Of a stretch of 64,000 nucleotides of DNA, positions 1 to 64,000 are shown piece after piece; position 1 is the first letter of the stretch, and every line of letters begins with the position of its first letter. Origin of the DNA: Alphaproteobacteria bacterium (GTDB taxonomy: Bacteria; Pseudomonadota; Alphaproteobacteria; DSM-16000; Inquilinaceae); NCBI GenBank assembly GCA_028284045.1, contig JANQSN010000005.1, positions 62,001 to 126,000 of the forward strand. The letters are read 5' to 3'. Below the pieces are notes generated by a model, which saw nothing but the letters and a program-made list of their open reading frames with translations, made no database searches and was not told the origin of the DNA. The position numbers were made by a program, and so were the translations under genes.

Positions 1-624
1 CGTCGTCGAGCGTCCGCCCGATCCCGAGATCGCCGGCCACGGTGCGGAACTCGCCGGCCAGCGGTTCCGCCAGCTCGTCGGAGACGACCTTTATGCTGTC
101 GGTGATCGGCAGGCCCGATTTCAAGCCGCGGACGATCAGGTCGAGCGCGTCGGGGAACAGCTTGACGAACCGCTTCAGCCGACCCTCGATCGCCATGCCG
201 ACCCACAGATGCGGCAGCAGCAGCCCGCCGCCGAAACCGACCGACAGCCCGACCGATGCCTTGCCGGTCGCTTGCCAAAGACCAATCCCGATGATCACCC
301 CGACGATCAGGTTGATCAGCAGGTAGCGGGCCAGCGTGAGCGGCCGGCCGGTCCGGCTCAACCGATCGCGCAGGATCCCCGGCCGCGGCAACAGCCGGCC
401 GGCCAGCTTCTCCAGCGGCGAGGTATCGCCGACCGAGCGCCGAACGCTGACCGGGGCGGCATCGTGGTCGAGCGATCCCTTGGTGAGACGCAGGCTGACC
501 TGCTGCGCCCGGCGGCGCGCGCGGCGCCCGTCGCCGCCCACCGTGATCACGGCGAGGCCGAGGATGGCGATCGCCGCCGCGGCGCCGGCGGCGACCACCA
601 GCAATTGCGGATCGATACCGTCCA

Positions 625-625
<1 letters not shown>
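1..625 (-). CDS. tadB: Tad pilus inner-membrane protein TadB (partial, 3' end outside window)
   Basis: The visible N-terminal part (about 208 residues) reads MDGIDPQLLVVAAGAAAAIAI, a first membrane segment followed by a basic cytoplasmic stretch (RRARRRAQQ) and a second hydrophobic segment. It then reads into the start of the type II secretion F domain with the typical phrase FPDALDLIVRGLKSGLPITDS. TadB is one of two platform proteins on which the TadA ATPase acts to extrude Flp pili. The start ATG overlaps the TadA stop codon as TGATG, so the two are translationally coupled. The gene leaves the window at the left edge, where tadC and further tad genes would be expected. Confidence 0.93.
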
Positions 626-2457
<1,832 letters not shown>

Positions 2458-2492
2458 GTCGTATCGGCAGTCTCGCGGATCGGCGACCGAAG

Positions 2493-3710
2493 CTAGAACT
2501 TCAGGCCGAACAGGTTTCGCTTCTTCTTCAGGACCGATGCATCCTCCAACTGCGACAGGGCGCGCACCATGTCGAGGAAGGCCTCCGCCGAGCCCTTGAC
2601 CTTGAACCCCATGGCCAGCGGTTTGCCGTCCATCGCCGCCTTGGCGGCCTGCGGCAACTCGCTGAACTGGAAGTCGAGCTTGGCCCCGAGGCTCTGCTCG
2701 AAGTCCTTCACGGACAGCTCAGACGCCTTGGCGTGCCCGACCCGATTGGCGATGACGCGGAAGTTTTCGAGGCCCAGATGGCTGTCCATCACGCGCCGGA
2801 TGCGCACCGCATCGCGCAGCGACGGCAAGGACAGATCGGTGACCAGCCCGACACCGTCGCACCGGCCCAGAAGGTCCAGGCTCTCCGCGAGGTGATGGCG
2901 CGGCAGGTCGATGACGATGTGATCGACCTCGCTGCGCAGTTCCTCGATCAGCCGGGAGATCGCCTCGCCGCCGATATGGACCGGCTCGTCGAGCGGCTCC
3001 TCCGAGCCCAGCACGTAGAGGCTGTCGGAGACATTGACCAGCGCGCTGGCCACCAACAAGCTGTCGATCCGCTCCGGATCGCGCAGCGCGTCGCGCAGCC
3101 CCTTGCCGGGATCGACGTCGAAGCTCAGCGCCGTGGTCCCGAAATGCAGGTCGAGATCGAGGATGGCGACCTGCTTGCCGAAGTCCTGGGCGAGCTTCCA
3201 GGCCATGCCGACGGCCAGGCTGCTGGTGCCGACGCCGCCGCGCGCACCGACCAGGCAGATCAGCCGGCCGTCCCGGCTCTCATGCGGCTCGTGGTCGGCC
3301 GGGCTGACCGACAGGATGGCGCGCCGCAGCTCCTGCGCGCTCACCGGCATGACGAGATAGTCGGTGGCGCCGGCGGTGACCAAGGACCGGTAGAGGGCGA
3401 CATCGTTGTCCGTGCCGAGCGCGACGATCGTCGACGATCCGGCGCACAGCGCCTTCAGATGCGCCATGTCCGCGGCCGGCTGCGCGGTATCGGAGATGTC
3501 GACGATCAGCAGCGTCGGCACCGGGCCGCTCTGGACATGGGCGATCGCGTCGCGCAGGCCGCCTTCCCGCACCTCGACCCCGCGCCGCGCGCCGGGGATC
3601 ACTCGGCAAGCCAGATCCAGCGTTTCCAGGTCGCCGAGGAAGGCGAGCACCGGCACACTGGCGCCGTCGGACGGTTTGGACAGCGCAGGCTTGGCAACGC
3701 TGACGTTCAT
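2493..3710 (-). CDS. cpaE: Pilus assembly protein CpaE/TadZ (atypical ParA-like ATPase)
   Basis: A 405-residue TadZ/CpaE protein, which localises the Tad machine to the pole in studied systems. Residues about 15-140 form an atypical receiver domain, and residues about 150-400 a MinD/ParA fold. The deviant P-loop reads GARGGVGTSS, so the Thr/Ser is kept but neither the signature lysine (KGG) nor the Walker lysine (GKT) is present, as in described TadZ proteins. I chose the ATG at 3710 because GGGGAGG lies a few bases upstream. A further ATG at 3737 is inside cpaD and has no Shine-Dalgarno sequence. The gene starts 17 bp after the cpaD stop. Confidence 0.95.
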   Translation of the reverse strand: MNVSVAKPALSKPSDGASVPVLAFLGDLETLDLACRVIPGARRGVEVREGGLRDAIAHVQSGPVPTLLIVDISDTAQPAADMAHLKALCAGSSTIVALGTDNDVALYRSLVTAGATDYLVMPVSAQELRRAILSVSPADHEPHESRDGRLICLVGARGGVGTSSLAVGMAWKLAQDFGKQVAILDLDLHFGTTALSFDVDPGKGLRDALRDPERIDSLLVASALVNVSDSLYVLGSEEPLDEPVHIGGEAISRLIEELRSEVDHIVIDLPRHHLAESLDLLGRCDGVGLVTDLSLPSLRDAVRIRRVMDSHLGLENFRVIANRVGHAKASELSVKDFEQSLGAKLDFQFSELPQAAKAAMDGKPLAMGFKVKGSAEAFLDMVRALSQLEDASVLKKKRNLFGLKF

Positions 3711-3726
3711 GGCCCTCGGCCTCCCC

Positions 3727-4392
3727 CTAGCTGCCACCCTCGGTGGAGCCGTAGACGATCAACGGTCGCCGCTGAGCGAGAATGCCGCCGGTGTCGGCGC
3801 GGTACCGGCCGACCGCCATGACGCTGCCCGTCCCGTCCGCCGGCCCGACTTCGCGGCCATGGGTCAGGTCGTCCGGGTTGGCGATCATGCGTGCCAGCGC
3901 CAGATCGTTGGCACAGCCCGGCGGCGGCGCCATGCGATAGTCGCTGAACAGCGGCACGGCGCCGGGCTGGCAGCGCACCGGGATCAGGCTCTCGCGCTCG
4001 ACGGTCACCACGACCGTAGGGTGATCGCCGGCGACCGGCCGCCGCTCGGCGACGAAGACGCCGGCTTCACCAAGCGCGCCGGCGACCGCGGCGACCCGCG
4101 GCTCGGCCAGGGCGCCGCCGCCGCTGACGATGACCCGATCCGCCTGGTCGGGCCGCACGCCGAGGACGAAGCCGGTCAGGCGCACGTGCTCCACCTCGCT
4201 GAGCGCCGTGTCGTAGGGCACGAAGCGCACCGCGTGGCTGTGCACGGTCGGGCTCTCGATGAAGTCGCTGGCGAAGGGAACCGGTTGCTGGTGCGGCGTC
4301 GACAAGCACGCGGCGAGCCCGAGCGTCAGGACGGCTGCCAGGCCGGCGAAGGAGATGCGCGGGAGACGCAAAGAGAAGAGGCGGTCGATCAC
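3727..4392 (-). CDS. cpaD: Pilus assembly lipoprotein CpaD
   Basis: A 221-residue CpaD family protein, an outer-membrane-associated partner of the CpaC secretin. The N-terminus is a lipoprotein signal: a hydrophobic core followed by the lipobox LAAC, with Cys as the predicted lipidated residue 29. The family region includes VRLTGFVLGVRPDQADRVIV and the C-terminal GCANDLALARMIANPDDL with a conserved Cys-Asn. Translation appears to begin at GTG (4392), preceded by AAGGAG with a 9-base spacer. It lies between cpaC (25-bp gap) and cpaE. Confidence 0.93.
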   Translation of the reverse strand: MIDRLFSLRLPRISFAGLAAVLTLGLAACLSTPHQQPVPFASDFIESPTVHSHAVRFVPYDTALSEVEHVRLTGFVLGVRPDQADRVIVSGGGALAEPRVAAVAGALGEAGVFVAERRPVAGDHPTVVVTVERESLIPVRCQPGAVPLFSDYRMAPPPGCANDLALARMIANPDDLTHGREVGPADGTGSVMAVGRYRADTGGILAQRRPLIVYGSTEGGS

Positions 4393-4417
4393 GGGCAGGG
4401 GCTCCTTTGCTCGTCGC

Positions 4418-5890
4418 CTATTTCAGGATGAAACCCGGGGCCACGAAGCTGCCTGACGCCGGCTCCGCGGCCGCCGCACTGCCGGCCACGCCGACCGGCA
4501 CGGCTTGCGCCGCGACGTCCCGGCGGGGGCCGGCGAAGTCCGGGGTCTCCACCAGATTGCCCGGCGGATCGTTGGGCGCGACCAGCCGCTGGTCGCCCAC
4601 CGGGCCGACCAGATAGGGCGTGACGAAGATCAACAGCTCCGTCTCCTCGTTCTGGAAGCTCTCCGAGCGGAACAGCGCCCCCAAAACCGGCAGGTCCATC
4701 AGCCCCGGCAGGCCGGAGATCGACTGACGCACGTCGCTCTGGAACAGGCCGGCGATCACCAGGGTCTCGCCGCTGCCCAGCTCCACCGACGTCTCCGCCC
4801 GGCGGATCTGCAGCTCCGGCAGCGTGGTGTTGTTGAAGACGGTGGTGCCGACCTGGCTGCTGACCTCCGGCCGCACCCGCATGCTGATGCGGTTTTCCGC
4901 CAGCAGCGTCGGCGTGAAGGACAGCGTGACGCCGACCGGCCGGAACTCCACGGTGGCCTGGCCGTCGGGATTGATCAGCGGGATCGGGAATTCGCCGCCG
5001 GCCAGGAAGCTCGCCGTCTCGCCCGACACGGTGGTCAGGTTGGGCTCGGCCAGGACGCTGATCAGCCCCTCGTCGTCCAACAGATCCAAGAGGCCGGTCG
5101 CGGCCGATCCGTCGCCGAAGTCGTAGGTGACGCCCAGCGAGCCCGCGGCGGTGGCGTCGCCGACCACGCCGGCCAGCCCGCCGGTGATCGCCGCGCCCAG
5201 CGCACGACCGCTCAGCGCGCCGAAGCTCCAATCGCCATTCTGCACCAGCGCCTGCCAGTTGACGCCCAGCTCCTGCGTCACCGTGCGCGAGACCTCGGCG
5301 ATGCGGACACGCAGGTTGATCTGGTTGGGGCCGTCGACGCTGGTCTGATTGATCACCAGGCTCGGATCGCCGACGAAGGCCTCGGCCACCCGCACGGCGT
5401 TCGCGACCTCGATGGCGCTGCCGGCGATGCCGGTCAGCATGACGCTGCCGCCGGCCGCCTCGGCGCGGATGGTGCTGCCGGGGACGACGCTGGCGATGGA
5501 TCGGTTGACCTCGCCGACCGGCAAGCGGCTGATCAGCAGGATGTTGCCGACCACGCCATCGGCCTCGTTGACGGCGATGATGTTGGTGCGGCCGGGCGCC
5601 CGCGCGAACACGTAGATCAGGTTGGGGGTGACCACCTCGATGTCGGCGATCTCGGGATTGGCGATGAAGACCGAGGCCGCGTCGCCGTCGAGCTGGATCA
5701 GCTCGCCTGCGCTGACCTCCAGCGAGATCGGCACGCCATCGCCGGCGATCGCCCGCTGGGCTGCGGCCGGGGTGGAGACCAGCCAGGTCGCCGCCGTCAA
5801 CAGCGCCGCCAGCGCGACCAGCAGGAGACCGATGCGCATCGGCGCGCCGACCGTCAGGGCGGGCGCACGGGGCGTGAGCCAGAGCCTCAT
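4418..5890 (-). CDS. cpaC: Tad pilus secretin CpaC/RcpA
   Basis: A 490-residue secretin that forms the outer-membrane pore for the Flp pilus. A signal peptide ends near AAAQ (residue about 45). The pilus formation N-terminal domain follows (LEVSAGELIQLDGDAASVF, then VYVF-type strand), then a BON-like region (IRAEAAGGSVMLTGIAGSA), and the secretin domain at about residues 235-420 (LLDLLDDEGLISVLAEPNLT, GGEFPIP, VGVTLSFTPTLL, then ETLVIAGLFQ and GLPGLMDLPVLGALF). The start codon overlaps the cpaB stop as ATGA, which indicates coupling. An in-frame ATG at residue 18 is an alternative start. Confidence 0.96.
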   Translation of the reverse strand: MRLWLTPRAPALTVGAPMRIGLLLVALAALLTAATWLVSTPAAAQRAIAGDGVPISLEVSAGELIQLDGDAASVFIANPEIADIEVVTPNLIYVFARAPGRTNIIAVNEADGVVGNILLISRLPVGEVNRSIASVVPGSTIRAEAAGGSVMLTGIAGSAIEVANAVRVAEAFVGDPSLVINQTSVDGPNQINLRVRIAEVSRTVTQELGVNWQALVQNGDWSFGALSGRALGAAITGGLAGVVGDATAAGSLGVTYDFGDGSAATGLLDLLDDEGLISVLAEPNLTTVSGETASFLAGGEFPIPLINPDGQATVEFRPVGVTLSFTPTLLAENRISMRVRPEVSSQVGTTVFNNTTLPELQIRRAETSVELGSGETLVIAGLFQSDVRQSISGLPGLMDLPVLGALFRSESFQNEETELLIFVTPYLVGPVGDQRLVAPNDPPGNLVETPDFAGPRRDVAAQAVPVGVAGSAAAAEPASGSFVAPGFILK

Positions 5891-6984
5891 GTCTCGGGTC
5901 CCTCCAGCATGATCTCGGGTTCCGCCGGGTCGAGGGTATCGGCCGACGGGCCGACGACCGTCGTGGTCGAGGATCCGCCGCCGGCGCTGCCGCGGAAGAT
6001 GGTCACCGTGAGGTCGTCCGGCGGCTCCTCGGCCGTTGCGCCGTCCGGTTCGGGGATCGGCGTATAGAGGTCGTCGAGGATGCCCAGGACGGGCGAGATC
6101 GACCGGTCGGTGGTGAAGGACCGCCCCGGCGCGATCGACGGCCAGGCGGCGGGCTGCGGCAGGTCCAGCCGGGCGAACACGCCGCGCAGCGGATCGGCCA
6201 TGCTGGCCAGCGGCAACTGCTTGTCGGGCACCTCGGTCCCGTCGGGCCGGGTATGCGACAGACTGCGCAGCGACAGCGAGATCGTGCCGAGCTGCGCCAT
6301 GACATGCACCATCTCGACCTGCTGGGGCGTCACCTCCAGCGTCGCCGTGCTGGGCATCCTGGCGCCTTCGCCGGGCGGCCCCATCCGCTGGTCCAGCGCG
6401 ATCACCCGCACGTCGCGCATGATCGTCTCGCTGACCTGAACCGGTATGCGGTCGTCCTCGTTCTCCACGTTGAACATGGCGATCGACTGGCCGAGCAGCA
6501 GGTCGACCCGGTCGCCGGGATGGATCAGCCCGGCGATGCCGGAGCGGTCGCCGATCGAGACGGTGACCGCGCGCATGCCGGGCCTGAGCGCGGCGGCCAG
6601 GAAGCCGCGCTCACCCGGGCGGACGATCTGATTGGTGCCGATCGGCTGGCCGGCCGGAAGATCGGTTCGGCTGACCACGCCCAACAGTTCCTCCAGCGTC
6701 TCCGGCGCCATCTCGCGGTCGCGCACGATATAGGTCTCGGGCACGTCCTCGTCGGGCCAGGCCTGCCAGCGGACGTCCTCGCGCGCCTGCAGGAAGCGGC
6801 CCGGCGGCAGGTCGCGAAGGGCGACCAGCACGAACAGGCGCGCCGGCTCCGGCTGCACGACGACTTCTCGGACCGATTGGCTGAGGCTGGCGCGCTCCGC
6901 GGCAAGCCATTGCTGGGTGAAGGCGAAGGTGCCGTAGCCGACGGCGATCGCGAGAATGGCCAGAACGAGAATTCGTGCGCGCAT
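5887..6984 (-). CDS. cpaB: Flp pilus assembly protein CpaB/RcpC
   Basis: A 365-residue CpaB family protein. It has an N-terminal membrane anchor or uncleaved signal (residues 4-24), then an SAF-type domain (LPPGRFLQAREDVRWQAWP) and the RcpC/CpaB region with RPGMRAVTVSIGD and LIHPGDRVDLLL at about residues 130-165. The C-terminus is proline- and acid-rich. In other Tad systems CpaB lies in the periplasm and interacts with the secretin. A 129-bp gap separates it from cpaA upstream, the largest gap in the operon apart from the one after flp. Confidence 0.95.
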   Translation of the reverse strand: MRARILVLAILAIAVGYGTFAFTQQWLAAERASLSQSVREVVVQPEPARLFVLVALRDLPPGRFLQAREDVRWQAWPDEDVPETYIVRDREMAPETLEELLGVVSRTDLPAGQPIGTNQIVRPGERGFLAAALRPGMRAVTVSIGDRSGIAGLIHPGDRVDLLLGQSIAMFNVENEDDRIPVQVSETIMRDVRVIALDQRMGPPGEGARMPSTATLEVTPQQVEMVHVMAQLGTISLSLRSLSHTRPDGTEVPDKQLPLASMADPLRGVFARLDLPQPAAWPSIAPGRSFTTDRSISPVLGILDDLYTPIPEPDGATAEEPPDDLTVTIFRGSAGGGSSTTTVVGPSADTLDPAEPEIMLEGPET

Positions 6985-7113
6985 CGCGTTCCCCCCGGCT
7001 TCCAGGTCCTTAGGGAAGCGGTTGGCCGACCGTCGTCAGCCGAACCGCTCCAATCCGTTGTCCTTCCGCATTTCCCGAGTCGCCGGGTTGAGACCACGCG
7101 GCCTGGAAATGCT

Positions 7114-7680
7114 CTAGATACCCGGCCAGACTAAGCCCCGACCGTGCACAAAAAGGTAAACAACACCGCAGGCGATGGCGGCGGCGTAGGGCAAGGGACG
7201 CCGTCCCGCGGCAGGCCCGGTTTCCGCCGGATTCGCCGAGCCGGGCGCGACGGCCCCGCCGGCAGGACTCAGCGCCGCCACGGGCCCGGCGTTAACGCCA
7301 TCGCCGGCCGCGGTCCGGCGGCGCAGCCGATCCTTGACCAGCACCACGCCGGCGAGGCCGCCGCCGCCCAGCGCGGTCCAGACGATCAGCCCGACCAGGT
7401 CCGACGGCCCCGCCCACAGGGCCAGCGCCGCCAGCAGCTTGACGTCGCCCGCCCCGAGCCAGTTGCACACGAACAGCCCGAATCCGACGACCAGCACCGC
7501 GGCACCGCAGGCCAGGTACGGCCACGCCGCCCAGCCGAGGCCGAGCAGCACGATCTGGACCAGGGCCAGACCGGCGATCGTTGCGGAAATCCAATTGGGA
7601 ATGACGTAGGCGCGCACGTCGCACGCGACGGCGTAGAGGACGAGCGCGGCGATCAGCCAGGGGAGGAACTGCGAGGCCAT
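7114..7680 (-). CDS. cpaA: Prepilin peptidase CpaA/TadV
   Basis: A 188-residue aspartic prepilin peptidase that cleaves and may methylate Flp prepilin in the inner membrane. It has several membrane helices. The first catalytic Asp is in ACDVRAYVIPNW (residues 19-30) and the second in the GxGD motif GAGDVKLLAALALW (residues about 76-90). It lacks the N-terminal Cys-rich methylase domain of PilD, as usual for TadV. After residue 125 there is an unusual loop (RRRTAAGDGVNAG) and a last hydrophobic helix. The ribosome binding site is weak (AAGAG). It lies 232 bp downstream of flp. Confidence 0.93.
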   Translation of the reverse strand: MASQFLPWLIAALVLYAVACDVRAYVIPNWISATIAGLALVQIVLLGLGWAAWPYLACGAAVLVVGFGLFVCNWLGAGDVKLLAALALWAGPSDLVGLIVWTALGGGGLAGVVLVKDRLRRRTAAGDGVNAGPVAALSPAGGAVAPGSANPAETGPAAGRRPLPYAAAIACGVVYLFVHGRGLVWPGI

Positions 7681-7840
7681 GGCTCTTGAGGTTCCCTACC
7701 CTGAGGCGGCGGTGATGGCGAACCGGTCACCCTCGACCGGCGCCAACCGTCTCGCGCGCCAACGAAAAAAGGCGATCGCAACCGGTTCGATCCCGGCGGC
7801 GACCGCGCAGCAACGCACTGGTTGGGGCTGCGCTCCCCCT

Positions 7841-7870
7841 GGGACATGGGGGCCGAAGCCGCCCATGCCC
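7841..7870. terminator. Hairpin between flp and cpaA
   Basis: The sequence GGGACATGGG, ten bases of loop-proximal sequence and GCCCATGCCC can fold into a stem of nine pairs with one bulged A, closed by GGC/GCC. It lies in the leader between the pilin gene and cpaA. No run of T follows on either strand, so it may be a partial terminator or an mRNA-stabilising hairpin that keeps pilin transcripts more abundant than the assembly genes. This role is inferred. Confidence 0.4.
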
Positions 7871-7912
7871 CTCGGGGAGTTAAGTGGTCGCTTGTCGACC
7901 CGAGCCCGCCTC

Positions 7913-8089
7913 CTACGAAACCGCTTCGTTGAGCTGGGTCGAGACGTGGGAGAACATCGTGTCCAGGCTGCCGCCCATGGCTTGCAGGGCACCGATGGCA
8001 GCGACGGAGACCAGGGCGGCAATCAGGCCGTACTCGATCGCCGTGGCACCGCCGTCACGACGCAGGAACTTCCGAATGGCGCGAAGCAT
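7913..8089 (-). CDS. flp: Flp/Fap-type pilin (type IVb prepilin)
   Basis: A 58-residue major pilin subunit. It has a short basic leader (MLRAIRKFLRRDGG) with predicted CpaA cleavage after Gly14, then the type IVb hydrophobic segment beginning ATAIEYGLIAALVSVAAIGA, which carries the conserved Glu-Tyr pair at mature positions 5 and 6, and a short polar tail ending in NEAVS. A GGAG ribosome binding site sits 8 bases before the ATG. It is first in the leftward cpa operon. A perfect TTAA-N7-TTAA box lies 85 bp upstream, as expected for a CtrA-activated pilA. Confidence 0.96.
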   Translation of the reverse strand: MLRAIRKFLRRDGGATAIEYGLIAALVSVAAIGALQAMGGSLDTMFSHVSTQLNEAVS

Positions 8090-8173
8090 CGACTTAACTC
8101 CTCAGATTGGGTTGCGGCCGACAACTGTTCACCCAGTGCGTCTGCCGATATCGCCGAATATGGCACTGAATCC

Positions 8174-8188
8174 TTAATAACTCATTAA
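8174..8188. promoter_or_regulatory. CtrA-type box, perfect TTAA-N7-TTAA
   Basis: TTAA-TAACTCA-TTAA matches the CtrA full-site consensus exactly. It lies 85 bp before the flp start codon, a position compatible with activation of the pilin promoter as described for pilA of Caulobacter. Confidence 0.7.
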
Positions 8189-8295
8189 TGACAGAGTTCC
8201 CGATCGATCGAATTCAGTCGAACAGAAAGATGGAACGATTTATATGAAGGATGGATTGAATTCTGAGATTTTGTTCAATAAGTAATATTTTCTGT

Positions 8296-8310
8296 TTAAG
8301 CGGATGTTAG
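8296..8310. promoter_or_regulatory. CtrA-like box, near match
   Basis: TTAA-GCGGATG-TTAG differs from the TTAA-N7-TTAA consensus by one base and lies between the two perfect boxes of the same intergenic region. Confidence 0.4.
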
Positions 8311-8475
8311 GTGGAATGCTCTTTAAAATTGCTGATTTCATAGAGTCGAATATGCAGTGATTTCGCCGACCATTAAGCCGCGAAAACGACCGATAAATGG
8401 CGGCAAATTGCGTGCGAATATCGATCGATTGGCGACACCAACCAAGGTGATTTGGTTAAATTTTTATGTATCTGG

Positions 8476-8490
8476 TTAATGAGATCTTAA
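8476..8490. promoter_or_regulatory. CtrA-type box, perfect TTAA-N7-TTAA
   Basis: TTAA-TGAGATC-TTAA matches the CtrA consensus exactly. It lies 199 bp before the start of the rightward TadG-like gene and could control that gene. Confidence 0.65.
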
Positions 8491-8689
8491 TCTTGTCTGA
8501 TTACTTTGGAGGCGCAGAGGCAGATTTGTCGGGCCCAGGGCGCGGCCTGGCCGTGCCGCCGGTCTGATGGTCCGGTCGACAGGCTCGCGCCAAAGCCCCC
8601 GGGGTCTCGGGCCACGACACAAGAGAGATGTGGTTCGCCGCCGCGAGCGATGCGGCATGCAGCCATCGCGGCCGAACCAGAAGGACAGG

Positions 8690-10615
8690 ATGCGACCCAT
8701 GCCAAGGAGCCTGCCGCACGGTCTTCGCCGCCGCTTCGCTCAGCCTGCACTGCGCCTGCTGAAGCAGGTCGGCGGCACCAGCCTGACCCTGTTCGCCCTA
8801 TCGGCGATCCCGGTGGTCGGCACCATCGGCCTGTCGACCGATGCGGCGATCGGCTTCATGGTGCGCCATCGGCTGGCCGAGGCGCTGGACGCCGCCGGTC
8901 TCGCCGCCGGCGCGACCACCGATGCCGACATCGGCGCGGCGGACTTCCAGGCCTTCTTCAAGGCAAACTTCCCCGACGGCTATATGGGGGCGACGGTCGA
9001 CGGCCCGAACCTGGTCACCAGCGCCGACGGCTGGACGCTGACCCTCAGCGTGTCGGCCGATGTCCCAACCACCTTCATGCAGATCCTCGGGGTCGACGAC
9101 TACGCCGTCTCCGCCCGGACCGTGATCACGCGACGGCAGTCCGGCATGGAACTGGCGCTGGTCATGGACAATACGGGGTCGATGCGCTGGTCCGGCAAGA
9201 TCGGGGCCATGCGGACCGCCGCCCAGACCCTGGTCGGCGAACTGTTCGGCGATCAATCGCGGATCGACCGCTTCTGGGTCAGCGTCGTGCCCTACACCTC
9301 CATGGTGAATATCGGCACCGGCAACACCCTGTGGGTCGACAACACCGTTCTGTCGGACTACGCGCCGACCACCTGGGGCGGCTGCGTGGAGGCGCGCGGC
9401 TACCCGCTCGACACCACCGACGACACCTACAATCACGCGCCGATGATCGACGGGTCGGGCAACTCCGTCCCCTATACCTGGCGACCCGCGCACCATCCCA
9501 ACGATGTCGACAACTACTGGCGCCACACCGACTACGACTGGGACGTGGCGAGCGAACGCCAGGACTGGCAAGAGTTCGGCCAGGAGATCCTGATCGCCCA
9601 TCTCACCGACGCACTGGGCTATCCGCACGCCAACACGCTGCCGGTGGTCGATGGCACGCCGCTGCATTTCGACGCCCTGGTCGACGAATGGGTGCACGAT
9701 GTCTACGACATCCCTGACGACGACCCGCGCCCTTATGGCGAGAGCCTGGCCAACAGCGTCGCCCGCATCGTTCTGGGCTACAACACGAATGACGAAGACG
9801 GTTACGCCCTGCCCACCGGCTCGACACTGGTCAATAGACTGCAGAACTACATCTATCCGCACTCGACATCGCCGTGGCCGAGCTATGACGAAGAACTGAT
9901 CGACCTTCTGCTGACGGCCTATTTCCGGCGCTGGTACGAGTACCGCAATCAGTATTACGACTGGGTATCGCCGGACGTGCGCGACGAGAACTACTGGCGC
10001 CACGACGGCACCGGACCCAACCTCAATTGCGGACCGGCGATCACGCCGCTGACCGACCAGCGCGCCACCATCGAGGCCGCGATCGCCGCGATGGAGCCCT
10101 GGCACCGCGGCGGCACCACCAGCAACAGCGGCCTGTCCTGGGGTTGGCGCAGCATCTCGCCGCAATGGCGCGGGCTGTGGAGCGTCAGCGACAGCGCGCT
10201 GCCGCACGACTATTCCGAGCCGCTGGTGGAGAAGGTGGTGATCATCCTGACCGACGGCGTCAACCAGATGGCCGACAACGACCGCAGCGGGCCGCTGGGC
10301 AGCGACTACACCGGCTTCGGCCGGGTCGGCGAAGGGCGGATCCTGCAGAACGGCACCGGCACGGCCATCACCAACATCTACGACGCCAAGAACGAGCTCG
10401 ACCGGCGCATGCTGGAGACCTGCACGGCGATGAAGAGTGCCGGCATTCGCCTCTACACCATCACCTTCATGGTCTCCGACGACGACACGCGGAACCTCTT
10501 CCAGGCCTGCGCGACGGACAGTGATCACTATTTCAACTCGCCGAGCGCCAGCGAGCTGCAGACCACCTTCACCCAGATCGCGACGGAACTGGCCAATCTG
10601 CGCATCGCGGAGTAG
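8690..10615 (+). CDS. TadG-like pilus assembly protein with von Willebrand A domain, copy 1
   Basis: A 641-residue protein with an N-terminal basic leader and one membrane segment (TSLTLFALSAIPVVGTIGLS, about residues 24-45), followed by a TadE/G-like region (AAIGFMVRHRLAEALDAAGL). The vWA domain carries the MIDAS motif DNTGSM from about residue 160 and a second conserved strand IILTDGVNQM. Several hundred residues are inserted in the vWA domain, as is common in TadG. I chose the ATG at 8690 because AAGGA precedes it at a good distance. TadG-like proteins are thought to be pseudopilins or surface-linked components of Flp pili. The next gene is a paralogue of the same length. Confidence 0.88.
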   Translation: MRPMPRSLPHGLRRRFAQPALRLLKQVGGTSLTLFALSAIPVVGTIGLSTDAAIGFMVRHRLAEALDAAGLAAGATTDADIGAADFQAFFKANFPDGYMGATVDGPNLVTSADGWTLTLSVSADVPTTFMQILGVDDYAVSARTVITRRQSGMELALVMDNTGSMRWSGKIGAMRTAAQTLVGELFGDQSRIDRFWVSVVPYTSMVNIGTGNTLWVDNTVLSDYAPTTWGGCVEARGYPLDTTDDTYNHAPMIDGSGNSVPYTWRPAHHPNDVDNYWRHTDYDWDVASERQDWQEFGQEILIAHLTDALGYPHANTLPVVDGTPLHFDALVDEWVHDVYDIPDDDPRPYGESLANSVARIVLGYNTNDEDGYALPTGSTLVNRLQNYIYPHSTSPWPSYDEELIDLLLTAYFRRWYEYRNQYYDWVSPDVRDENYWRHDGTGPNLNCGPAITPLTDQRATIEAAIAAMEPWHRGGTTSNSGLSWGWRSISPQWRGLWSVSDSALPHDYSEPLVEKVVIILTDGVNQMADNDRSGPLGSDYTGFGRVGEGRILQNGTGTAITNIYDAKNELDRRMLETCTAMKSAGIRLYTITFMVSDDDTRNLFQACATDSDHYFNSPSASELQTTFTQIATELANLRIAE

Positions 10616-10657
10616 GCGGCGCCCTCGATCCAGGCTGCTGAGAAGAAGTACTTTCCC

Positions 10658-10689
10658 AACGTCATCTCCGCACAGGCGGGGATGACGTT
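10658..10689. terminator. Hairpin with REP-like arms after TadG-like gene 1
   Basis: AACGTCATC and GATGACGTT form nine perfect pairs that continue through a T-G wobble and CCGC/GCGG around an ACAG loop. It lies 43 bp after the stop codon and could end transcription of the first tadG-like gene. The arms resemble the GTCATCCCCGC / GCGGGGATGAC palindromes seen at 62775-62856. Confidence 0.5.
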
Positions 10690-10923
10690 AGTGAAGGTGT
10701 TACGCAACGAGCTGTCAGCGCGCTCCTGACCCTCTAAAAAACTGTTAAATATTTTCTCGAAACATTCCGCAGTTCATTCGCTATTTTTAAGTAGAATTCA
10801 GCACAAATACTTTTATTAGATTCTCGTTCACGAGAATGATACTGTCTCTTTATGACTGACAAATCATAAACACTGCGCCCCGCAAGCGGAGGACGAAGAG
10901 CCGAATTTGCAAGGACGCGACCG
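10690..10923. promoter_or_regulatory. AT-rich leader of TadG-like gene 2 with an 18-bp inverted repeat
   Basis: The AT-rich spacer between the two TadG-like genes holds a perfect inverted repeat ATTCTCGT-TC-ACGAGAAT at 10820-10837, 87 bp before the start codon. It is a plausible operator for an unidentified dimeric regulator. No TTAA-N7-TTAA box is present here, so the two copies may be regulated differently. Confidence 0.45.
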
Positions 10924-12837
10924 ATGAACATCAAGGTGAAACATCTGCTGAACCGTCTGCCCGGACGGTTCGCCGCGCGCGGTACCCGGTTCGCGCGGGA
11001 TCTCGGCGGCGCCAGCTTCATGTTCTTCGCCGTCACCGCCGTCCCCGTGGTCGGCACCATCGGCCTGTCGACAGATGCCGCGATCGGCACCATGGTCCGC
11101 TACCGCCTGGCGGAGGCGCTGGACGCCGCCGGCCTCGCCGCCGGCACCACCAGCAATGCCGATATCGCCGCCGCCGATTTCCAGGCCTTCTTCCAGGCGA
11201 ACTTCCCCGACGGCTACATGGGCTCGACGCTGATCGGCCCGACCCTGACCACCAGCCCGGACGGCCGCACGCTGACGATGAACGTGTCGGCCACCGTGCC
11301 GTCCACCTTCATGCGCATCCTCGGCGTCGACGACTACGCCGTCTCCGCCCGCTCCGTGATCACGCGCCAACGCTCCGGCATGGAGCTGTCGCTGGTCATG
11401 GACAACACCGGCTCCATGCGCAGCGGCGACAAGATCGGCGCGATGCGCACCGCCGCGCAGTCGCTGGTCGACATTCTCTACGGCGACGAGAGCCAGATCG
11501 ACCGGTTCTGGATCAGCGTCGTGCCCTACACCTCAATGGTCAATATCGGCACGGCCAACAGCCTGTGGGTCGACAGCACCGATCTGACCGGCTACACGCC
11601 GACCGCCTGGGCGGGGTGCGTGGAGGCGCGCGGCTATCCGCTCGACACCACGGCGGACACCTACAACCATGCGCCCATGGTCGACATCCTGGGCAACACG
11701 GTGCCGTACACCTGGCAGCCGGCGCTCTATCCCAACGATGTCGACAACTACTGGCACCATATCGACTACGACTTCTCGCAGGCGAGCGAGCGCGACGACT
11801 GGGACGAGTTCGGCCAACCGATCCTGATCGCCCATCTCAACGACGCGCTCGGCTATCCGCACGGCAACACGCGCCCGATCGTCGACGGCCAGCCGCTGCA
11901 TTTCGAGGTCATGATCGAGGAGTGGATCCGCCAGGAACTCGGGCTCGCCCCCACCGACAGCCTGCCCAACAACGGCAATCTCTACAAAGGCGTGGCGCGC
12001 GTCGTGCTGGGCTACACCGCGGAGGAGAGCATCCCCGGCAGTTCGACCCTGCACGACCTCTTGCAAGACTGGGTATCGCCGCACGACTACGGCACCTGGC
12101 CGACCAAGAAGCAGGGCCGGATCGACCTGGTGCTGACCGCCTATTTCCGCCGGGCCTATGAGGGGCTGACCGACAGCCAGGACTGGACCGCCCCGCTGGT
12201 GCGCGCGGAGAACCATTGGGAAAACGACGGCACCGGCCCCAATCTCGGCTGCGGGCCGGCGATCACGCCGCTGACCGACCAGCGCGCCACCATCGAGGCG
12301 GCGATCGCGGAGATGCTGCCCTGGCACCGCGGCGGCACGGCCAGCAATCTCGGCCTGTCCTGGGGGTGGCGCGCCCTCTCGCCGGACTGGCGCGGGCTGT
12401 GGGCGGTCAGCGACAGCGCACTGCCCCACGACTACGACGAGCCGCTGTTGGAGAAGGTCGTGATCATCCTCACCGACGGCGTCAATCAGGTCTACGACCA
12501 TGACGGCGGCGGCCCGCTGGGCAGCGACTACACCGGCTTCGGCCGGGTCGGCGAAGGCCGCGTGCGCGAGGACGGCTTCGGCGTGCCGCTCACCGCGTCG
12601 GCCGGCGCCAAGACCGAACTGGACCGGCGCATGCTGGAAACCTGCACGGCGATGAAGAGTGCAGGCATGCGGATCTACACCATCACCTTCCAGGTTGACG
12701 ACACCGACACCCGCGACCTGTTCCGCGACTGCGCGACGGACGTCGATCACTACTTCAACTCGCCGTCCAACGGCGACCTGCAAGGCACCTTCACCCAGAT
12801 CGCCACCGAACTGAGCAACCTGCGAATCGCCGAATAG
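10924..12837 (+). CDS. TadG-like pilus assembly protein with von Willebrand A domain, copy 2
   Basis: A 637-residue tandem paralogue of the preceding gene. The two are nearly collinear, sharing the membrane segment (AVPVVGTIGLSTDAAIG), the MIDAS motif DNTGSM near residue 160, TDGVNQ, and the C-terminal phrase FTQIATELSNLRIAE. They diverge mainly in residues about 310-420. AAGGA lies 8 bases before the ATG. The gene has its own AT-rich leader with an inverted repeat. Which copy serves the Flp pilus, or whether both do, cannot be told from sequence. Confidence 0.88.
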   Translation: MNIKVKHLLNRLPGRFAARGTRFARDLGGASFMFFAVTAVPVVGTIGLSTDAAIGTMVRYRLAEALDAAGLAAGTTSNADIAAADFQAFFQANFPDGYMGSTLIGPTLTTSPDGRTLTMNVSATVPSTFMRILGVDDYAVSARSVITRQRSGMELSLVMDNTGSMRSGDKIGAMRTAAQSLVDILYGDESQIDRFWISVVPYTSMVNIGTANSLWVDSTDLTGYTPTAWAGCVEARGYPLDTTADTYNHAPMVDILGNTVPYTWQPALYPNDVDNYWHHIDYDFSQASERDDWDEFGQPILIAHLNDALGYPHGNTRPIVDGQPLHFEVMIEEWIRQELGLAPTDSLPNNGNLYKGVARVVLGYTAEESIPGSSTLHDLLQDWVSPHDYGTWPTKKQGRIDLVLTAYFRRAYEGLTDSQDWTAPLVRAENHWENDGTGPNLGCGPAITPLTDQRATIEAAIAEMLPWHRGGTASNLGLSWGWRALSPDWRGLWAVSDSALPHDYDEPLLEKVVIILTDGVNQVYDHDGGGPLGSDYTGFGRVGEGRVREDGFGVPLTASAGAKTELDRRMLETCTAMKSAGMRIYTITFQVDDTDTRDLFRDCATDVDHYFNSPSNGDLQGTFTQIATELSNLRIAE

Positions 12838-12843
12838 CCGGCG

Positions 12844-13557
12844 TCAGGCCGCGGCGAGGCGTGCCACCGCCGGACCGAGATCGCTGAAGCGGTCGATCTT
12901 GAGGGATGCCGACACCGCGTCGGCCGGCCCCCGCAAATAGCCATAGGTGACGAGGATCAGCGGTACCCCCGCTGCCGCCGCGGTGGCAGCGTCGACCTCG
13001 CTGTCGCCGACATAGATCGCCGTCCCGGGCGTCGCGCCGAGCCGGTCGATCGCCGCCAACAGCGGGGCCGGATCGGGCTTGCGCTGGGCTAGGCTGCCGC
13101 CGCCGATCAACACGTCGATGAAGGGGTCGAGCCGCGTCGCGGCCAGGGCGCGCACCGCCGCCGCCTGCGGCTTGTTGGTGCACACGCCGAGGCGCCAGCC
13201 CGCCGCGCGCAGGCCGGCAACGCCGTCCGCAACGCCGGCATAGAGGGCATCGCGGCCGGGCGGCGTTGCCTCCAGCACCGCCGACAGATCGGCCCCGATC
13301 GCCGCCGCCTGCGCCGGGGCCGCCGGCGCGCCCGTCGCCTCGAAGGCCCGCTCCACCAGCCGCGTGATGCCGTCGCCGATGAACCGGCGCACCGCGGCCA
13401 GCGCCAGCGGCGGCCGGCCGGCGTCGGCCAGCAGCGCATTCAGCGCGGTGGCCATGCCCGGCGCGGTGTCCACCAGCGTGCCGTCCAGGTCGAAGACCAC
13501 GGCGCCGCCCTCCGGCGCGGCCGGCGCGGTGGTGGACATCGCGGATGCCTCACGCAT
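12844..13557 (-). CDS. gph: Phosphoglycolate phosphatase-like HAD hydrolase
   Basis: A 237-residue HAD superfamily phosphatase. Motif I is FDLDGTLVDTAPGM (nucleophile and acid/base Asp pair), motif II is the Thr in GVCTNKP, motif III Lys is in AQRKPDPAPL, and motif IV is YVGDSEVDAATAAAAG. It has an alpha-helical cap between motifs I and II. The family removes phosphate from 2-phosphoglycolate, formed by Rubisco oxygenation or DNA repair. I chose the ATG at 13557 because GGAG stands 8 bases upstream; ATG at 13539 is also possible. It converges on the second TadG-like gene and diverges from glmU. Confidence 0.88.
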   Translation of the reverse strand: MREASAMSTTAPAAPEGGAVVFDLDGTLVDTAPGMATALNALLADAGRPPLALAAVRRFIGDGITRLVERAFEATGAPAAPAQAAAIGADLSAVLEATPPGRDALYAGVADGVAGLRAAGWRLGVCTNKPQAAAVRALAATRLDPFIDVLIGGGSLAQRKPDPAPLLAAIDRLGATPGTAIYVGDSEVDAATAAAAGVPLILVTYGYLRGPADAVSASLKIDRFSDLGPAVARLAAA

Positions 13558-13699
13558 TCCTTCATCTCCGGCACGTTGCGACATGCGGCAACAATTGTTG
13601 ACTTTCCGAGCCGAGAGGACTTGTGGCACAGCATCCGCGGCGCCGAAACGCTCGCGGTGCCGCCTCAAGACGACCAATCTTTAGCGAGACTCCCGGTCC
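13558..13699. promoter_or_regulatory. Divergent promoter between gph and glmU
   Basis: A 142-bp spacer with a perfect 12-bp palindrome CAACAA-TTGTTG at 13589-13600. It may be an operator for one or both genes. No other signal is clear. Confidence 0.3.
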
Positions 13700-15118
13700 A
13701 TGTCCGCTGCGGCACCTTCGCCGATCTCCGACCCGTCTCCGCGCACGGCCTCCCCGCTGATGGTCGTGGTGCTGGCCGCGGGCAAGGGCACGCGCATGCG
13801 CTCCGACCGGCCCAAGGTGCTGCACCCGGTGGCCGGGCGACCGATGGTCGCGCATGTGCTGGCGGCGGCGGAGGCGCTGGACCCGGCGGCCCGCGCCGTG
13901 GTGATCGGGCCGGCGATGGACGCCGTCGCCGCCGCGGTCGACCCCTGGCCGGTGGCGGTGCAAGCGGCCCAGAACGGGACGGCCGACGCGGTCCGTGCGG
14001 CGGAACCGCTGTGGCGTGGTTTTGCCGGCACGGTGCTGATCGTCTACGGCGACACGCCGCTGATCACCGCCGGCACGCTGGCCCGTCTGGCGGCCGCGGT
14101 CGGGCCGGGCGACGCACCCGCCGTCGCCGTTCTCGGCTTCCGGCCGGCGGATCCGGGCCCCTATGGCCGGCTGGTGCTGGACGCCGATGGCCATCTCGAC
14201 CGGATCGTGGAGGCGGCGGATGCCGATGCCGCCGCGCGCTCGCTCGCCTTGTGCAATGCCGGGCTGATGGCGATCGACGGGGCCGCGCTGGGCCCGATCC
14301 TGGCGGCGATCGGCAACGACAACGCCAAGGGGGAGTTCTACCTGACCGACGCGGTGGCGGTCGCCCGGCGGATGGGCCGCCGCGCGGCGGTTGCCGAAGG
14401 CCCGGTGGCGGAGCTGATGGGCATCAACAGCCGGGCGGAGCTGGCGGCGGCCGAAGCCGCCCTGCAGGCCCGCCTACGCGACCGGGCGATGGCCGGCGGT
14501 GCCACGCTGGTCGACCCGGCTTCGGTCTTCCTGGCGGCCGACACGGTGCTCGGCCGCGATGTCGAGATCGGCCCGAACGTCGTCTTCGGCCCCGGCGTGG
14601 TCGTGGAGGACGGCGCGCGCATCCTGCCCTTCTGCCATCTGGAAGGCGTGGTGGTGGGCGCCGGCGCCTCGGTCGGCCCGTTCGCCCGGCTGCGGCCGGA
14701 AACGACGCTGGGCGCGGGCGCCCATGTCGGCAATTTCGTGGAGATCAAGAAGACCCGGCTCGGCGCCGGGTCGAAGGCCAGCCATCTCAGCTATCTCGGC
14801 GATGCCCGGATCGGCGACGGCGTCAACATCGGTGCCGGCACCATCACCTGCAATTACGACGGCGTGCTGAAGCACGAAACGGTGATCGGGGACGGCGCCT
14901 TCATCGGCTCCGACAGCGTGCTGGTCGCCCCGGTGCGCATCGGCCGCGGCGCGCTAATCGGCGCCGGCAGCGCCGTCGACCGCGACGTGGCCGACGACGC
15001 GCTGGCGCTCACCCGCGCCCCGCTGGTCCAAAAGGACGGCGCGGCACCCCGCCTGCGCGCCCGCAAGCAGGCGGAAAAGGCCGCGCGCGCCCGGCAAACG
15101 AACGAGCCGAAGGGATAG
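13700..15118 (+). CDS. glmU: Bifunctional N-acetylglucosamine-1-phosphate uridyltransferase / glucosamine-1-phosphate acetyltransferase
   Basis: A 472-residue GlmU that makes UDP-GlcNAc for peptidoglycan and lipopolysaccharide. The N-terminal pyrophosphorylase domain has VVLAAGKGTRMRSDRPK (residues about 23-39), YGDTPLI and GEFYLTDAV. The C-terminal left-handed beta-helix has hexapeptide repeats, with NFVEIKKTRLGAGSKASHLSYLGDA and NIGAGTITCNYDG, including the acetyltransferase active-site region. It is followed after 13 bp by glmS, so the two consecutive pathway enzymes form an operon. Confidence 0.97.
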   Translation: MSAAAPSPISDPSPRTASPLMVVVLAAGKGTRMRSDRPKVLHPVAGRPMVAHVLAAAEALDPAARAVVIGPAMDAVAAAVDPWPVAVQAAQNGTADAVRAAEPLWRGFAGTVLIVYGDTPLITAGTLARLAAAVGPGDAPAVAVLGFRPADPGPYGRLVLDADGHLDRIVEAADADAAARSLALCNAGLMAIDGAALGPILAAIGNDNAKGEFYLTDAVAVARRMGRRAAVAEGPVAELMGINSRAELAAAEAALQARLRDRAMAGGATLVDPASVFLAADTVLGRDVEIGPNVVFGPGVVVEDGARILPFCHLEGVVVGAGASVGPFARLRPETTLGAGAHVGNFVEIKKTRLGAGSKASHLSYLGDARIGDGVNIGAGTITCNYDGVLKHETVIGDGAFIGSDSVLVAPVRIGRGALIGAGSAVDRDVADDALALTRAPLVQKDGAAPRLRARKQAEKAARARQTNEPKG

Positions 15119-15131
15119 AGGACGAGACGCC

Positions 15132-16955
15132 ATGTGCGGCATCATCGGCATCCTGGGCGAACGCCAGGTCGCTCCGCTGCTGGTCGACGGGCTGAAGCGC
15201 CTGGAGTATCGCGGCTACGACAGCGCCGGCATCGCGACCCTGGTCAACGGTCGCATCGACCGCCGGCGCGCGGAGGGCAAGCTCGCCCGCCTGGCCGCCC
15301 GGCTGGAGGCGGAGCCGCTGGCCGGCACCGCCGGCATCGGCCACACCCGCTGGGCGACCCACGGCAAGCCCAACGAGGTGAACGCCCACCCTCACGCCAC
15401 CGACCGCGTGGCCGTGGTGCACAACGGCATCATCGAGAACTTCCAGAGCCTGCGCCGCGAGCTGGAGGGTCTCGGCTACCGCTTCTCCACCGACACCGAC
15501 ACCGAGATCATCGCCCATCTGATCAGCCGCTACCTCGACGAGCAGATGGCCCCGCGCGAGGCGACCGCGGCGGCGCTGGCCCGGCTGGAGGGCGCGTTCG
15601 CGCTGGCCATCATCTTCGCCGGCGAGCACGACCTGATGATCGGCGCGCGGCGCGGCTCGCCGCTGGCCATCGGCTACGGCGACGGGGAGATGTATCTCGG
15701 CTCCGACGCCATGGCGCTGGCGCCGCTGACCAGCCGCATCTGCTATCTCGACGAAGGCGACTATGCCGTGCTGTCGGGCACGGATGCCGCGGTCTACGAC
15801 GCAGGCGACCGCCCGGTCGAGCGGCCGATCCGCCAGACCGCGCTGTCCGGCGCGATGATCGGCAAGGATGGCTTCCGCCATTACATGCTGAAGGAGATCT
15901 ACGAACAGCCGCAGGTGATCGGCGACACGCTGACCGCCTTCGTCCACCCGACCACCGGGCATATCGCGCTGCCGGAACTGTCGGTCGACCTCGCCCGCGT
16001 GCCGCGCATCACCATCGTCGCCTGCGGCACCGCCTACTATGCCGGCCTGGTCGCCAAATACTGGCTGGAGACGCTGGCCCGCCTGCCGGTGGAAATCGAC
16101 ATCGCGTCGGAGTTCCGCTACCGCGAGGCGCCGTTGCCGGAAGGCGGGCTGGCGCTGTTCATCTCCCAGTCCGGCGAGACCGCCGACACCCTGGCCGCGC
16201 TACGCTACGCCAAGACGCATCTGCAGCACGTCGTCTCGGTGGTCAACACGCCGGAAAGCTCCATCGCGCGGGAGAGCGACGCCGTCCTGACGACCCTGGC
16301 CGGGCCGGAGATCGGCGTGGCGTCGACCAAGGCGTTCACCACCCAGTTGACCGTGCTGGCCTGCCTGGCGATCGCCGCGGCGCGCGACCGCGGCGCCATC
16401 GACGAGACCCGCGAGGCCGCGCTGGCCGCCGCCTTGCGCGAGGTGCCGGCGCGCGCGGTCGACGTGCTGACCCATGACGAACGGCTGCGCCTCTTGGCCC
16501 ATGGCGTGGCCGAGGCACGCGACGTGCTCTATCTCGGGCGCGGCACCGGCTATCCGATCGCCCTGGAAGGCGCCTTGAAGCTGAAGGAGATCAGCTATAT
16601 CCACGCCGAAGGCTACGCCGCCGGCGAGATGAAGCACGGGCCGATCGCGCTGATCGACGAGGCGGTGCCGGTGATCGTCATCGCGCCGACCGATCCGGTG
16701 TTCGACAAGACCGCCAGCAATGTGGAGGAGGTGAAGGCGCGCGGCGGCCGGGTCGTCGTGCTGTCCGACGCCGCCGGGATCGACCGCCTGGGCGACGGTG
16801 CGATGGCGACGGTCACCCTGCCCGAGGTCGACCCCTTCGTCGCACCGATCCTCTATGCGCTGCCGGTGCAGCTCCTGGCCTACCACGCCGCCATCCACAA
16901 GGGCACCGACGTCGACCAGCCGCGCAACTTGGCGAAGAGCGTGACGGTGGAGTAG
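15132..16955 (+). CDS. glmS: Glutamine-fructose-6-phosphate aminotransferase (isomerizing)
   Basis: A 607-residue GlmS, the first enzyme of hexosamine synthesis. Cys1 (after Met removal) of CGIIGILG is the glutaminase nucleophile. The GATase domain includes HTRWATHGKPNEVNAHPH and ends near residue 240. Two SIS domains follow, with ACGTAYYAGLV, SQSGETADTLAAL and ESSIARESDA, and a second with EGALKLKEISYIHAEGYAAGE. The C-terminus QPRNLAKSVTVE is the family signature. No glmS ribozyme is expected or seen in the 13-bp leader. A repeat element follows 15 bp after the stop. Confidence 0.97.
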   Translation: MCGIIGILGERQVAPLLVDGLKRLEYRGYDSAGIATLVNGRIDRRRAEGKLARLAARLEAEPLAGTAGIGHTRWATHGKPNEVNAHPHATDRVAVVHNGIIENFQSLRRELEGLGYRFSTDTDTEIIAHLISRYLDEQMAPREATAAALARLEGAFALAIIFAGEHDLMIGARRGSPLAIGYGDGEMYLGSDAMALAPLTSRICYLDEGDYAVLSGTDAAVYDAGDRPVERPIRQTALSGAMIGKDGFRHYMLKEIYEQPQVIGDTLTAFVHPTTGHIALPELSVDLARVPRITIVACGTAYYAGLVAKYWLETLARLPVEIDIASEFRYREAPLPEGGLALFISQSGETADTLAALRYAKTHLQHVVSVVNTPESSIARESDAVLTTLAGPEIGVASTKAFTTQLTVLACLAIAAARDRGAIDETREAALAAALREVPARAVDVLTHDERLRLLAHGVAEARDVLYLGRGTGYPIALEGALKLKEISYIHAEGYAAGEMKHGPIALIDEAVPVIVIAPTDPVFDKTASNVEEVKARGGRVVVLSDAAGIDRLGDGAMATVTLPEVDPFVAPILYALPVQLLAYHAAIHKGTDVDQPRNLAKSVTVE

Positions 16956-16970
16956 CGCCCTGTTTTAAAA

Positions 16971-17143
16971 GCCCTCCCCCTCGATGGGGGAGGGTTGGGT
17001 GGGGGTGATCCTCGCACGTGGAAAAGGCCGGCGAAGAAACACCCTCTCGAAGGTGCGATCGGAGGGACGCGCACGTCCCGGCATGAGAGGGCAGCTGCGA
17101 CGCCATCACCCCCTCCCGATCCCTCCCCCATCAAGGGGGAGGG
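16971..17143. repeat. MITE-like GC-rich palindromic element, copy A (diverged core)
   Basis: The left arm GCCCTCCCCCTCGATGGGGG, followed by AGGGTTGGGTGGGGGTGAT, is mirrored on the right by ATCACCCCCTCCCGATCCCT and a CCCCC-N-GGGGG hairpin ending at 17143. The interior (GAAGAAACACC, TCGAAGGTGCGATCGG) is a diverged version of the interior of copies B and D. The outer terminal repeats seen in B and D are not recognisable. It lies between the convergent glmS and the YheO-type regulator and may also stop transcription from both sides. Confidence 0.75.
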
Positions 17144-17170
17144 ACTCAGACCGAACCCAGCGGCGCGGCG

Positions 17171-17860
17171 TCATCGGCGAACCTTGTCCAGATCGCTGTA
17201 GACCGTCGCCCGGGAGACGCCGAGCCGTTCGGCCACCAGATTGGCCGATTTGCGGATCGCGAAGATCTGATGGGAGTCGAGGGACACGATGACGCTTTGC
17301 CGGGCCTTTGCGTCCAGGCCGATCAGGGAGCGGCCAAGACGGCGTTCCTCCTGATCCATGATCGTCGAGATCAGTTCCGGCAGATCTTCGGGAAAGGTAT
17401 AGGGCCGCGACTCCTGCGCCGCGCCGGCCAGGCTCTCCAGCGCGTGGAGGGCGTATTTCAGATTGGACACGTCGAGGTTGAAGCAGAAGGAGCCGACGAT
17501 CTCCCCGTCGGCGTTCTTCAGGGCGGCGACCGTAGACTTGATGATCCGGCCGTCGTCGGTTCTCAGCATGCGGTCGGCGATGATCGTCGCCTGCTTGTCG
17601 GACAGAAGCTCCAAAGACAAGGGCGTCACCGGTGCGCCGACATCGCGCCCCGTTACATTGCCCTCATAGGCGACGACCGACTTCTTCAGGTCGCGAAAGT
17701 CGTGCACCACGACCTCGCAGAAGTCGCCGACCGAGGGCTGGATCGCCTTGGCAATCAAGGAGGCCGTGCGGATCGCCGTCTCGGTGGACGCATCCGGTTT
17801 TGCGCGTTTCGCCGGCTGGGGATCGGCCGGCCGAGGATCAAGTCTCTGGGTCTTCGTCAT
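17171..17860 (-). CDS. YheO/DauR-type transcriptional regulator (PAS-like + HTH)
   Basis: A 229-residue DNA-binding regulator. Residues about 35-150 are a YheO-like PAS domain (FCEVVVHDFRDLKKSVVAYEG, GSFCFNLDVS), and residues about 175-229 are the HTH_22-type helix-turn-helix (IRKSANLVAERLGVSRATVY, SDLDKVRR). Relatives include DauR, a repressor of D-arginine use, and TfoS-like proteins; the ligand here is unknown. It is divergent from the amidase and ABC uptake genes. A palindromic motif occurs both in its own promoter and ahead of the binding-protein gene, suggesting it controls both. Confidence 0.85.
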   Translation of the reverse strand: MTKTQRLDPRPADPQPAKRAKPDASTETAIRTASLIAKAIQPSVGDFCEVVVHDFRDLKKSVVAYEGNVTGRDVGAPVTPLSLELLSDKQATIIADRMLRTDDGRIIKSTVAALKNADGEIVGSFCFNLDVSNLKYALHALESLAGAAQESRPYTFPEDLPELISTIMDQEERRLGRSLIGLDAKARQSVIVSLDSHQIFAIRKSANLVAERLGVSRATVYSDLDKVRR

Positions 17861-18088
17861 GGTGCCTTCTGGATATCTGACGCTCTGTCATTGATCTTGA
17901 CAAAAAGTCTAGTCTTGGTTCATCTGGACAAGCTGTACACAGGCTTGACAGTTTTTGTAACCCGTTGACCGGCCGGCACGACGCCGGCCCGCCGGATGGG
18001 ACGCAGATCCCCGCCGCTGCCGCCGCCGCGGTCTGCAGACGCCGCGCATCGGGCGAACGGCCTTCATCCCTGACCCCAGGAAACCGCC
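17861..18088. promoter_or_regulatory. Divergent regulator/amidase promoter with operator candidates
   Basis: The spacer holds TGGACAA-G-CTGTACA at 17925-17939 and a degenerate TTGACAA-A-AAGTCTA at 17897-17911. Both resemble the perfect palindrome TGGACAA-T-TTGTCCA found at 19532 before the binding-protein gene. TTGACA at 17945-17950 could be a -35 element for the amidase; no clear -10 is visible. Confidence 0.5.
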
Positions 18089-19498
18089 ATGATCGACGTC
18101 GATTCGGGCCTTGGCTCGGCTACCAACCTGGCATCCGGCCTGGACCGAGGGTCGTTCAGCGCCGTGGAACTGACAAAGGCGGTCTTCGACACGATCGACC
18201 GCCGCGCCGACCCGGGCGTCTTCATCGCCCTCACCCGCGAGCGTGCCCTGCAGGAGGCGCAGGCGAGCGACGACAGGCGGGTCCGCGGCGCCTGCCTCGG
18301 CGCTTGGGACGGCATCCCGGTGGCGTGGAAGGACCTCTTCGACCTCCAGGGGGTTCCGACCACCGCCGGGTCGGCCGTCTACCGCGACCGGCCGCCGGCG
18401 GCCCGCGACGCCGATGTGGTGGCGGCCTGCGCCGCACAGGGTCTGGTGGCGGTCGGCAAGACGAACCTGTCGGAATTCGCCTATTCCGGCCTCGGGCTGA
18501 ACCCGCATTTCGGCACCCCGCCCAATCCGTTCAGCCCGCCTGGCGACCCAAGGGCGCCCGGCGGCTCCTCCGCCGGGTCGGCCGTCGCGGTCGCCGCGGG
18601 TCTCGTGCCGGCGGCCATCGGCACCGACACCGCCGGATCGGTGCGCGTGCCCGCCAGCTTCTGCGGGATCTGGGGGTTCAAGGCCAGCCAGAACCGCTAC
18701 GCCATGGCGGGCGTCTTCCCGCTGTCGAGCAGCCTCGACTCCCTCGGCGCCTTTGCCAACGGCGCGGCCGATCTGTGCCAGATCGATGCCTTCATGCGCG
18801 GCCGGCGGCACAGCGATATCGACCCGACGGCGATCGCCGACATCCGCATCGTCGTGCCGGACACGGTGGTCTTCGACGACGTGTCCGCCGACATCGTGTC
18901 CTGCTTCGAGACCCTCGTGCAGGCGCTGGCGGAGGCCGGCGTGGCGATCGAGCGGGGCGCGTTCCCGATTTTCGCGGAGACCGATGCGCTGTTCCGCGCG
19001 CATGGCACGCTGACGGTCGCGGAGGCCTACACGCTGCACGAAGCGCTGCTGAACAGCCCCGATGCGGACCGGATGGACCGCCATATCCGCGCGCGCCTGC
19101 AGACGGCGCTGGACTTCACCGTTCAGGACTACATTCGCCTGCAATGGTCGCGCAGTCGCCTGGAAGCGGAAACCCGCACCAGCCTGGGCAACCGGTTTCT
19201 GTTGTTTCCGACGACGCCGATCACCGCGCCCGCCATCGCCCCCCTGGCGAGCGACGAGACCTTCAGACACACCAATCTGCTGGCGCTGCGAAACACGATG
19301 CTCGGCAACTATCTGGCGATGCCGGGCGTCAGCATGCCGATCGGCGTCGATGGGCAAGGCCTGCCGGTCGGCGCCCTGTTGTCGGCGGCGCCCGGCGGCG
19401 ACACGCCGCTCTTGGCCGCTGCCCGGGCCCTGGAGGCGCGCTTGGGACACGCCGTTCGCCCCCCGACGCCCGCGGCCGACACGCGGCTGCGCGCCTGA
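18089..19498 (+). CDS. Amidase (amidase signature family)
   Basis: A 469-residue amidase signature enzyme that hydrolyses an amide bond in an unknown substrate. The Ser-cisSer-Lys triad can be placed as Lys81 (VAWKDLFD), Ser160 (GGSSAGSAVAVAAG) and Ser184 (GTDTAGSVRVPASFCG), with the usual 24-residue spacing between the serines. The C-terminal half is variable. The start ATG has AGGA upstream. It lies ahead of an ABC transporter and opposite a YheO-type regulator, so it may process the imported compound. Related enzymes act on allophanate, aspartyl-tRNA or various amides; GatA is unlikely because no gatBC is present. Confidence 0.88.
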   Translation: MIDVDSGLGSATNLASGLDRGSFSAVELTKAVFDTIDRRADPGVFIALTRERALQEAQASDDRRVRGACLGAWDGIPVAWKDLFDLQGVPTTAGSAVYRDRPPAARDADVVAACAAQGLVAVGKTNLSEFAYSGLGLNPHFGTPPNPFSPPGDPRAPGGSSAGSAVAVAAGLVPAAIGTDTAGSVRVPASFCGIWGFKASQNRYAMAGVFPLSSSLDSLGAFANGAADLCQIDAFMRGRRHSDIDPTAIADIRIVVPDTVVFDDVSADIVSCFETLVQALAEAGVAIERGAFPIFAETDALFRAHGTLTVAEAYTLHEALLNSPDADRMDRHIRARLQTALDFTVQDYIRLQWSRSRLEAETRTSLGNRFLLFPTTPITAPAIAPLASDETFRHTNLLALRNTMLGNYLAMPGVSMPIGVDGQGLPVGALLSAAPGGDTPLLAAARALEARLGHAVRPPTPAADTRLRA

Positions 19499-19805
19499 GC
19501 GCACCGCGACCGGCAAGCCGTGATGCTTTGTTGGACAATTTGTCCATTTTTTCGGCAGAGTCAGCCTCCGAGGTCCGTTTTTCGGCAGATCGGCCCGCGA
19601 TCTTGCCGGTCACCGTCTTGACAAGTTGTCGAAAGCCCGCACTATCAGACAAGCTGTAAAGTCGCTGGACAGATTAGCAGGATCGATCCGGACGACGCAG
19701 CCGATCCGGCGTGCGGCACGGCCCGAAGGGATGATGCCAAACCGGGTGATGACTGAGGTTACAGGAACGAAAACCCCGAAGAACATCGACAGGAGAGGTC
19801 AGACC
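19499..19805. promoter_or_regulatory. Promoter of the ABC uptake operon with three operator-like sites
   Basis: It contains the perfect palindrome TGGACAA-T-TTGTCCA (19532-19546), TTGACAA-G-TTGTCGA (19618-19632) and CAGACAAGCTGTAAA (19646-19660). The second overlaps a TTGACA that could serve as a -35 element, which would fit repression by a dimer bound there. No gene is visible in the region. Confidence 0.6.
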
Positions 19806-20819
19806 ATGATGATGAGAGCTTTGGCAGTCGCCTGCGGCTTGGCCACCGGCCTCGCGGCGGGATCGATCGCCGCCCAGGAGACGCAATCCGTCACCTTCGT
19901 CCAGCCGCACCCGTCGGCGATCAGCTCCTTCCCGATCCATGTCGCCATCGGCGCCGGCTTCTTCGCCGAAGAAGGCCTTGAGGTCCGCGTCGAGACCGTC
20001 GACGGGTCCGGCGCCGCGACCCAGGCCGTCGCCGCCGGCCAGGCGGAGTTCGCGCGGCCCGGCCCCGCCGTGGTGCTGAACGCCCGGGCGCGCGGGGCGG
20101 ATGTGGTGTTCATCTACAATGTTGCCGCGCGCTCCAATTTCGGGGTCGTCGTGCCCGAGGACAGCGACGTCGAGACGCCCGCCGATCTGCAGGGCACGGT
20201 CGTCGGCGTCGCCACCGCCGACGGGGCGGAGGTTGGCTTCGCGCGCAATGTGCTGCAAGGTTCCGGCCTGGCGGAGGATGCGGATTTCGAGTTCATGTCG
20301 GTGGGCGACGGTGGTCCCGCGGCGACCGCCTTCAATCGCGGCGACATCGCTGCCTACACCGCGTCGCTGGCCGACGCGGCGATCCTCAACCTGCGCGGCG
20401 TTCCGGTTCGGGACATCACGCCGGCTGAGTATCAGAAGTTCTTCGGCAACGGGCTGATCACCACCGGCGATCTGATCAGCACCGATCCCGCCCTGGTGGA
20501 AGGGTTCGTTCGGGCCGTCGCCCGCGGTCACGCCTTCGCCATGGACGACGCGAACCGCGAGGCGGCGCTCGGCTACCTGGCCGACGCCAACCCGCAGGAG
20601 AGCGAGGATCCCGCCTTCGCCAGCGCGCTGTTCGATGCGCTGGTGGCTAATGCGACGCCGATGGACGGCTCCGAAGGGCTGGGCTGGCTGCCGCCGGATG
20701 TCTGGGCCGATTGGCAGGACGTGCTGGTGGAGACCGGTGGGCTGGAGGCGCCGCTGGACGACCTGTCGGCGGCCTTCACCAACGACTTCGTCCTGCAAGT
20801 CCAGGACGCGCTGGACTGA
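19806..20819 (+). CDS. ABC transporter substrate-binding protein (NMT1/SsuA type)
   Basis: A 337-residue periplasmic binding protein of the NMT1/THI5/SsuA-like fold. A signal peptide ends after SIAAQ (residue about 24). The mature part shows GAGFFAEEGLEVRVETVDGS, QAVAAGQAEFARPGP and ADLQGTVVGVATADGAEVGF, the order expected for this family. Three consecutive ATG codons open the gene; GAGAGG lies 7 bases before the first. The stop overlaps the start of the ATPase gene (TGATG). The ligand is not predictable; relatives bind sulfonates, pyrimidines, riboflavin or nitrate. Confidence 0.9.
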   Translation: MMMRALAVACGLATGLAAGSIAAQETQSVTFVQPHPSAISSFPIHVAIGAGFFAEEGLEVRVETVDGSGAATQAVAAGQAEFARPGPAVVLNARARGADVVFIYNVAARSNFGVVVPEDSDVETPADLQGTVVGVATADGAEVGFARNVLQGSGLAEDADFEFMSVGDGGPAATAFNRGDIAAYTASLADAAILNLRGVPVRDITPAEYQKFFGNGLITTGDLISTDPALVEGFVRAVARGHAFAMDDANREAALGYLADANPQESEDPAFASALFDALVANATPMDGSEGLGWLPPDVWADWQDVLVETGGLEAPLDDLSAAFTNDFVLQVQDALD

Positions 20820-21628
20820 TGGACGCGACCGCAGCCGTCGCCGCCGTGACACCGAGCGAAGCCGAAACCGTCTACGAGCTGACCGGCGTCAGCAAGACCT
20901 ACGAGCGCAACGCCGTGGTCGCGCTGCAGGACGTCTCGGTCACCTTGCGCAGCGGCAGCTTTTCGTCGGTGATCGGCGCCAGCGGCTGCGGCAAGTCCAC
21001 CCTACTGAAGATCATGGCGGGCCTGATCCCGCCATCGCGAGGCCGCGTCGTCCTGCAAGGCAAGCCCGTGCTCGGGCCGCGCCGGGACATCGGCATGATG
21101 TTCCAGCAGGCGACGCTGTTTCCCTGGCGCACGACGATCGAAAACATCGTCCTGCCCATCGAGATCCGCGACGGCCGCCGGGCGGCCCAAGAGGCCAAGG
21201 CGCGCGGCCGCGAGCTCTTGGATCTGGTCGGCCTGTCCGGCTTCGCCGACGCCTATCCCAGCCAGCTTTCCGGCGGCATGGCGCAGCGCGCGGCGATCTG
21301 CCGGATGCTGATCACCGAACCCGCCGTCTTGCTGCTGGACGAGCCGTTCAGCGCGGTGGACGAGCTGACCCGCGACTTCATGAATATGGAGCTGCAGCGC
21401 ATTTGCCTGGCGCGGCAGGCGACGGCCTTTCTGGTGACCCATTCCATCCCCGAAGCCGTCATCCTGTCCGACACGGTCTACATCATGGCGCCGCGGCCGG
21501 GGCGCGTTGCGGAAGTCGTCCCGATCGATCTGCCCAGGCCACGGACGCTCGACATGATCACCACGCCCTATTTCAGCGACATCGTTCGCCATATCCGCGC
21601 GCGGCTCGACGAAGGGGCCGGGTCGTGA
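20819..21628 (+). CDS. ABC transporter ATP-binding protein (SsuB/TauB type)
   Basis: A 269-residue nucleotide-binding subunit. Walker A is GASGCGKST (about residues 52-60), the Q-loop is MMFQQATLFPWRT, the signature is LSGGMAQRAAIC, Walker B is AVLLLDEPFSAVDE, and the H-loop is FLVTHSIPEAV. The start is coupled to the binding-protein gene and the end to the permease gene. It drives import by the downstream permease. Confidence 0.95.
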   Translation: MDATAAVAAVTPSEAETVYELTGVSKTYERNAVVALQDVSVTLRSGSFSSVIGASGCGKSTLLKIMAGLIPPSRGRVVLQGKPVLGPRRDIGMMFQQATLFPWRTTIENIVLPIEIRDGRRAAQEAKARGRELLDLVGLSGFADAYPSQLSGGMAQRAAICRMLITEPAVLLLDEPFSAVDELTRDFMNMELQRICLARQATAFLVTHSIPEAVILSDTVYIMAPRPGRVAEVVPIDLPRPRTLDMITTPYFSDIVRHIRARLDEGAGS

Positions 21629-22506
21629 GCGCCGTCGACCAGGCACCGCCGGCGCCGAAGCGGCCGGCGCCGGGGCAGCCGATCGCCGGGGACACCGTCT
21701 GGGCGGAGCGCGTCGCCTGGATCGACCGGATCCCGCGATGGCTCGGCATGTCCTTCGTCTTCGCCCTGTTCATCGGTGTCTGGTGGGGGCTGACCGCGAC
21801 CGGGCTGGTCTCGCCCATCATCCTGCCGTCGCCGCTGGAGACGCTGGAGGACCTGATCTTCGTCACCCAGAACCTGGCGACCGGCGGCTATATGGGGCCG
21901 GCGCTGTGGACGACGCTGAAGACGATCTTCTACGGGTACTTGCTGGCGATCCTGATCGGCTTCTCGCTGGGCGTGCTGGTCGGCGAGACGGCGTTCGGCG
22001 AACGCGCGGTGATGCCCTATCTGGTCGGGCTCGACGCCATGCCGAAGGTGGCGTTCGCGCCGCTGTTCGTCGCCTGGCTGGGCTTCGACATCCATTCGAA
22101 GGTGGCGCTGGCGACCTTCATCGCCACCTTCCCCATCGTGGTGGGGACGGCGGCCGGGCTGCACGCGGCGGACGAGAACGCCCGCATGCTGTTCAAGACG
22201 ATGGGCGCGTCGCGCTGGCAGACGCTGTGGAAGATGAAGCTGCCGACCGGATTGCCGCAGATCTTCACCGGGCTGAAGATCGGCGCGGCGGGCGTCATGG
22301 CCGGCGCCATCACCGGGGAGTTCCTCGGCGGCGGTCGAGGCTTCGGCGAGTTGATCCGCCTGGCGGCAACCCAGCTCAACACGCCCCGGGTCTTCTCACT
22401 GATCATCTATCTCAGCGTGATCGGCATTCTGCTCTACACCTTCGTGACCTGGCTGCAGGCGCGCATCGTGTTCTGGCGGAAGGAACAGGTGCTCGGCGGC
22501 GGCTGA
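21625..22506 (+). CDS. ABC transporter permease (SsuC/TauC type)
   Basis: A 293-residue BPD permease with about six membrane helices. The EAA-type cytoplasmic loop reads FKTMGASRWQTLWKMKLPTG. It appears to start at GTG (21625), overlapping the ATPase stop as GTGA; no in-frame ATG is close enough. The proline-rich first 25 residues precede the first helix (WLGMSFVFALFIGVWWGLTA). It is the last gene of the three-gene uptake operon. Confidence 0.93.
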   Translation: MSAVDQAPPAPKRPAPGQPIAGDTVWAERVAWIDRIPRWLGMSFVFALFIGVWWGLTATGLVSPIILPSPLETLEDLIFVTQNLATGGYMGPALWTTLKTIFYGYLLAILIGFSLGVLVGETAFGERAVMPYLVGLDAMPKVAFAPLFVAWLGFDIHSKVALATFIATFPIVVGTAAGLHAADENARMLFKTMGASRWQTLWKMKLPTGLPQIFTGLKIGAAGVMAGAITGEFLGGGRGFGELIRLAATQLNTPRVFSLIIYLSVIGILLYTFVTWLQARIVFWRKEQVLGGG

Positions 22507-22834
22507 TCGGACGGCGCCGGGATGGCGTGACCACGACGCAGGGCGGGGACCCGCCGGCGCATGGGTGCTTTCCGACTGTCGGGAATTTCTGAATTTTCCA
22601 GAAGTACTGTTCGTGGCCTGTACGGCGGCCGGGCTGTCTCTGAAAACCGTTCGTCCTTCTGAACGATAGCCGAATGACGGATCGGTGAACGTCGCGTGGC
22701 GGGGCGGGGCCGCAGCAATGCGGGTCGTGCAGGCGAGCCGGCTTGCAGCGCGGCACGCAGCATCGACTCGCATCGCCGCCTCAAAAATGAGATATAGTTA
22801 AAACTCATAAAACTTAAGAGGGGAGGATCTTTCA
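22507..22834. other. Intergenic region before the patatin gene
   Basis: This 328-bp spacer has no gene I can support. Its last 50 bp are AT-rich and end in GGGGAGG before the patatin ATG, probably the patatin promoter and ribosome binding site. Confidence 0.5.
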
Positions 22835-23911
22835 ATGCCTCTTAGCGATGGTCGTCGAGCGTTGCTCTGTATTGATGGCGGCGGCATCCGAGGGTTGATC
22901 CCGGCCATCATCCTCAAGGATCTGGAGCGTCGGCTCGCGGTCCTGGGAAAGACCAAGCCGCTTCATGCGTATTTCGATCTGATCGTCGGCACCTCGACCG
23001 GCGGGATCATCGCCGCCGGCCTGACGGCACCGCATCCCTCGGCTGCCGATAGACCGGCGATGAGCGCCGGCGAGCTGGTCGATCTCTACAACCGGCGCGG
23101 CGGCGAGATATTCAGCCGCAGCAAGTTCCGCAACATCCGCGAGGTGTTCCGCACCTGGAACATCGAAGCGCTCAGCCAGGAGAAGTACAGCGCCGAGCGG
23201 CTGGAGGAACTGCTCGACGAGCATCTCGGCGATGTTCGGCTTCGCGACGCGCTGACCAATGTCGTCATCACGGCCTACGACGTCCGCAATCGCGTCACCG
23301 CTTATCTGCGCGGTGGCCCGAACATCAATGACCTGGACTACTCGAAGGACGAGAACGATGAGGCGACGCCGCCCTTCACGCATGCGAACTACTTCTTCAG
23401 GGACGCGGCACGCGCCACCTCCGCGGCGCCGACCTTCTTCGAGCCCGAACCCGTCTCGGACCTGAGGTCCAAGAAGGTTCGCACGCTGATCGATGGTGGC
23501 GTCTTCGCCAATCAGCCCGCCGTCTGCGGCCTGGCCCAGGCGATTGCGCTCGAATGGCCGGCAAACACCGTTTCCATGCTGTCACTCGGCACCGGTTACC
23601 ATGTGCGCCCTTACCATCTCCAGGAGATGAAGGACTGGGGACCGGTGCACTGGATCAACCCGATGAAGGGGGCCCCAATCATCAGCATTCTGATGCATGG
23701 CCAGGCCGACAGCACCAACTGGAACATGCAGCAGATGCTGGAAGACCGGTTCTGCCGCCTCGACGGCAAGCTCGACCCCGATCGCTTCAGCGATGAGATG
23801 GACGATGCAAGCCCCGGGTCCCTGAGAGGCCTGCGAACGCTGGCCGGAGAGATCATCGAGGAGAATGGCGAGGCCCTTGACCGTTGGGCTGAACAACTGA
23901 CCGAGCGGTAA
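22835..23911 (+). CDS. Patatin-like phospholipase
   Basis: A 358-residue patatin-family lipid acyl hydrolase. The oxyanion loop is DGGGIRGLIP (residues 14-23), the nucleophile elbow is GTSTGG with Ser54, and the catalytic Asp is in IDGGVFANQP (Asp220). There is no signal peptide, so it is probably cytosolic. The fold resembles plant patatins and the CBASS effector CapV, but no cyclic-nucleotide synthase or other defence gene lies next to it. It is an isolated gene between an ABC operon and a convergent pagL. Confidence 0.88.
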   Translation: MPLSDGRRALLCIDGGGIRGLIPAIILKDLERRLAVLGKTKPLHAYFDLIVGTSTGGIIAAGLTAPHPSAADRPAMSAGELVDLYNRRGGEIFSRSKFRNIREVFRTWNIEALSQEKYSAERLEELLDEHLGDVRLRDALTNVVITAYDVRNRVTAYLRGGPNINDLDYSKDENDEATPPFTHANYFFRDAARATSAAPTFFEPEPVSDLRSKKVRTLIDGGVFANQPAVCGLAQAIALEWPANTVSMLSLGTGYHVRPYHLQEMKDWGPVHWINPMKGAPIISILMHGQADSTNWNMQQMLEDRFCRLDGKLDPDRFSDEMDDASPGSLRGLRTLAGEIIEENGEALDRWAEQLTER

Positions 23912-23949
23912 CCCCGCCAGACCGGCGGCGCGCGCCTCGCCGGTCGCGT

Positions 23950-24510
23950 CTAGTCCCCCGGCCCGCCCAGCGGCAGGCCGAAGCGCAGCGTGATGACCTC
24001 CAGGCCCGGATTGCTGTCGCCGATGCCGGCGTTGGAGAGATGCGCGGCGGTCAGGCCGATCTGCATCTCGTTGTCGAAGCGGTAGCCCAGCTCCAGGCCG
24101 GAGCGGAACTCGACATAGCTGCCGAGATGGGGGCCGTCGCCGCGGTTGTAGAGGCCGACGCCGGTAAACGGCATGACGACATAGCTGTCGTCGATCACCC
24201 ACTCCACGCCGAAGCCGCCATAGCCATAGGCCGCCCCGGCCGTGGTGACGAACCCGCCGATCATCGGCGCAATGCCCAGATCCTCCGCGATCAGGCCGTC
24301 GCCCAGGCGGAAGCCCGGGCGGAACTCCGCCTCGAACATCGCGTCCTGGTCGTCGTCCAGGACGCCGGACACGCCGGCCCCGAAGAACAGATGGTCCGGG
24401 CCGTCCGCCCGCGCCGGGTCGGCCGCCGCCAGCGCCCCGGCCGACAGGGCAAGCAATCCGCTCATCGCAGCGGCGAGCCGGCGATGCGGCCGTCTTACGG
24501 GGTGCGTCAT
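23950..24510 (-). CDS. pagL: Lipid A 3-O-deacylase PagL-like outer-membrane protein
   Basis: A 186-residue protein with a signal peptide and an alternating beta-strand pattern typical of an eight-stranded barrel. The PagL active-site phrase is present near the C-terminus: LTAAHLSNAGIGDSNPGLEV, containing the His-x-Ser pair and the Asn-Pro-Gly turn, followed by a terminal strand LRFGLPL. PagL removes the 3-linked acyl chain of lipid A in the outer membrane. I chose the ATG at 24510 because AAGGA precedes it; earlier in-frame codons have no such signal and would spoil the signal peptide. Confidence 0.82.
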   Translation of the reverse strand: MTHPVRRPHRRLAAAMSGLLALSAGALAAADPARADGPDHLFFGAGVSGVLDDDQDAMFEAEFRPGFRLGDGLIAEDLGIAPMIGGFVTTAGAAYGYGGFGVEWVIDDSYVVMPFTGVGLYNRGDGPHLGSYVEFRSGLELGYRFDNEMQIGLTAAHLSNAGIGDSNPGLEVITLRFGLPLGGPGD

Positions 24511-24639
24511 GGCGGATCCTTGACTGTCGCGGGAGATGGGAACGGCGGCACTCAGCGAGCGGACATCCTTCCTCTTACGGCAAAGCGGGAAGTCACTCAA
24601 CAAGGCGAAGGCGATGCCGGCGCGTCCGGCCCCGCACCG

Positions 24640-25590
24640 TCACGGCAGCTCGCGCACGGCATAGGTCGCCTCCACCAGGGCCGCCCGGGTGCCCGGCTCC
24701 ATCGCCGCGTGGCCCGCATTCGGCACCACGATATAGCGCGCCTCCGGCCAAGCGGCGTGCAGCTCGTCGGCGGTGGCGATCGGGCAGACGATGTCGTAGC
24801 GCCCCTGGACGATCACCGCCGGCACATGGCGGATCCGGTCGATGTCGCGCAACAGCCGGTCTTCCGGATCCGGCACGTTGTTGCGGAAGAAATGCGCCTC
24901 GATCCGCGCCAGGCCCAGCGCATGGGTGTCGCCGCTGGCCGCCGCCACGGTCTCCGGATTGGGCAGCAGCGTCGAGCACGCGCCCTCGTACCGGCTCCAC
25001 GACCGCGCCGCGGCAAGCTGCACCATCGGGTCCGGATCGGTCAGGCGCCGCCAATAGCCCTCCAGCGGGTCGGCGCGCTCCGCCGCCGGCAGGAACTCGA
25101 TGAACTGGCGCGACGCCTCGGGGAAGATCATGCGCATTCCGGTCAGGAACCAGTCGATCTCCCGGCGCCGCATCAGGAAGATGCCGCGCAGGATCAGCGA
25201 CCGGCAGCGCTCTGGATGGCGTTGGGCGTAGGCCAGCGCCAGCGTGCTGCCCCAGGAGCCGCCGAAGATGTGCCAACGCTCGATCTCCAGCGTCTCGCGC
25301 AGATGCTCCAGGTCGTCGACCAGCGCGTCGGTGGTGTTGCCGTCCAGCTCCCCCAGCGGCCGGGAGCGGCCGGCGCCCCGCTGGTCGAGGATGATGATCC
25401 GGTAGATCCGCGGATCGAAGAATCGGCGATGGACCGGCGAGGCGCCGGCGCCCGGCCCGCCATGCAGGAAGACCACCGGCGCACCGTCGGGATTGCCGCT
25501 CTGCTCCCAATAGAGGATATGCGGCGAGTCGACCGTCAGATAGCCGGTCTGATACGGCTCGATCGGCGGATGGATGGCGTCGCGGGGCAT
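24640..25590 (-). CDS. pip: Prolyl aminopeptidase
   Basis: A 316-residue alpha/beta-hydrolase that releases N-terminal proline. It has HGGPGAGASPVHRRFFDP (oxyanion region, residues about 44-61), DQRGAGRS, the nucleophile elbow GGSWGSTLALAYAQ, and a C-terminal GRYDIVCP Asp and GHAAMEP His. The length is typical with the ATG at 25590. It diverges from the nuclease-like gene across 93 bp. Confidence 0.92.
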   Translation of the reverse strand: MPRDAIHPPIEPYQTGYLTVDSPHILYWEQSGNPDGAPVVFLHGGPGAGASPVHRRFFDPRIYRIIILDQRGAGRSRPLGELDGNTTDALVDDLEHLRETLEIERWHIFGGSWGSTLALAYAQRHPERCRSLILRGIFLMRRREIDWFLTGMRMIFPEASRQFIEFLPAAERADPLEGYWRRLTDPDPMVQLAAARSWSRYEGACSTLLPNPETVAAASGDTHALGLARIEAHFFRNNVPDPEDRLLRDIDRIRHVPAVIVQGRYDIVCPIATADELHAAWPEARYIVVPNAGHAAMEPGTRAALVEATYAVRELP

Positions 25591-25683
25591 GGGCTGCGGG
25601 ATTGGCTGTGCGATCGGCGGACGGTATGGATGGTCGCGCGCGCCGCCCGCCGGCGCCTTATCCGGCCGTCGGACGGCGAAGCG

Positions 25684-26496
25684 ATGCAACGCCTTGTCAC
25701 CCTTCTTCTCGCCTTTCTAGCCTCAGTGCCTGCCCTAGGCCAAGAGCACGTGTCCGATCCCCGCCTGCCGGCCGATCTGGCGACGGACGAGCGCGCGCAT
25801 GTCACCGCGGTGATCGACGGCGACACGGTGGCGCTGGACGACGGGACGGAGGTTCGGCTGGTCGGCCTGCAGGCGCCGAAACTGCCGCTGGGCCGCCCCG
25901 GCTTCGTCGCTTGGCCGGGGGCGTCGGCGGCGCGCGACGCGCTGGCCGCGCTGGTCGACGGGCAGACGGTGACGCTCGCCTATGGCGGCAACCGGCTCGA
26001 CCGCCACGGCCGCCGGCTCGCCCATCTGGTGCGCGAGGACGGGCTGTGGGTCCAGGGCCGGATGCTGGCGGCCGGCCAAGCCCGCGTCTACACCTTCCCC
26101 GACAACACCGCCGCCGCGGCGGAGATGCTGGCGCTGGAGGAGGCTGCGCGCGCCGCCGGCCGGGGCATCTGGTCCGACCCCTTCTATGCCGTGCGGACGC
26201 CGGCGGAGACCGGTCAGCACATCGACACCTTCCAGCTTGTCGAAGGCCGGGTATTGCAGGCGGCGGAGGTTCGCGGCCGCATCTACTTGAACTTCGGCGA
26301 AGACTGGCGCGAGGACTTCACGGTGACCATCGCGCCCAGCGATACCGACCGGTTCGCCGATGCCCATCCCAATCCGTTGAGCCTCGCCGGCACCCGCGTC
26401 CGGGTGCGCGGCTGGCTCTATTGGTTCAACGGCCCGGCCATCGACCTCACCCATCCCGCACAGCTCGAACCACTCGAACCGAGTGACGATCAATAA
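25684..26496 (+). CDS. Secreted thermonuclease-like (SNase) protein
   Basis: A 270-residue protein with a signal peptide (ending near ALGQ) and one staphylococcal-nuclease-like domain at about residues 40-150. It has VTAVIDGDTVALDDGTEVRL and a later DRHGRRLAHLV; catalytic residues of the SNase family are only partly recognisable (the first Arg and the Asp of IDGDT are present). The C-terminal 110 residues (DTFQLVEGRVLQAAEVRGR, then IYLNFGEDWREDFTVTI) match the tail often found after SNase domains in alphaproteobacterial envelope proteins. Whether it still cleaves nucleic acid is uncertain. Confidence 0.82.
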   Translation: MQRLVTLLLAFLASVPALGQEHVSDPRLPADLATDERAHVTAVIDGDTVALDDGTEVRLVGLQAPKLPLGRPGFVAWPGASAARDALAALVDGQTVTLAYGGNRLDRHGRRLAHLVREDGLWVQGRMLAAGQARVYTFPDNTAAAAEMLALEEAARAAGRGIWSDPFYAVRTPAETGQHIDTFQLVEGRVLQAAEVRGRIYLNFGEDWREDFTVTIAPSDTDRFADAHPNPLSLAGTRVRVRGWLYWFNGPAIDLTHPAQLEPLEPSDDQ

Positions 26497-26577
26497 CCGA
26501 GACATTGTTTCTCTTGTTTTGGTCCGGTCGGATACAATAGATTCGCTTTGACCTTGGATTTCCGGTCGACTGCGCCG

Positions 26578-29187
26578 ATGCGTTTACCAAAAATGAACTT
26601 GATTGGTAACCGATTTGCGAAGGGGGTTCGGCCGCCGCCGCCGCGCCGCCGGACCCTATTGCGTGCCGCGGTCGTCCGGGTGGGCATGGCCGGTACCGCC
26701 GCATCCCTGGCAATCCCGGCCGCCTGGGCGGCGCCGATGGATGGCGCGGCGACCTCGCCCGCGCTGATCACTGCCGTCCTGGCCGCCGCCGCGGCGCTGG
26801 TCCTGGCGGGACTGCTCTATCGCGCCCATCGCCGGCTGGGCGACCGCGACGCCCGCACCGCCGCGCTGACCCAGGCGCTGACCCGCGCGCGGGCGATCGC
26901 CGACACGGCCCCGCCGCATCTCGTGCTCGACGGGCGGATCGGCCAGCCGACCGAGGCCGACGGCAGTGCCGGCCGGGATGGCAAAGACGACCCGCTGGCC
27001 CGATTTCTGGCCACCCTCGACGAGGACGGCGCGGCGCGGCTGCGCGCCGCGGTGGCGACGCTGCGGCGCACCGGTGTCGGCTTCACGCTGAGCGCCGGCA
27101 CCGCCGACGGGCAGGGCGAATGGCAGGTGCGCGCCGACACCCGCGCGATGGGCGAGGAAGGCGCGGTCCTCTGGCTCAGCGACACCAGCGCCGCCGCCGA
27201 CCAGCGCCAGGCCCTGACCGACCGCGAGACGGCCGCAGAACAGGCCGCAGCTCTGTTGGACCTGGTGCCGGTCCCGATCTGGCTGCGCCACGCCGACCTG
27301 TCGCTGGCCTGGTGCAACAGCGCCTACCGGCGGGCGGTGGAGGCCCCGGTCGACGCCACGCCTGGCGACGGCCCGCCGACGGCGGAGATCGCCGCCGGCG
27401 CGCTGGACGACGACGGCCGGGCGCTGGCCCGCCGCGTCCGGGACAGCGGCCGGACGGAGAGTGCCGAACACTATGTCGTCGTCCAGGGCCAGCGCCGCTG
27501 CCTCGGCCTGACGGAGGCGGCGTTGCCGGGGCTCGCCGCGCTGCCGGGCGCGATCGGCGGCTACGCGCTGGACCGCACCGAGGTCCAGGTGGTGCGCAGC
27601 GAACGCGACCGCCATATCGAGGCGCATAACGAGGTGCTGCATCGCATGCGCACCGCGATCGCGATCTTCGGCGCCGACAAGCATCTCGACTTCTACAACC
27701 AGGCCTATGCCCAGCTTTGGGGGCTGGAGGAGCGCTGGCTCGACGACAAGCCGAGCTTCACGGAGATCCTGGAGGATCTGCGCACCCACCGGCGCCTGCC
27801 CGAATACGCCGATTTCCGAGCCTTCCGTGACGAGCGGCTGGCGCTGTTCACCAGCGTCATCGAACTGGAGGAGGAGCTGGAATACCTGCCTGACGGCCGG
27901 ATCATCCGCTCGGTGATCTCGCCGCACCCGTTCGGCGGGCTGATGTGGGTGATCGAGGACGTGACCAGCGCCCTGACGCTGGAGGCGAACTACAAGACCA
28001 TGATCGCCGTGCAGCGCGAGAGCCTGGACAACCTCGCCGAGGGCATCGCGGTGTTCGGCAGCGACGGCAGGCTGCGCCTCAGCAATCCCGAATACGCCCG
28101 GCTGTGGGATATCGAGGAAGATGCCCTGGCCGATGCCCCGCACATCACCAAGCTCGCCCAGAGCATGCATGGCCAGTTCGCCGACGGCCAGGATTGGGAG
28201 GAGGTGCGCGCCGCGCTGTCGGTCGAGGCGATGGAGCAGCACATCCAGCGCGGCCGGCTCAATCGCCAGGACGGCTTGGTCCTGGACTACTCCACCGTCC
28301 GGCTGCCGGACGGCGGTGTGCTGCTCAGCTTCCTCAACGTCACCGACAATGTCCGGGTCGAACGCGCGCTGAGGGCCAGCAACGAAGCGCTGGAGGAAGC
28401 CGACAAGCTGAAGAGCCTGTTCATCGCCAATGTCTCCTACCAGCTCCGCACCCCGCTGCAGGCGATCGTCGGCTTCGCGGAGCTGCTGGAGAAGCAGATC
28501 GCCGGGCCGCTCAATGCCCAGCAGCAGGACTACGCCCACAGCCTGATGGACGCGGCCAATCTGCTGGTGAAGCTGATCAACGACATGCTCGACCTGGCGA
28601 CCATCGAGGCCGGCCAGCTCACGCTGACCCGCCGCGCGGTGGATGTGCGCATCATGCTGCAGGCGGTGGCCGATCTCGCCCGCAACTGGGCGGATGCGGA
28701 GGGTCTGGCGATCGAGGTGCAGTGCCAGGAGACGGTGGGCGCCGTGTCGGGCGACGAGCGGCGGCTGAAGCAGGCCCTGTTCAACCTGATCGGCAACGCC
28801 ATCAAGTTCACCCCGCCGGGCGGGCGCATCACCCTGGCCGCCGACCGCGGCCGCGACACGCTCAACCTCCTGGTGCATGACACCGGCATCGGCATCCCGG
28901 CCGACGCGCATGAGCGGGTGTTCAACCGCTTCGAGAAGGCGCATCAGAACCTGCGCCAGAGCGGCGCCGGGCTCGGCCTGTCGCTGGTCAAGAAGCTGAT
29001 CGAGCTGCATGGCGGGCATGTCGAGCTGGACAGCGAGGTCGGCCAGGGCACCACGGTGATCTGCACGCTGCCGCTGGACGACACCGGCGCCCAAGTCATC
29101 GATGTGCCGGACGATCCGGCCGACGCCGACAACCGGCCGCCGCCCTCGGCCGACGAGCCCCTGCCCCCCGCCGAAGACGCGGCCTGA
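26578..29187 (+). CDS. divL: DivL-like PAS-domain pseudo-histidine kinase
   Basis: About 869 residues: an N-terminal membrane helix (ITAVLAAAAALVLAGLLYRA), several PAS-type segments (about residues 80-600, with FNQAYAQLWGLEE-like and NPEYARLWDIEED cores), then a kinase module. At the H-box the sequence is IANVSYQLRTPLQAIVGFAE, so the phospho-accepting His is replaced by Tyr (codon 28438-28440), exactly the DivL hallmark. The ATPase domain keeps the N box (NLIGNAIKFTPPGG), G1 (DTGIGIP) and G2 (GAGLGLSLVKK). In Caulobacter DivL is a non-kinase regulator upstream of CckA and CtrA. The start is uncertain: ATG at 26578 or 26593, or TTG at 26548, none with a clear ribosome binding site. Confidence 0.88.
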   Translation: MRLPKMNLIGNRFAKGVRPPPPRRRTLLRAAVVRVGMAGTAASLAIPAAWAAPMDGAATSPALITAVLAAAAALVLAGLLYRAHRRLGDRDARTAALTQALTRARAIADTAPPHLVLDGRIGQPTEADGSAGRDGKDDPLARFLATLDEDGAARLRAAVATLRRTGVGFTLSAGTADGQGEWQVRADTRAMGEEGAVLWLSDTSAAADQRQALTDRETAAEQAAALLDLVPVPIWLRHADLSLAWCNSAYRRAVEAPVDATPGDGPPTAEIAAGALDDDGRALARRVRDSGRTESAEHYVVVQGQRRCLGLTEAALPGLAALPGAIGGYALDRTEVQVVRSERDRHIEAHNEVLHRMRTAIAIFGADKHLDFYNQAYAQLWGLEERWLDDKPSFTEILEDLRTHRRLPEYADFRAFRDERLALFTSVIELEEELEYLPDGRIIRSVISPHPFGGLMWVIEDVTSALTLEANYKTMIAVQRESLDNLAEGIAVFGSDGRLRLSNPEYARLWDIEEDALADAPHITKLAQSMHGQFADGQDWEEVRAALSVEAMEQHIQRGRLNRQDGLVLDYSTVRLPDGGVLLSFLNVTDNVRVERALRASNEALEEADKLKSLFIANVSYQLRTPLQAIVGFAELLEKQIAGPLNAQQQDYAHSLMDAANLLVKLINDMLDLATIEAGQLTLTRRAVDVRIMLQAVADLARNWADAEGLAIEVQCQETVGAVSGDERRLKQALFNLIGNAIKFTPPGGRITLAADRGRDTLNLLVHDTGIGIPADAHERVFNRFEKAHQNLRQSGAGLGLSLVKKLIELHGGHVELDSEVGQGTTVICTLPLDDTGAQVIDVPDDPADADNRPPPSADEPLPPAEDAA

Positions 29188-29262
29188 CCGGCCGCGCGCG
29201 TCCCCCTCTCGCCCCGGCCGCCGATCGCGGCCGGTCCTGTCCGTCCACCATCGGCATGATCC

Positions 29263-29997
29263 ATGACCACGTCTCCCGGCCCGGCGCAGCCCGAGCTGAC
29301 GCAAGAGGAGCGCGCGGCGGTCTACAAATGCATCCTGAACCGCCGGGATGTGCGCCGCCAGTTCACCGACCGCCCGATCGACGACGCCGTGCTGGCGCGC
29401 ATCCTCAACGCCGCCCACCACGCGCCCTCGGTGGGCTTCATGCAGCCCTGGGACTTCATCGTGGTGCGCGATCCGGCGGTGAAGGGCGCCGTGTTCGACG
29501 CCTTCACGCGGGCGAACACGGAAGCGGCCGACCGCTTCCCCGATGCTCGCCGCGACGCCTACCGGCGGCTGCGGCTGGAGGGGATCAGACAGGCGCCGAT
29601 CAATCTCTGCCTGACCTGCGACCGGTCGCGCGCCGGCCCGGTCGTGCTGGGCCGTACCCATCAGCCGGAGATGGACCTCTACAGCGTGGTCTGCGCCGTT
29701 CAGACGCTGTGGCTGGCCGCGCGGGCGGAGAACATCGGGGTCGGCTGGGTCAGCATCCTCGCCTATGACGACCTGCGCCGGGCGCTGGGCATCCCGCCGG
29801 AGATCCAGCCGGTCGCCTATTTGTGCCTGGGCCATGTCGACGGCTTCGCGGCCGAGCCCGATCTACAGACGGCCGGCTGGCGCGCCCGACTGCCGCTCGC
29901 CGATCTGGTGTGGTTCGACGGCTGGCAGCGCCGCGACGGCGACGAGCCGCTGTTGTCGGCGATCGGCGCGCTGACCGGCGAGCCGCCGACAGACTGA
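29263..29997 (+). CDS. bluB: 5,6-dimethylbenzimidazole synthase
   Basis: A 244-residue flavin-destructase of the nitroreductase fold that converts reduced FMN to the lower ligand of vitamin B12. It shows RRDVRRQF (phosphate-binding), NAAHHAPSVGFMQPWDFI, ENIGVGWVSI and the C-terminal CLGHVDGF ... GWRARLPLADLVWFDG typical of BluB rather than general nitroreductases. It begins 75 bp after divL. No cobalamin riboswitch is visible in that gap and no other cobalamin gene is near. Confidence 0.9.
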   Translation: MTTSPGPAQPELTQEERAAVYKCILNRRDVRRQFTDRPIDDAVLARILNAAHHAPSVGFMQPWDFIVVRDPAVKGAVFDAFTRANTEAADRFPDARRDAYRRLRLEGIRQAPINLCLTCDRSRAGPVVLGRTHQPEMDLYSVVCAVQTLWLAARAENIGVGWVSILAYDDLRRALGIPPEIQPVAYLCLGHVDGFAAEPDLQTAGWRARLPLADLVWFDGWQRRDGDEPLLSAIGALTGEPPTD

Positions 29998-30006
29998 TCA
30001 GCCTAA

Positions 30007-30255
30007 GGATCAATCGACATTCAGGACTTCCCTCCCCCTCGATGGGGGAGGGTTAGGGTGGGGGTGATGTCGCCGCACGACGCCGGCGCCTGGGAGGCGT
30101 CCATCCCGCGCCGCAACCGCCGTGCCCATCCGATGGCGCCGTCGAAAGGTGCATCTTCATCCGGCTTCCCCACCGACATGGATCACCCCCACCCAACCCT
30201 CCCCCATCGAGGGGGAGGGCTTCAGCGGGTGGCGGCGATGAATGTCGATTCAGCC
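30007..30255. repeat. MITE-like palindromic element, copy B (249 bp, full length)
   Basis: The ends are inverted repeats: the left end begins GGATCAATCGACATTCA and the right end, read on the other strand, begins GGCTGAATCGACATTCA. Inside each end lies a CCCTCCCCC-TCGAT-GGGGGAGGG hairpin followed by GGTTRGGTGGGGGTGAT. By hand alignment it is about 90% identical over all 249 bp, with no gaps, to copy D in the opposite orientation. It has no open frame of its own. The right terminus overlaps the last residue and TGA stop of the neighbouring reductase gene. Confidence 0.9.
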
Positions 30256-31287
30256 GAGGCTCGGGACGCCCTTGGTGGTCGAGTACTCGAAATGCAGCAC
30301 TCGCTCGGGATGAACCAGCGGGTGGGCGGCATGGGCGGCTCCCGCGGCCTCCGCGAAGCCGGTCAGGATCAGCTTCAGCTTGCCCGGATACTGCGCCACG
30401 TCGCCGATCGCGAAGACCCCCGGCAGATTGGTCGCCGCGGTGGCCGGATCGACGGCGATATGGTTGCGCTCCACCGCCAGCCCCCACTCCAGGATCGGCC
30501 CGAGCGCCATCGACAGCCCGAAGAACGGCAACAGACGGTCGGCCTCCAGCCGCCGCTGCCCGCCGTCGAGATCACTGACCAGCACCGCCTCCAGCCGGTC
30601 GCCCGTGCCCTCCAACCCGGCCAGTTGATAGGGCACGACGAGGTCCAGCCGGCCGGCCTCGGCCAGCGCATGCAGGCGCGCCACACTCTCCGGCTGCGCG
30701 CGGAACTTGTCGCGGCGATGCACGATCGCCACCGACCGGGCGATGTCGCTCAGCACCAGCGCCCAGTCTATGGCGCTGTCGCCGCCCCCGGCGATCACCA
30801 CGCGCTGGTCGCGGAAGCTCTCCACATCGCCCACCAGGTACTGCACGCCGGCGCCCTCGTACCGCTCGATACCCTCAAGCGGCGGCCGGTTCGGCCCGAA
30901 CGCGCCGACGCCGGCGGCGATGATCACCGCCGACGTCTTCAGCCAGCGCCCGGCGGAGGTGCCGATCAGCCACGCGCCGTCTTCGGTGCGATGCAGACGG
31001 TCGACCTGCTGGCCCAGGTGGAACACCGGCTTGAAAGGCTCCGCCTGCTGCATGAGTTGGTCGATCAGCTCCGCCGCGCCGATCCGCGGCCAGGCGGGGA
31101 TGTCGTAGATCGGCTTCTGCGGATAGAGCGCGGTGCATTGCCCGCCGACCGCATCCAGCGCGTCGACGACATGGCAGCGCATCTGCAGCATGCCGCATTC
31201 GAAGATGGCGAACAGGCCGACCGGGCCGGCGCCGATGACCACGACATCGGCAGAGATCGGCTCGGACGCCGCGATGGAGTCGACCAA
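30250..31287 (-). CDS. Ferredoxin/flavodoxin-NADP reductase, thioredoxin-reductase-like
   Basis: A 345-residue FAD- and NAD(P)-binding reductase without the CxxC of true thioredoxin reductases. The FAD site is VVVIGAGPVGLFAIFECG, the NADP site is VVIAGGGDSAIDWAL, and a conserved GVFAIGDVAQYPGKLKLI lies near the C-terminus. Such proteins reduce ferredoxin or flavodoxin with NADPH. No ATG suits the family start. A TTG at 31287 is preceded by CAGGAG with a 7-base spacer and gives the expected length. The last codons and stop are within the terminal repeat of element B. It runs opposite to its neighbours. Confidence 0.88.
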   Translation of the reverse strand: MVDSIAASEPISADVVVIGAGPVGLFAIFECGMLQMRCHVVDALDAVGGQCTALYPQKPIYDIPAWPRIGAAELIDQLMQQAEPFKPVFHLGQQVDRLHRTEDGAWLIGTSAGRWLKTSAVIIAAGVGAFGPNRPPLEGIERYEGAGVQYLVGDVESFRDQRVVIAGGGDSAIDWALVLSDIARSVAIVHRRDKFRAQPESVARLHALAEAGRLDLVVPYQLAGLEGTGDRLEAVLVSDLDGGQRRLEADRLLPFFGLSMALGPILEWGLAVERNHIAVDPATAATNLPGVFAIGDVAQYPGKLKLILTGFAEAAGAAHAAHPLVHPERVLHFEYSTTKGVPSLG

Positions 31288-31457
31288 CGGAGCGCTCCTG
31301 AAAATCCGGATGGGGCGCCGGCACTCAACCGGGCCGAGGATGACGTGCCAGCCGCTCCCGCCCGCTGTCAACGCGGCCCATCGCGTCGCCCCCGATTGGC
31401 GAGGGGCCGCACGCTTTGCCCTTGCCGATGCCCCGGTCGGCCCGGGACAATACGCCG

Positions 31458-32054
31458 ATGACGCTCGACCCGTCCCCTTGGCCGATCGCCGACCGCGCGG
31501 ATCCGGCCGGCTGCCCGCCCGCCGGCCCGGCGGACCGCGTGGCCGACATCGCCATCGCCGATCTCGCGGCCACCGTGGCGTTCGCCGCGCGCCTGGCCGC
31601 CCGGTTGGCCGAACCGCCGGCTGGGGCGGCGGCGGACGTGGTGTGCCTGTGGGGCACGCTGGCCGCCGGCAAGACCGCGCTGATGCGCGCCCTGATCGCC
31701 GCGGCCGCCGGCGCACCGGTGGAAGTGCCCAGCCCGACCTTCACCCTGGTGCAGACCTACGACCTGCCGATCGGGCCCTTGTGGCATTTCGACCTCTACC
31801 GGCTGAGCGCGCCCGAAGAGGTCTTCGAGCTGGGATGGGAGGAAGCGTTGACCGACGGCATCGTCGCCGTGGAATGGCCCAACCGGCTGGGCCGCTGGAT
31901 GCCCGGCGCCCGCCTCGACCTCGTCCTGGAGATACCGGCACACGGCTGCGACGAAGCGGACGGCGACGTCGGCGGCCCGCGGCGGTTCCGCCTGATCGGC
32001 CGAGGCCCCCGCGCGGCGGCCCTGGTCGACCGTCTGGCCTGGCCCGAGCCATGA
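31458..32054 (+). CDS. tsaE: tRNA threonylcarbamoyladenosine biosynthesis ATPase TsaE
   Basis: A 198-residue P-loop ATPase needed for the t6A modification at tRNA position 37. Walker A is GTLAAGKT (residues 66-73), followed by PSPTFTLVQTYD, HFDLYRLSAPEEV and AVEWPNRLG, all standard TsaE blocks. The C-terminus carries an extra 30 residues. Its stop overlaps the next gene's start as ATGA. In many alphaproteobacteria tsaE lies beside divL and the amgK-murU pair, which helps confirm it. Confidence 0.93.
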   Translation: MTLDPSPWPIADRADPAGCPPAGPADRVADIAIADLAATVAFAARLAARLAEPPAGAAADVVCLWGTLAAGKTALMRALIAAAAGAPVEVPSPTFTLVQTYDLPIGPLWHFDLYRLSAPEEVFELGWEEALTDGIVAVEWPNRLGRWMPGARLDLVLEIPAHGCDEADGDVGGPRRFRLIGRGPRAAALVDRLAWPEP

Positions 32055-32812
32055 GCGCGGTGTCCGACACCGCCGGGCCACGCCCGCGGACGGCGATGGT
32101 GCTGGCCGCCGGCTTGGCCACGCGCATGCGCCCGCTCAGCGCCGACCGGCCCAAGGCGATGATCGAGGTCGGCGGCCGGCCGATGATCGACCACATCCTC
32201 GACCGGCTGGAGGCGGCGGGGATCGAGCGGGTCACGGTCAACCTGCACCACCAGGGCGAGGTGCTGGCCCGCCATCTCGGCGAGCGCCGGCACCCCGAGA
32301 TCGCCATCTCCCACGAAGAGACGCTGCGCGGCACCGCCGGCGGGGTGCGCGCCGTGCTGGACCGGCTGGGGCCCGACCCGTTCTACGTGATCAACGGCGA
32401 CATCGTCTGGCTGGACGGACCGGAACGCGTGCTCGACCGCCTCGCCCGCCTGTGGGACGACCGGCGCATGGATGCGCTGGCCGTGGTCGTGCCGACGGTC
32501 TACGCCCTGGGCATCGGCGACCATGGCGATTTCGAGCTGGACCCGATGGGCCTGATCTCCTGGCCCGGCGAGGGGGTGGTCGCTCCCTTCGCCTATGCCG
32601 GCATGCAGCTCGTCCACCCGCGGCTGTTCGACGGCCTGGCCGACGGACCGGCGGACATGGCGCCCTGCTGGCGCCGCGCCGTCGCCCGGGAGCGCATGGC
32701 CGGCCTGGTCTTCGACGGCACCTGGGCGCATGTCGGCACGCCGGCTGCGCTGCGCCATGTCGGCCGCCTCCTGGAAGGCCAGGAGCTGACCCTGGTCCGT
32801 CATGGCGATTGA
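32051..32812 (+). CDS. Nucleotidyltransferase, MurU-like (MurNAc-1-phosphate uridylyltransferase family)
   Basis: A 253-residue sugar-phosphate nucleotidyltransferase. The N-terminal signature is AMVLAAGLATRMRPLSADRP with the catalytic Arg-Met-Arg and Lys, followed by INGDIVW (metal-binding Asp) and a C-terminal FDGTWAHVGTPAAL. In the MurU pathway it makes UDP-MurNAc from recycled cell-wall sugar, using the kinase AmgK as partner. AmgK, normally next to it, is absent between tsaE and this gene. It overlaps tsaE by 4 bp and addB by 11 bp. Confidence 0.85.
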   Translation: MSAVSDTAGPRPRTAMVLAAGLATRMRPLSADRPKAMIEVGGRPMIDHILDRLEAAGIERVTVNLHHQGEVLARHLGERRHPEIAISHEETLRGTAGGVRAVLDRLGPDPFYVINGDIVWLDGPERVLDRLARLWDDRRMDALAVVVPTVYALGIGDHGDFELDPMGLISWPGEGVVAPFAYAGMQLVHPRLFDGLADGPADMAPCWRRAVARERMAGLVFDGTWAHVGTPAALRHVGRLLEGQELTLVRHGD

Positions 32813-35800
32813 GCGGCCGCCCGCCCCCGGACTGTTCGCCCCGCCGCGGCCGCGGGTCTTCTCCATCCCGGCCGGTGCGGCCTTCACCGACCGGCTGGCC
32901 GCCGCCCTGATCGCGGAGGCCGGCGGCGCGCCGGAAGCGTTGGCCGACATGACCGTGCTGGTGCCGACCCGCCGGGCCGTCCGCACGCTGGCGGAGGCGT
33001 TCTTGCGCGCCGCGCCGGACGCGCAGGCCGCGATCCTGCCGCGGCTGATGCCGCTGGGCGACGTCGACGCCGACGCGCTGGTGATGACCGCCGCCGACGG
33101 GCCGGTGCTGGCCGATCTCCTGGACCTGGCCCCGCCGATCGGCCCGCGCACCCGCCAGGCGATGCTGGCGGAACAGGTGCTGAAGCATCCCCATTTCGGG
33201 TTTACCCCGGCGAGCGCGTTCGCGCTGGCCGGCGATCTGGGACGGTTGATCGATCAGGTGCATACCCATCGCCTGAGCTTCGACCGGCTGGCCGATCTGG
33301 TGCCCGACGAGCTGGCCACGCACTGGCAGGTAACGCTGAAGTTCCTGCGCATCGTGACGGAACACTGGCCGCACATCCTGGCGGACCAGGACCGCGAGGA
33401 CCCGGCCCGCCACCGTATCCGCCTGATGGCCGCGCTGACGGCGCGCTGGCAAGCCGACCCGCCGGCCGGCCCGGTGATCGCGGCGGGCTCCACCGGCTCG
33501 CTGCCGGCGACGGCGGATCTCTTGGCCGTGGTGGCGGGGCTGCCGCAGGGTGCGGTCGTGCTGCCCGGGCTCGACCAGACGCTGGATGCGGAAAGCTGGC
33601 ACAGCCTCGACGACAGCCACCCGCAGATCGCGATGCGCGACCTGCTGGAGCGGATCGGCTGCCGGCGCGGCGATGTCCGGCCGTGGCCGGGTACCGACCC
33701 GCGGCAGGGTGCCGACCGTCGGCCGGACCGCGCCCGCCTGGTCAGCGAGGTCATGCGCCCGGCAGCGACCAGCCAGGATTGGCGCGCGCTGGCCGATGGC
33801 GGCCTCGCCACCGAGGCGATCGCCGGCCTTGCCCGCATCGATGCGGCAAACAGCCGGGAAGAGGCGCAGGTCATCGCCCTGCTGCTGCGCGAGGCGTTGG
33901 AGGAACCGGGGCGCACCGCCGCCCTGATCACGCCCGACCGGGCGCTCGCCCGGCGCGTGGCGGCGGCGCTGGGCCGCTGGGGCCTCGCCGTGGACGACAG
34001 CGGGGGCCGCCCGCTCGCCGCCACCCCGGTCGGCACCTTCCTCGCCCTCTTGGCGGACACGGCCGCGGCGGGGTTTCCGCCGGTCGCCCTGCTCGGCCTC
34101 CTGAAACATCCGCTGGCCGCGGCGGGCGGCGACCCGGCCGCGTTGCGCCGCCAGGCCCGGCGCCTGGACCGCCGGGTCCTGCGCGGCCCGCGCCCGGCAC
34201 CCGGCCTGGCGGGTCTTGGCGAGGCCGTCCGCCAGGCGGTCGCCGCGCGGGGCGGCGACGACGGCGGGCTGCCCGCGCTGGCGGCCCGGCTCGCCGATCT
34301 TCTGGGACCGCTGGCGGCAGCCCTCGGCGGCCCGCCGGCACCGCCCACCGACCTCTTGCGGCTTCATATCGATGCGGCGGAAGCGCTGGCGGCATCGCCC
34401 ACGGAGCCCGGTGCGGCCGCCCTGTGGGCCGGTGAGGACGGCGAGACCGCCGCCGCCCTGACCGCGGAACTGGCGGAGGCCTTCGCCGCCCTGGCGCCGA
34501 TCCGGCCCGGCGACTACCCGGCCCTGTTCGCCCAGGCGATGGCCGACGCCGTCGTGCGCCCGCGCTTCGGCACCCATCCGCGCCTGGCCATCTGGGGACC
34601 GTTGGAGGCGCGCCTCCAGCAGGCCGACCGGATCATCCTGGGCGGGCTGAACGAAGGCACCTGGCCGGCCGAGACGAGCGCCGATCCGTGGATGTCGCGG
34701 CCGATGCGCCAGCGCTTTGGCCTGCCGGCGCCGGAACGGCGGATCGGCCTGGCCGCCCACGACTTCACCCAGGCACTGGCCGGCGCGGAGGTCTTACTGA
34801 CCCGCGCCGGCCGGGTGGATGGCACGCCGCAGATGCCCTCGCGCTGGCTGCTGCGGCTCGACGCCGTGCTGACGGCGGCCGGCCTGGAACTGGACCAGGC
34901 TGCCGATCGCTGGCGCCATTGGGCGGCGGCGATCGACCGCCCGGCGGCGGTGACGCCGGCCCGCCCGCCGGCGCCGACACCGCCGGCCGGCGCCCGGCCG
35001 GACCGCTATTCGGCCAGCGATATCGCCCTGTTGCGCACCAACCCCTATGCCGTCTACGCGCGGCGCGTGCTCGGCCTTCGGGTGCTGGACGCGCTGGAGG
35101 CCGACCCGGACGCCGCCGACCGCGGCGAGGTTGTGCACGCCGCGCTGGCCGATTGGCTGCACCCCGCGCGCGCCGATGCCGCCCCGACCCTGGCGGCGCT
35201 GCTGGCGCTGTTGGACCGCGAGTTGGCGCCACTGGCGGCCGCCTATCCGGCGATCACGGCGATCTGGCGGCCCCGCCTGGAACGGGCCGCCGCCTGGTTC
35301 GTCGAGACCCAGTCGGCCATCGCCGCCGATCGGCAGGTCGTGGCGGTGGAGGCCACAGGCGCGCTCACCCTGGCGCTGCCCGGCGGCCCGGTCCGGGTGG
35401 AGGCGCGCGCCGACCGGATAGACCGCCGCGCCGACGGCGCGCTGATCGTCGTCGACTACAAGACGGGTGGCGTGCCGTCGGCCGGCGAGATCGTCACCGC
35501 GCGCGCCCCCCAGCTCGCCATCGAGGCCCTGATCGCCGAGGCGGGCGGGTTCGCCGGCATCGAAGCCGCCCCCGTCGCCGGCCTGGAATACTGGCGCCTC
35601 GGCGGCGGCGCCAGCAACACCGGCCTGGTCAGCGTCGGCGGCGCGGCGCCGAACGACCTGATTGCCGCGGCGCGCGACGGCCTCACCCGGCTGCTCGCCC
35701 GCTTCGCCGAAGCTGAGATGCCGTTCCTCGCGCATCCCTGGGGCCGGCCGGACCGGGCCGACAACTACGACCACCTCGCCCGACTGGACGAGTGGTCGAG

Positions 35801-35816
35801 CGGCGGCGCGCCATGA
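32802..35816 (+). CDS. addB: Double-strand break repair protein AddB
   Basis: A 1004-residue AddB subunit of the AddAB helicase-nuclease that processes broken DNA ends for RecA. The N-terminal half is a helicase-like fold (VLVPTRRAVRTLAEAFLR, RLMPLGDVD). The middle has LGGLNEGTWPAETSADPWMS. The C-terminal RecB-type nuclease has DRGEVVHAAL and LIVVDYKTGG (about residues 877-886). Only one cysteine is visible, so the iron-sulfur cluster of the Bacillus AddB is not present, as is usual in alphaproteobacteria. Its stop overlaps the addA start (ATGA). Confidence 0.94.
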   Translation: MAIERPPAPGLFAPPRPRVFSIPAGAAFTDRLAAALIAEAGGAPEALADMTVLVPTRRAVRTLAEAFLRAAPDAQAAILPRLMPLGDVDADALVMTAADGPVLADLLDLAPPIGPRTRQAMLAEQVLKHPHFGFTPASAFALAGDLGRLIDQVHTHRLSFDRLADLVPDELATHWQVTLKFLRIVTEHWPHILADQDREDPARHRIRLMAALTARWQADPPAGPVIAAGSTGSLPATADLLAVVAGLPQGAVVLPGLDQTLDAESWHSLDDSHPQIAMRDLLERIGCRRGDVRPWPGTDPRQGADRRPDRARLVSEVMRPAATSQDWRALADGGLATEAIAGLARIDAANSREEAQVIALLLREALEEPGRTAALITPDRALARRVAAALGRWGLAVDDSGGRPLAATPVGTFLALLADTAAAGFPPVALLGLLKHPLAAAGGDPAALRRQARRLDRRVLRGPRPAPGLAGLGEAVRQAVAARGGDDGGLPALAARLADLLGPLAAALGGPPAPPTDLLRLHIDAAEALAASPTEPGAAALWAGEDGETAAALTAELAEAFAALAPIRPGDYPALFAQAMADAVVRPRFGTHPRLAIWGPLEARLQQADRIILGGLNEGTWPAETSADPWMSRPMRQRFGLPAPERRIGLAAHDFTQALAGAEVLLTRAGRVDGTPQMPSRWLLRLDAVLTAAGLELDQAADRWRHWAAAIDRPAAVTPARPPAPTPPAGARPDRYSASDIALLRTNPYAVYARRVLGLRVLDALEADPDAADRGEVVHAALADWLHPARADAAPTLAALLALLDRELAPLAAAYPAITAIWRPRLERAAAWFVETQSAIAADRQVVAVEATGALTLALPGGPVRVEARADRIDRRADGALIVVDYKTGGVPSAGEIVTARAPQLAIEALIAEAGGFAGIEAAPVAGLEYWRLGGGASNTGLVSVGGAAPNDLIAAARDGLTRLLARFAEAEMPFLAHPWGRPDRADNYDHLARLDEWSSGGAP

Positions 35817-38800
35817 GCCCACACACCCCCACCCGCGACGCCGACGCCGTGCAGCGCGCGGCGGCCGACCCCGCCGCGTCGGCCTGGGTCGCCGCCTCGG
35901 CCGGCACCGGCAAGACCAAGGTGCTGACCGACCGGGTGCTCCGGCTGATGCTGCCCGACCGCGCGGACCGGGCGGGCAGCGACCCCGCCCGCCTGCTGTG
36001 CATCACCTTCACCCGCGCCGCCGCGGCGGAGATGTCGACGCGGCTGACCGCCCGGCTGACCCAATGGGCCACCATGGGCGAGGCGGCGCTGGAAGACGCG
36101 CTGGCCGACCTGCTGGGCGACCGGCCGACGCCCGCCCAGCGCGCGGCTGCCCGGCAGTTGCTGGCCCGCGTGCTGGACGCGCCCGGCCAGCTGCAGATCG
36201 CCACTATCCACGCCTTCTGCCAGTCGGTCCTGCGCCGCTTCCCGCTGGAAGCGGGGCTTCCGCCGGGCTTCACGCCGATCGACGAGCGCGCCGCGGCGGA
36301 CCTGCTGGCCGCCGCCCGCGCCGCCGTCGCGGCCGATCCCGACCCGGCCGTGTCGGCCGCCCGCGACGCCGCCGTCGCCGCGCTGGGGATCGAGGAGCTT
36401 GGCCGGCAGATCGGCCGGCTGGCCGCCGACCGCCTGCCCCTCGCCCGCGCCATCGCCACCCATGGCGGGCTCGCCCCCCTGCTGGCGCTGGCCTGGCGGA
36501 AGGTTGGCCTGGCGCCCGGCGAGACGGCCGAGACGATCACCGCCGCCGCCGTCGCCGACGGCACCTTCGACCGGGCGGGACTGACCCGAGCCTGCCAGGC
36601 CCTGGCCACCGGCGGCCCCAACGACCGCAAGAAGGCCGACGCGATCGCGCCGTTCCTCGCGGCTCCCGACGCGGCCGGCCGGCTTGCCCTGTTCGACCTC
36701 TACATCGGCGCGTTCCTGACGAAAGACAAAAAACCCTTCGTCGCCCCGGCCAACAAACCCCTGCTGACGGCGCGTCTGGAGATCGGCGAGATACTGGCGG
36801 CGGAGGCGGTCCGGCTGGCCGATGTCGTCGCCCATCGGGCGGCGGCGGAGCGGATGGGCCGCCTTCAGGCCGTCCTGACGCTCGGCTGGCGGGTCATCGA
36901 GCACTACGAGCACGCCAAGGCAGCGGAAGGGCGGGTCGACTACGACGACTTGGTCGACGCCACCGCCCGCCTCCTGCAGACGCCGGGGGTGGCGCCCTGG
37001 GTGCTCTACAAGCTCGACGGCGGCATCGACCATCTGCTGATCGACGAAGCGCAGGACACCAACCCCGACCAATGGGCGGTCGCCGCCACACTGGCGGCAG
37101 AGTTCTTCGCCGGCCTGGACGAGACGGATGAACGGGCGCGGCCCCGCACCCTGTTCGTCGTCGGCGACGAGAAGCAGTCGATCTTCAGCTTCCAGCGCGC
37201 CGACCCGGCCGCCTTCCACCGCATGCAGGCGCTTTTCGCCGAACGCATTCCGCCCGAACGGGGGGGCTTGCGGCGGATCGGGCTGAACACCTCCTTCCGC
37301 TCCGGACCGGCGGTGCTGGACCTGGTCAACGCCGTCTTCGCCGATCCGGCGGCCGGCCGCGGCGTCGCGGTGCCCTGGCCCGACCATCGCACGACCCGGT
37401 ACGACCACCGCGGCCGGGTGGCGCTGTGGCCGCTGTTCACGCCCGCGCCCACCGACCCGGAAGCGCCCTGGTCGGTGCCGGATGCCCAGATGCTGGTGCC
37501 CGACCCGGCGGCCCGGTTGGCCGACCGCCTGGCCCGCGAGATCCGGGGATGGCGCGCCGGCGGCGAGATCCTCGCCTCCACCGGCCGGCCGATCGACTAC
37601 GGCGACATCCTGATCCTGGTGCGCCGCCGCAACCGCTTCTTCCACACCCTGGTGCGCCGGCTGAAGGAAGCGGATATCCCCATCACCGGCGTCGACCGCA
37701 TGCATCTGGCCCAGGAACTGGCGGTGCGCGACCTGCTGGCCTTGGCCGATGTGCTGCTGCTGGCGGAAGACGACCTGGCGCTGGCCACGGTCCTGAAGTC
37801 GCCGCTGATCGGCCTCGACGAAGCGGCCCTGTTCGATCTGGCCTACCACCGGGACGGCGTGCGCCTGTGGCCGCGCCTGGCCGCCTCGGCGGACCCGGCG
37901 GCGGCGGCGGCGCATGCCTGGCTCGACGGCCTGCGCGGCCTCGCTGACCGACTGCGGCCCTTCGAGCTGTTCGCCCATGTGCTGGCCGCTCCCTGCCCCG
38001 TCTCGGCCATCAGCGGCCGCCACGCGATGCTGGCGCGTCTCGGCGCGGAGGCGGAGGACCCGCTGGACGAGCTGCTGGCCGAGGCCGTGCGCGCCGATGC
38101 CCTGGGCGCGATCCCGCTGCAAGGCTTCGTCCACCAGCTCCGGCGCAACGACCCGGAAATCAAGCGCGAGCACGATGCCGCCGCCGGTGGCCGGGTGCGC
38201 ATCATGACCGTGCACGGTGCCAAGGGGCTGCAGGCCGGCATCGTCATCCTGCCCGATACGGTGGTAGCCGCACCGCCGCGGCGCATGCCGGTGCGCTGGG
38301 ACGACGACGCGGTGCCGGTCTGGATCGGCGGCGCCGGCTTCGATGCGGCCACGGCGGCGGTCCGCGCGCAGGCGATCGAGGCGGAGCAGGCGGAAGAGCG
38401 CCGGCTGCTCTACGTCGCGCTGACCCGGGCGGAGGACCGGCTGCTGATCTGCGGCTGGCACGGCGACAAGCCGCCACGGCCGGAGAGCTGGTATCTGCAC
38501 TGCCGCGACGCCCTGGAGTCGCTGGCCGCGGCGGAACGTGCCGACTTCGACGACATCCCCGACGGTCTTCTGCACCTGGTGCGCGGCGGCACGGTCCGTG
38601 AAGGCGACAGTGCCGCCGACACAGCCCCGGCGTCGATCCTGCCGGACTGGGCGCACCGCCCGGCACCGCCGGAGCCGCCGCATCCGCGCCGCCTCGCGCC
38701 GTCGGCCGGCCTGACCGACGATGGGTCGGAGCCGGCGGTCCTCTCCCCGCTGCCGGATGCCGGCGGGCGCGCGCGCTTCCGCCGCGGGCTGCTGGTCCAC

Positions 38801-39298
38801 CGGCTGCTGGAGACCCTGCCGGAGCTGCCGGCGGCGGCGCGCGCCGCGGCCGCCGGACGCTATCTCGACCGGGAGGCCGCGGGCGACGCCCTGGCGCCGG
38901 CGGAGGCGGCGGCGCTGGCGGCGGAGACCTTGAGCGTCCTGGACCACCCGGACTTCGCCCCCGTCTTCGGGCCCGGCAGCCGGGCGGAGGTGGCGATCAC
39001 CGGCCGCATCGGCGGCGTCGCGGTGCATGGCCGCGTGGACCGGCTGGTGGTGCGCCCGGAACAGGTACTGGTCGTCGACTTCAAGACCAACCGCCCGCCG
39101 CCGGCGGATCTCGACGGGGTCGCGCCGCTCTATTGGCGGCAGATGGCGGCCTATCGCGCGGTTCTGCAGCGCCTCTATCCGGACCGGCCGGTGCGCTGCG
39201 CGTTGTTGTGGACCGATACCCGGACGCTGATGGAATTGCCCGCAGAACGGCTGGATCGGACTGTATCCGGAACAATTTGCCGGCCGCGCGCATCTTGA
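35813..39298 (+). CDS. addA: Double-strand break repair helicase AddA
   Basis: An 1161-residue UvrD-type helicase-nuclease. Walker A is [12 protein letters not shown] (Lys34), motif Ia is [13 protein letters not shown], Walker B is [14 protein letters not shown], motif III is [16 protein letters not shown], and motif VI is [17 protein letters not shown]. The C-terminal nuclease has [12 protein letters not shown] near residue 1090. The start ATG at 35813 overlaps the addB stop. The last 20 residues drift from the usual family ending, but the frame is intact. Confidence 0.96.
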
Positions 39299-39494
39299 CC
39301 TGGCTTCCGGGCGCCCCCTAATCTTCGCGTTGAGATGGCGGGCGCCCGTCCGCCGCCCTCGGCCACACCCTCCGGCCCTTGCCGCCGGATCGGCGGCCGA
39401 TGGGGCGGAGGCGGGCGCCCGTCGTGTGAGACAGGCGCCGCGGAGAACCGCGCAACAGCGGTTGCGTCCGGACCGGCGAGAGAGGACCCCTTAC

Positions 39495-39833
39495 ATGAGC
39501 GATCCCGTCAAGACCCTGCCCAAGGCCGTCACCGACGGCAGCTTCGATGCCGATGTGCTGCAGTCCGACCTGCCGGTCGTCGTCGATTTCTGGGCGGAGT
39601 GGTGCGGCCCCTGCAAGATGATCGGGCCGGCCCTGGAAGAGCTGGCCGACGAGCTGGGCGACCGGGTGACCATCGCCAAGCTGAACATCGACGAGAACCC
39701 GAACACGCCGATGAAGTACGGCGTGCGCGGCATCCCCACGCTGATGATGTTCAAGGGCGGCGCCGTCGCCGCCACCAAGATCGGTGCGCTGCCCAAGGGC
39801 GCGCTGCAGGACTGGATCGAAGGCGCGCTTTAG
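39495..39833 (+). CDS. trxA: Thioredoxin
   Basis: A 112-residue thioredoxin with the active site [18 protein letters not shown] and the cis-Pro loop [15 protein letters not shown]. The ATG at 39495 has AGAGAGGA 9 bases upstream. A trxA after addA is a common alphaproteobacterial order. The TAG stop shares its last base with the first base of repeat element E. Confidence 0.97.
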
Positions 39834-39911
39834 GATCGATCGACCGTCAAAAACGCCCTCCCCCTCGATGGGGGAGGGCTTCAACGGGCGGCGATGAACA
39901 TCGATCCGGCC
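39833..39911. repeat. MITE-like element, copy E (79-bp internal deletion form)
   Basis: It keeps both termini (left GGATCGATCGACCGTCA; right end on the other strand GGCCGGATCGATGTTCATCG) but only one hairpin, CCCTCCCCC-TCGAT-GGGGGAGGG at 39856-39878. It looks like a full element that lost everything between its two hairpins. The hairpin lies 22 bp after the trxA stop and may act as a terminator. Confidence 0.75.
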
Positions 39912-40125
39912 TGATGTCTCGATCCGCCAGAACGGCAAGATCCGAGAAGCCCAATCGCGGGTCCGAGGCCATCTTTGCCGCCTCCTCGATAGAATAGTGC
40001 AAAACAGCACACCACCAGTCATTCTTGAATTTATCGGAATAGCGCATACTTTCCCGCGAGGTTATTGCGTGCCAAGCAGATGCCGCACTATTCGCCAGTA
40101 CAAAACAGTGATATCGGAGAATAGG

Positions 40126-40140
40126 TTAGCGATATCTTAA
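40126..40140. promoter_or_regulatory. CtrA-like box before the chemoreceptor gene
   Basis: TTAG-CGATATC-TTAA differs from TTAA-N7-TTAA by one base and lies 49 bp before the chemoreceptor start, in an AT-rich spacer. Confidence 0.4.
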
Positions 40141-40189
40141 ATGATTCGAGTCATATCCGATGGTCGAAAGTCCAACGGAGAAACTCGCC

Positions 40190-42202
40190 ATGAAGTTTCT
40201 TATCAATCTGAAGATCGGTATCAGAATCTGGCTCGGCTTCGCCGTTGTGCTGGCGTTGCTGTTGATCACCAGTGCCGTCGGCTATCTCTCGCTGAACAGC
40301 GCCAACCAAAGCTTCGGCGTTTATCGGGGCTTGGCCCGGTCCACCAACGCCGTCGGCCGTGTGCAGGCCAACATGTTGATGACGCGCATGAACGTCAAAG
40401 ACTTCATTATCCGCGGCACCACCGAGGAAGCGGACGAGGTTCGCCACTACGCGACGTTGACGGCCGGTCTGATCGAAGAAGCGCTCGACCTCGTCGTGGA
40501 AGAAGAGCATGTCCGGCTGCTGCGGAGCGTCGAAGCGGACATTGCTACCTACGAAACGCGGTTTGAAGACGTCGTTGCACATCAAGATCAGCGCAACCGG
40601 ATCGTCGACGGTCAGCTCAACCAGATCGGACCGCAGATCGAGCAGAAGCTGACGGAGATCATGAACAGCGCGTTCGAGGACGATGATGCGGAAGCCGCCG
40701 TCTATGCCGGTCGCGTCCTGCGCAATCTGCTCCTGGGGCGGCTCTATGTGATGCGCTTCCTGGTCGACAACGACGAGGCGTCCTATCAGCGGGTCCTGCA
40801 GGAATTCGACGATCTCGGGGTCGCCGCCGAAACGCTGCTGGCCAGCCTGCAGAACCCCGCACGCCGGCAGTTGGCGACCGAGGTGGACGAGATGGCCGCC
40901 GCGTACCGCATCGCCTTCAACGACGTCCATGACACGATCATGGACCGCAACGCCATCATCACGGACGAGCTCGACCGTCTTGGGCCGGTCATCGCGTCGA
41001 CCGTGGACGACTTCACGCTGGCGATCAAAGACCGTCAGGACACGCTGGGCCCCCAAGCCATGGCGGCCATGAAGAACGCGGTGACGATCATGCTCGTCGC
41101 GGCCGGCGTTGCCCTGACGACGGGCCTGGTCGCCGCCTTCGTCATCGGCCGCGGCATCTCCCGCCCGGTGGTTACCATGACGCAGGCCATGCGCACGATC
41201 GCCGACGGGGACACCGTCGTGGACGTGCCTGCCCGCCACCAGAGGGACGAGGTCGGCCAGATGGCCGCCGCCGTGCAGGTGTTCAAAGACAACATGATCA
41301 GGAACGCGGAACTGGCCGCCGCCGCGGCTGAGGAGCAGGAGGCCCGCGACCGCCGCACCCGGCGCATCGACGCGTTGACCTCGGCGTTCGATGCCGAGGC
41401 GGCGGGCACGATCGATACGTTGGCCTCCGCGGCAACGCAGCTTCGATCGACCGCCGATACGCTGTCGACGACGGCGGAGGACGCCAAGAACCAGGCCGCC
41501 GCCGTGGCCACCGCGTCGGAAGAGTCGAGTTCGAACGTCCAGACCGTCGCCACGGCGACGGATGAGTTGAACAGCTCCATCGAAGAGATCAGCCGCCAGG
41601 TGGCTCAGCAGGCCAATCTGGCGAGCGAGGCGGTGGATGCTGCGGAGGCCAGCAACCGCCAAGTCAACGAGCTCGCCGACCGTGCCAAGCGCATCGGCGA
41701 GGTCGTCGATCTGATCACGTCGATCGCCGAGCAGACCAACCTGCTGGCCCTGAACGCGACGATCGAGGCGGCGCGCGCCGGCGATGCGGGCAAAGGCTTC
41801 GCGGTCGTGGCCTCGGAGGTGAAGACCCTCGCCACGCAGACGGCCAAGGCGACCGAGGAGATCGCCGCCCAAGTCACCGCCGTCCAGACCTCCACCGAGA
41901 CGACCGTGGAGTCCATCCACGGGATCGGCTCCCGCATCAAGGCGATCGACGAGATCACCGCGGCCGTGGCATCCGCGGTGGAGGAGCAGAATGCCGCCAC
42001 GCAGGAGATTGCGCGCAACGTCCAGCAGGCCGCCCAGGGAACCGAGGAAGTCTCGACCAACATCGTCGGCGTCAGCGCCTCGGCAGAGCAGACCGGCGGC
42101 TCCGCCAACGACATGCTGAAGGCCTCCGGCGACCTCAGCAGCCGGGCCGACCGGCTGAGGGGCGTCGTCCAGCAGTTCCTCGGCGACGTGCGCGTGGCAT
42201 AG
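40190..42202 (+). CDS. Methyl-accepting chemotaxis protein
   Basis: A 670-residue transmembrane chemoreceptor. The first membrane helix is at residues about 8-33 ([20 protein letters not shown]). A periplasmic region of about 260 residues is predicted mostly helical, compatible with an HBM-type double helical bundle. The second helix ([20 protein letters not shown]) leads to HAMP and the signalling domain, whose tip is [20 protein letters not shown] followed by [18 protein letters not shown] preferred the ATG at 40190, with GGAG upstream, to one ten codons earlier. A strong terminator follows. Confidence 0.94.
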
Positions 42203-42206
42203 TTTC

Positions 42207-42240
42207 GGCGAGCCACTGACGTGGCTCGCCTGGTTTTCCT
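42207..42240 (+). terminator. Rho-independent terminator after the chemoreceptor
   Basis: GGCGAGCCAC-TGAC-GTGGCTCGCC is a perfect 10-bp stem followed by TGGTTTTCCT. It begins 5 bases after the stop codon. Confidence 0.8.
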
Positions 42241-42375
42241 CAATCGCCGGCGGGCCCCTGCGGGCCCTTGGCTTCCGCGCCCATTTGGGCGCGGCGCCTC
42301 AATGGCGCAGGGCCAGGGCGGCCGAAGGGGGAGGTCAGCGCGTTTCCGGACGGCGGCGTCGGCCGTTGAGGAGGC

Positions 42376-43833
42376 TCACGCCGCGGCGAAGCTCTCCGTG
42401 GAGAACCGCCAGGCCTTGACCTCGGCGGACCAATGGTCGGCCGGCAGTCCGGCCTTCACCTTCAGCCGGCGCACGAAGTCGCCGGGGCTCGAAACTCCTT
42501 GCCAGACCTTCGGCAGGAACAGGCCCTGGCACCCCCGGTCCTGCAGGATCACCCCGTCGACGTCGGGGCTGAGCGCGTCGATCAGCCCGGCCTCGTCGGC
42601 GAAGGCGATCGGGCGCGGATGGCTGAGGATCGACACGCTCGCCCGGACGGCCGGCAGCTCCGCCGCCGTCAGCGGGGCGAAGCGGCGGTCGGCCGAGGCA
42701 GCGCGCACCGCATTCGCCGCGACATCGGCGGCCAGGGGCTGGTGCGGCTTCAGCGAGCCGACGCAGCCGCGCAGGCGGCCGTCGATCTCCAGCGTCACGA
42801 AACTGTTCCGCCAGGCCCGCAAGGGCGCCGGTTCCGCCGCCGGATCGAGGCCGGCCAGCGGATCCTCCGCTCCGGCGACCAGGCGCGCCAGGGTCTCGCC
42901 GACCAGCGCCCCGAGCCGCGCGCGCAGTGGCGGCGGCAGGCAGGCCCGGGCGCCGTATTCCAGCGCGTAGGCGCCGTAGCCGACGACCCGGTCGTCGGCG
43001 GTCAGGCCGGCATCGGCGCTGTCGGCCCGGTGCAGCGTGGTGGCGCGCAGGTCGAGCCCGCGCGCCCGGTGCAGCAGCCCGGCGATGGCGCGGTGCCCGC
43101 AGGCCAGCGTGCCGGACAGGTCGCCGGGGCTGGCCGTCTCGATGGCGCGGCTCGCCCGCTCGTCGAGCGCGGCGGCCTCGACGCGGGCGTGATAGTGGCT
43201 GAGGTCGGAACTGATGACGATCAGCGTCTCCGGACCGCCCCACAGCGCGGTCAGCACCCGCGCCACCACCCCGGGATCCGCGCCGCCGACCAACAGCGGC
43301 ACGATCTGGGCCTGGGGAAAACAGCGCTGCACGAAGGGCAGTTCGACCTCGATGGCGTGCTCCCCGTCGAAAGCCCGGTCGACCACGGCGACGCCCGGCT
43401 CGGCCAGCGCCGCCGCCAGGCCGGTGCGGTCGACCGCGACCGCGCCGAGCGGCGTGGCGAAGGCCCGTGCCGCCGGCGCCGCCAGCCCGGCGACCGCCAG
43501 GCGATGGGCCGGCGCCAGGATGACGACGCGGGTGATCGTGTGCCCAAGATCGCTGACGGCGGCGAAGGCCGTGCCGGCGACGGCGCCGGAGAAGACGTAG
43601 CCGGCATGCGGCGCGATGATCGCCTTGGGCCGGATGCCCCAAGCGTCCTGCCCGGCGGCGAGAAACCGGTCGACCGTGCCGGCCAGATCCGCCGGATCGC
43701 CCGGATAGAAGCGCCCGGCGACCTGCGGCGGCCGGACGCCGCCATCCGGCATGCCGGCGCCCGGCCGGCCGGCACCGAGCTTGCCGGAGACCGTGGCCCG
43801 CGACACGGGACCAACGCGGAGGTTCAGCGGCAT
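42376..43833 (-). CDS. AmmeMemoRadiSam system fusion protein AmrB-AmrA (Memo + AMMECR1)
   Basis: A 485-residue fusion of two members of the AmmeMemoRadiSam system. Residues about 35-295 are the Memo domain, with the metal-like His residues in IIAPHAGYVFSGAVAG, GEHAIEVELPF and SSDLSHYH. Residues about 300-485 are the AMMECR1 domain, with SFVTLEIDGRLRGCVGS, RFAPLTAAELPAVRASVSIL and LPKVWQ. The third member, a radical SAM enzyme, is encoded divergently at 44265. AAGGAG stands 6 bases before the ATG. The biochemical role of the system is not settled. Confidence 0.93.
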   Translation of the reverse strand: MPLNLRVGPVSRATVSGKLGAGRPGAGMPDGGVRPPQVAGRFYPGDPADLAGTVDRFLAAGQDAWGIRPKAIIAPHAGYVFSGAVAGTAFAAVSDLGHTITRVVILAPAHRLAVAGLAAPAARAFATPLGAVAVDRTGLAAALAEPGVAVVDRAFDGEHAIEVELPFVQRCFPQAQIVPLLVGGADPGVVARVLTALWGGPETLIVISSDLSHYHARVEAAALDERASRAIETASPGDLSGTLACGHRAIAGLLHRARGLDLRATTLHRADSADAGLTADDRVVGYGAYALEYGARACLPPPLRARLGALVGETLARLVAGAEDPLAGLDPAAEPAPLRAWRNSFVTLEIDGRLRGCVGSLKPHQPLAADVAANAVRAASADRRFAPLTAAELPAVRASVSILSHPRPIAFADEAGLIDALSPDVDGVILQDRGCQGLFLPKVWQGVSSPGDFVRRLKVKAGLPADHWSAEVKAWRFSTESFAAA

Positions 43834-44264
43834 CGTCACTCCTTCCCGGACGCACCGGCCCGCGACGACGGTAAACGCCAAATTCTCACCAGAGCGTATA
43901 TGATGAGACGTGCACCGTCAGGTGCCTGGATCAACCGCCGACGGATTGCGGGGAGCATCTCATGGGGGCGATCGGACCGGCGCCCACGGGAATGTCGGCC
44001 AGCGCAGCGGCGCGCACGGAACGTTGGCGGCTAAGCTGCCCCGGCGACTCGAGCCTCGTGAGCCGACGTTCGCCGCCGCCCCCGTTGAAAGCCCTCCCCC
44101 TTGATGGAGGAGGGTTGGGTGGGGGTGATCGTCTCAGCGGAAATGCCTTACGAGACAGGGCGTTCTACGGCCCCGTCGGGCGATCACGGTCGTTTCGGCG
44201 CCCGGACGTGCGGCACCATCACCCCCACCCTGACCCTCCCCCATTGAGGGGGAGGGATACCTGA
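43834..44264. other. Divergent spacer between the AmrB-AmrA and radical SAM genes
   Basis: 431 bp. Most of the right half is repeat element C. The left part (43834-44055) has an AT-rich patch around 43875-43910 that could hold promoters. A short open frame starting at 43962 runs into the repeat and lacks any recognisable protein character. Confidence 0.5.
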
Positions 44265-44278
44265 ATGTCGGTTCTGCC
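44056..44278. repeat. MITE-like palindromic element, copy C (about 223 bp)
   Basis: The left part carries GCCGCCGCCCCCGTTGAAAG and CCCTCCCCCTTGATGGAGGAGGG followed by TTGGGTGGGGGTGAT; the right part has ATCACCCCCACCCTGACCCT and CCCCCATTGAGGGGGAGGG. The right terminus ACCTGAATGTCGGTTCTGCC matches the terminus of copies B and D (GTCCTGAATGTCGAYTGATCC). That terminus contains the ATG of the radical SAM gene, and the GGGAGGG of its hairpin is placed as a ribosome binding site. The interior is diverged. Confidence 0.75.
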
Positions 44279-45383
44279 GAACGCCCCGCCCGAGGCGGTC
44301 GCCACCCGGTACTGGCACCGCGTGGCCGACGGCCGCATCCAATGCGATGTCTGCCCCCGGGCCTGCGCCTTGCGCGACGGCCAGCGCGGCCTGTGCTTCG
44401 TGCGCGCCGCGGAGGGCGGGGCGATCGTGCTGAAGACCTGGGGCCGGTCCAGCGGCTTCTGCGTCGACCCGATCGAGAAGAAGCCGCTGAACCACTTCCT
44501 GCCGGGCACGCCGGTGCTGTCCTTCGGCACCGCCGGCTGCAACCTCGCCTGCAGCTTCTGCCAGAACTGGGACATCTCCAAGTCGCGCGACGTCGACACC
44601 CTGGCCGATGCCGCAACGCCGGAGATGCTGGCCGAGGCGGCGGTGCAACTGGGCTGTCGGTCGGTCGCCTATACCTACAACGACCCGGTGATCTTCCTGG
44701 AATACGCGGTCGACGTCGCCGCCGCCTGCCGGGAACGCGGCGTGCGCTCCGTCGCCGTGTCCGCCGGCTACATCCTGGCCGAGCCGCGCGCCGCCCTGTT
44801 CGGCGCCATGGACGCCGCCAATATCGATCTGAAGGCGTTCACCCAGGATTTCTACCGGCGCGAATGCAAGGGCCATCTGGACGCGGTGAAGGAGACGCTG
44901 GAATACCTGGTGCACGAGACCGGGGTGTGGGTAGAGATCACCACCCTGCTGATCCCCGGCGCCAATGACGGCGACGCGGAGATCGACCAACTCACCCGCT
45001 GGATCGCCGACCGGCTGGGACCTTCGGTGCCGCTGCACCTCACCGCCTTCCACCCCGACTACCGGATGCGCGACCGCGGGCGCACCCCGCGCGAGACCCT
45101 GATCCGCGCCCAGCGCATCGGCCGCGCCAACGGCCTGGACTACGTCTATGTCGGCAACGTGCTGGACGCCGCGCGCAGCAGCACCTATTGCAAGACCTGC
45201 GGCGAACGGCTGATCGGCCGGGAACACTATGCGCTCGGCCGCTGGCATCTGGATGCGGCCGGCCGGTGCCGGTCCTGCGGCACGCCGATCGACGGCGTGA
45301 TCGAGGCCGCGCCCGGCGATTGGGGCCGGCGGCGTCAGCCCGTGCGCCTCACCGCCCGCGCCGGCGCGGCGGCGGCCTCCTGA
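44265..45383 (+). CDS. amrS: AmmeMemoRadiSam system radical SAM enzyme AmrS
   Basis: A 372-residue radical SAM protein of the AmmeMemoRadiSam set. The 4Fe-4S motif is GTAGCNLACSFCQNWD (Cys92, Cys96, Cys99). The N-terminus has an extra Cys cluster (CDVCPRACALR ... LCFV), and the C-terminus a zinc-ribbon-like pair (YCKTCGERL and CRSCGTPID). TYNDPVIFLEYAVDVA and ANIDLKAF are family blocks. The likely start ATG and ribosome binding site fall inside the end of repeat element C. The next gene, a PIG-L protein, begins 58 bp after the stop. Confidence 0.94.
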   Translation: MSVLPNAPPEAVATRYWHRVADGRIQCDVCPRACALRDGQRGLCFVRAAEGGAIVLKTWGRSSGFCVDPIEKKPLNHFLPGTPVLSFGTAGCNLACSFCQNWDISKSRDVDTLADAATPEMLAEAAVQLGCRSVAYTYNDPVIFLEYAVDVAAACRERGVRSVAVSAGYILAEPRAALFGAMDAANIDLKAFTQDFYRRECKGHLDAVKETLEYLVHETGVWVEITTLLIPGANDGDAEIDQLTRWIADRLGPSVPLHLTAFHPDYRMRDRGRTPRETLIRAQRIGRANGLDYVYVGNVLDAARSSTYCKTCGERLIGREHYALGRWHLDAAGRCRSCGTPIDGVIEAAPGDWGRRRQPVRLTARAGAAAAS

Positions 45384-45441
45384 TCGGCCGCTCCGCCGGC
45401 CAGCGCACACCCGACCGGACGGAGGACGACCGGCTGACGCC

Positions 45442-46200
45442 ATGCTCGGCGAGCGGATCTTGCTGCTGATCCCCCATCCCGGGGACGAGGTCATGGGCGC
45501 GACCGTCGCCTGCCTGGAGGCGGTCGACGAAGGCTGCCGCGTGCACGCGCTCTACCTGACCTGTGGCGTGCCCCTGGCGGCGCATCTGTGGTCCTGGCAG
45601 CGGCCGGAGCGCGACCAGATGGTCGCCGCCCGCCGGCGGGAGGCGGAGGCCACCGCCGCCGTCCTGGGCATCGAGCCGTTGACCGTCCGGCCGGTCGCCG
45701 CGCGCCGGCTGAAGGACGAGATCCGCGAGGCGCACCGCGCCGTCCGCTCCGCCGTGAAGCGCCTGCGCCCGGACATGATCTGGGTACCGGCCTATGAGGG
45801 CGGCCACCCCGACCACGATGTCGTCAGCTATCTCGGCACGCTGTTCAACGCCGATATCGAGGTCTGGGAGTACGCCCTCTACAACAATGCCGATGGCCGG
45901 CTGAAGGCGCAGCACTTCGCCCGCCCGATCGGCAGCGAGCGGGTCTTCCCCCTCGACGGCGCCGACCGGGAGACCAAGACGCAGGCGATCGCCGCCTACG
46001 CCTCCAAGCCCGAGGAGTTCGACGCGCTGAAGCTGGACCAGGAATGCCTGCGCCCGCTGGCGGCCTACGACTATGCCCGACCGCCCCATGCCGGCCGGCT
46101 GGCCTATCAGCGCCACCGTTGGCTGCCGTTCAACCACCCGCGCATCGACTACACCGAGCCGGAGGACGTCTCCGCCGCGCTGATCGCCTATTCCCGCTAG
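45442..46200 (+). CDS. PIG-L/LmbE family protein with altered active-site motif
   Basis: A 252-residue protein of the PIG-L deacetylase fold. The usual N-terminal motif (A/P)HPDDE is here PHPGDE (residues 11-16): His12 and Asp15, the zinc ligands, are kept, but the catalytic-base Asp is Gly14. The third zinc ligand region HPDH (residues 122-125) is intact. Family members remove acetyl groups from GlcNAc or related amides. The altered base suggests a different chemistry or reduced activity. It follows amrS on the same strand and may be cotranscribed. The ribosome binding site is distant (GGAGGA, 15 bases). Confidence 0.85.
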   Translation: MLGERILLLIPHPGDEVMGATVACLEAVDEGCRVHALYLTCGVPLAAHLWSWQRPERDQMVAARRREAEATAAVLGIEPLTVRPVAARRLKDEIREAHRAVRSAVKRLRPDMIWVPAYEGGHPDHDVVSYLGTLFNADIEVWEYALYNNADGRLKAQHFARPIGSERVFPLDGADRETKTQAIAAYASKPEEFDALKLDQECLRPLAAYDYARPPHAGRLAYQRHRWLPFNHPRIDYTEPEDVSAALIAYSR

Positions 46201-46208
46201 TCGCTGTC

Positions 46209-46457
46209 GGCTGAAGCGACATTCATCGCCGCCTCCCGTTGAAGCCCTCCCCCTCGATGGGGGAGGGTTGGGTGGGGGTGATTCCTGTCGTTGGGGAAGC
46301 CGGATAGAGAAGCACCTTTCGACGGCGCCATTCGATGGATTCCGACGTTGTGGCGCGGCAGGGGCACCTCGCAGGCGCTGGCGCCGTGCGGCGACATCAC
46401 CCCCACCCTAACCCTCCCCCATCGAGGGGGAGGGAAGTCCTGAATGTCGACTGATCC
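46209..46457. repeat. MITE-like palindromic element, copy D (249 bp, full length)
   Basis: The left end is GGCTGAAGCGACATTCATCG and the right end, on the other strand, is GGATCAGTCGACATTCAGG. It matches copy B in opposite orientation along all 249 bp with about 26 mismatches by my hand count. It lies between two convergent genes: it starts 9 bases after the PIG-L stop, and its last base is the first base (on the + strand) of the TAG stop of the small hypothetical gene. Confidence 0.9.
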
Positions 46458-46774
46458 TAACCGTCTCGGGCGGGAAAGATGCGGGTCTCCAACTGGCCCG
46501 GCAGCTTCTCGAACACGTGAACGTGATAGCCGCACATCGGGTTGCGGGTGAGGTACTCGCACAGATAGTCGCGGCACGCGTTCGACGCGTCGGTGATCCG
46601 ATACTGCCAGACGGGCTGCATCGTGCCGGTCAGCCGGTCGCCATGGCGCAGGCTGACGCTGCCGGCCCATTCGGCCGGAAAACCGCTTAGATAATTGACC
46701 GCATAGTGCTGGAAGACGGATTCGTCGTCGATATTGACGCCCGCCTTGTTCTCGAAGCACAGCCGGAGATCCAT
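46457..46774 (-). CDS. Small hypothetical protein
   Basis: A 105-residue soluble protein I do not recognise, beginning MDLRLCFENKAG. It has three further Cys (ACRDYLCEYL and NPMCGYH) and an aromatic middle (VWQYRITDA). GAGAGG lies 7 bases before the ATG, and coding character is good. It diverges from opgH and converges on the PIG-L gene, with element D at its 3' end overlapping the stop codon. No membrane segment or signal peptide is seen. Confidence 0.7.
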   Translation of the reverse strand: MDLRLCFENKAGVNIDDESVFQHYAVNYLSGFPAEWAGSVSLRHGDRLTGTMQPVWQYRITDASNACRDYLCEYLTRNPMCGYHVHVFEKLPGQLETRIFPARDG

Positions 46775-47112
46775 CGTTCTGCCTCTCCAGTTCCGGCGTC
46801 CGACGCGGCCCTCGGCGGCGATATCGCTAGCGACGACCGCGCGCAAACGTGAAGACCGGACCGGGAATGTGGCCTTTTCTTTGCCCCATTTCAGCGTATA
46901 TGGGCAACCCGCTGCATCGTCCGACGCAGCCTGTCGCACCCAGCGTACCGCCCGATCGGAGTCGGCGGTCGCCGACGGCGACAGCGATCCCCTGGGCTGG
47001 CCGCCGATCGGGCGGATCCCCAAGCCCTCCCGAACCGGTCGGCCGGCGTGCCGGGGCGACCGGCGGGCCCCCGATCCGGGTCCCCTCTCCGGGCGCCCGA
47101 GGAGACGCGTTC
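46775..47112. other. Divergent spacer between the small protein gene and opgH
   Basis: 338 bp. Open frames continue through much of it, but the opgH start at 47113 has the best ribosome binding site. A moderately AT-rich patch at 46855-46910 (TTTTCTTTG, GCGTATATGGG) is the likely promoter area. Nothing else is recognised. Confidence 0.4.
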
Positions 47113-48960
47113 ATGATCGAGGACAGCGGACCGGTGGCCGCGCACGCCGCGGCGGCGCCGGTGGAGAGCGGGCGCCTGGAGACGGAGCGCCTGAGCGTCC
47201 GGCGCCGGCTGATGCTGGTCCTGGTGCTGGCATCCGTCGTCGGCCTGGTCGCGACCATGGCCCGCGTCCTCGGCGCCGACGGGCTGTCGGCCGCCGATAT
47301 CGGCATGCTGATCTGCTTCGCCTTCACCACCCCCTGGGTGGTCATCGGCTTCTTCAACGCCGTCATCGGCTTCCTGTTGCGCACCGTCGCCGGCGGACCG
47401 TCGGCCGGGATCGCGGACACCGCCCCGATCACCCGCCGCGTCGCCGTCGTCATGCCGGCCCACAACGAACGCCCGGAGCGCGTGTTCCGCCATCTCGCCA
47501 CGGTCTATCAGTCGCTGAAGGCGACCGGCGAGGCCGACGCGTTCGAGCTGTTCATGCTCAGCGACACCACCGATCCCGCCATCGCGGCGGAGGAGGAGGA
47601 GCGCTTCGCCGCCTGGCAGGCGACCGAGACCAGCCCCTGGCGGCTGCACTACCGCCGGCGCACCCGCAACACCGGCCACAAGGTCGGCAATCTGCGCGAG
47701 TTCCTCGACCAGCACGGCGACGCCTTCGACTACATGGTGGTGCTGGACGCCGACAGCGTTATGTCGGGCGCCGCCATCCTGCGCCTTGTGCGCGCCATGC
47801 AGGCCGACCCGCGCCTCGGCATCGCGCAGCACCTGACGGTCGGCCTGCCGGCCCGCAGCCCCTTCGCCCGCATCTTCCAGTTCGGCATGCGCCACGGCAT
47901 GCGCAGCTATGCCACCGGCGCCGCCTGGTGGCAGGGCGACGAAGGGCCGTACTGGGGGCACAACGCCATCGTGCGGATCGCGCCCTATCGCGCCCACTGC
48001 GCCCTTCCGACCCTGCCCGGCCGGCCGCCGCTGGGCGGCGAGGTCCTCAGCCACGACCAGGTCGAAGCAACCCTGATGCGCCGAGCGGGGTACGACGTGC
48101 GGGTTCTGCCGCTGGAAGACGGCAGTTTCGAGGAGAACCCGCCGACCCTGCCCGCCTTCGCGGTGCGCGACCTGCGCTGGTGCAACGGCAATATGCAGTA
48201 TCTGGGCCTGCTCGGCCTGCCCGGCCTTCGCCCGCTGGGCCGCCTGCAGCTCGCGCTGGCGATTCTGATGTATCTCGGCTCGCCCTTCTGGCTCGGGTTC
48301 CTCTGCTTCGCCTTCTACCAAGCGGTCACCGCGTCGACGGGCGCCGGCCAGGACGGGCTGGCCGTGGCCGGGATCGCCGATCCGGCCCTCGGCCTCGGCC
48401 TGTTCATCTGCATGATGGTGCTGGTGCTGTCGCCGGTGCTGTTCGGCCTGGCGGAGGTGCTCGCCAGCCGACAGCGCCGCCAGGCCTATGGCGGGACCGG
48501 CCCCGTCCTCGCCGGCACGCTGACCCAGGTGGTCTTTTCCTCGCTGATGGCGCCGACCATGGCGGTCGCCCATACGATCTTCATCGTCGGCCTGGCGCTT
48601 GGTCGACGCATCCGCTGGGAGGCGCAGGACCGCGACGGCCATGTGCTCGGCTTCGGCGAAGCGTTGCGCGGGCTGTGGCCGCAATGCCTGTTGGGCACCG
48701 TCTGGACGGTCGGCCTGGCGTGGCAGGCGCCGGGCCTGTTGCCTTGGGCGCTGCCGGTGCTGTTCGGGCTGTTGGGCGCCGTGCCCTTCGCCATGGCGAC
48801 GTCGAGCCCGGCGCTCGGGCGCTGGATGGTACGCGCCGGCCTGTGCGCGGTGCCGGAGGAGCTGTCCCCGCCGCCGGAGGTGCGCCTGGTCGGTGCCGAC
48901 CTGGCCCCAGCGCCCGCGCCGCTGGACGCCGCCGCGCTGGATACCAAGGCGGCCGCCTGA
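47113..48960 (+). CDS. opgH: Glucans biosynthesis glucosyltransferase OpgH/MdoH
   Basis: A 615-residue inner-membrane GT2 enzyme that makes the backbone of osmoregulated periplasmic glucans from UDP-glucose. Two membrane helices at residues about 32-90 precede the catalytic domain with VVMPAHNERPERVFRHL, SDTTDP, VVLDADSVMSG, LSHDQVEATLMRRAGYD and the RWCNGNMQY end motif (equivalent to QxxRW). Several C-terminal helices follow. It is shorter than the E. coli protein, as in other alphaproteobacteria. GAGGAG lies 8 bases before the ATG. No opgG is adjacent. Confidence 0.93.
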   Translation: MIEDSGPVAAHAAAAPVESGRLETERLSVRRRLMLVLVLASVVGLVATMARVLGADGLSAADIGMLICFAFTTPWVVIGFFNAVIGFLLRTVAGGPSAGIADTAPITRRVAVVMPAHNERPERVFRHLATVYQSLKATGEADAFELFMLSDTTDPAIAAEEEERFAAWQATETSPWRLHYRRRTRNTGHKVGNLREFLDQHGDAFDYMVVLDADSVMSGAAILRLVRAMQADPRLGIAQHLTVGLPARSPFARIFQFGMRHGMRSYATGAAWWQGDEGPYWGHNAIVRIAPYRAHCALPTLPGRPPLGGEVLSHDQVEATLMRRAGYDVRVLPLEDGSFEENPPTLPAFAVRDLRWCNGNMQYLGLLGLPGLRPLGRLQLALAILMYLGSPFWLGFLCFAFYQAVTASTGAGQDGLAVAGIADPALGLGLFICMMVLVLSPVLFGLAEVLASRQRRQAYGGTGPVLAGTLTQVVFSSLMAPTMAVAHTIFIVGLALGRRIRWEAQDRDGHVLGFGEALRGLWPQCLLGTVWTVGLAWQAPGLLPWALPVLFGLLGAVPFAMATSSPALGRWMVRAGLCAVPEELSPPPEVRLVGADLAPAPAPLDAAALDTKAAA

Positions 48961-48989
48961 GCGGATGGGCGGCGAGGGCCGCGCCGGTC

Positions 48990-51905
48990 TCAGGGGGTCG
49001 AGGGACCGCGGCCCAGCACCTCACCGCCGCCCGCGACTTGCGATCCGGCGGCGAGTTGGCGGGCGAGGTCGTCGGCCGGCACGGGCTTGCTGAACAGGAA
49101 GCCCTGGGCGAGGTCGCAGCCGAGGCTGGACAGAAACTCAAGCTGCTCGCTGGTCTCCACCCCCTCCGCGATCACCGGCAGATGGAAGCCGTGGGCCATG
49201 GCGATCACCGCGCGCACCAACCCGGCATCTTCCTCGTCATCCGGCAGCCCCATGACGAAGGAGCGGTCGATCTTCAGCGAGTTCACCGGCAGCCGCTTCA
49301 GATAGCTCAGCGAGGAATAGCCCGTCCCGAAATCGTCGACGGAGATGTGGACGCCGGCCTTCTGCAAGACCGCCAGTTGTTCGATGGCGATCTGGATATC
49401 CTCCATCATCAGGCTCTCGGTGATCTCCAGGGCCAGCCGGTCCGGCGGCAACCCGGTTTCCCGCAGGATCCGCCGCACCGCGTTGGGGAAGTCCTCCTGG
49501 TGGAACTGCAGGGTCGACACGTTGACCCCGACCGACACCGACGGCATGCCGGCATCCGACCAGCGCCGCGCCGCCTCGCAGGCGGTCCGCAGCACCCATT
49601 CGCCGAGCGGGATGATCAACCCGGTCTCCTCGGCGATGGGAATGAAGATGTCCGGGCGGACATTGCCGTGTATCGGATGGATCCAGCGCAGCAGCGCCTC
49701 CACGGAGACGATGCGCCCGGTCGGCGTCGAGACGATCGGCTGGTAGGCCAGTGTCAACCCCTGCTCGTCGACTGCCTGGCGAAGCTCCCGCTCCAGCTCC
49801 TTTCGGCGAACCGCGGTGACGTTGAGCTGGTCGTCGAACAGCACATGGCCGTTGCGACCCAGCTCCTTCGCCCGGTACATCGCGAGATCCGCATTGCGCA
49901 TCAGGATCTCCGACGTGTCGCCGTCGTTGGGAAACACGGTGATGCCGATGGAGCAGGTGATGAACTCCTCGCCGCGACCGATCGGATAGGGCGCCCCCAG
50001 CCGATCCAGGACCTTGCGGGCGACCGCCTCGCACTCCACCGGCGAGGCCAGGTCGTAGACGATCACCGTGAATTCGTCGCCGCCCAGGCGGGCCACCGTG
50101 TCGGTCTCCCGCACGCCGGTCTCCAGCCGCCGCGCCGCCTCCACCAGAAGCTGGTCGCCGGCCCGGTGGCCGAGCGTGTCGTTGATCGACTTGAACCGGT
50201 CGAGATCGATGTAGAACAGCGCGAATCGGCTGTCGGCCCGCCGCGCGGCGGCGATCGCCTGGGTCAGCCGGTCCTGGAAGAGGGTGCGGTTCGGCAGGCC
50301 GGTCAGGCTGTCATAGTTGGCCTGGTGGCGGATGACGGCCTCGGCCCGCTTGCGCTCGGTCACATCGATGCCGGTGGCGACGACGTAGTCCACCTGGCCT
50401 TGCGGGTTGCGCACCAGCGTGTTGGACCAGGCGACGATGCGCACGCCGCCGTCCTTCTGCAGGATCAGGGTCTCCGCATTGGCGGGTTCGCCGGTCTCGA
50501 TCAACCGCGTCAGATCGGCGCCGGCCGTCTCGCTCTCATGCGGCGGCAACAGGAAGTCCTGGATGCGCAGATCGCGGACCTCGCGGAAGGCATAGCCGCT
50601 CAACTCGCTGAGCGCCTTGTTCCAGCGCACGACGCGCCCCAGCGGGTCGAGCACCATCAACAGGACCGCCTCGCTGTCCAGCACGGTGGAGACGAAGTTC
50701 CGCTCGTTCTCCAGCGAGACCTCGGCCAACTTCAGCCGGGTGATGTCCAGGACGATGCAGAAGTTGCCTGCCGTCTCGTCCGCCCCGACCTCCGCATCCA
50801 GCGGCCGTACGCGGCAGGCAAGATGGCGTATGTCTCCTTCGGCATGGCGGACGCGGAACTCGCAATCCTGATCGCCGCCGTACTCGCTGAACAGGCGGTG
50901 GACCTGCGGGCGATCCTCTTCCACGACCGCCTGCACAAGGCGATCGGGCGTCAGGCTCTCCGCCGCCGGCACGCCGAACAGCAGGTGAAGCGCGTGAGAG
51001 GCAACCAGCGGGGCCTCGGGGCCGCGCTGCTCCCAATGCGCCATGTCGGCGATGGCCTCGGCCTGGCGCAGGCGCTGTTCGCTCTTGGCCAACGCCTGCT
51101 CGGAGCGTTTCAGCTCGCTGACGTCCTGCACGACGATGACGGCGGCCGTGCTGCTGCCGCCCTCGACCGGGCACGAGGTCAGGCGCACCAAGCCCGAAAG
51201 CTCGGTGCCGTCGCGCCGCAGGAACCGCCGCTCGATCGCCGCCGGCAGCGACTCGCCGCGGGCCATGGCGGCGGCATTGCGCAGATAGGCCGCGTGCTCC
51301 ACCGGCGACAGCAGGTCGGTGTAGATCCGTCCGACGACGCCGACCTCGGCATACCCCATCATCAGCTCGAAGGCGGGACTGGCGGCGACGACGCAATGCG
51401 CCAGATCGATCATCGCCACGCCCGCGCTGGCGCGCAGGATCAGCGATTGCAGGTCGGCGTTCTCCGCGACGAAGCGGTCGACCTCGCGGCGGGTTCCCTG
51501 GATGCGGCCGAGCCGCGCGGCCAGCGCGATCGCCTCGTCGATCCAGCGGCCGCCGTCGGTGCGCACCAGGATGCGGTCGATGCCGCACGCGCGCAGGTCG
51601 GCGGCCCGGGCAAGATCGGTGTCGTCGACCACCAGCACACACGGCCGGTCGGCGCACGCCGCCGTCAGGACCGCCCGGTCGGGCAGCCCAACCGCCGCAG
51701 GTCCACCCAGCACGACCAGGACGGACGTCCCGCCCCCCGCCGTAGCGGCCGGCACGGCGGCCAGGTCGGGGTACTGGCTCAGCGGCAGATCGGTCGTCGC
51801 GGCAGCCGCGCTCAGGCGCGCGCGCTCGTCGGGCGCTCCGCCGACCAGGAGCACCCGCCAGCCCGCCGACGCGGCGTCTTGTTGAGCCTTGGACGCGGCC
51901 TCCAT
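48990..51905 (-). CDS. PAS-PAS-PAS-GGDEF-EAL cyclic-di-GMP protein
   Basis: A 971-residue signalling protein without membrane helices. Residues about 15-130 look like a degenerate receiver-type fold (WRVLLVGGAPDERARL, CVLVVDDTDLA), followed by three PAS segments to about residue 520. The GGDEF domain is NYDSLTGLPNRTLFQDRL with active site RLGGDEFTV, and the EAL domain has VEALLRW, ALEITESLMM, SVDDFGTGYSSLSYL and VIAEGVET. Both catalytic signatures are intact, so it could make and degrade c-di-GMP, a second messenger that often governs pili and motility. The ATG at 51905 has GAGGA upstream; ATG at 51986 is an alternative. Confidence 0.93.
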   Translation of the reverse strand: MEAASKAQQDAASAGWRVLLVGGAPDERARLSAAAATTDLPLSQYPDLAAVPAATAGGGTSVLVVLGGPAAVGLPDRAVLTAACADRPCVLVVDDTDLARAADLRACGIDRILVRTDGGRWIDEAIALAARLGRIQGTRREVDRFVAENADLQSLILRASAGVAMIDLAHCVVAASPAFELMMGYAEVGVVGRIYTDLLSPVEHAAYLRNAAAMARGESLPAAIERRFLRRDGTELSGLVRLTSCPVEGGSSTAAVIVVQDVSELKRSEQALAKSEQRLRQAEAIADMAHWEQRGPEAPLVASHALHLLFGVPAAESLTPDRLVQAVVEEDRPQVHRLFSEYGGDQDCEFRVRHAEGDIRHLACRVRPLDAEVGADETAGNFCIVLDITRLKLAEVSLENERNFVSTVLDSEAVLLMVLDPLGRVVRWNKALSELSGYAFREVRDLRIQDFLLPPHESETAGADLTRLIETGEPANAETLILQKDGGVRIVAWSNTLVRNPQGQVDYVVATGIDVTERKRAEAVIRHQANYDSLTGLPNRTLFQDRLTQAIAAARRADSRFALFYIDLDRFKSINDTLGHRAGDQLLVEAARRLETGVRETDTVARLGGDEFTVIVYDLASPVECEAVARKVLDRLGAPYPIGRGEEFITCSIGITVFPNDGDTSEILMRNADLAMYRAKELGRNGHVLFDDQLNVTAVRRKELERELRQAVDEQGLTLAYQPIVSTPTGRIVSVEALLRWIHPIHGNVRPDIFIPIAEETGLIIPLGEWVLRTACEAARRWSDAGMPSVSVGVNVSTLQFHQEDFPNAVRRILRETGLPPDRLALEITESLMMEDIQIAIEQLAVLQKAGVHISVDDFGTGYSSLSYLKRLPVNSLKIDRSFVMGLPDDEEDAGLVRAVIAMAHGFHLPVIAEGVETSEQLEFLSSLGCDLAQGFLFSKPVPADDLARQLAAGSQVAGGGEVLGRGPSTP

Positions 51906-52361
51906 GGCAGGTTCCTCGCGCGCGGCCGGCCGGGAAAGGTCGACAGGAGGGGACGGCGTATCCCGCTGCAGGACGGTTGATCTCATCCGGTCCTCGCGCA
52001 GCGGTCAACGGAAACCGGGGGGCCCGGGCTCGTCGACCCCGGCTGCTCGATGGCCATCGATCCGGCGGCCATCGATCCGGCGGCCGGTTCGCCGCCACCG
52101 GTTGGGTCTGAGGGGTGCCGAGCGGCCGCGCGATCAGCTTGGGGAATTTGCATGCCCAGGCACGATCAGAAAGGGGGACAGGCACAATGCCACGGTTACC
52201 CGCGAACTCTCCGACAATTTACCTAAGATCCCTTTAACTCTTGGACCGCCCCCGCGGGCAGCGCCCATCGGTGACGCGGGCCGCCCGGTCGCGCTACCAT
52301 TGTCGGCGGGCGGCGCACCGCCTTCTGCCGTGCGCCCGTTTTCGCCGACCGGACTGCTTCG
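51906..52361. other. Spacer between the c-di-GMP gene and the ThDP enzyme gene
   Basis: 456 bp, divergent. It contains a short tandem repeat, two exact copies of GGCCATCGATCCGGC at 52052-52081. The more AT-rich stretch 52140-52245 is the likely promoter area. No gene is supported here, though the upstream gene could start at 51986. Confidence 0.45.
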
Positions 52362-54041
52362 ATGCCTCGCTCTTCGACCGGCGCCCGCCTTCTGGTGGAT
52401 GCGCTGCTGACCCACGGTGCCGACCATGTCTTCGCGGTGCCCGGGGAGAGCTATCTCGCCGTGCTCGACGCGCTCTACGACCACGCCGAGGCGCTGCGGC
52501 TGATCATCTGCCGGCAGGAGGGCGGGGCGGCCAATATGGCCGATGCCGCCGGCAAGCTGACCGGCCGGCCCGGCATCGCCATGGTCACCCGCGGTCCCGG
52601 CGCCGCCAACGCGGCGATCGGCGTGCACACGGCGCGGCAGGACTCCACGCCGATGATCCTGTTCATCGGCCAGGTCGGCCGCGACATGCGCGACCGCGAG
52701 GCGTTCCAGGAGGTCGACTTCCGCGCCATGTTCGCCCCCCTGGCGAAATGGGTGGCGGAGATCGACCGGCCGGAGCGGGTGCCCGAATACGTCGCCCGCG
52801 CCTTCGCCACAGCGACATCCGGGCGGCCCGGCCCGGTGGTGCTGTCCCTGCCGGAAGACATGCTGGGCGAGGCGGCCGTGCCCCCCGACCGGCTGCCGGA
52901 GCATTACCGGCGCATCGAACCGGCCCCGCCGGAGGGCGCGGTGGCGGCGTTGACCGGGCTGCTGGCAGCGGCGGAACGACCCTTGGCGATCCTCGGCGGG
53001 TCGGGCTGGACCGCCGAGGCGGTGGCCGACCTCACTCGCTTCGCCGAGGCCTGGGATCTGCCGGTCACCGCCTCCTTCCGCGCGCAGGACTGCTTCGACA
53101 ACCGCCACGACGCCTATGCCGGCGATGTCGGCATCGGCATCGCCCCGCACCTGGCGCAGCGTGTGCGGGAGGCAGATCTCGTCCTGGCGCTGGGCCCGCG
53201 CCTGGGGGAGATCACCACCAGCGGCTACACGCTGCTGGCGGCGCCGGTGCCGCGCCAGCGTCTGGTGCACGTCCATACCGGGGTGGAGGAGATCGGCCGG
53301 GTCTATCAGCCGACGCTCGGCTTCGCCGCGGGCATGGCGCCGCTCGCCCGGGCGCTGGCGGCGACCCGCCCACCGGCCGCCCCGGCCTGGGGCGCCTGGC
53401 GGGCGGCGGCACGCGCCGACTATCTGGCGAGCCTCGCGCCGGTGCCCACCCCGGGCGCGGTCAACCCGTCGGAGGTGGTGGCGCATCTCAACCGCGTGCT
53501 GCCGGACGATGCGATCCTCGCCAACGGGGCCGGCAACTATGCCGGCTGGCTGCACCGCTTCTTCCAGTATCGCCGCTATCGCTCGCAGCTCGCGCCGACC
53601 AGCGGGGCAATGGGTTATGGCGTGCCCGCCGGCGTCGCGGCGAAGCTGCTGGCGCCGGAACGCCCGGTGATCAGCCTCAACGGCGACGGCTGCTTCCTGA
53701 TGAACGGGCAGGAGCTGGCGACCGCCCGGCAATATGGCGCCGCACCGGTCTTCTTGGTGTTCGACAACCGCCAATACGGCACCATCCGCATGCATCAGGA
53801 GCGGGAGTTCCCCGGCCGCGTCCACGGCACCGGCCTTCGCAACCCGGACTTCGCCGCCTATGCCGCGGCGTTCGGCGCGCTCGGCCTCAGCGTCGACCGC
53901 ACGGCCGACTTCGCCGACGCCTTCGCCGAGGCGATGACCGCCGACCGGGCCGCCCTGATCGAACTGGCGATCGATCCGGAGGCGATCACCACCCGCACGA
54001 CGCTGAGCGCCATCCGCGCCAAGGCCCTGGCGGAGGCCTGA
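52362..54041 (+). CDS. Thiamine diphosphate-dependent enzyme, acetolactate-synthase-like
   Basis: A 559-residue ThDP enzyme. The PYR domain has the conserved glutamate in ICRQEGGAANMADAAGKLTG, followed by TRGPGAANAAIGVHTA. The middle domain has LAILGGSGW. The PP domain has the ThDP motif GDGCFLMNGQELATARQYGA followed by FDNRQYGTIRMHQ. The order matches acetolactate synthase large subunits, but no small subunit follows and the protein is shorter at its C-terminus. It is therefore probably a catabolic ALS-like, benzoylformate- or oxalyl-like decarboxylase of unknown substrate. It converges on the family 5 binding-protein gene with 5 bp between stops. Confidence 0.85.
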   Translation: MPRSSTGARLLVDALLTHGADHVFAVPGESYLAVLDALYDHAEALRLIICRQEGGAANMADAAGKLTGRPGIAMVTRGPGAANAAIGVHTARQDSTPMILFIGQVGRDMRDREAFQEVDFRAMFAPLAKWVAEIDRPERVPEYVARAFATATSGRPGPVVLSLPEDMLGEAAVPPDRLPEHYRRIEPAPPEGAVAALTGLLAAAERPLAILGGSGWTAEAVADLTRFAEAWDLPVTASFRAQDCFDNRHDAYAGDVGIGIAPHLAQRVREADLVLALGPRLGEITTSGYTLLAAPVPRQRLVHVHTGVEEIGRVYQPTLGFAAGMAPLARALAATRPPAAPAWGAWRAAARADYLASLAPVPTPGAVNPSEVVAHLNRVLPDDAILANGAGNYAGWLHRFFQYRRYRSQLAPTSGAMGYGVPAGVAAKLLAPERPVISLNGDGCFLMNGQELATARQYGAAPVFLVFDNRQYGTIRMHQEREFPGRVHGTGLRNPDFAAYAAAFGALGLSVDRTADFADAFAEAMTADRAALIELAIDPEAITTRTTLSAIRAKALAEA

Positions 54042-54046
54042 TCCTC

Positions 54047-55672
54047 CTACTCGCCGAGATCGAGGCCGAGGAAGCGGCTGGGGTGGACGTCCATGACGTT
54101 GTCCTGCCAGCCGGTCACCGCGGTCGAGACCAGGTTGAGCGAAGCGTGGTGGAACAGCGGCAGCAGCGGCATATCCGCCAGGATCAGCGTCTCCACCTCC
54201 GCCAACAGGCGCGCGCGCGCCGCCGGATCGCGGGTTGCCGCGGCGCGGTCCAGCCGGTCGTCGACCGCCGGATTGCAGTAGCCGCCGGGATTGCCGGGCG
54301 CCGGCAGCGGCGGATCGCCGGGACAGCGGAAAAGGCCGAGGATCGCCTGCGGATCGCGGGTATCGGCGACCCAGCCGGCGCGCGCCACCTGGAAGGCGCC
54401 GCCCTCGCCGAGATGGCGGAAATGCGCCGCCGTGTCGTCGACGGTCAAAGAGACGTCGACGCCCAAGGGCCGCCACATCGCGCCGACCGCGCGGGCCACC
54501 TGAAGATGGTGGAAGACGTCGTTGACGCGGATATCCAGCGCCACCGGGTTCTCCGGCCCATAGCCGGCCGCAGCGAACGCCTCGATCAACGCCGCCGCCG
54601 GATCATCACCCTCTGCCGCCACCGCCGGCACGGCGACGCGATCGTCCGCGACCGCGTCGTACCAGTCGATGCCCGGCGGCACCAGGCGGTCGGCAGCGAA
54701 GGCGGCCCCGCCCATTGCCTCGCCGGCCAGCGCCGCCCGGTTCAGCGCCTGCCACAGCGCGCGGCGCAACGCCGGGTCGTCCCAAGGCGGCTGGTCGAGC
54801 GCCAGGGCGTAGTACTCCACCGCCAGCCAGGGATGGCGCCGGAACTCCACCGGCATGGCGTCCAGAAGCCAGCCGATGCGCTCCACCGGCACATCATTGT
54901 TGATGTGCAGCGCGCCGGTCTGGAACGCCGCCAACGCCGCCGCCCGGTCCGGCGTGGCGTGGTAGACGACCTGGTCGAGGACGATCTCCGCCGCCACGGG
55001 GTGATGCGGGTTCCGCGCCAGCACCAGCGGCCCCGCCGACGCCATCTCCAACAAACGGAAAGCCCCATTGGTGGCCGGCCTGTCCGCACCATCGATATCG
55101 GCGGCGACCGGCATGGCGATCGGGTGGGTCAGCCGGTCCAGCAGATAGGAAGCCGGCGCGGCCAGCGTGATCTCCACGGTGGTGTCGTCGGGCGCGGCGA
55201 CCCCCAGCGTCGTCGGCGCCGCCGCACCGGTCAGGATCGCCGCCGCCCCGTCGATGGGGGCGAGCAGCGCACCGTGGGGCGCCCCTTCGGCCGGATCCAC
55301 CGCGCGGCGCAGCGAGCGCACGAAATCCGCCGCCGTCACCGCGGTGCCGTCGGACCAGGCGGCCAGGGGATCGAGGCGGAAGGTGTAGACCGTGCCGCCG
55401 CGCGAGACCTGCCAGGCGCCGGCCGCACCCGGCAGCACACCGCCGTCCGGCCCGCGGATGACCAGCCCGTCATAGAGGTCGCGCAGCACATGGGCTTCGT
55501 AGTGGCCGACCGCGCGATGGGGATCGACGCTGGTCACGGCGCCGGTGTTGCCACGGTGCAGGACGGCCCCTTCGCCCAGCGCCGCCCCCGGCAGCATGGT
55601 CCAAACCAGCATGGCCCAGACCAGCGCTGCGCCCACGGCCCACCGTCCCCAACGCCGCACACCCATTCCCAT
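54047..55672 (-). CDS. Family 5 (OppA/DppA-type) extracellular solute-binding protein
   Basis: A 541-residue periplasmic binding protein. The signal peptide ends near PGAALGE. The mature domain has TVDP-like SVDPHRAVGHYEAHV, LYDGLVIRGPDG, YTFRLDPLAAWSDGTAVTAADFV, RSLRRAVDP and the C-terminal GWVADTRDPQAIL. It resembles OppA, which binds oligopeptides. No permease or ATPase gene is next to it, so it must work with a transporter encoded elsewhere. It diverges from the Fur-like gene. Confidence 0.9.
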   Translation of the reverse strand: MGMGVRRWGRWAVGAALVWAMLVWTMLPGAALGEGAVLHRGNTGAVTSVDPHRAVGHYEAHVLRDLYDGLVIRGPDGGVLPGAAGAWQVSRGGTVYTFRLDPLAAWSDGTAVTAADFVRSLRRAVDPAEGAPHGALLAPIDGAAAILTGAAAPTTLGVAAPDDTTVEITLAAPASYLLDRLTHPIAMPVAADIDGADRPATNGAFRLLEMASAGPLVLARNPHHPVAAEIVLDQVVYHATPDRAAALAAFQTGALHINNDVPVERIGWLLDAMPVEFRRHPWLAVEYYALALDQPPWDDPALRRALWQALNRAALAGEAMGGAAFAADRLVPPGIDWYDAVADDRVAVPAVAAEGDDPAAALIEAFAAAGYGPENPVALDIRVNDVFHHLQVARAVGAMWRPLGVDVSLTVDDTAAHFRHLGEGGAFQVARAGWVADTRDPQAILGLFRCPGDPPLPAPGNPGGYCNPAVDDRLDRAAATRDPAARARLLAEVETLILADMPLLPLFHHASLNLVSTAVTGWQDNVMDVHPSRFLGLDLGE

Positions 55673-55747
55673 AAGTCCCAGGCTGGTTTACGCTGGGCGG
55701 CATACTGCGCCGGTCCCGACGCGGGATCCAGGAGGAGGCGCCCATTC

Positions 55748-56149
55748 ATGACGTTGCTTGAACAGCGGTGTATCGAAGCCGGCCTGAAGATGACCGAACA
55801 ACGGCGTCTGGTGCTTCGCGTGCTGAGCGAATCGGACGATCACCCGTCGGTGGAGACGGTCTTCCAGCGCGCAAGAGAGGCGGATTCCTCGATCAGCATC
55901 GCCACCGTCTACCGGACCTTGCATCTGTTGAGCGAGATGGAGCTGGTCCAGCGACATGACTTCAACGACAGCTTCTCCCGGTTCGAGCTCAATCTTGAGC
56001 ATCATCACCACATGATCGATCTGGAGACCGGCGAGGTGCTGGAGTTCCAGAACGACGAGCTTGAGCTGTTGAAACTGAAGATCTCAGACGAACTCGGCTA
56101 CGAGCTGGTCGATCACAGGTTGGAACTCTATGGCCGCAAGAAGACTTGA
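55748..56149 (+). CDS. Fur family transcriptional regulator (Fur/Mur-like)
   Basis: A 133-residue metal-responsive repressor. The winged helix occupies residues about 5-80 (MTEQRRLVLRVLSESDDHPS, then SISIATVYRTLHLLSEMELV), and the dimerisation/metal region has EHHHHMIDLETGEVLEF followed by GYELVDHRLELYG. It lacks C-terminal Cys pairs, like alphaproteobacterial Fur/Mur proteins. It could sense Mn or Fe; Irr-type features are not evident. AGGAGGAGG stands upstream of the ATG. A small gene overlaps its 3' end. Confidence 0.92.
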   Translation: MTLLEQRCIEAGLKMTEQRRLVLRVLSESDDHPSVETVFQRAREADSSISIATVYRTLHLLSEMELVQRHDFNDSFSRFELNLEHHHHMIDLETGEVLEFQNDELELLKLKISDELGYELVDHRLELYGRKKT

Positions 56150-56393
56150 CGACATGTTCTCCGGGCGCCCGCGGCCAGACGAGGACGACTGCCGCGCCGC
56201 GGCCAGCGCCGCGCGCTGCCGCTGCCAGGCCGCGGTGACGCGCGCCTATGGCGAGATGCTGGTCTCCGGCGTCAGCGAACAGGTAGCGCTGGACGTGGCG
56301 ACGCGCGTCTATCGCTATCATCATCCGGCGGCCGCCATAGCGCTGGCCCGCGACGTGGTGGAGACCTGGGTCTTCGACGGCCGGTTGAACTGA
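56130..56393 (+). CDS. Small hypothetical protein after fur
   Basis: An 87-residue protein I do not recognise. It starts within the last codons of the Fur-like gene (20-bp overlap) or at an ATG eight codons later (56154). Features: two Cys (ARCRC), a helical tail (AVTRAYGEMLVSGVSEQVAL) and HHPAAAIALARDVVETW. Similar short open genes are found beside fur in other alphaproteobacteria, but I cannot name the family. Translational coupling to the regulator is likely. Confidence 0.6.
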   Translation: MAARRLDDMFSGRPRPDEDDCRAAASAARCRCQAAVTRAYGEMLVSGVSEQVALDVATRVYRYHHPAAAIALARDVVETWVFDGRLN

Positions 56394-56500
56394 CTCGCCG
56401 GCTCGCCGTTCAGTCGAGGAACCGCCGCATCAAGCCGGGATCGGCATAGCGACTGGCCCGCGCCGTCGCGGCGCGGACGCCGTGGGCCGTCGCGGGCGGA

Positions 56501-57640
56501 TCAGCCGGTCGGCGGCGGCTTGCGCAGCAGAAATTCGCGCCCGACCTTGACCCGCGGCACGCCGTCATAGGCCACCACATCGGCCGTCGCGTAGGTCTCC
56601 GACCAGCGGTCGGGCAGGAAGCTGCCGGTGCCGATCACGTCGACCGGGGCGCTGGCCTGGGCCATCACCTTGCATTTCGCCGGGTTGAAGCCGGACGAGG
56701 CGACGATCCGCACCGTCTCGAACCCCGCTTCGTTCAGCCGGTCCCGCAGGTGATGGATGGCCGCCGCCGACACGCCGGTGCCCAGCAGATAACGCAGCTC
56801 CGTCTCGTCGCGGTAGCCGCGGATCGCGTCGGGCGCGTGGCGTTCCAACACGGCGTAGGAGGTCGGGGGGTCCAGCCCCTCCACATAGCGCCCGCCGGCG
56901 GTGTCGATGCGCACCGCCAGCCGGCCGGCCCGCGCCAGGTCCGGGAAGCGCCGGCAGACGGCCAGGCTGTCGGTGACCTCGCGCCCGAAATAGTCGACCA
57001 GCACGGTCAGGTCGAGGTCGGGATGGGCCTCGTGGAACATCTCCGCCGCGCGCACGGTGTCGCCGGCATAGCCGATCAACGCGTGCGGCATGGTGCCGAG
57101 CCCGCGGGGCTGGGCGAAGAAATGCGCCGTCGCGTCGGTGGCGTTGCCGACGAAGCCGACCGCGCCATGCTTGCGCTGCGCGCGCGCCGAGCCGACGCTG
57201 GCGGCATAGGCCATCAGCTCCGCCATCTCCGTCCCCGCACAGTGGCGCGCATCCATCGCCAGGAACGCCGTCTTCGGCAGGTCGGTGCACATGGTGTAGG
57301 CGTTGTAGGCGGCGACCGAGGCCGGCCCCAACTTCTGCAACAGCAGCGTCTCGCATTCCAGAAGATGGAAGAAGGAGCCGGTGACGTAGACCATCGGCTC
57401 GCCGGCGCCGACCCATTTGCCCTCGCCGTAGCAGAGGTCGATGGCGACGGGACTGTTGCGCGCCGCCGACACCGTCTCCAGCCATTCCATGGCCAGCCGG
57501 TGGGCGGCGATCACCGGGCGGCGCATGAAGATGGCATAGGTCGCCTGGACATCGCCGAACTGGCCGACCGCCGCCTTGGAGCGCTTGAAATAGGTATCGG
57601 TCCAGTCGCCGATCCGGTCCTCGGGCGGGTACATCGCCAT
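56501..57640 (-). CDS. pncB: Nicotinate phosphoribosyltransferase-like protein
   Basis: A 379-residue member of the nicotinate phosphoribosyltransferase family, an enzyme of NAD salvage. It shows MFHEAHPDLDLTVLVDYFGR, VRIDTAGGRYVEGLD (family VRIDSG-like loop), VRIVASSGFNPAKC and DVIGTGSFLPDRW. The first ATG at 57640 is close to GGAGGGG; the ATG at 57634 has better spacing. A 48-bp gap separates it from DAHP synthase upstream, so the two may be cotranscribed. Confidence 0.87.
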   Translation of the reverse strand: MAMYPPEDRIGDWTDTYFKRSKAAVGQFGDVQATYAIFMRRPVIAAHRLAMEWLETVSAARNSPVAIDLCYGEGKWVGAGEPMVYVTGSFFHLLECETLLLQKLGPASVAAYNAYTMCTDLPKTAFLAMDARHCAGTEMAELMAYAASVGSARAQRKHGAVGFVGNATDATAHFFAQPRGLGTMPHALIGYAGDTVRAAEMFHEAHPDLDLTVLVDYFGREVTDSLAVCRRFPDLARAGRLAVRIDTAGGRYVEGLDPPTSYAVLERHAPDAIRGYRDETELRYLLGTGVSAAAIHHLRDRLNEAGFETVRIVASSGFNPAKCKVMAQASAPVDVIGTGSFLPDRWSETYATADVVAYDGVPRVKVGREFLLRKPPPTG

Positions 57641-57688
57641 CCCCTCCGGCGCGGGCGCCGCCCGTCGGCTGGCGGCCGGCTTTCCCGG

Positions 57689-59083
57689 CTACTCCGCCGC
57701 CGCGGCGGCCCGGCGCGCCCGGTCCTGTTCCTCGCGCGCGCCCTTCATCGCCTCGGCGATCAGGAAGGCCAGCTCCAGCGCCTGGTAGGCGTTCAGCCGC
57801 GGGTCGCACGCGGTGTGATAGCGCGAGGCCAGCGCCTCGTCGCTGATCTGCTGGGCGCCGCCGGTGCATTCGGTGACGTCGTCGCCGGTCAGCTCGAAAT
57901 GCACGCCGCCGGGATAGGCGCCCTCGCCCCGCACCGCGGGGAAGAACTCCTCCACCTCCGCCAGGATGCGGTCGAAGGGCCGGGTCTTGAAGCCGCTGGA
58001 GGACTTCACCGTGTTGCCGTGCATCGGATCGCAGGCCCAGATGACCGTGCGGCCTTCCGCCTGGACCCGGCGCACCAGCGCGGGCAGGTGTTGGGCCACC
58101 TTGCCGGCGCCCATGCGGGCGATCAGGGTCAGGCGCCCGGGGATGTTCTCCGGGTTCAGCCGGTCGATCAGCCGGATCAGCGTGTCGGGATCCAGGCTCG
58201 GCCCGCATTTCAAGCCGAGCGGGTTGCCAACACCGCTCAAGAACTCGACATGCGCCCCGTCGGGGTGGCGGGTGCGGTCGCCGACCCATAGGAAATGGGC
58301 GGAGACGTCGTACCAGTCGCCCGTGGTGCTGTCGACGCGGGTCAGCGCCTCCTCATAGGGCAGCAGCAGGGCCTCGTGGGCGGTATAGAACTCCGTCTCG
58401 CGGATCTGCGGCGTGGTCTCCGCCGTCACCCCGCAGGCCGCCATGAACTGCAGCGTCTCGTCGATCCGCTCGGCCAGATGCTCGTAGCGCGCGCCCTGCG
58501 GCGAGCGGGCGACGAAGTCCAGCGTCCAGCGATGCACCTGGTGCAGGTCGGCATAGCCGCCCTGGGCGAACGCGCGCAGCAGGTTCAGCGAGGCGGCGGC
58601 CTGGTTGTAGGCGCGCACCATACGCTCCGGATCCGGCCGGCGGCTGTCCACGTCGAAGTCGAAGCCGTTGATGATGTCGCCACGATAGGACGGCAGCTCC
58701 TGCCCGCCGACCGCCTCCATCGGCTGGCTGCGCGGCTTCGCGAACTGGCCCGCCATGCGCCCGACCTTCACCACCGGCAGGCCGCCGCCGAAGGTCAGCA
58801 CCACCGCCATCTGCAGCAGGACGCGGAAGGTGTCGCGGATCTTGTCGGGATGGAACTCCGCGAAGCTCTCCGCGCAGTCGCCGCCCTGCAAGAGGAACGC
58901 CTCGCCCTCGGCGACGCGCGCCAGCGACCGGGTCAGCGACCGCGCCTCGCCGGCGAACACCAGCGGCGGATAGCCGGCCAGCGTCCGTTCCGCCGCCGCC
59001 AACGCGGCCGCGTCCTCGTAGACCGGCATCTGTTCGGCCGGGCGCGCGCGCCAGCGCGACGGGCTCCAGCTCTCGGCGCTCAT
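57689..59083 (-). CDS. Class II 3-deoxy-7-phosphoheptulonate (DAHP) synthase
   Basis: A 464-residue class II (plant/actinobacterial type) DAHP synthase, first enzyme of the shikimate pathway. It has [52 protein letters not shown] and [16 protein letters not shown] lies just before the ATG at 59083. An in-frame open extension upstream to 59833 is not part of the gene. Confidence 0.96.
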
Positions 59084-59209
59084 CTGACCCTCCTTATCGG
59101 CCCCGGATCGGCGATCACGGAGGCTAGCCGTATACGCCGGCTCACCGGGCCCTGGCAACGGTGGGGCCCCGCCGGGCCGGCCGGTCGGGCCGGGCAACAG
59201 GGTTGCGGC

Positions 59210-59223
59210 TGACGCAAGCGTCA
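59210..59223. promoter_or_regulatory. Inverted repeat 1 upstream of bufA
   Basis: TGACGC-AA-GCGTCA is a perfect 6-bp inverted repeat in the bufA/DAHP synthase divergent spacer (59084-59371). Its regulator is unknown. Confidence 0.35.
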
Positions 59224-59227
59224 CGCC

Positions 59228-59248
59228 CATTTGATGCGACGTCAAATG
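59228..59248. promoter_or_regulatory. Inverted repeat 2 upstream of bufA
   Basis: CATTTGA-TGCGACG-TCAAATG has perfect 7-bp arms and is AT-rich against a GC-rich background. It lies 124 bp before the bufA start, close to inverted repeat 1. Confidence 0.4.
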
Positions 59249-59371
59249 ACAGGCGGCGCCGGTGGTGGGAACGTCGAGGCGTGGCGGCGTCGGGGATGCG
59301 ACCGCCGCGCGCTCATCCCTTTGCGAAGCTCTGTTGCGACCGAAACTGCCTCTTTGGAAGGAAGATCGACC

Positions 59372-59659
59372 ATGACCATGACCACCGTGAAGCTGGCCGC
59401 CGCCTTGGCGGGCGCCGTCGCCCTGGCCGGGGCTGCGATGCCGTCGGCCGCCGTCGCTCAGGATCAGGTGAAGTGCTACGGCGTCGCCGAGGCCGGCCAG
59501 AACGACTGCGCCAACGCCGCCGGCACGCATAGCTGCGCCGGCCAGTCCACCGAGGATTTCCACGGCGGCGACTGGAAGCTGGTGCCGGCCGGGTCCTGCG
59601 AGGACATGGGCGGCGCGCTGGAGCCGTTCGAGGGCATCAACCCGAACCCGCCGGCCTGA
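59372..59659 (+). CDS. bufA: BufA1-type bufferin precursor (DUF2282 metallophore peptide)
   Basis: A 95-residue precursor of a periplasmic ribosomal peptide metallophore. A Sec signal peptide (about residues 1-29, ending SAAVAQ) precedes a four-Cys core: Cys35 ([13 protein letters not shown]), Cys46, Cys55 (THSCAGQST) and Cys76 (AGSCEDMGG), the DUF2282 pattern. In characterised bufferins the BufB/BufC pair converts Cys residues to 5-thiooxazoles and the peptide binds copper. GGAAGGAAG stands 7 bases before the ATG. bufB begins 8 bp after the stop. Confidence 0.93.
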
Positions 59660-59667
59660 CGCCGACA

Positions 59668-60564
59668 ATGGCCGACCTTCGGTTCGCGCCCGCACCGATC
59701 CCCGCTTCGGCGGGGATCGGCCTGCGCCACGCCCATGTGCCGGATTTCTTGGCCGAACGGCCGGCCGCCGGCTGGATCGAGGTGCATTCGGAGAACTATC
59801 TCGTGCCCTTGGGTCCGGCGGGTGGGGGGCCACGCCTGCAGGCGCTGGAGACGCTGCGCCGCGACTATCCGGTAAGCTGCCACGGCGTCGGTCTGTCGCT
59901 CGGTTCCGCCGACGGTCTCGACCCCGCCCATCTCCGCCGGCTGGCCGATCTCTACCGGCGCATCCAGCCCGGGCTGGTGTCGGAGCATCTGGCCTGGAGC
60001 GTCGCCGACGGCACCTATCTCAACGACCTGCTGCCGCTGCCCTATACGGAAGAAGCGCTTCAGACCGTTGCGCGGAACGTCGACCGCGCGCAGGAGGCGT
60101 TCGGCCGCCAGATCCTGGTGGAGAACCCGTCCTCCTACATCGCCTTCCCCGGCGCCGACATGCCGGAATGGGATTTCTTGGCGGAACTGGTGCGGCGCAC
60201 CGGCTGCGGCCTGCTGCTGGACGTCAACAACATCCATGTCAGCGCGCACAATCACGGGTTCGACCCCGATCCCTATCTCGACGCCCTGCCGCTCGACGCG
60301 GTCGGCGAGATCCATGTCGCCGGCCACTTCATCCACGAGACGCCGGCGGAAACGCTGCTGATCGACGATCACGGCAGCCCGGTCAGCGACGCGGTGTGGG
60401 CGCTGTTGGCGCGCACCCTTGCGCGGGCCGGCCGCCGCCCGGTGCTGGTGGAATGGGACACCGAGCTGCCGCCGCTCTCCGTCCTGATGGGGGAGCGGGA
60501 GAAGGCGGAGAGCCTGTTGCTCGCCTGGTCGGGTACGGAGCCCGAAACCCGCCATGTTGCGTGA
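59668..60564 (+). CDS. bufB: BufB, DUF692-family (MNIO) bufferin-modifying enzyme
   Basis: A 298-residue multinuclear non-heme iron oxidase, cytoplasmic, that modifies Cys residues of BufA. The DUF692 signatures are all visible: HSEN (residues 40-43), [16 protein letters not shown] (Glu106, His107), [21 protein letters not shown] (Asp185 to Asn195 region), HVAGH (His216, His220) and EWD (residues 262-264). It overlaps bufC by 11 bp, so the two are translated together, as expected for a BufBC complex. Confidence 0.94.
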
Positions 60565-61315
60565 GCTGCAGGCGGCGTTCCGCACCGGCATCCTGGACGA
60601 CCGGCCGGACGCGGCCCTGGCGCTGATCGGCGGCGCGCCCGACACCGCGGCCCGGCGGCTCGCGCTCTACCGCAACAACACGCTGGGCTCCCTGGCCATC
60701 GCGCTCGCCGCCGCCTTCCCGGTGGTGGAGCGGCTGGTGGGGCCCGACTTCTTCCGGGCGGCCGCGCGGCGGTTCGTGGCTGAAGCGCCGCCGCAGGCCC
60801 CGCAGCTTCTGGCCTATGGCGGGGACTTCCCCGCCTTCCTCGACGGTTTCCAGCCGGCGCGCAGCCTGCCCTATCTCGGCGATGTGGCGCGGCTGGAATG
60901 GGCGCGCAACGAGGCTTGGTTCGCCGGTGAGGCGGCGCGGCTGACGGCGGCGGACCTGGCATCGGTCCCGCCCGACCGGCTGGCGGCACGGGTGCTGACG
61001 CTCCATCCGGCCGTTCGCCTGGTGGCCTCGACCTTCCCGATCGATCGGATCTGGCGGGTCAACCAGCCGGAGCACGAGACCGTCGCCCGGGTCGACCTGG
61101 CCGCGGGTGGAGAGACCGTCTTGGTCTATCGGGCCGCCGGCGGCGCCGTCGTGCAGGAAACCCTGTCGCCCGGCGGCCACGCGCTGGTCGCCGCGCTGGC
61201 GGACGGCCAGACCCTCGGCCAAGCTGCCGAGGCGGCCGTGATGGCCGAACCCGGGCTCGACCTGCAAGCCAGGTTGGCCGGCCTTATCGCCGGCGGCTGC
61301 TTCGCCGCGGACTGA
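60554..61315 (+). CDS. bufC: BufC, DUF2063-family partner of BufB
   Basis: A 253-residue protein with the HvfC/BufC N-terminal domain ([63 protein letters not shown]) and a winged-helix-like C-terminal half. BufC binds the precursor and presents it to BufB. It ends 6 bp from the convergent glutathione reductase gene. No DoxX-type bufD follows, unlike many buf operons. Confidence 0.92.
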
Positions 61316-61321
61316 CGGGAC

Positions 61322-62704
61322 CTACTCCGCCGCTGCCTCCACCGGGTCGGCGACCTTGGTGCGCAGGGTGACGAACTCCTCCGCCGCCGTCGGGTGCAGG
61401 CCGATGGTGCGGTCGAAATCCGCCTTGGTGGCGCCCAGGTTCATGGCGATCGCCACGCCCTGGATGATCTCCGGCCCGTCGTCGCCGACCATGTGGCAGC
61501 CCACGACCTTCTGGGTCGCCCGGTCGACGAGGATCTTGATCATCGTCTGGGTATCGCGGCCGGCCAGCGTCGCCCGCATCGGGCGGAAGCGCGTCCGGTA
61601 GACGTCGATCTCGCCGTGCTTGCGGCGCGCCTCGTGCTCCGCCAGGCCGACCGAGGCGACCGGCGGCTGGGAGAACACCGCCGACGGGATGTTCTGGTAG
61701 CTGATGCCGCGCGGGTTGCCGCCGAACAGGGTGTCGGCCAGGGCGTGGCCTTCGTTGATCGCCACCGGCGTCAGTGCCACCCGGTCGATCACGTCGCCGA
61801 CCGCGAAGATATGCGGCACGGAGCTGCGATAGCCCTCATCGACGATCACCGCGCCGCTGTCGCTCAGCGCCACGCCCGCCGCCTCAAGGCCCAGGCCCTC
61901 GGTCAGCGGGCGCCGGCCAACGGCATAGATCACCGCATCGGCCATCAGCACCTCGCCGCCGTTCAGCGTCACCTGCAGATCGCCGCCAGGCTTGTCGATC
62001 CGGGTGACCACCGTGTTGAAGCGCAGGTCGATACCGCGCTTGGGCATCTCCTCCGCCAAGGCCTGCCGGACATCCATGTCGAAGCCGCGCAGGAACAAGT
62101 CGCGCCGGTAGAGCTGGGTGACCTCCGCCCCCAGGCCGTTCAGGATCCCGGCGAACTCCACCGCGATGTAGCCGCCGCCGGCGATCACCACGCGCCGGGG
62201 CATCGCCGGCAGGTGGAAGAACTCATTCGACGAGATGGCGTGCTCGCGCACCCCCGGCTGGTCGGGCATCTGCGGCCAGCCGCCCGTAGCGATCAGGATG
62301 CGGTCGGCGGTCACGCGGCGGCCGTCGGCCAATTCGATGGTGTGCGGATCGGCCAGGCGGGCCCGCTGCTCGTAGATCGTCACCCCCGGCGCCTCCAGAT
62401 TGCGCCGGTAGGCGTCGTTGAGGCGGGCGATCTCGCGGTCCTTGTTGGCGATCAGCGTCGACCAGTCGTGGCCGCTGGGATCCACCGTCCAGCCATAGCC
62501 GGCAGCGTCGCGGAAGGCGTCGGCGAACTGGGAGGCGAAGACCATCAGCTTCTTCGGCACGCAGCCGACATTGACGCAGGTGCCGCCGAGATAGCGTTCC
62601 TCCGCCAGCGCCGTCCGCGCGCCATGCGCCGCGGCGATGCGCGCGGAGCGCACACCGCCCGAGCCGCCGCCGATGACGAAGTAGTCGTAGTCGTAATCGC
62701 TCAT
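61322..62704 (-). CDS. gor: Glutathione-disulfide reductase
   Basis: A 460-residue flavoprotein disulfide reductase. The FAD site is FVIGGGSGGVRSARIAA, the redox pair is GGTCVNVGCVPKK (Cys43, Cys48), the NADPH site is VVIAGGGYIAVEFAGIL, and the C-terminal interface has IGLHPTAAEEFVTL with the catalytic His-Pro. The phrase GGGSGGVRS and the VPKKLM sequence fit glutathione reductase rather than mercuric or lipoamide enzymes. I chose the ATG at 62704, giving the usual length. Confidence 0.93.
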   Translation of the reverse strand: MSDYDYDYFVIGGGSGGVRSARIAAAHGARTALAEERYLGGTCVNVGCVPKKLMVFASQFADAFRDAAGYGWTVDPSGHDWSTLIANKDREIARLNDAYRRNLEAPGVTIYEQRARLADPHTIELADGRRVTADRILIATGGWPQMPDQPGVREHAISSNEFFHLPAMPRRVVIAGGGYIAVEFAGILNGLGAEVTQLYRRDLFLRGFDMDVRQALAEEMPKRGIDLRFNTVVTRIDKPGGDLQVTLNGGEVLMADAVIYAVGRRPLTEGLGLEAAGVALSDSGAVIVDEGYRSSVPHIFAVGDVIDRVALTPVAINEGHALADTLFGGNPRGISYQNIPSAVFSQPPVASVGLAEHEARRKHGEIDVYRTRFRPMRATLAGRDTQTMIKILVDRATQKVVGCHMVGDDGPEIIQGVAIAMNLGATKADFDRTIGLHPTAAEEFVTLRTKVADPVEAAAE

Positions 62705-62774
62705 CCAACTGGTCCTCGAAGTCCCGGGTTCCCGCCGCGTTCGACGGCCGAAACACGTCGACCCTCGCCTCATC

Positions 62775-62856
62775 CGTCATTCCCGCGAAAGCGGGAATCT
62801 CCCCTCACAGGCATCCTCTCCGGCCCATGGAGATCCCCGCCTTCGCGGGGATGACG
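62775..62856. repeat. Pair of REP-like palindromes
   Basis: Two inverted copies of a 25-bp palindromic unit: CGTCATTCCCGCGAAAGCGG at the left (62775-62799) and CCGCCTTCGCGGGGATGACG at the right (62832-62856). Each copy folds by itself and the two can pair with each other. They lie between the gor start and the gabD stop. Such units are common extragenic repeats in alphaproteobacteria. Confidence 0.8.
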
Positions 62857-62950
62857 CCTCACGGGCAGTGTCGTCGCCTCACCGGCGGCGGCGGCGCCCG
62901 TCAAGACGGCCAAGCCTCCGATGCCGGCGCGGCGCGGAAGGTTTCGCCGG

Positions 62951-64000
62951 TCAGCGGTCGAGGCCCGCGAGGCAGAGATACTTGACCTCCAGAAAATCAT
63001 CGATCCCGTATTTCGACCCCTCGCGGCCGATGCCGCTTTCCTTCACGCCGCCGAAGGGCGCGACCTCGGTGGAGATCAGGCCGGTGTTGATGCCGACGAT
63101 GCCGTATTCCAGGCCCTCCGCCACCCGCCAGATCCGCCCGACATCGCGCGCGTAGAAATAGGCGGCAAGGCCGAACTCGGTGTCGTTGGCCATGGCGAGC
63201 GCCTGCGCCTCGTCGCCGAAGCGGTATATGGGGGCGAGGGGGCCGAACGTCTCCTCCCGGCTGACCTTCATGTCGGCGGTCAGGCCGCTCAGCACCGTCG
63301 GCTGGAAGAAGGTGCCGCCCAGCGCGTGGCGGCCGCCACCGACCACGATCTGAGCGCCTTTTTCGGTGGCGTCGGCGATATGCTCCTCCACCTTCTCCAC
63401 CGCCGCCATGTCGATCAGCGGACCCTGCTCTGCGCCATCCTCAAGCCCGTCCGCCACCTTCAGCGCCTCGACGGCCGCTGCAAGCTTGGCGACGAAGGCA
63501 TCGTGTACGCCGTCCTGGGCGAAGATGCGGTTGGCGCACACGCAGGTCTGGCCGGTATTGCGGAACTTCGACGTGATGCAGCCGGCGACCGCGGCGTCGA
63601 TATCGGCATCGTCGAAGACGATGAACGGCGCGTTGCCGCCCAGCTCCAGCGAGACCTTCTTCACCGTCGCCGCCGACTGGGCCATGAGCTGCTTACCCAC
63701 GGCGGTCGACCCGGTGAAGGTGACCTTGCGGACGATCGGGTTGCCGGTCAGTTCCCCGCCGACGGCGCGGGCGGCCCCGGTGACGACGCTCAAGACGCCG
63801 TCGGGCAGGCCGGCACGGGCGGCCAGATCGGCCAGCGCCAGCGCGGAGAACGGCGTGGAGGAGGCCGGCTTCACCACCATGGTGCAGCCCGCCGCCAGGG
63901 CCGGGGCGGCCTTGCGGGTGATCATGGCGGCGGGGAAGTTCCACGGCGTGATCGCGGCGCACACGCCGATCGGCTCGCGCGCCACGAGGATGCGGGCGTC
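62951..64000 (-). CDS. gabD: NAD(P)-dependent succinate-semialdehyde dehydrogenase (partial, 5' end outside window)
   Basis: The visible 349 residues are the C-terminal three quarters of an aldehyde dehydrogenase. They include [21 protein letters not shown], the cofactor loop [27 protein letters not shown] (general-base Glu), [10 protein letters not shown] (catalytic Cys) and EETFGPLAP. The phrase [20 protein letters not shown] and the C-terminus [15 protein letters not shown] are typical of GabD. The frame stays open to the right edge, so the start is outside. Confidence 0.93.

Follow-up and report, generated by a model that had tools for sequence, protein, structure and literature searches.

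The palindromes of form T-N-GAC-N5-GTC-N-A on either side of an amidase gene are, judging from their sequence and distribution, very probably operators of the adjacent PAS_6/HTH_22 regulator. In the window, which is the whole 64,000-nucleotide stretch of DNA analysed, we propose with a probability of about 0.75 that this regulator is autoregulated and ligand-responsive, probably a repressor, and that it would act through paired operators over an amide uptake-and-cleavage regulon. Sites, statistics, recognition-helix link, pairing and conserved gene set were computed, and from these we infer binding, sign, ligand and substrate. The regulator gene, on the minus strand, is divergent from the amidase gene, on the plus strand, and is accompanied further on by the binding-protein, ATPase and permease genes (19806-22506). 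The features are as follows, the palindromes being given without strand and their mismatches being counted against TNGACN5GTCNA:

17171-17860, minus strand: PAS_6 + HTH_22 (YheO-like) transcriptional regulator, 229 residues (Pfam PF08348 1.7e-26, PF13309 1.1e-13)
17877-17891: putative weak operator CTGACGCTCTGTCAT, two mismatches, 20 bp from 17897
17897-17911: putative operator TTGACAAAAAGTCTA, no mismatches
17925-17939: putative operator TGGACAAGCTGTACA, one mismatch
17945-17959: putative weak operator TTGACAGTTTTTGTA, two mismatches, 20 bp after 17925
18089-19498, plus strand: amidase-signature hydrolase, 469 residues (PF01425 8.8e-67)
19532-19546: putative operator, perfect palindrome TGGACAATTTGTCCA
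19618-19632: putative operator TTGACAAGTTGTCGA, no mismatches
19646-19660: putative weak operator CAGACAAGCTGTAAA, two mismatches
19666-19680: putative degenerate partner site TGGACAGATTAGCAG, three mismatches, 20 bp after 19646
19806-20819, plus strand: NMT1/SsuA-type periplasmic substrate-binding protein (PF09084 7.9e-33)
20819-21628, plus strand: ABC transporter ATP-binding protein (PF00005 3.6e-32)
21625-22506, plus strand: ABC transporter permease, TauC/SsuC-like (PF00528 1.9e-27)

Pfam analysis agrees with the initial annotation of a YheO-type regulator, an amidase and an ABC importer, and assigns PAS_6 plus HTH_22, Amidase, NMT1, ABC_tran and BPD_transp_1 domains. The regulator belongs to both of its families, with 92.8 bits for PF08348 (PAS_6; curated cut-off 27) and 51.4 bits for PF13309 (HTH_22; curated cut-off 29.6). 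A sequence search for a solved relative of this protein returned none. Its AlphaFold2 model is confident (pLDDT 86.9) and comprises a PAS domain, then helices, and a terminal helix-turn-helix (residues 205-228), the second helix of which is the predicted recognition helix (residues 217-228, RATVYSDLDKVR). Structural comparison of the model reports a resemblance of the PAS part to many PAS sensors, and matches with VqmA (6ide, 7dwm), a Vibrio/phage receptor of PAS + HTH layout, the alignment with which covers the PAS part only. The HTH of VqmA is LuxR-type. Between the regulator gene and a glmS-like gene, positions 16975-17150 carry GC-rich repeats (CCCTCCCCCTCGATGGGGGAGGG / CCCTCCCCCATCAAGGGGGAGGG), probably an intergenic repeat family.

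The five sites reported initially, at 17897, 17925, 19532, 19618 and 19646, are all present, and the one at 19532-19546 is indeed a perfect palindrome. The repeat therefore stands, while the TGGACAA-N-TTGTCCA-like consensus first given for it is too strict: T-N-GAC-N5-GTC-N-A, often paired, describes it better, and the 20-bp partners at 17877, 17945 and 19666 had been overlooked. Among the putative operators, 17877, 17945, 19646 and 19666 are weak; the 19646 site resembles TAGACAAAATGTAAA, found upstream of the orthologous binding-protein gene in locus L010. The 17877 site lies ~17 bp before the regulator ATG, and the pair 17877/17897 spans 17-50 bp before the regulator start. With up to three mismatches, the strict form TGGACAANTTGTCCA has four matches in the window against 0.70 expected, a number that no shuffle attained, and three of these four are in the regulator-amidase-importer locus. 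The relaxed TNGACN5GTCNA has five perfect matches in the 64 kb (1404, 17897, 19532, 19618 and 35785), three of which fall in the two intergenic regions singled out by the initial annotation. A direct repeat (TTTTTCGGCAGA, two copies ~29 bp apart) lies at 19549-19590, between the 19532 and 19618 sites.

Across the 4.3 Mb genome, the strict palindrome occurs at 11 places with at most two mismatches, three in the studied locus and eight elsewhere. Just one of the latter is near-perfect, inside an epimerase ORF, and most of the remaining seven lie within long ORFs. Tandems spaced by 20 bp (at most three mismatches) number 13, including three in the studied locus, the reversed-pattern control for this search giving 7 matches; the best of them in the whole genome is the pair 17877/17897 (17877-17911). 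The 19-bp version of the search returned nothing notable at the studied locus, and its AT-rich match on contig 42 lies within an ORF. A regulon extending elsewhere in the genome was considered and rejected, the other near sites and tandems looking like chance and those examined being mostly in long ORFs.

The motif taken from the window locus was then tested upstream of PAS_6/HTH_22 relatives. With at most one mismatch, it precedes 26 of 52 non-redundant PAS_6/HTH_22 regulator genes, which gives it rank 1 of 600 permuted palindromes (mean 7.2, sd 3.8, next best 18). At the same loci, the promoters of neighbouring genes contain it in 30 of 180 cases, and the regulator upstream regions are likewise ahead in perfect sites (10/52 vs 4/180) and tandems (16/52 vs 9/180). 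Leaving aside the window and its Silicimonas ortholog, these regulator counts become 24/50 for the motif, 9/50 for perfect sites and 15/50 for tandems. When three-base dyads were tallied without bias in the upstream regions of 40 relatives, GAC-N5-GTC came first with 12 occurrences against 3.0 expected, although shuffled sequences also yielded raw counts as high as 12 for one dyad or another. The motif also follows the recognition helix, as it is found for 25 of 38 regulators of [SGA]RA types and for 1 of 14 others (Fisher p 3e-4, a guide only, the counts running over related sequences). The sole positive among the others, L129, has the helix ISRASAY, itself of RA-type and missed by the search pattern. 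E. coli, the only one of the control genomes to return an HTH_22 match, encodes YheO, which shares the two-domain family with the studied regulator; however, the relatives of E. coli-YheO type possess a different recognition helix (ISKHTVY) and have zero motif sites upstream. In a relative from another family of the class, a perfect TTGACAATTTGTCTA (L013:6486-6500) stands directly before the regulator gene, which adjoins an aminotransferase gene and an agmatine deiminase-like gene.

Pairing is a recurrent trait of these promoters. In the 26 motif-positive ones, a second site stands 19 bp away in 8 cases, 20 bp away in 5 and 18 bp away in 2, with ~0.18 expected per spacing, and this spacing close to two helical turns suggests cooperating dimers. 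A clean paired example is seen in L188 (TATACATTATGTCCAAATATGGACAAAGTATCAA), while L015 harbours a triple 19-bp array, TAGACAATCAATCCA-TATA-TAGACTATATGTCCA-AATA-TGGAATTTCTGTCGA, that reaches the start codon, as would be expected for autorepression.

In the mechanism that we propose, one regulator dimer would bind each T-N-GAC-N5-GTC-N-A palindrome via the recognition helix beginning SRAT, and a second dimer would occupy the weaker site ~20 bp off, roughly two DNA turns away and on much the same face, an arrangement that would make binding cooperative. The 17877-17959 cluster would control the regulator's own gene together with the divergent amidase gene, and the 19532-19680 sites would control the ABC importer operon. 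The PAS domain would respond to a small molecule, probably the amide taken in by the importer or a product, and regulator binding would change once this ligand occupies the PAS pocket, switching on import and amide cleavage together. The sign of this regulation is most likely repression, because in several relatives the sites lie near or on the regulator start codon, and because a characterised relative, the PAS_6 + HTH protein Cj1387c of Campylobacter jejuni, lowers the expression of the adjacent cj1388 (PMC4519771). The same two observations count against an activator or dual regulator using the same operators, the ligand-bound form of which would recruit RNA polymerase and limit its own gene. 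This alternative is rather unlikely, although the sites precede the start codons of the amidase and binding-protein genes by 125-290 bp, which leaves room for activation, and ~20-bp tandem sites are common among activators too. As for the initial claim that one site overlaps a TTGACA promoter element, TTGACA strings do exist in three sites, but a search around the sites found no sigma-70-like promoter pair; with no promoter recognised, the overlap therefore gives no reading of the regulation sign.

The assignment of the sites to the adjacent regulator has to be weighed against the idea that they serve another regulator, their proximity to PAS_6/HTH_22 genes being incidental. Operator binding is predicted here from sequence, and half of the 52 family members, the dauBAR-type locus included, have no site in the stretch of their own promoter that was tested. 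Nevertheless, the higher frequency of the motif in front of family regulators than in front of neighbouring genes, the confinement of the motif to one recognition-helix class and the specificity of the sites for the studied locus within the genome make this idea improbable. The related importers argue in the same direction: the stretches directly before seven related binding-protein genes contain no copy of the motif (at most one mismatch), and annotated related importers have fumarylacetoacetate hydrolase neighbours, some with GntR/FCD-type regulators and others with no regulator alongside, so that the site tracks the regulator rather than the importer. The link between motif and regulator first drawn from the window is thus upheld by its enrichment, its dependence on the recognition helix and its absence at these importers.

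The lack of the motif at orthologous loci would have told against its assignment to the adjacent regulator, and two such five-gene loci were inspected. The first, G327 (L010), is from the same family as the source and has a regulator 67% identical, and the second, from a Silicimonas MAG, has a regulator 62% identical. All five genes are retained at both loci; there, the regulator gene follows the amidase gene, and the importer genes occupy the opposite strand. Degenerate 20-bp pairs occur in both their binding-protein promoters (TTTACATTTTGTCTA with CCGACATACTATCAA; GCGACATATTGTCAA with TTTACATTTTGTGCA) and their amidase promoters (CAGACATTTCATCTG with TTGACACTCTGTCTT; CCGACATTTCATCTA with TTGACACTTTGTATT), these sites being weak, singly not significant and, in number per promoter, mostly within shuffles. 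As the motif persists in this form in both promoters, the check does not refute the assignment. Beside the G327 locus, L010:13406-17985 encodes a cytosine-deaminase-like amidohydrolase and a nucleoside-type ABC importer.

The 19532 palindrome follows the amidase stop at a distance of 34 bp, and a terminator scan shows TTTTTT behind it, so that it might additionally act as a weak terminator hairpin for the amidase gene (fold -6.5 kcal/mol, z -2.5). That it is mainly the intrinsic terminator of this gene, the other sites being chance or, given their TTGACA strings, -35 boxes, is very doubtful, since its stem comprises just 6 bp, of which 3 are G-C, and it has the sequence of the family operator, since perfect sites are also present at 17897 and 19618, positions at which a terminator would not be expected, and since no sigma-70-like promoter pairs were found at the sites.

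Turning to the genes placed under the proposed control, the amidase possesses a complete Lys/cis-Ser/Ser triad (K81, S160 and S184), carried by the motifs WKD at 80, GGSSAGS at 158 and TAGSVRVPA at 181 (PF01425, 226.5 bits). Its closest solved protein is biuret hydrolase (3.5e-46), and its nearest subfamily model is the generic PRK06102 amidase (544 of 559 bits). Assignments as AtzE (227 of 426 bits) or as allophanate hydrolase (183 of 511 bits) were rejected, both being below the subfamily cut-off. The PF09084 binding protein, the ABC ATPase and the BPD permease, encoded in one operon, form an NMT1/SsuA-type ABC importer. The nearest solved proteins of the binding protein are aminopyrimidine and sulfonate binders of low similarity, including the formyl-aminopyrimidine binding protein 3ix1 (3.5e-10). 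Neither an aliphatic sulfonate type (SsuA, 61.7 of 163.5 bits) nor a taurine type (TauC, 105 of 342 bits) reaches its NCBIfam cut-off, and all TauC/SsuC model matches of the permease are likewise under cut-off. For the substrate, our guess is a nitrogen source of amide or ureide type; the importer relatives adjoin fumarylacetoacetate hydrolase and not amidase genes, and provide no firm substrate. Among them, L042, L043, L044 and L045, on roseobacter and Roseomonas plasmids, adjoin fumarylacetoacetate hydrolase genes, some of them also with GntR/FCD regulator or Ldh-family oxidoreductase genes, neighbourhoods that give a hint of a different substrate route.

There is nothing unusual in a local regulator that acts through palindromic operators on an operon for uptake and cleavage. 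The repressor DauR shares with the studied regulator the PF08348 + PF13309 make-up and an adjacent catabolic operon, whereas the substrate genes differ. In Pseudomonas, a protein of this make-up is annotated as controlling the adjacent dauBAR operon of D-arginine catabolism (PMC7789669). A DauR-like arginine regulon was rejected for the studied locus, no DauA/DauB-type genes lying between 15500 and 24500 of the window. In the dauBAR-type locus L080, the regulator has the helix MGRATVY and comes last in the operon, and T-N-GAC-N5-GTC-N-A is absent from the examined upstream region, including that of the operon. Cj1387c differs from the studied regulator in its association with a RidA-type (endoribonuclease L-PSP) gene and with a flagellar phenotype, and no binding site for it was found in the text of the report (PMC4519771).

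In the open-access literature searched, we found no published operator for the PAS_6/HTH_22 family, and the present one appears to be new. It seems that the motif serves much of this family as a binding code, because the same site, often in ~20-bp pairs, precedes related regulator genes in many bacteria. We consider it slightly better than an even bet that, for the [SGA]RA[ST] subclass of PAS_6/HTH_22 regulators in Proteobacteria, Actinobacteria and Chloroflexota, the tandem (18-20 bp) T-N-GAC-N5-GTC-N-A serves as an operator code not described before. Should this be true, cooperative dimer pairs would be the working unit, and the regulons of this mostly orphan family would become predictable from sequence. 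These regulators are widespread and next to nothing has been published on their binding targets; if they share an operator whose sites pair at a set distance and depend on a few recognition-helix residues, these targets could be read from genome sequence. At the studied locus, the operator predicts that one sensor coordinates the uptake and cleavage of an amide.

The same genome encodes a paralogous PAS_6/HTH_22 regulator (L011:6191-6901; G000:C37:50199-50789). The stretch just upstream of its gene contains a one-mismatch GC-rich match and no convincing operator. This gene ends an operon with agmatinase-like, desuccinylase-like and aminotransferase genes and an amino-acid ABC importer, which recalls the link between DauR and arginine.
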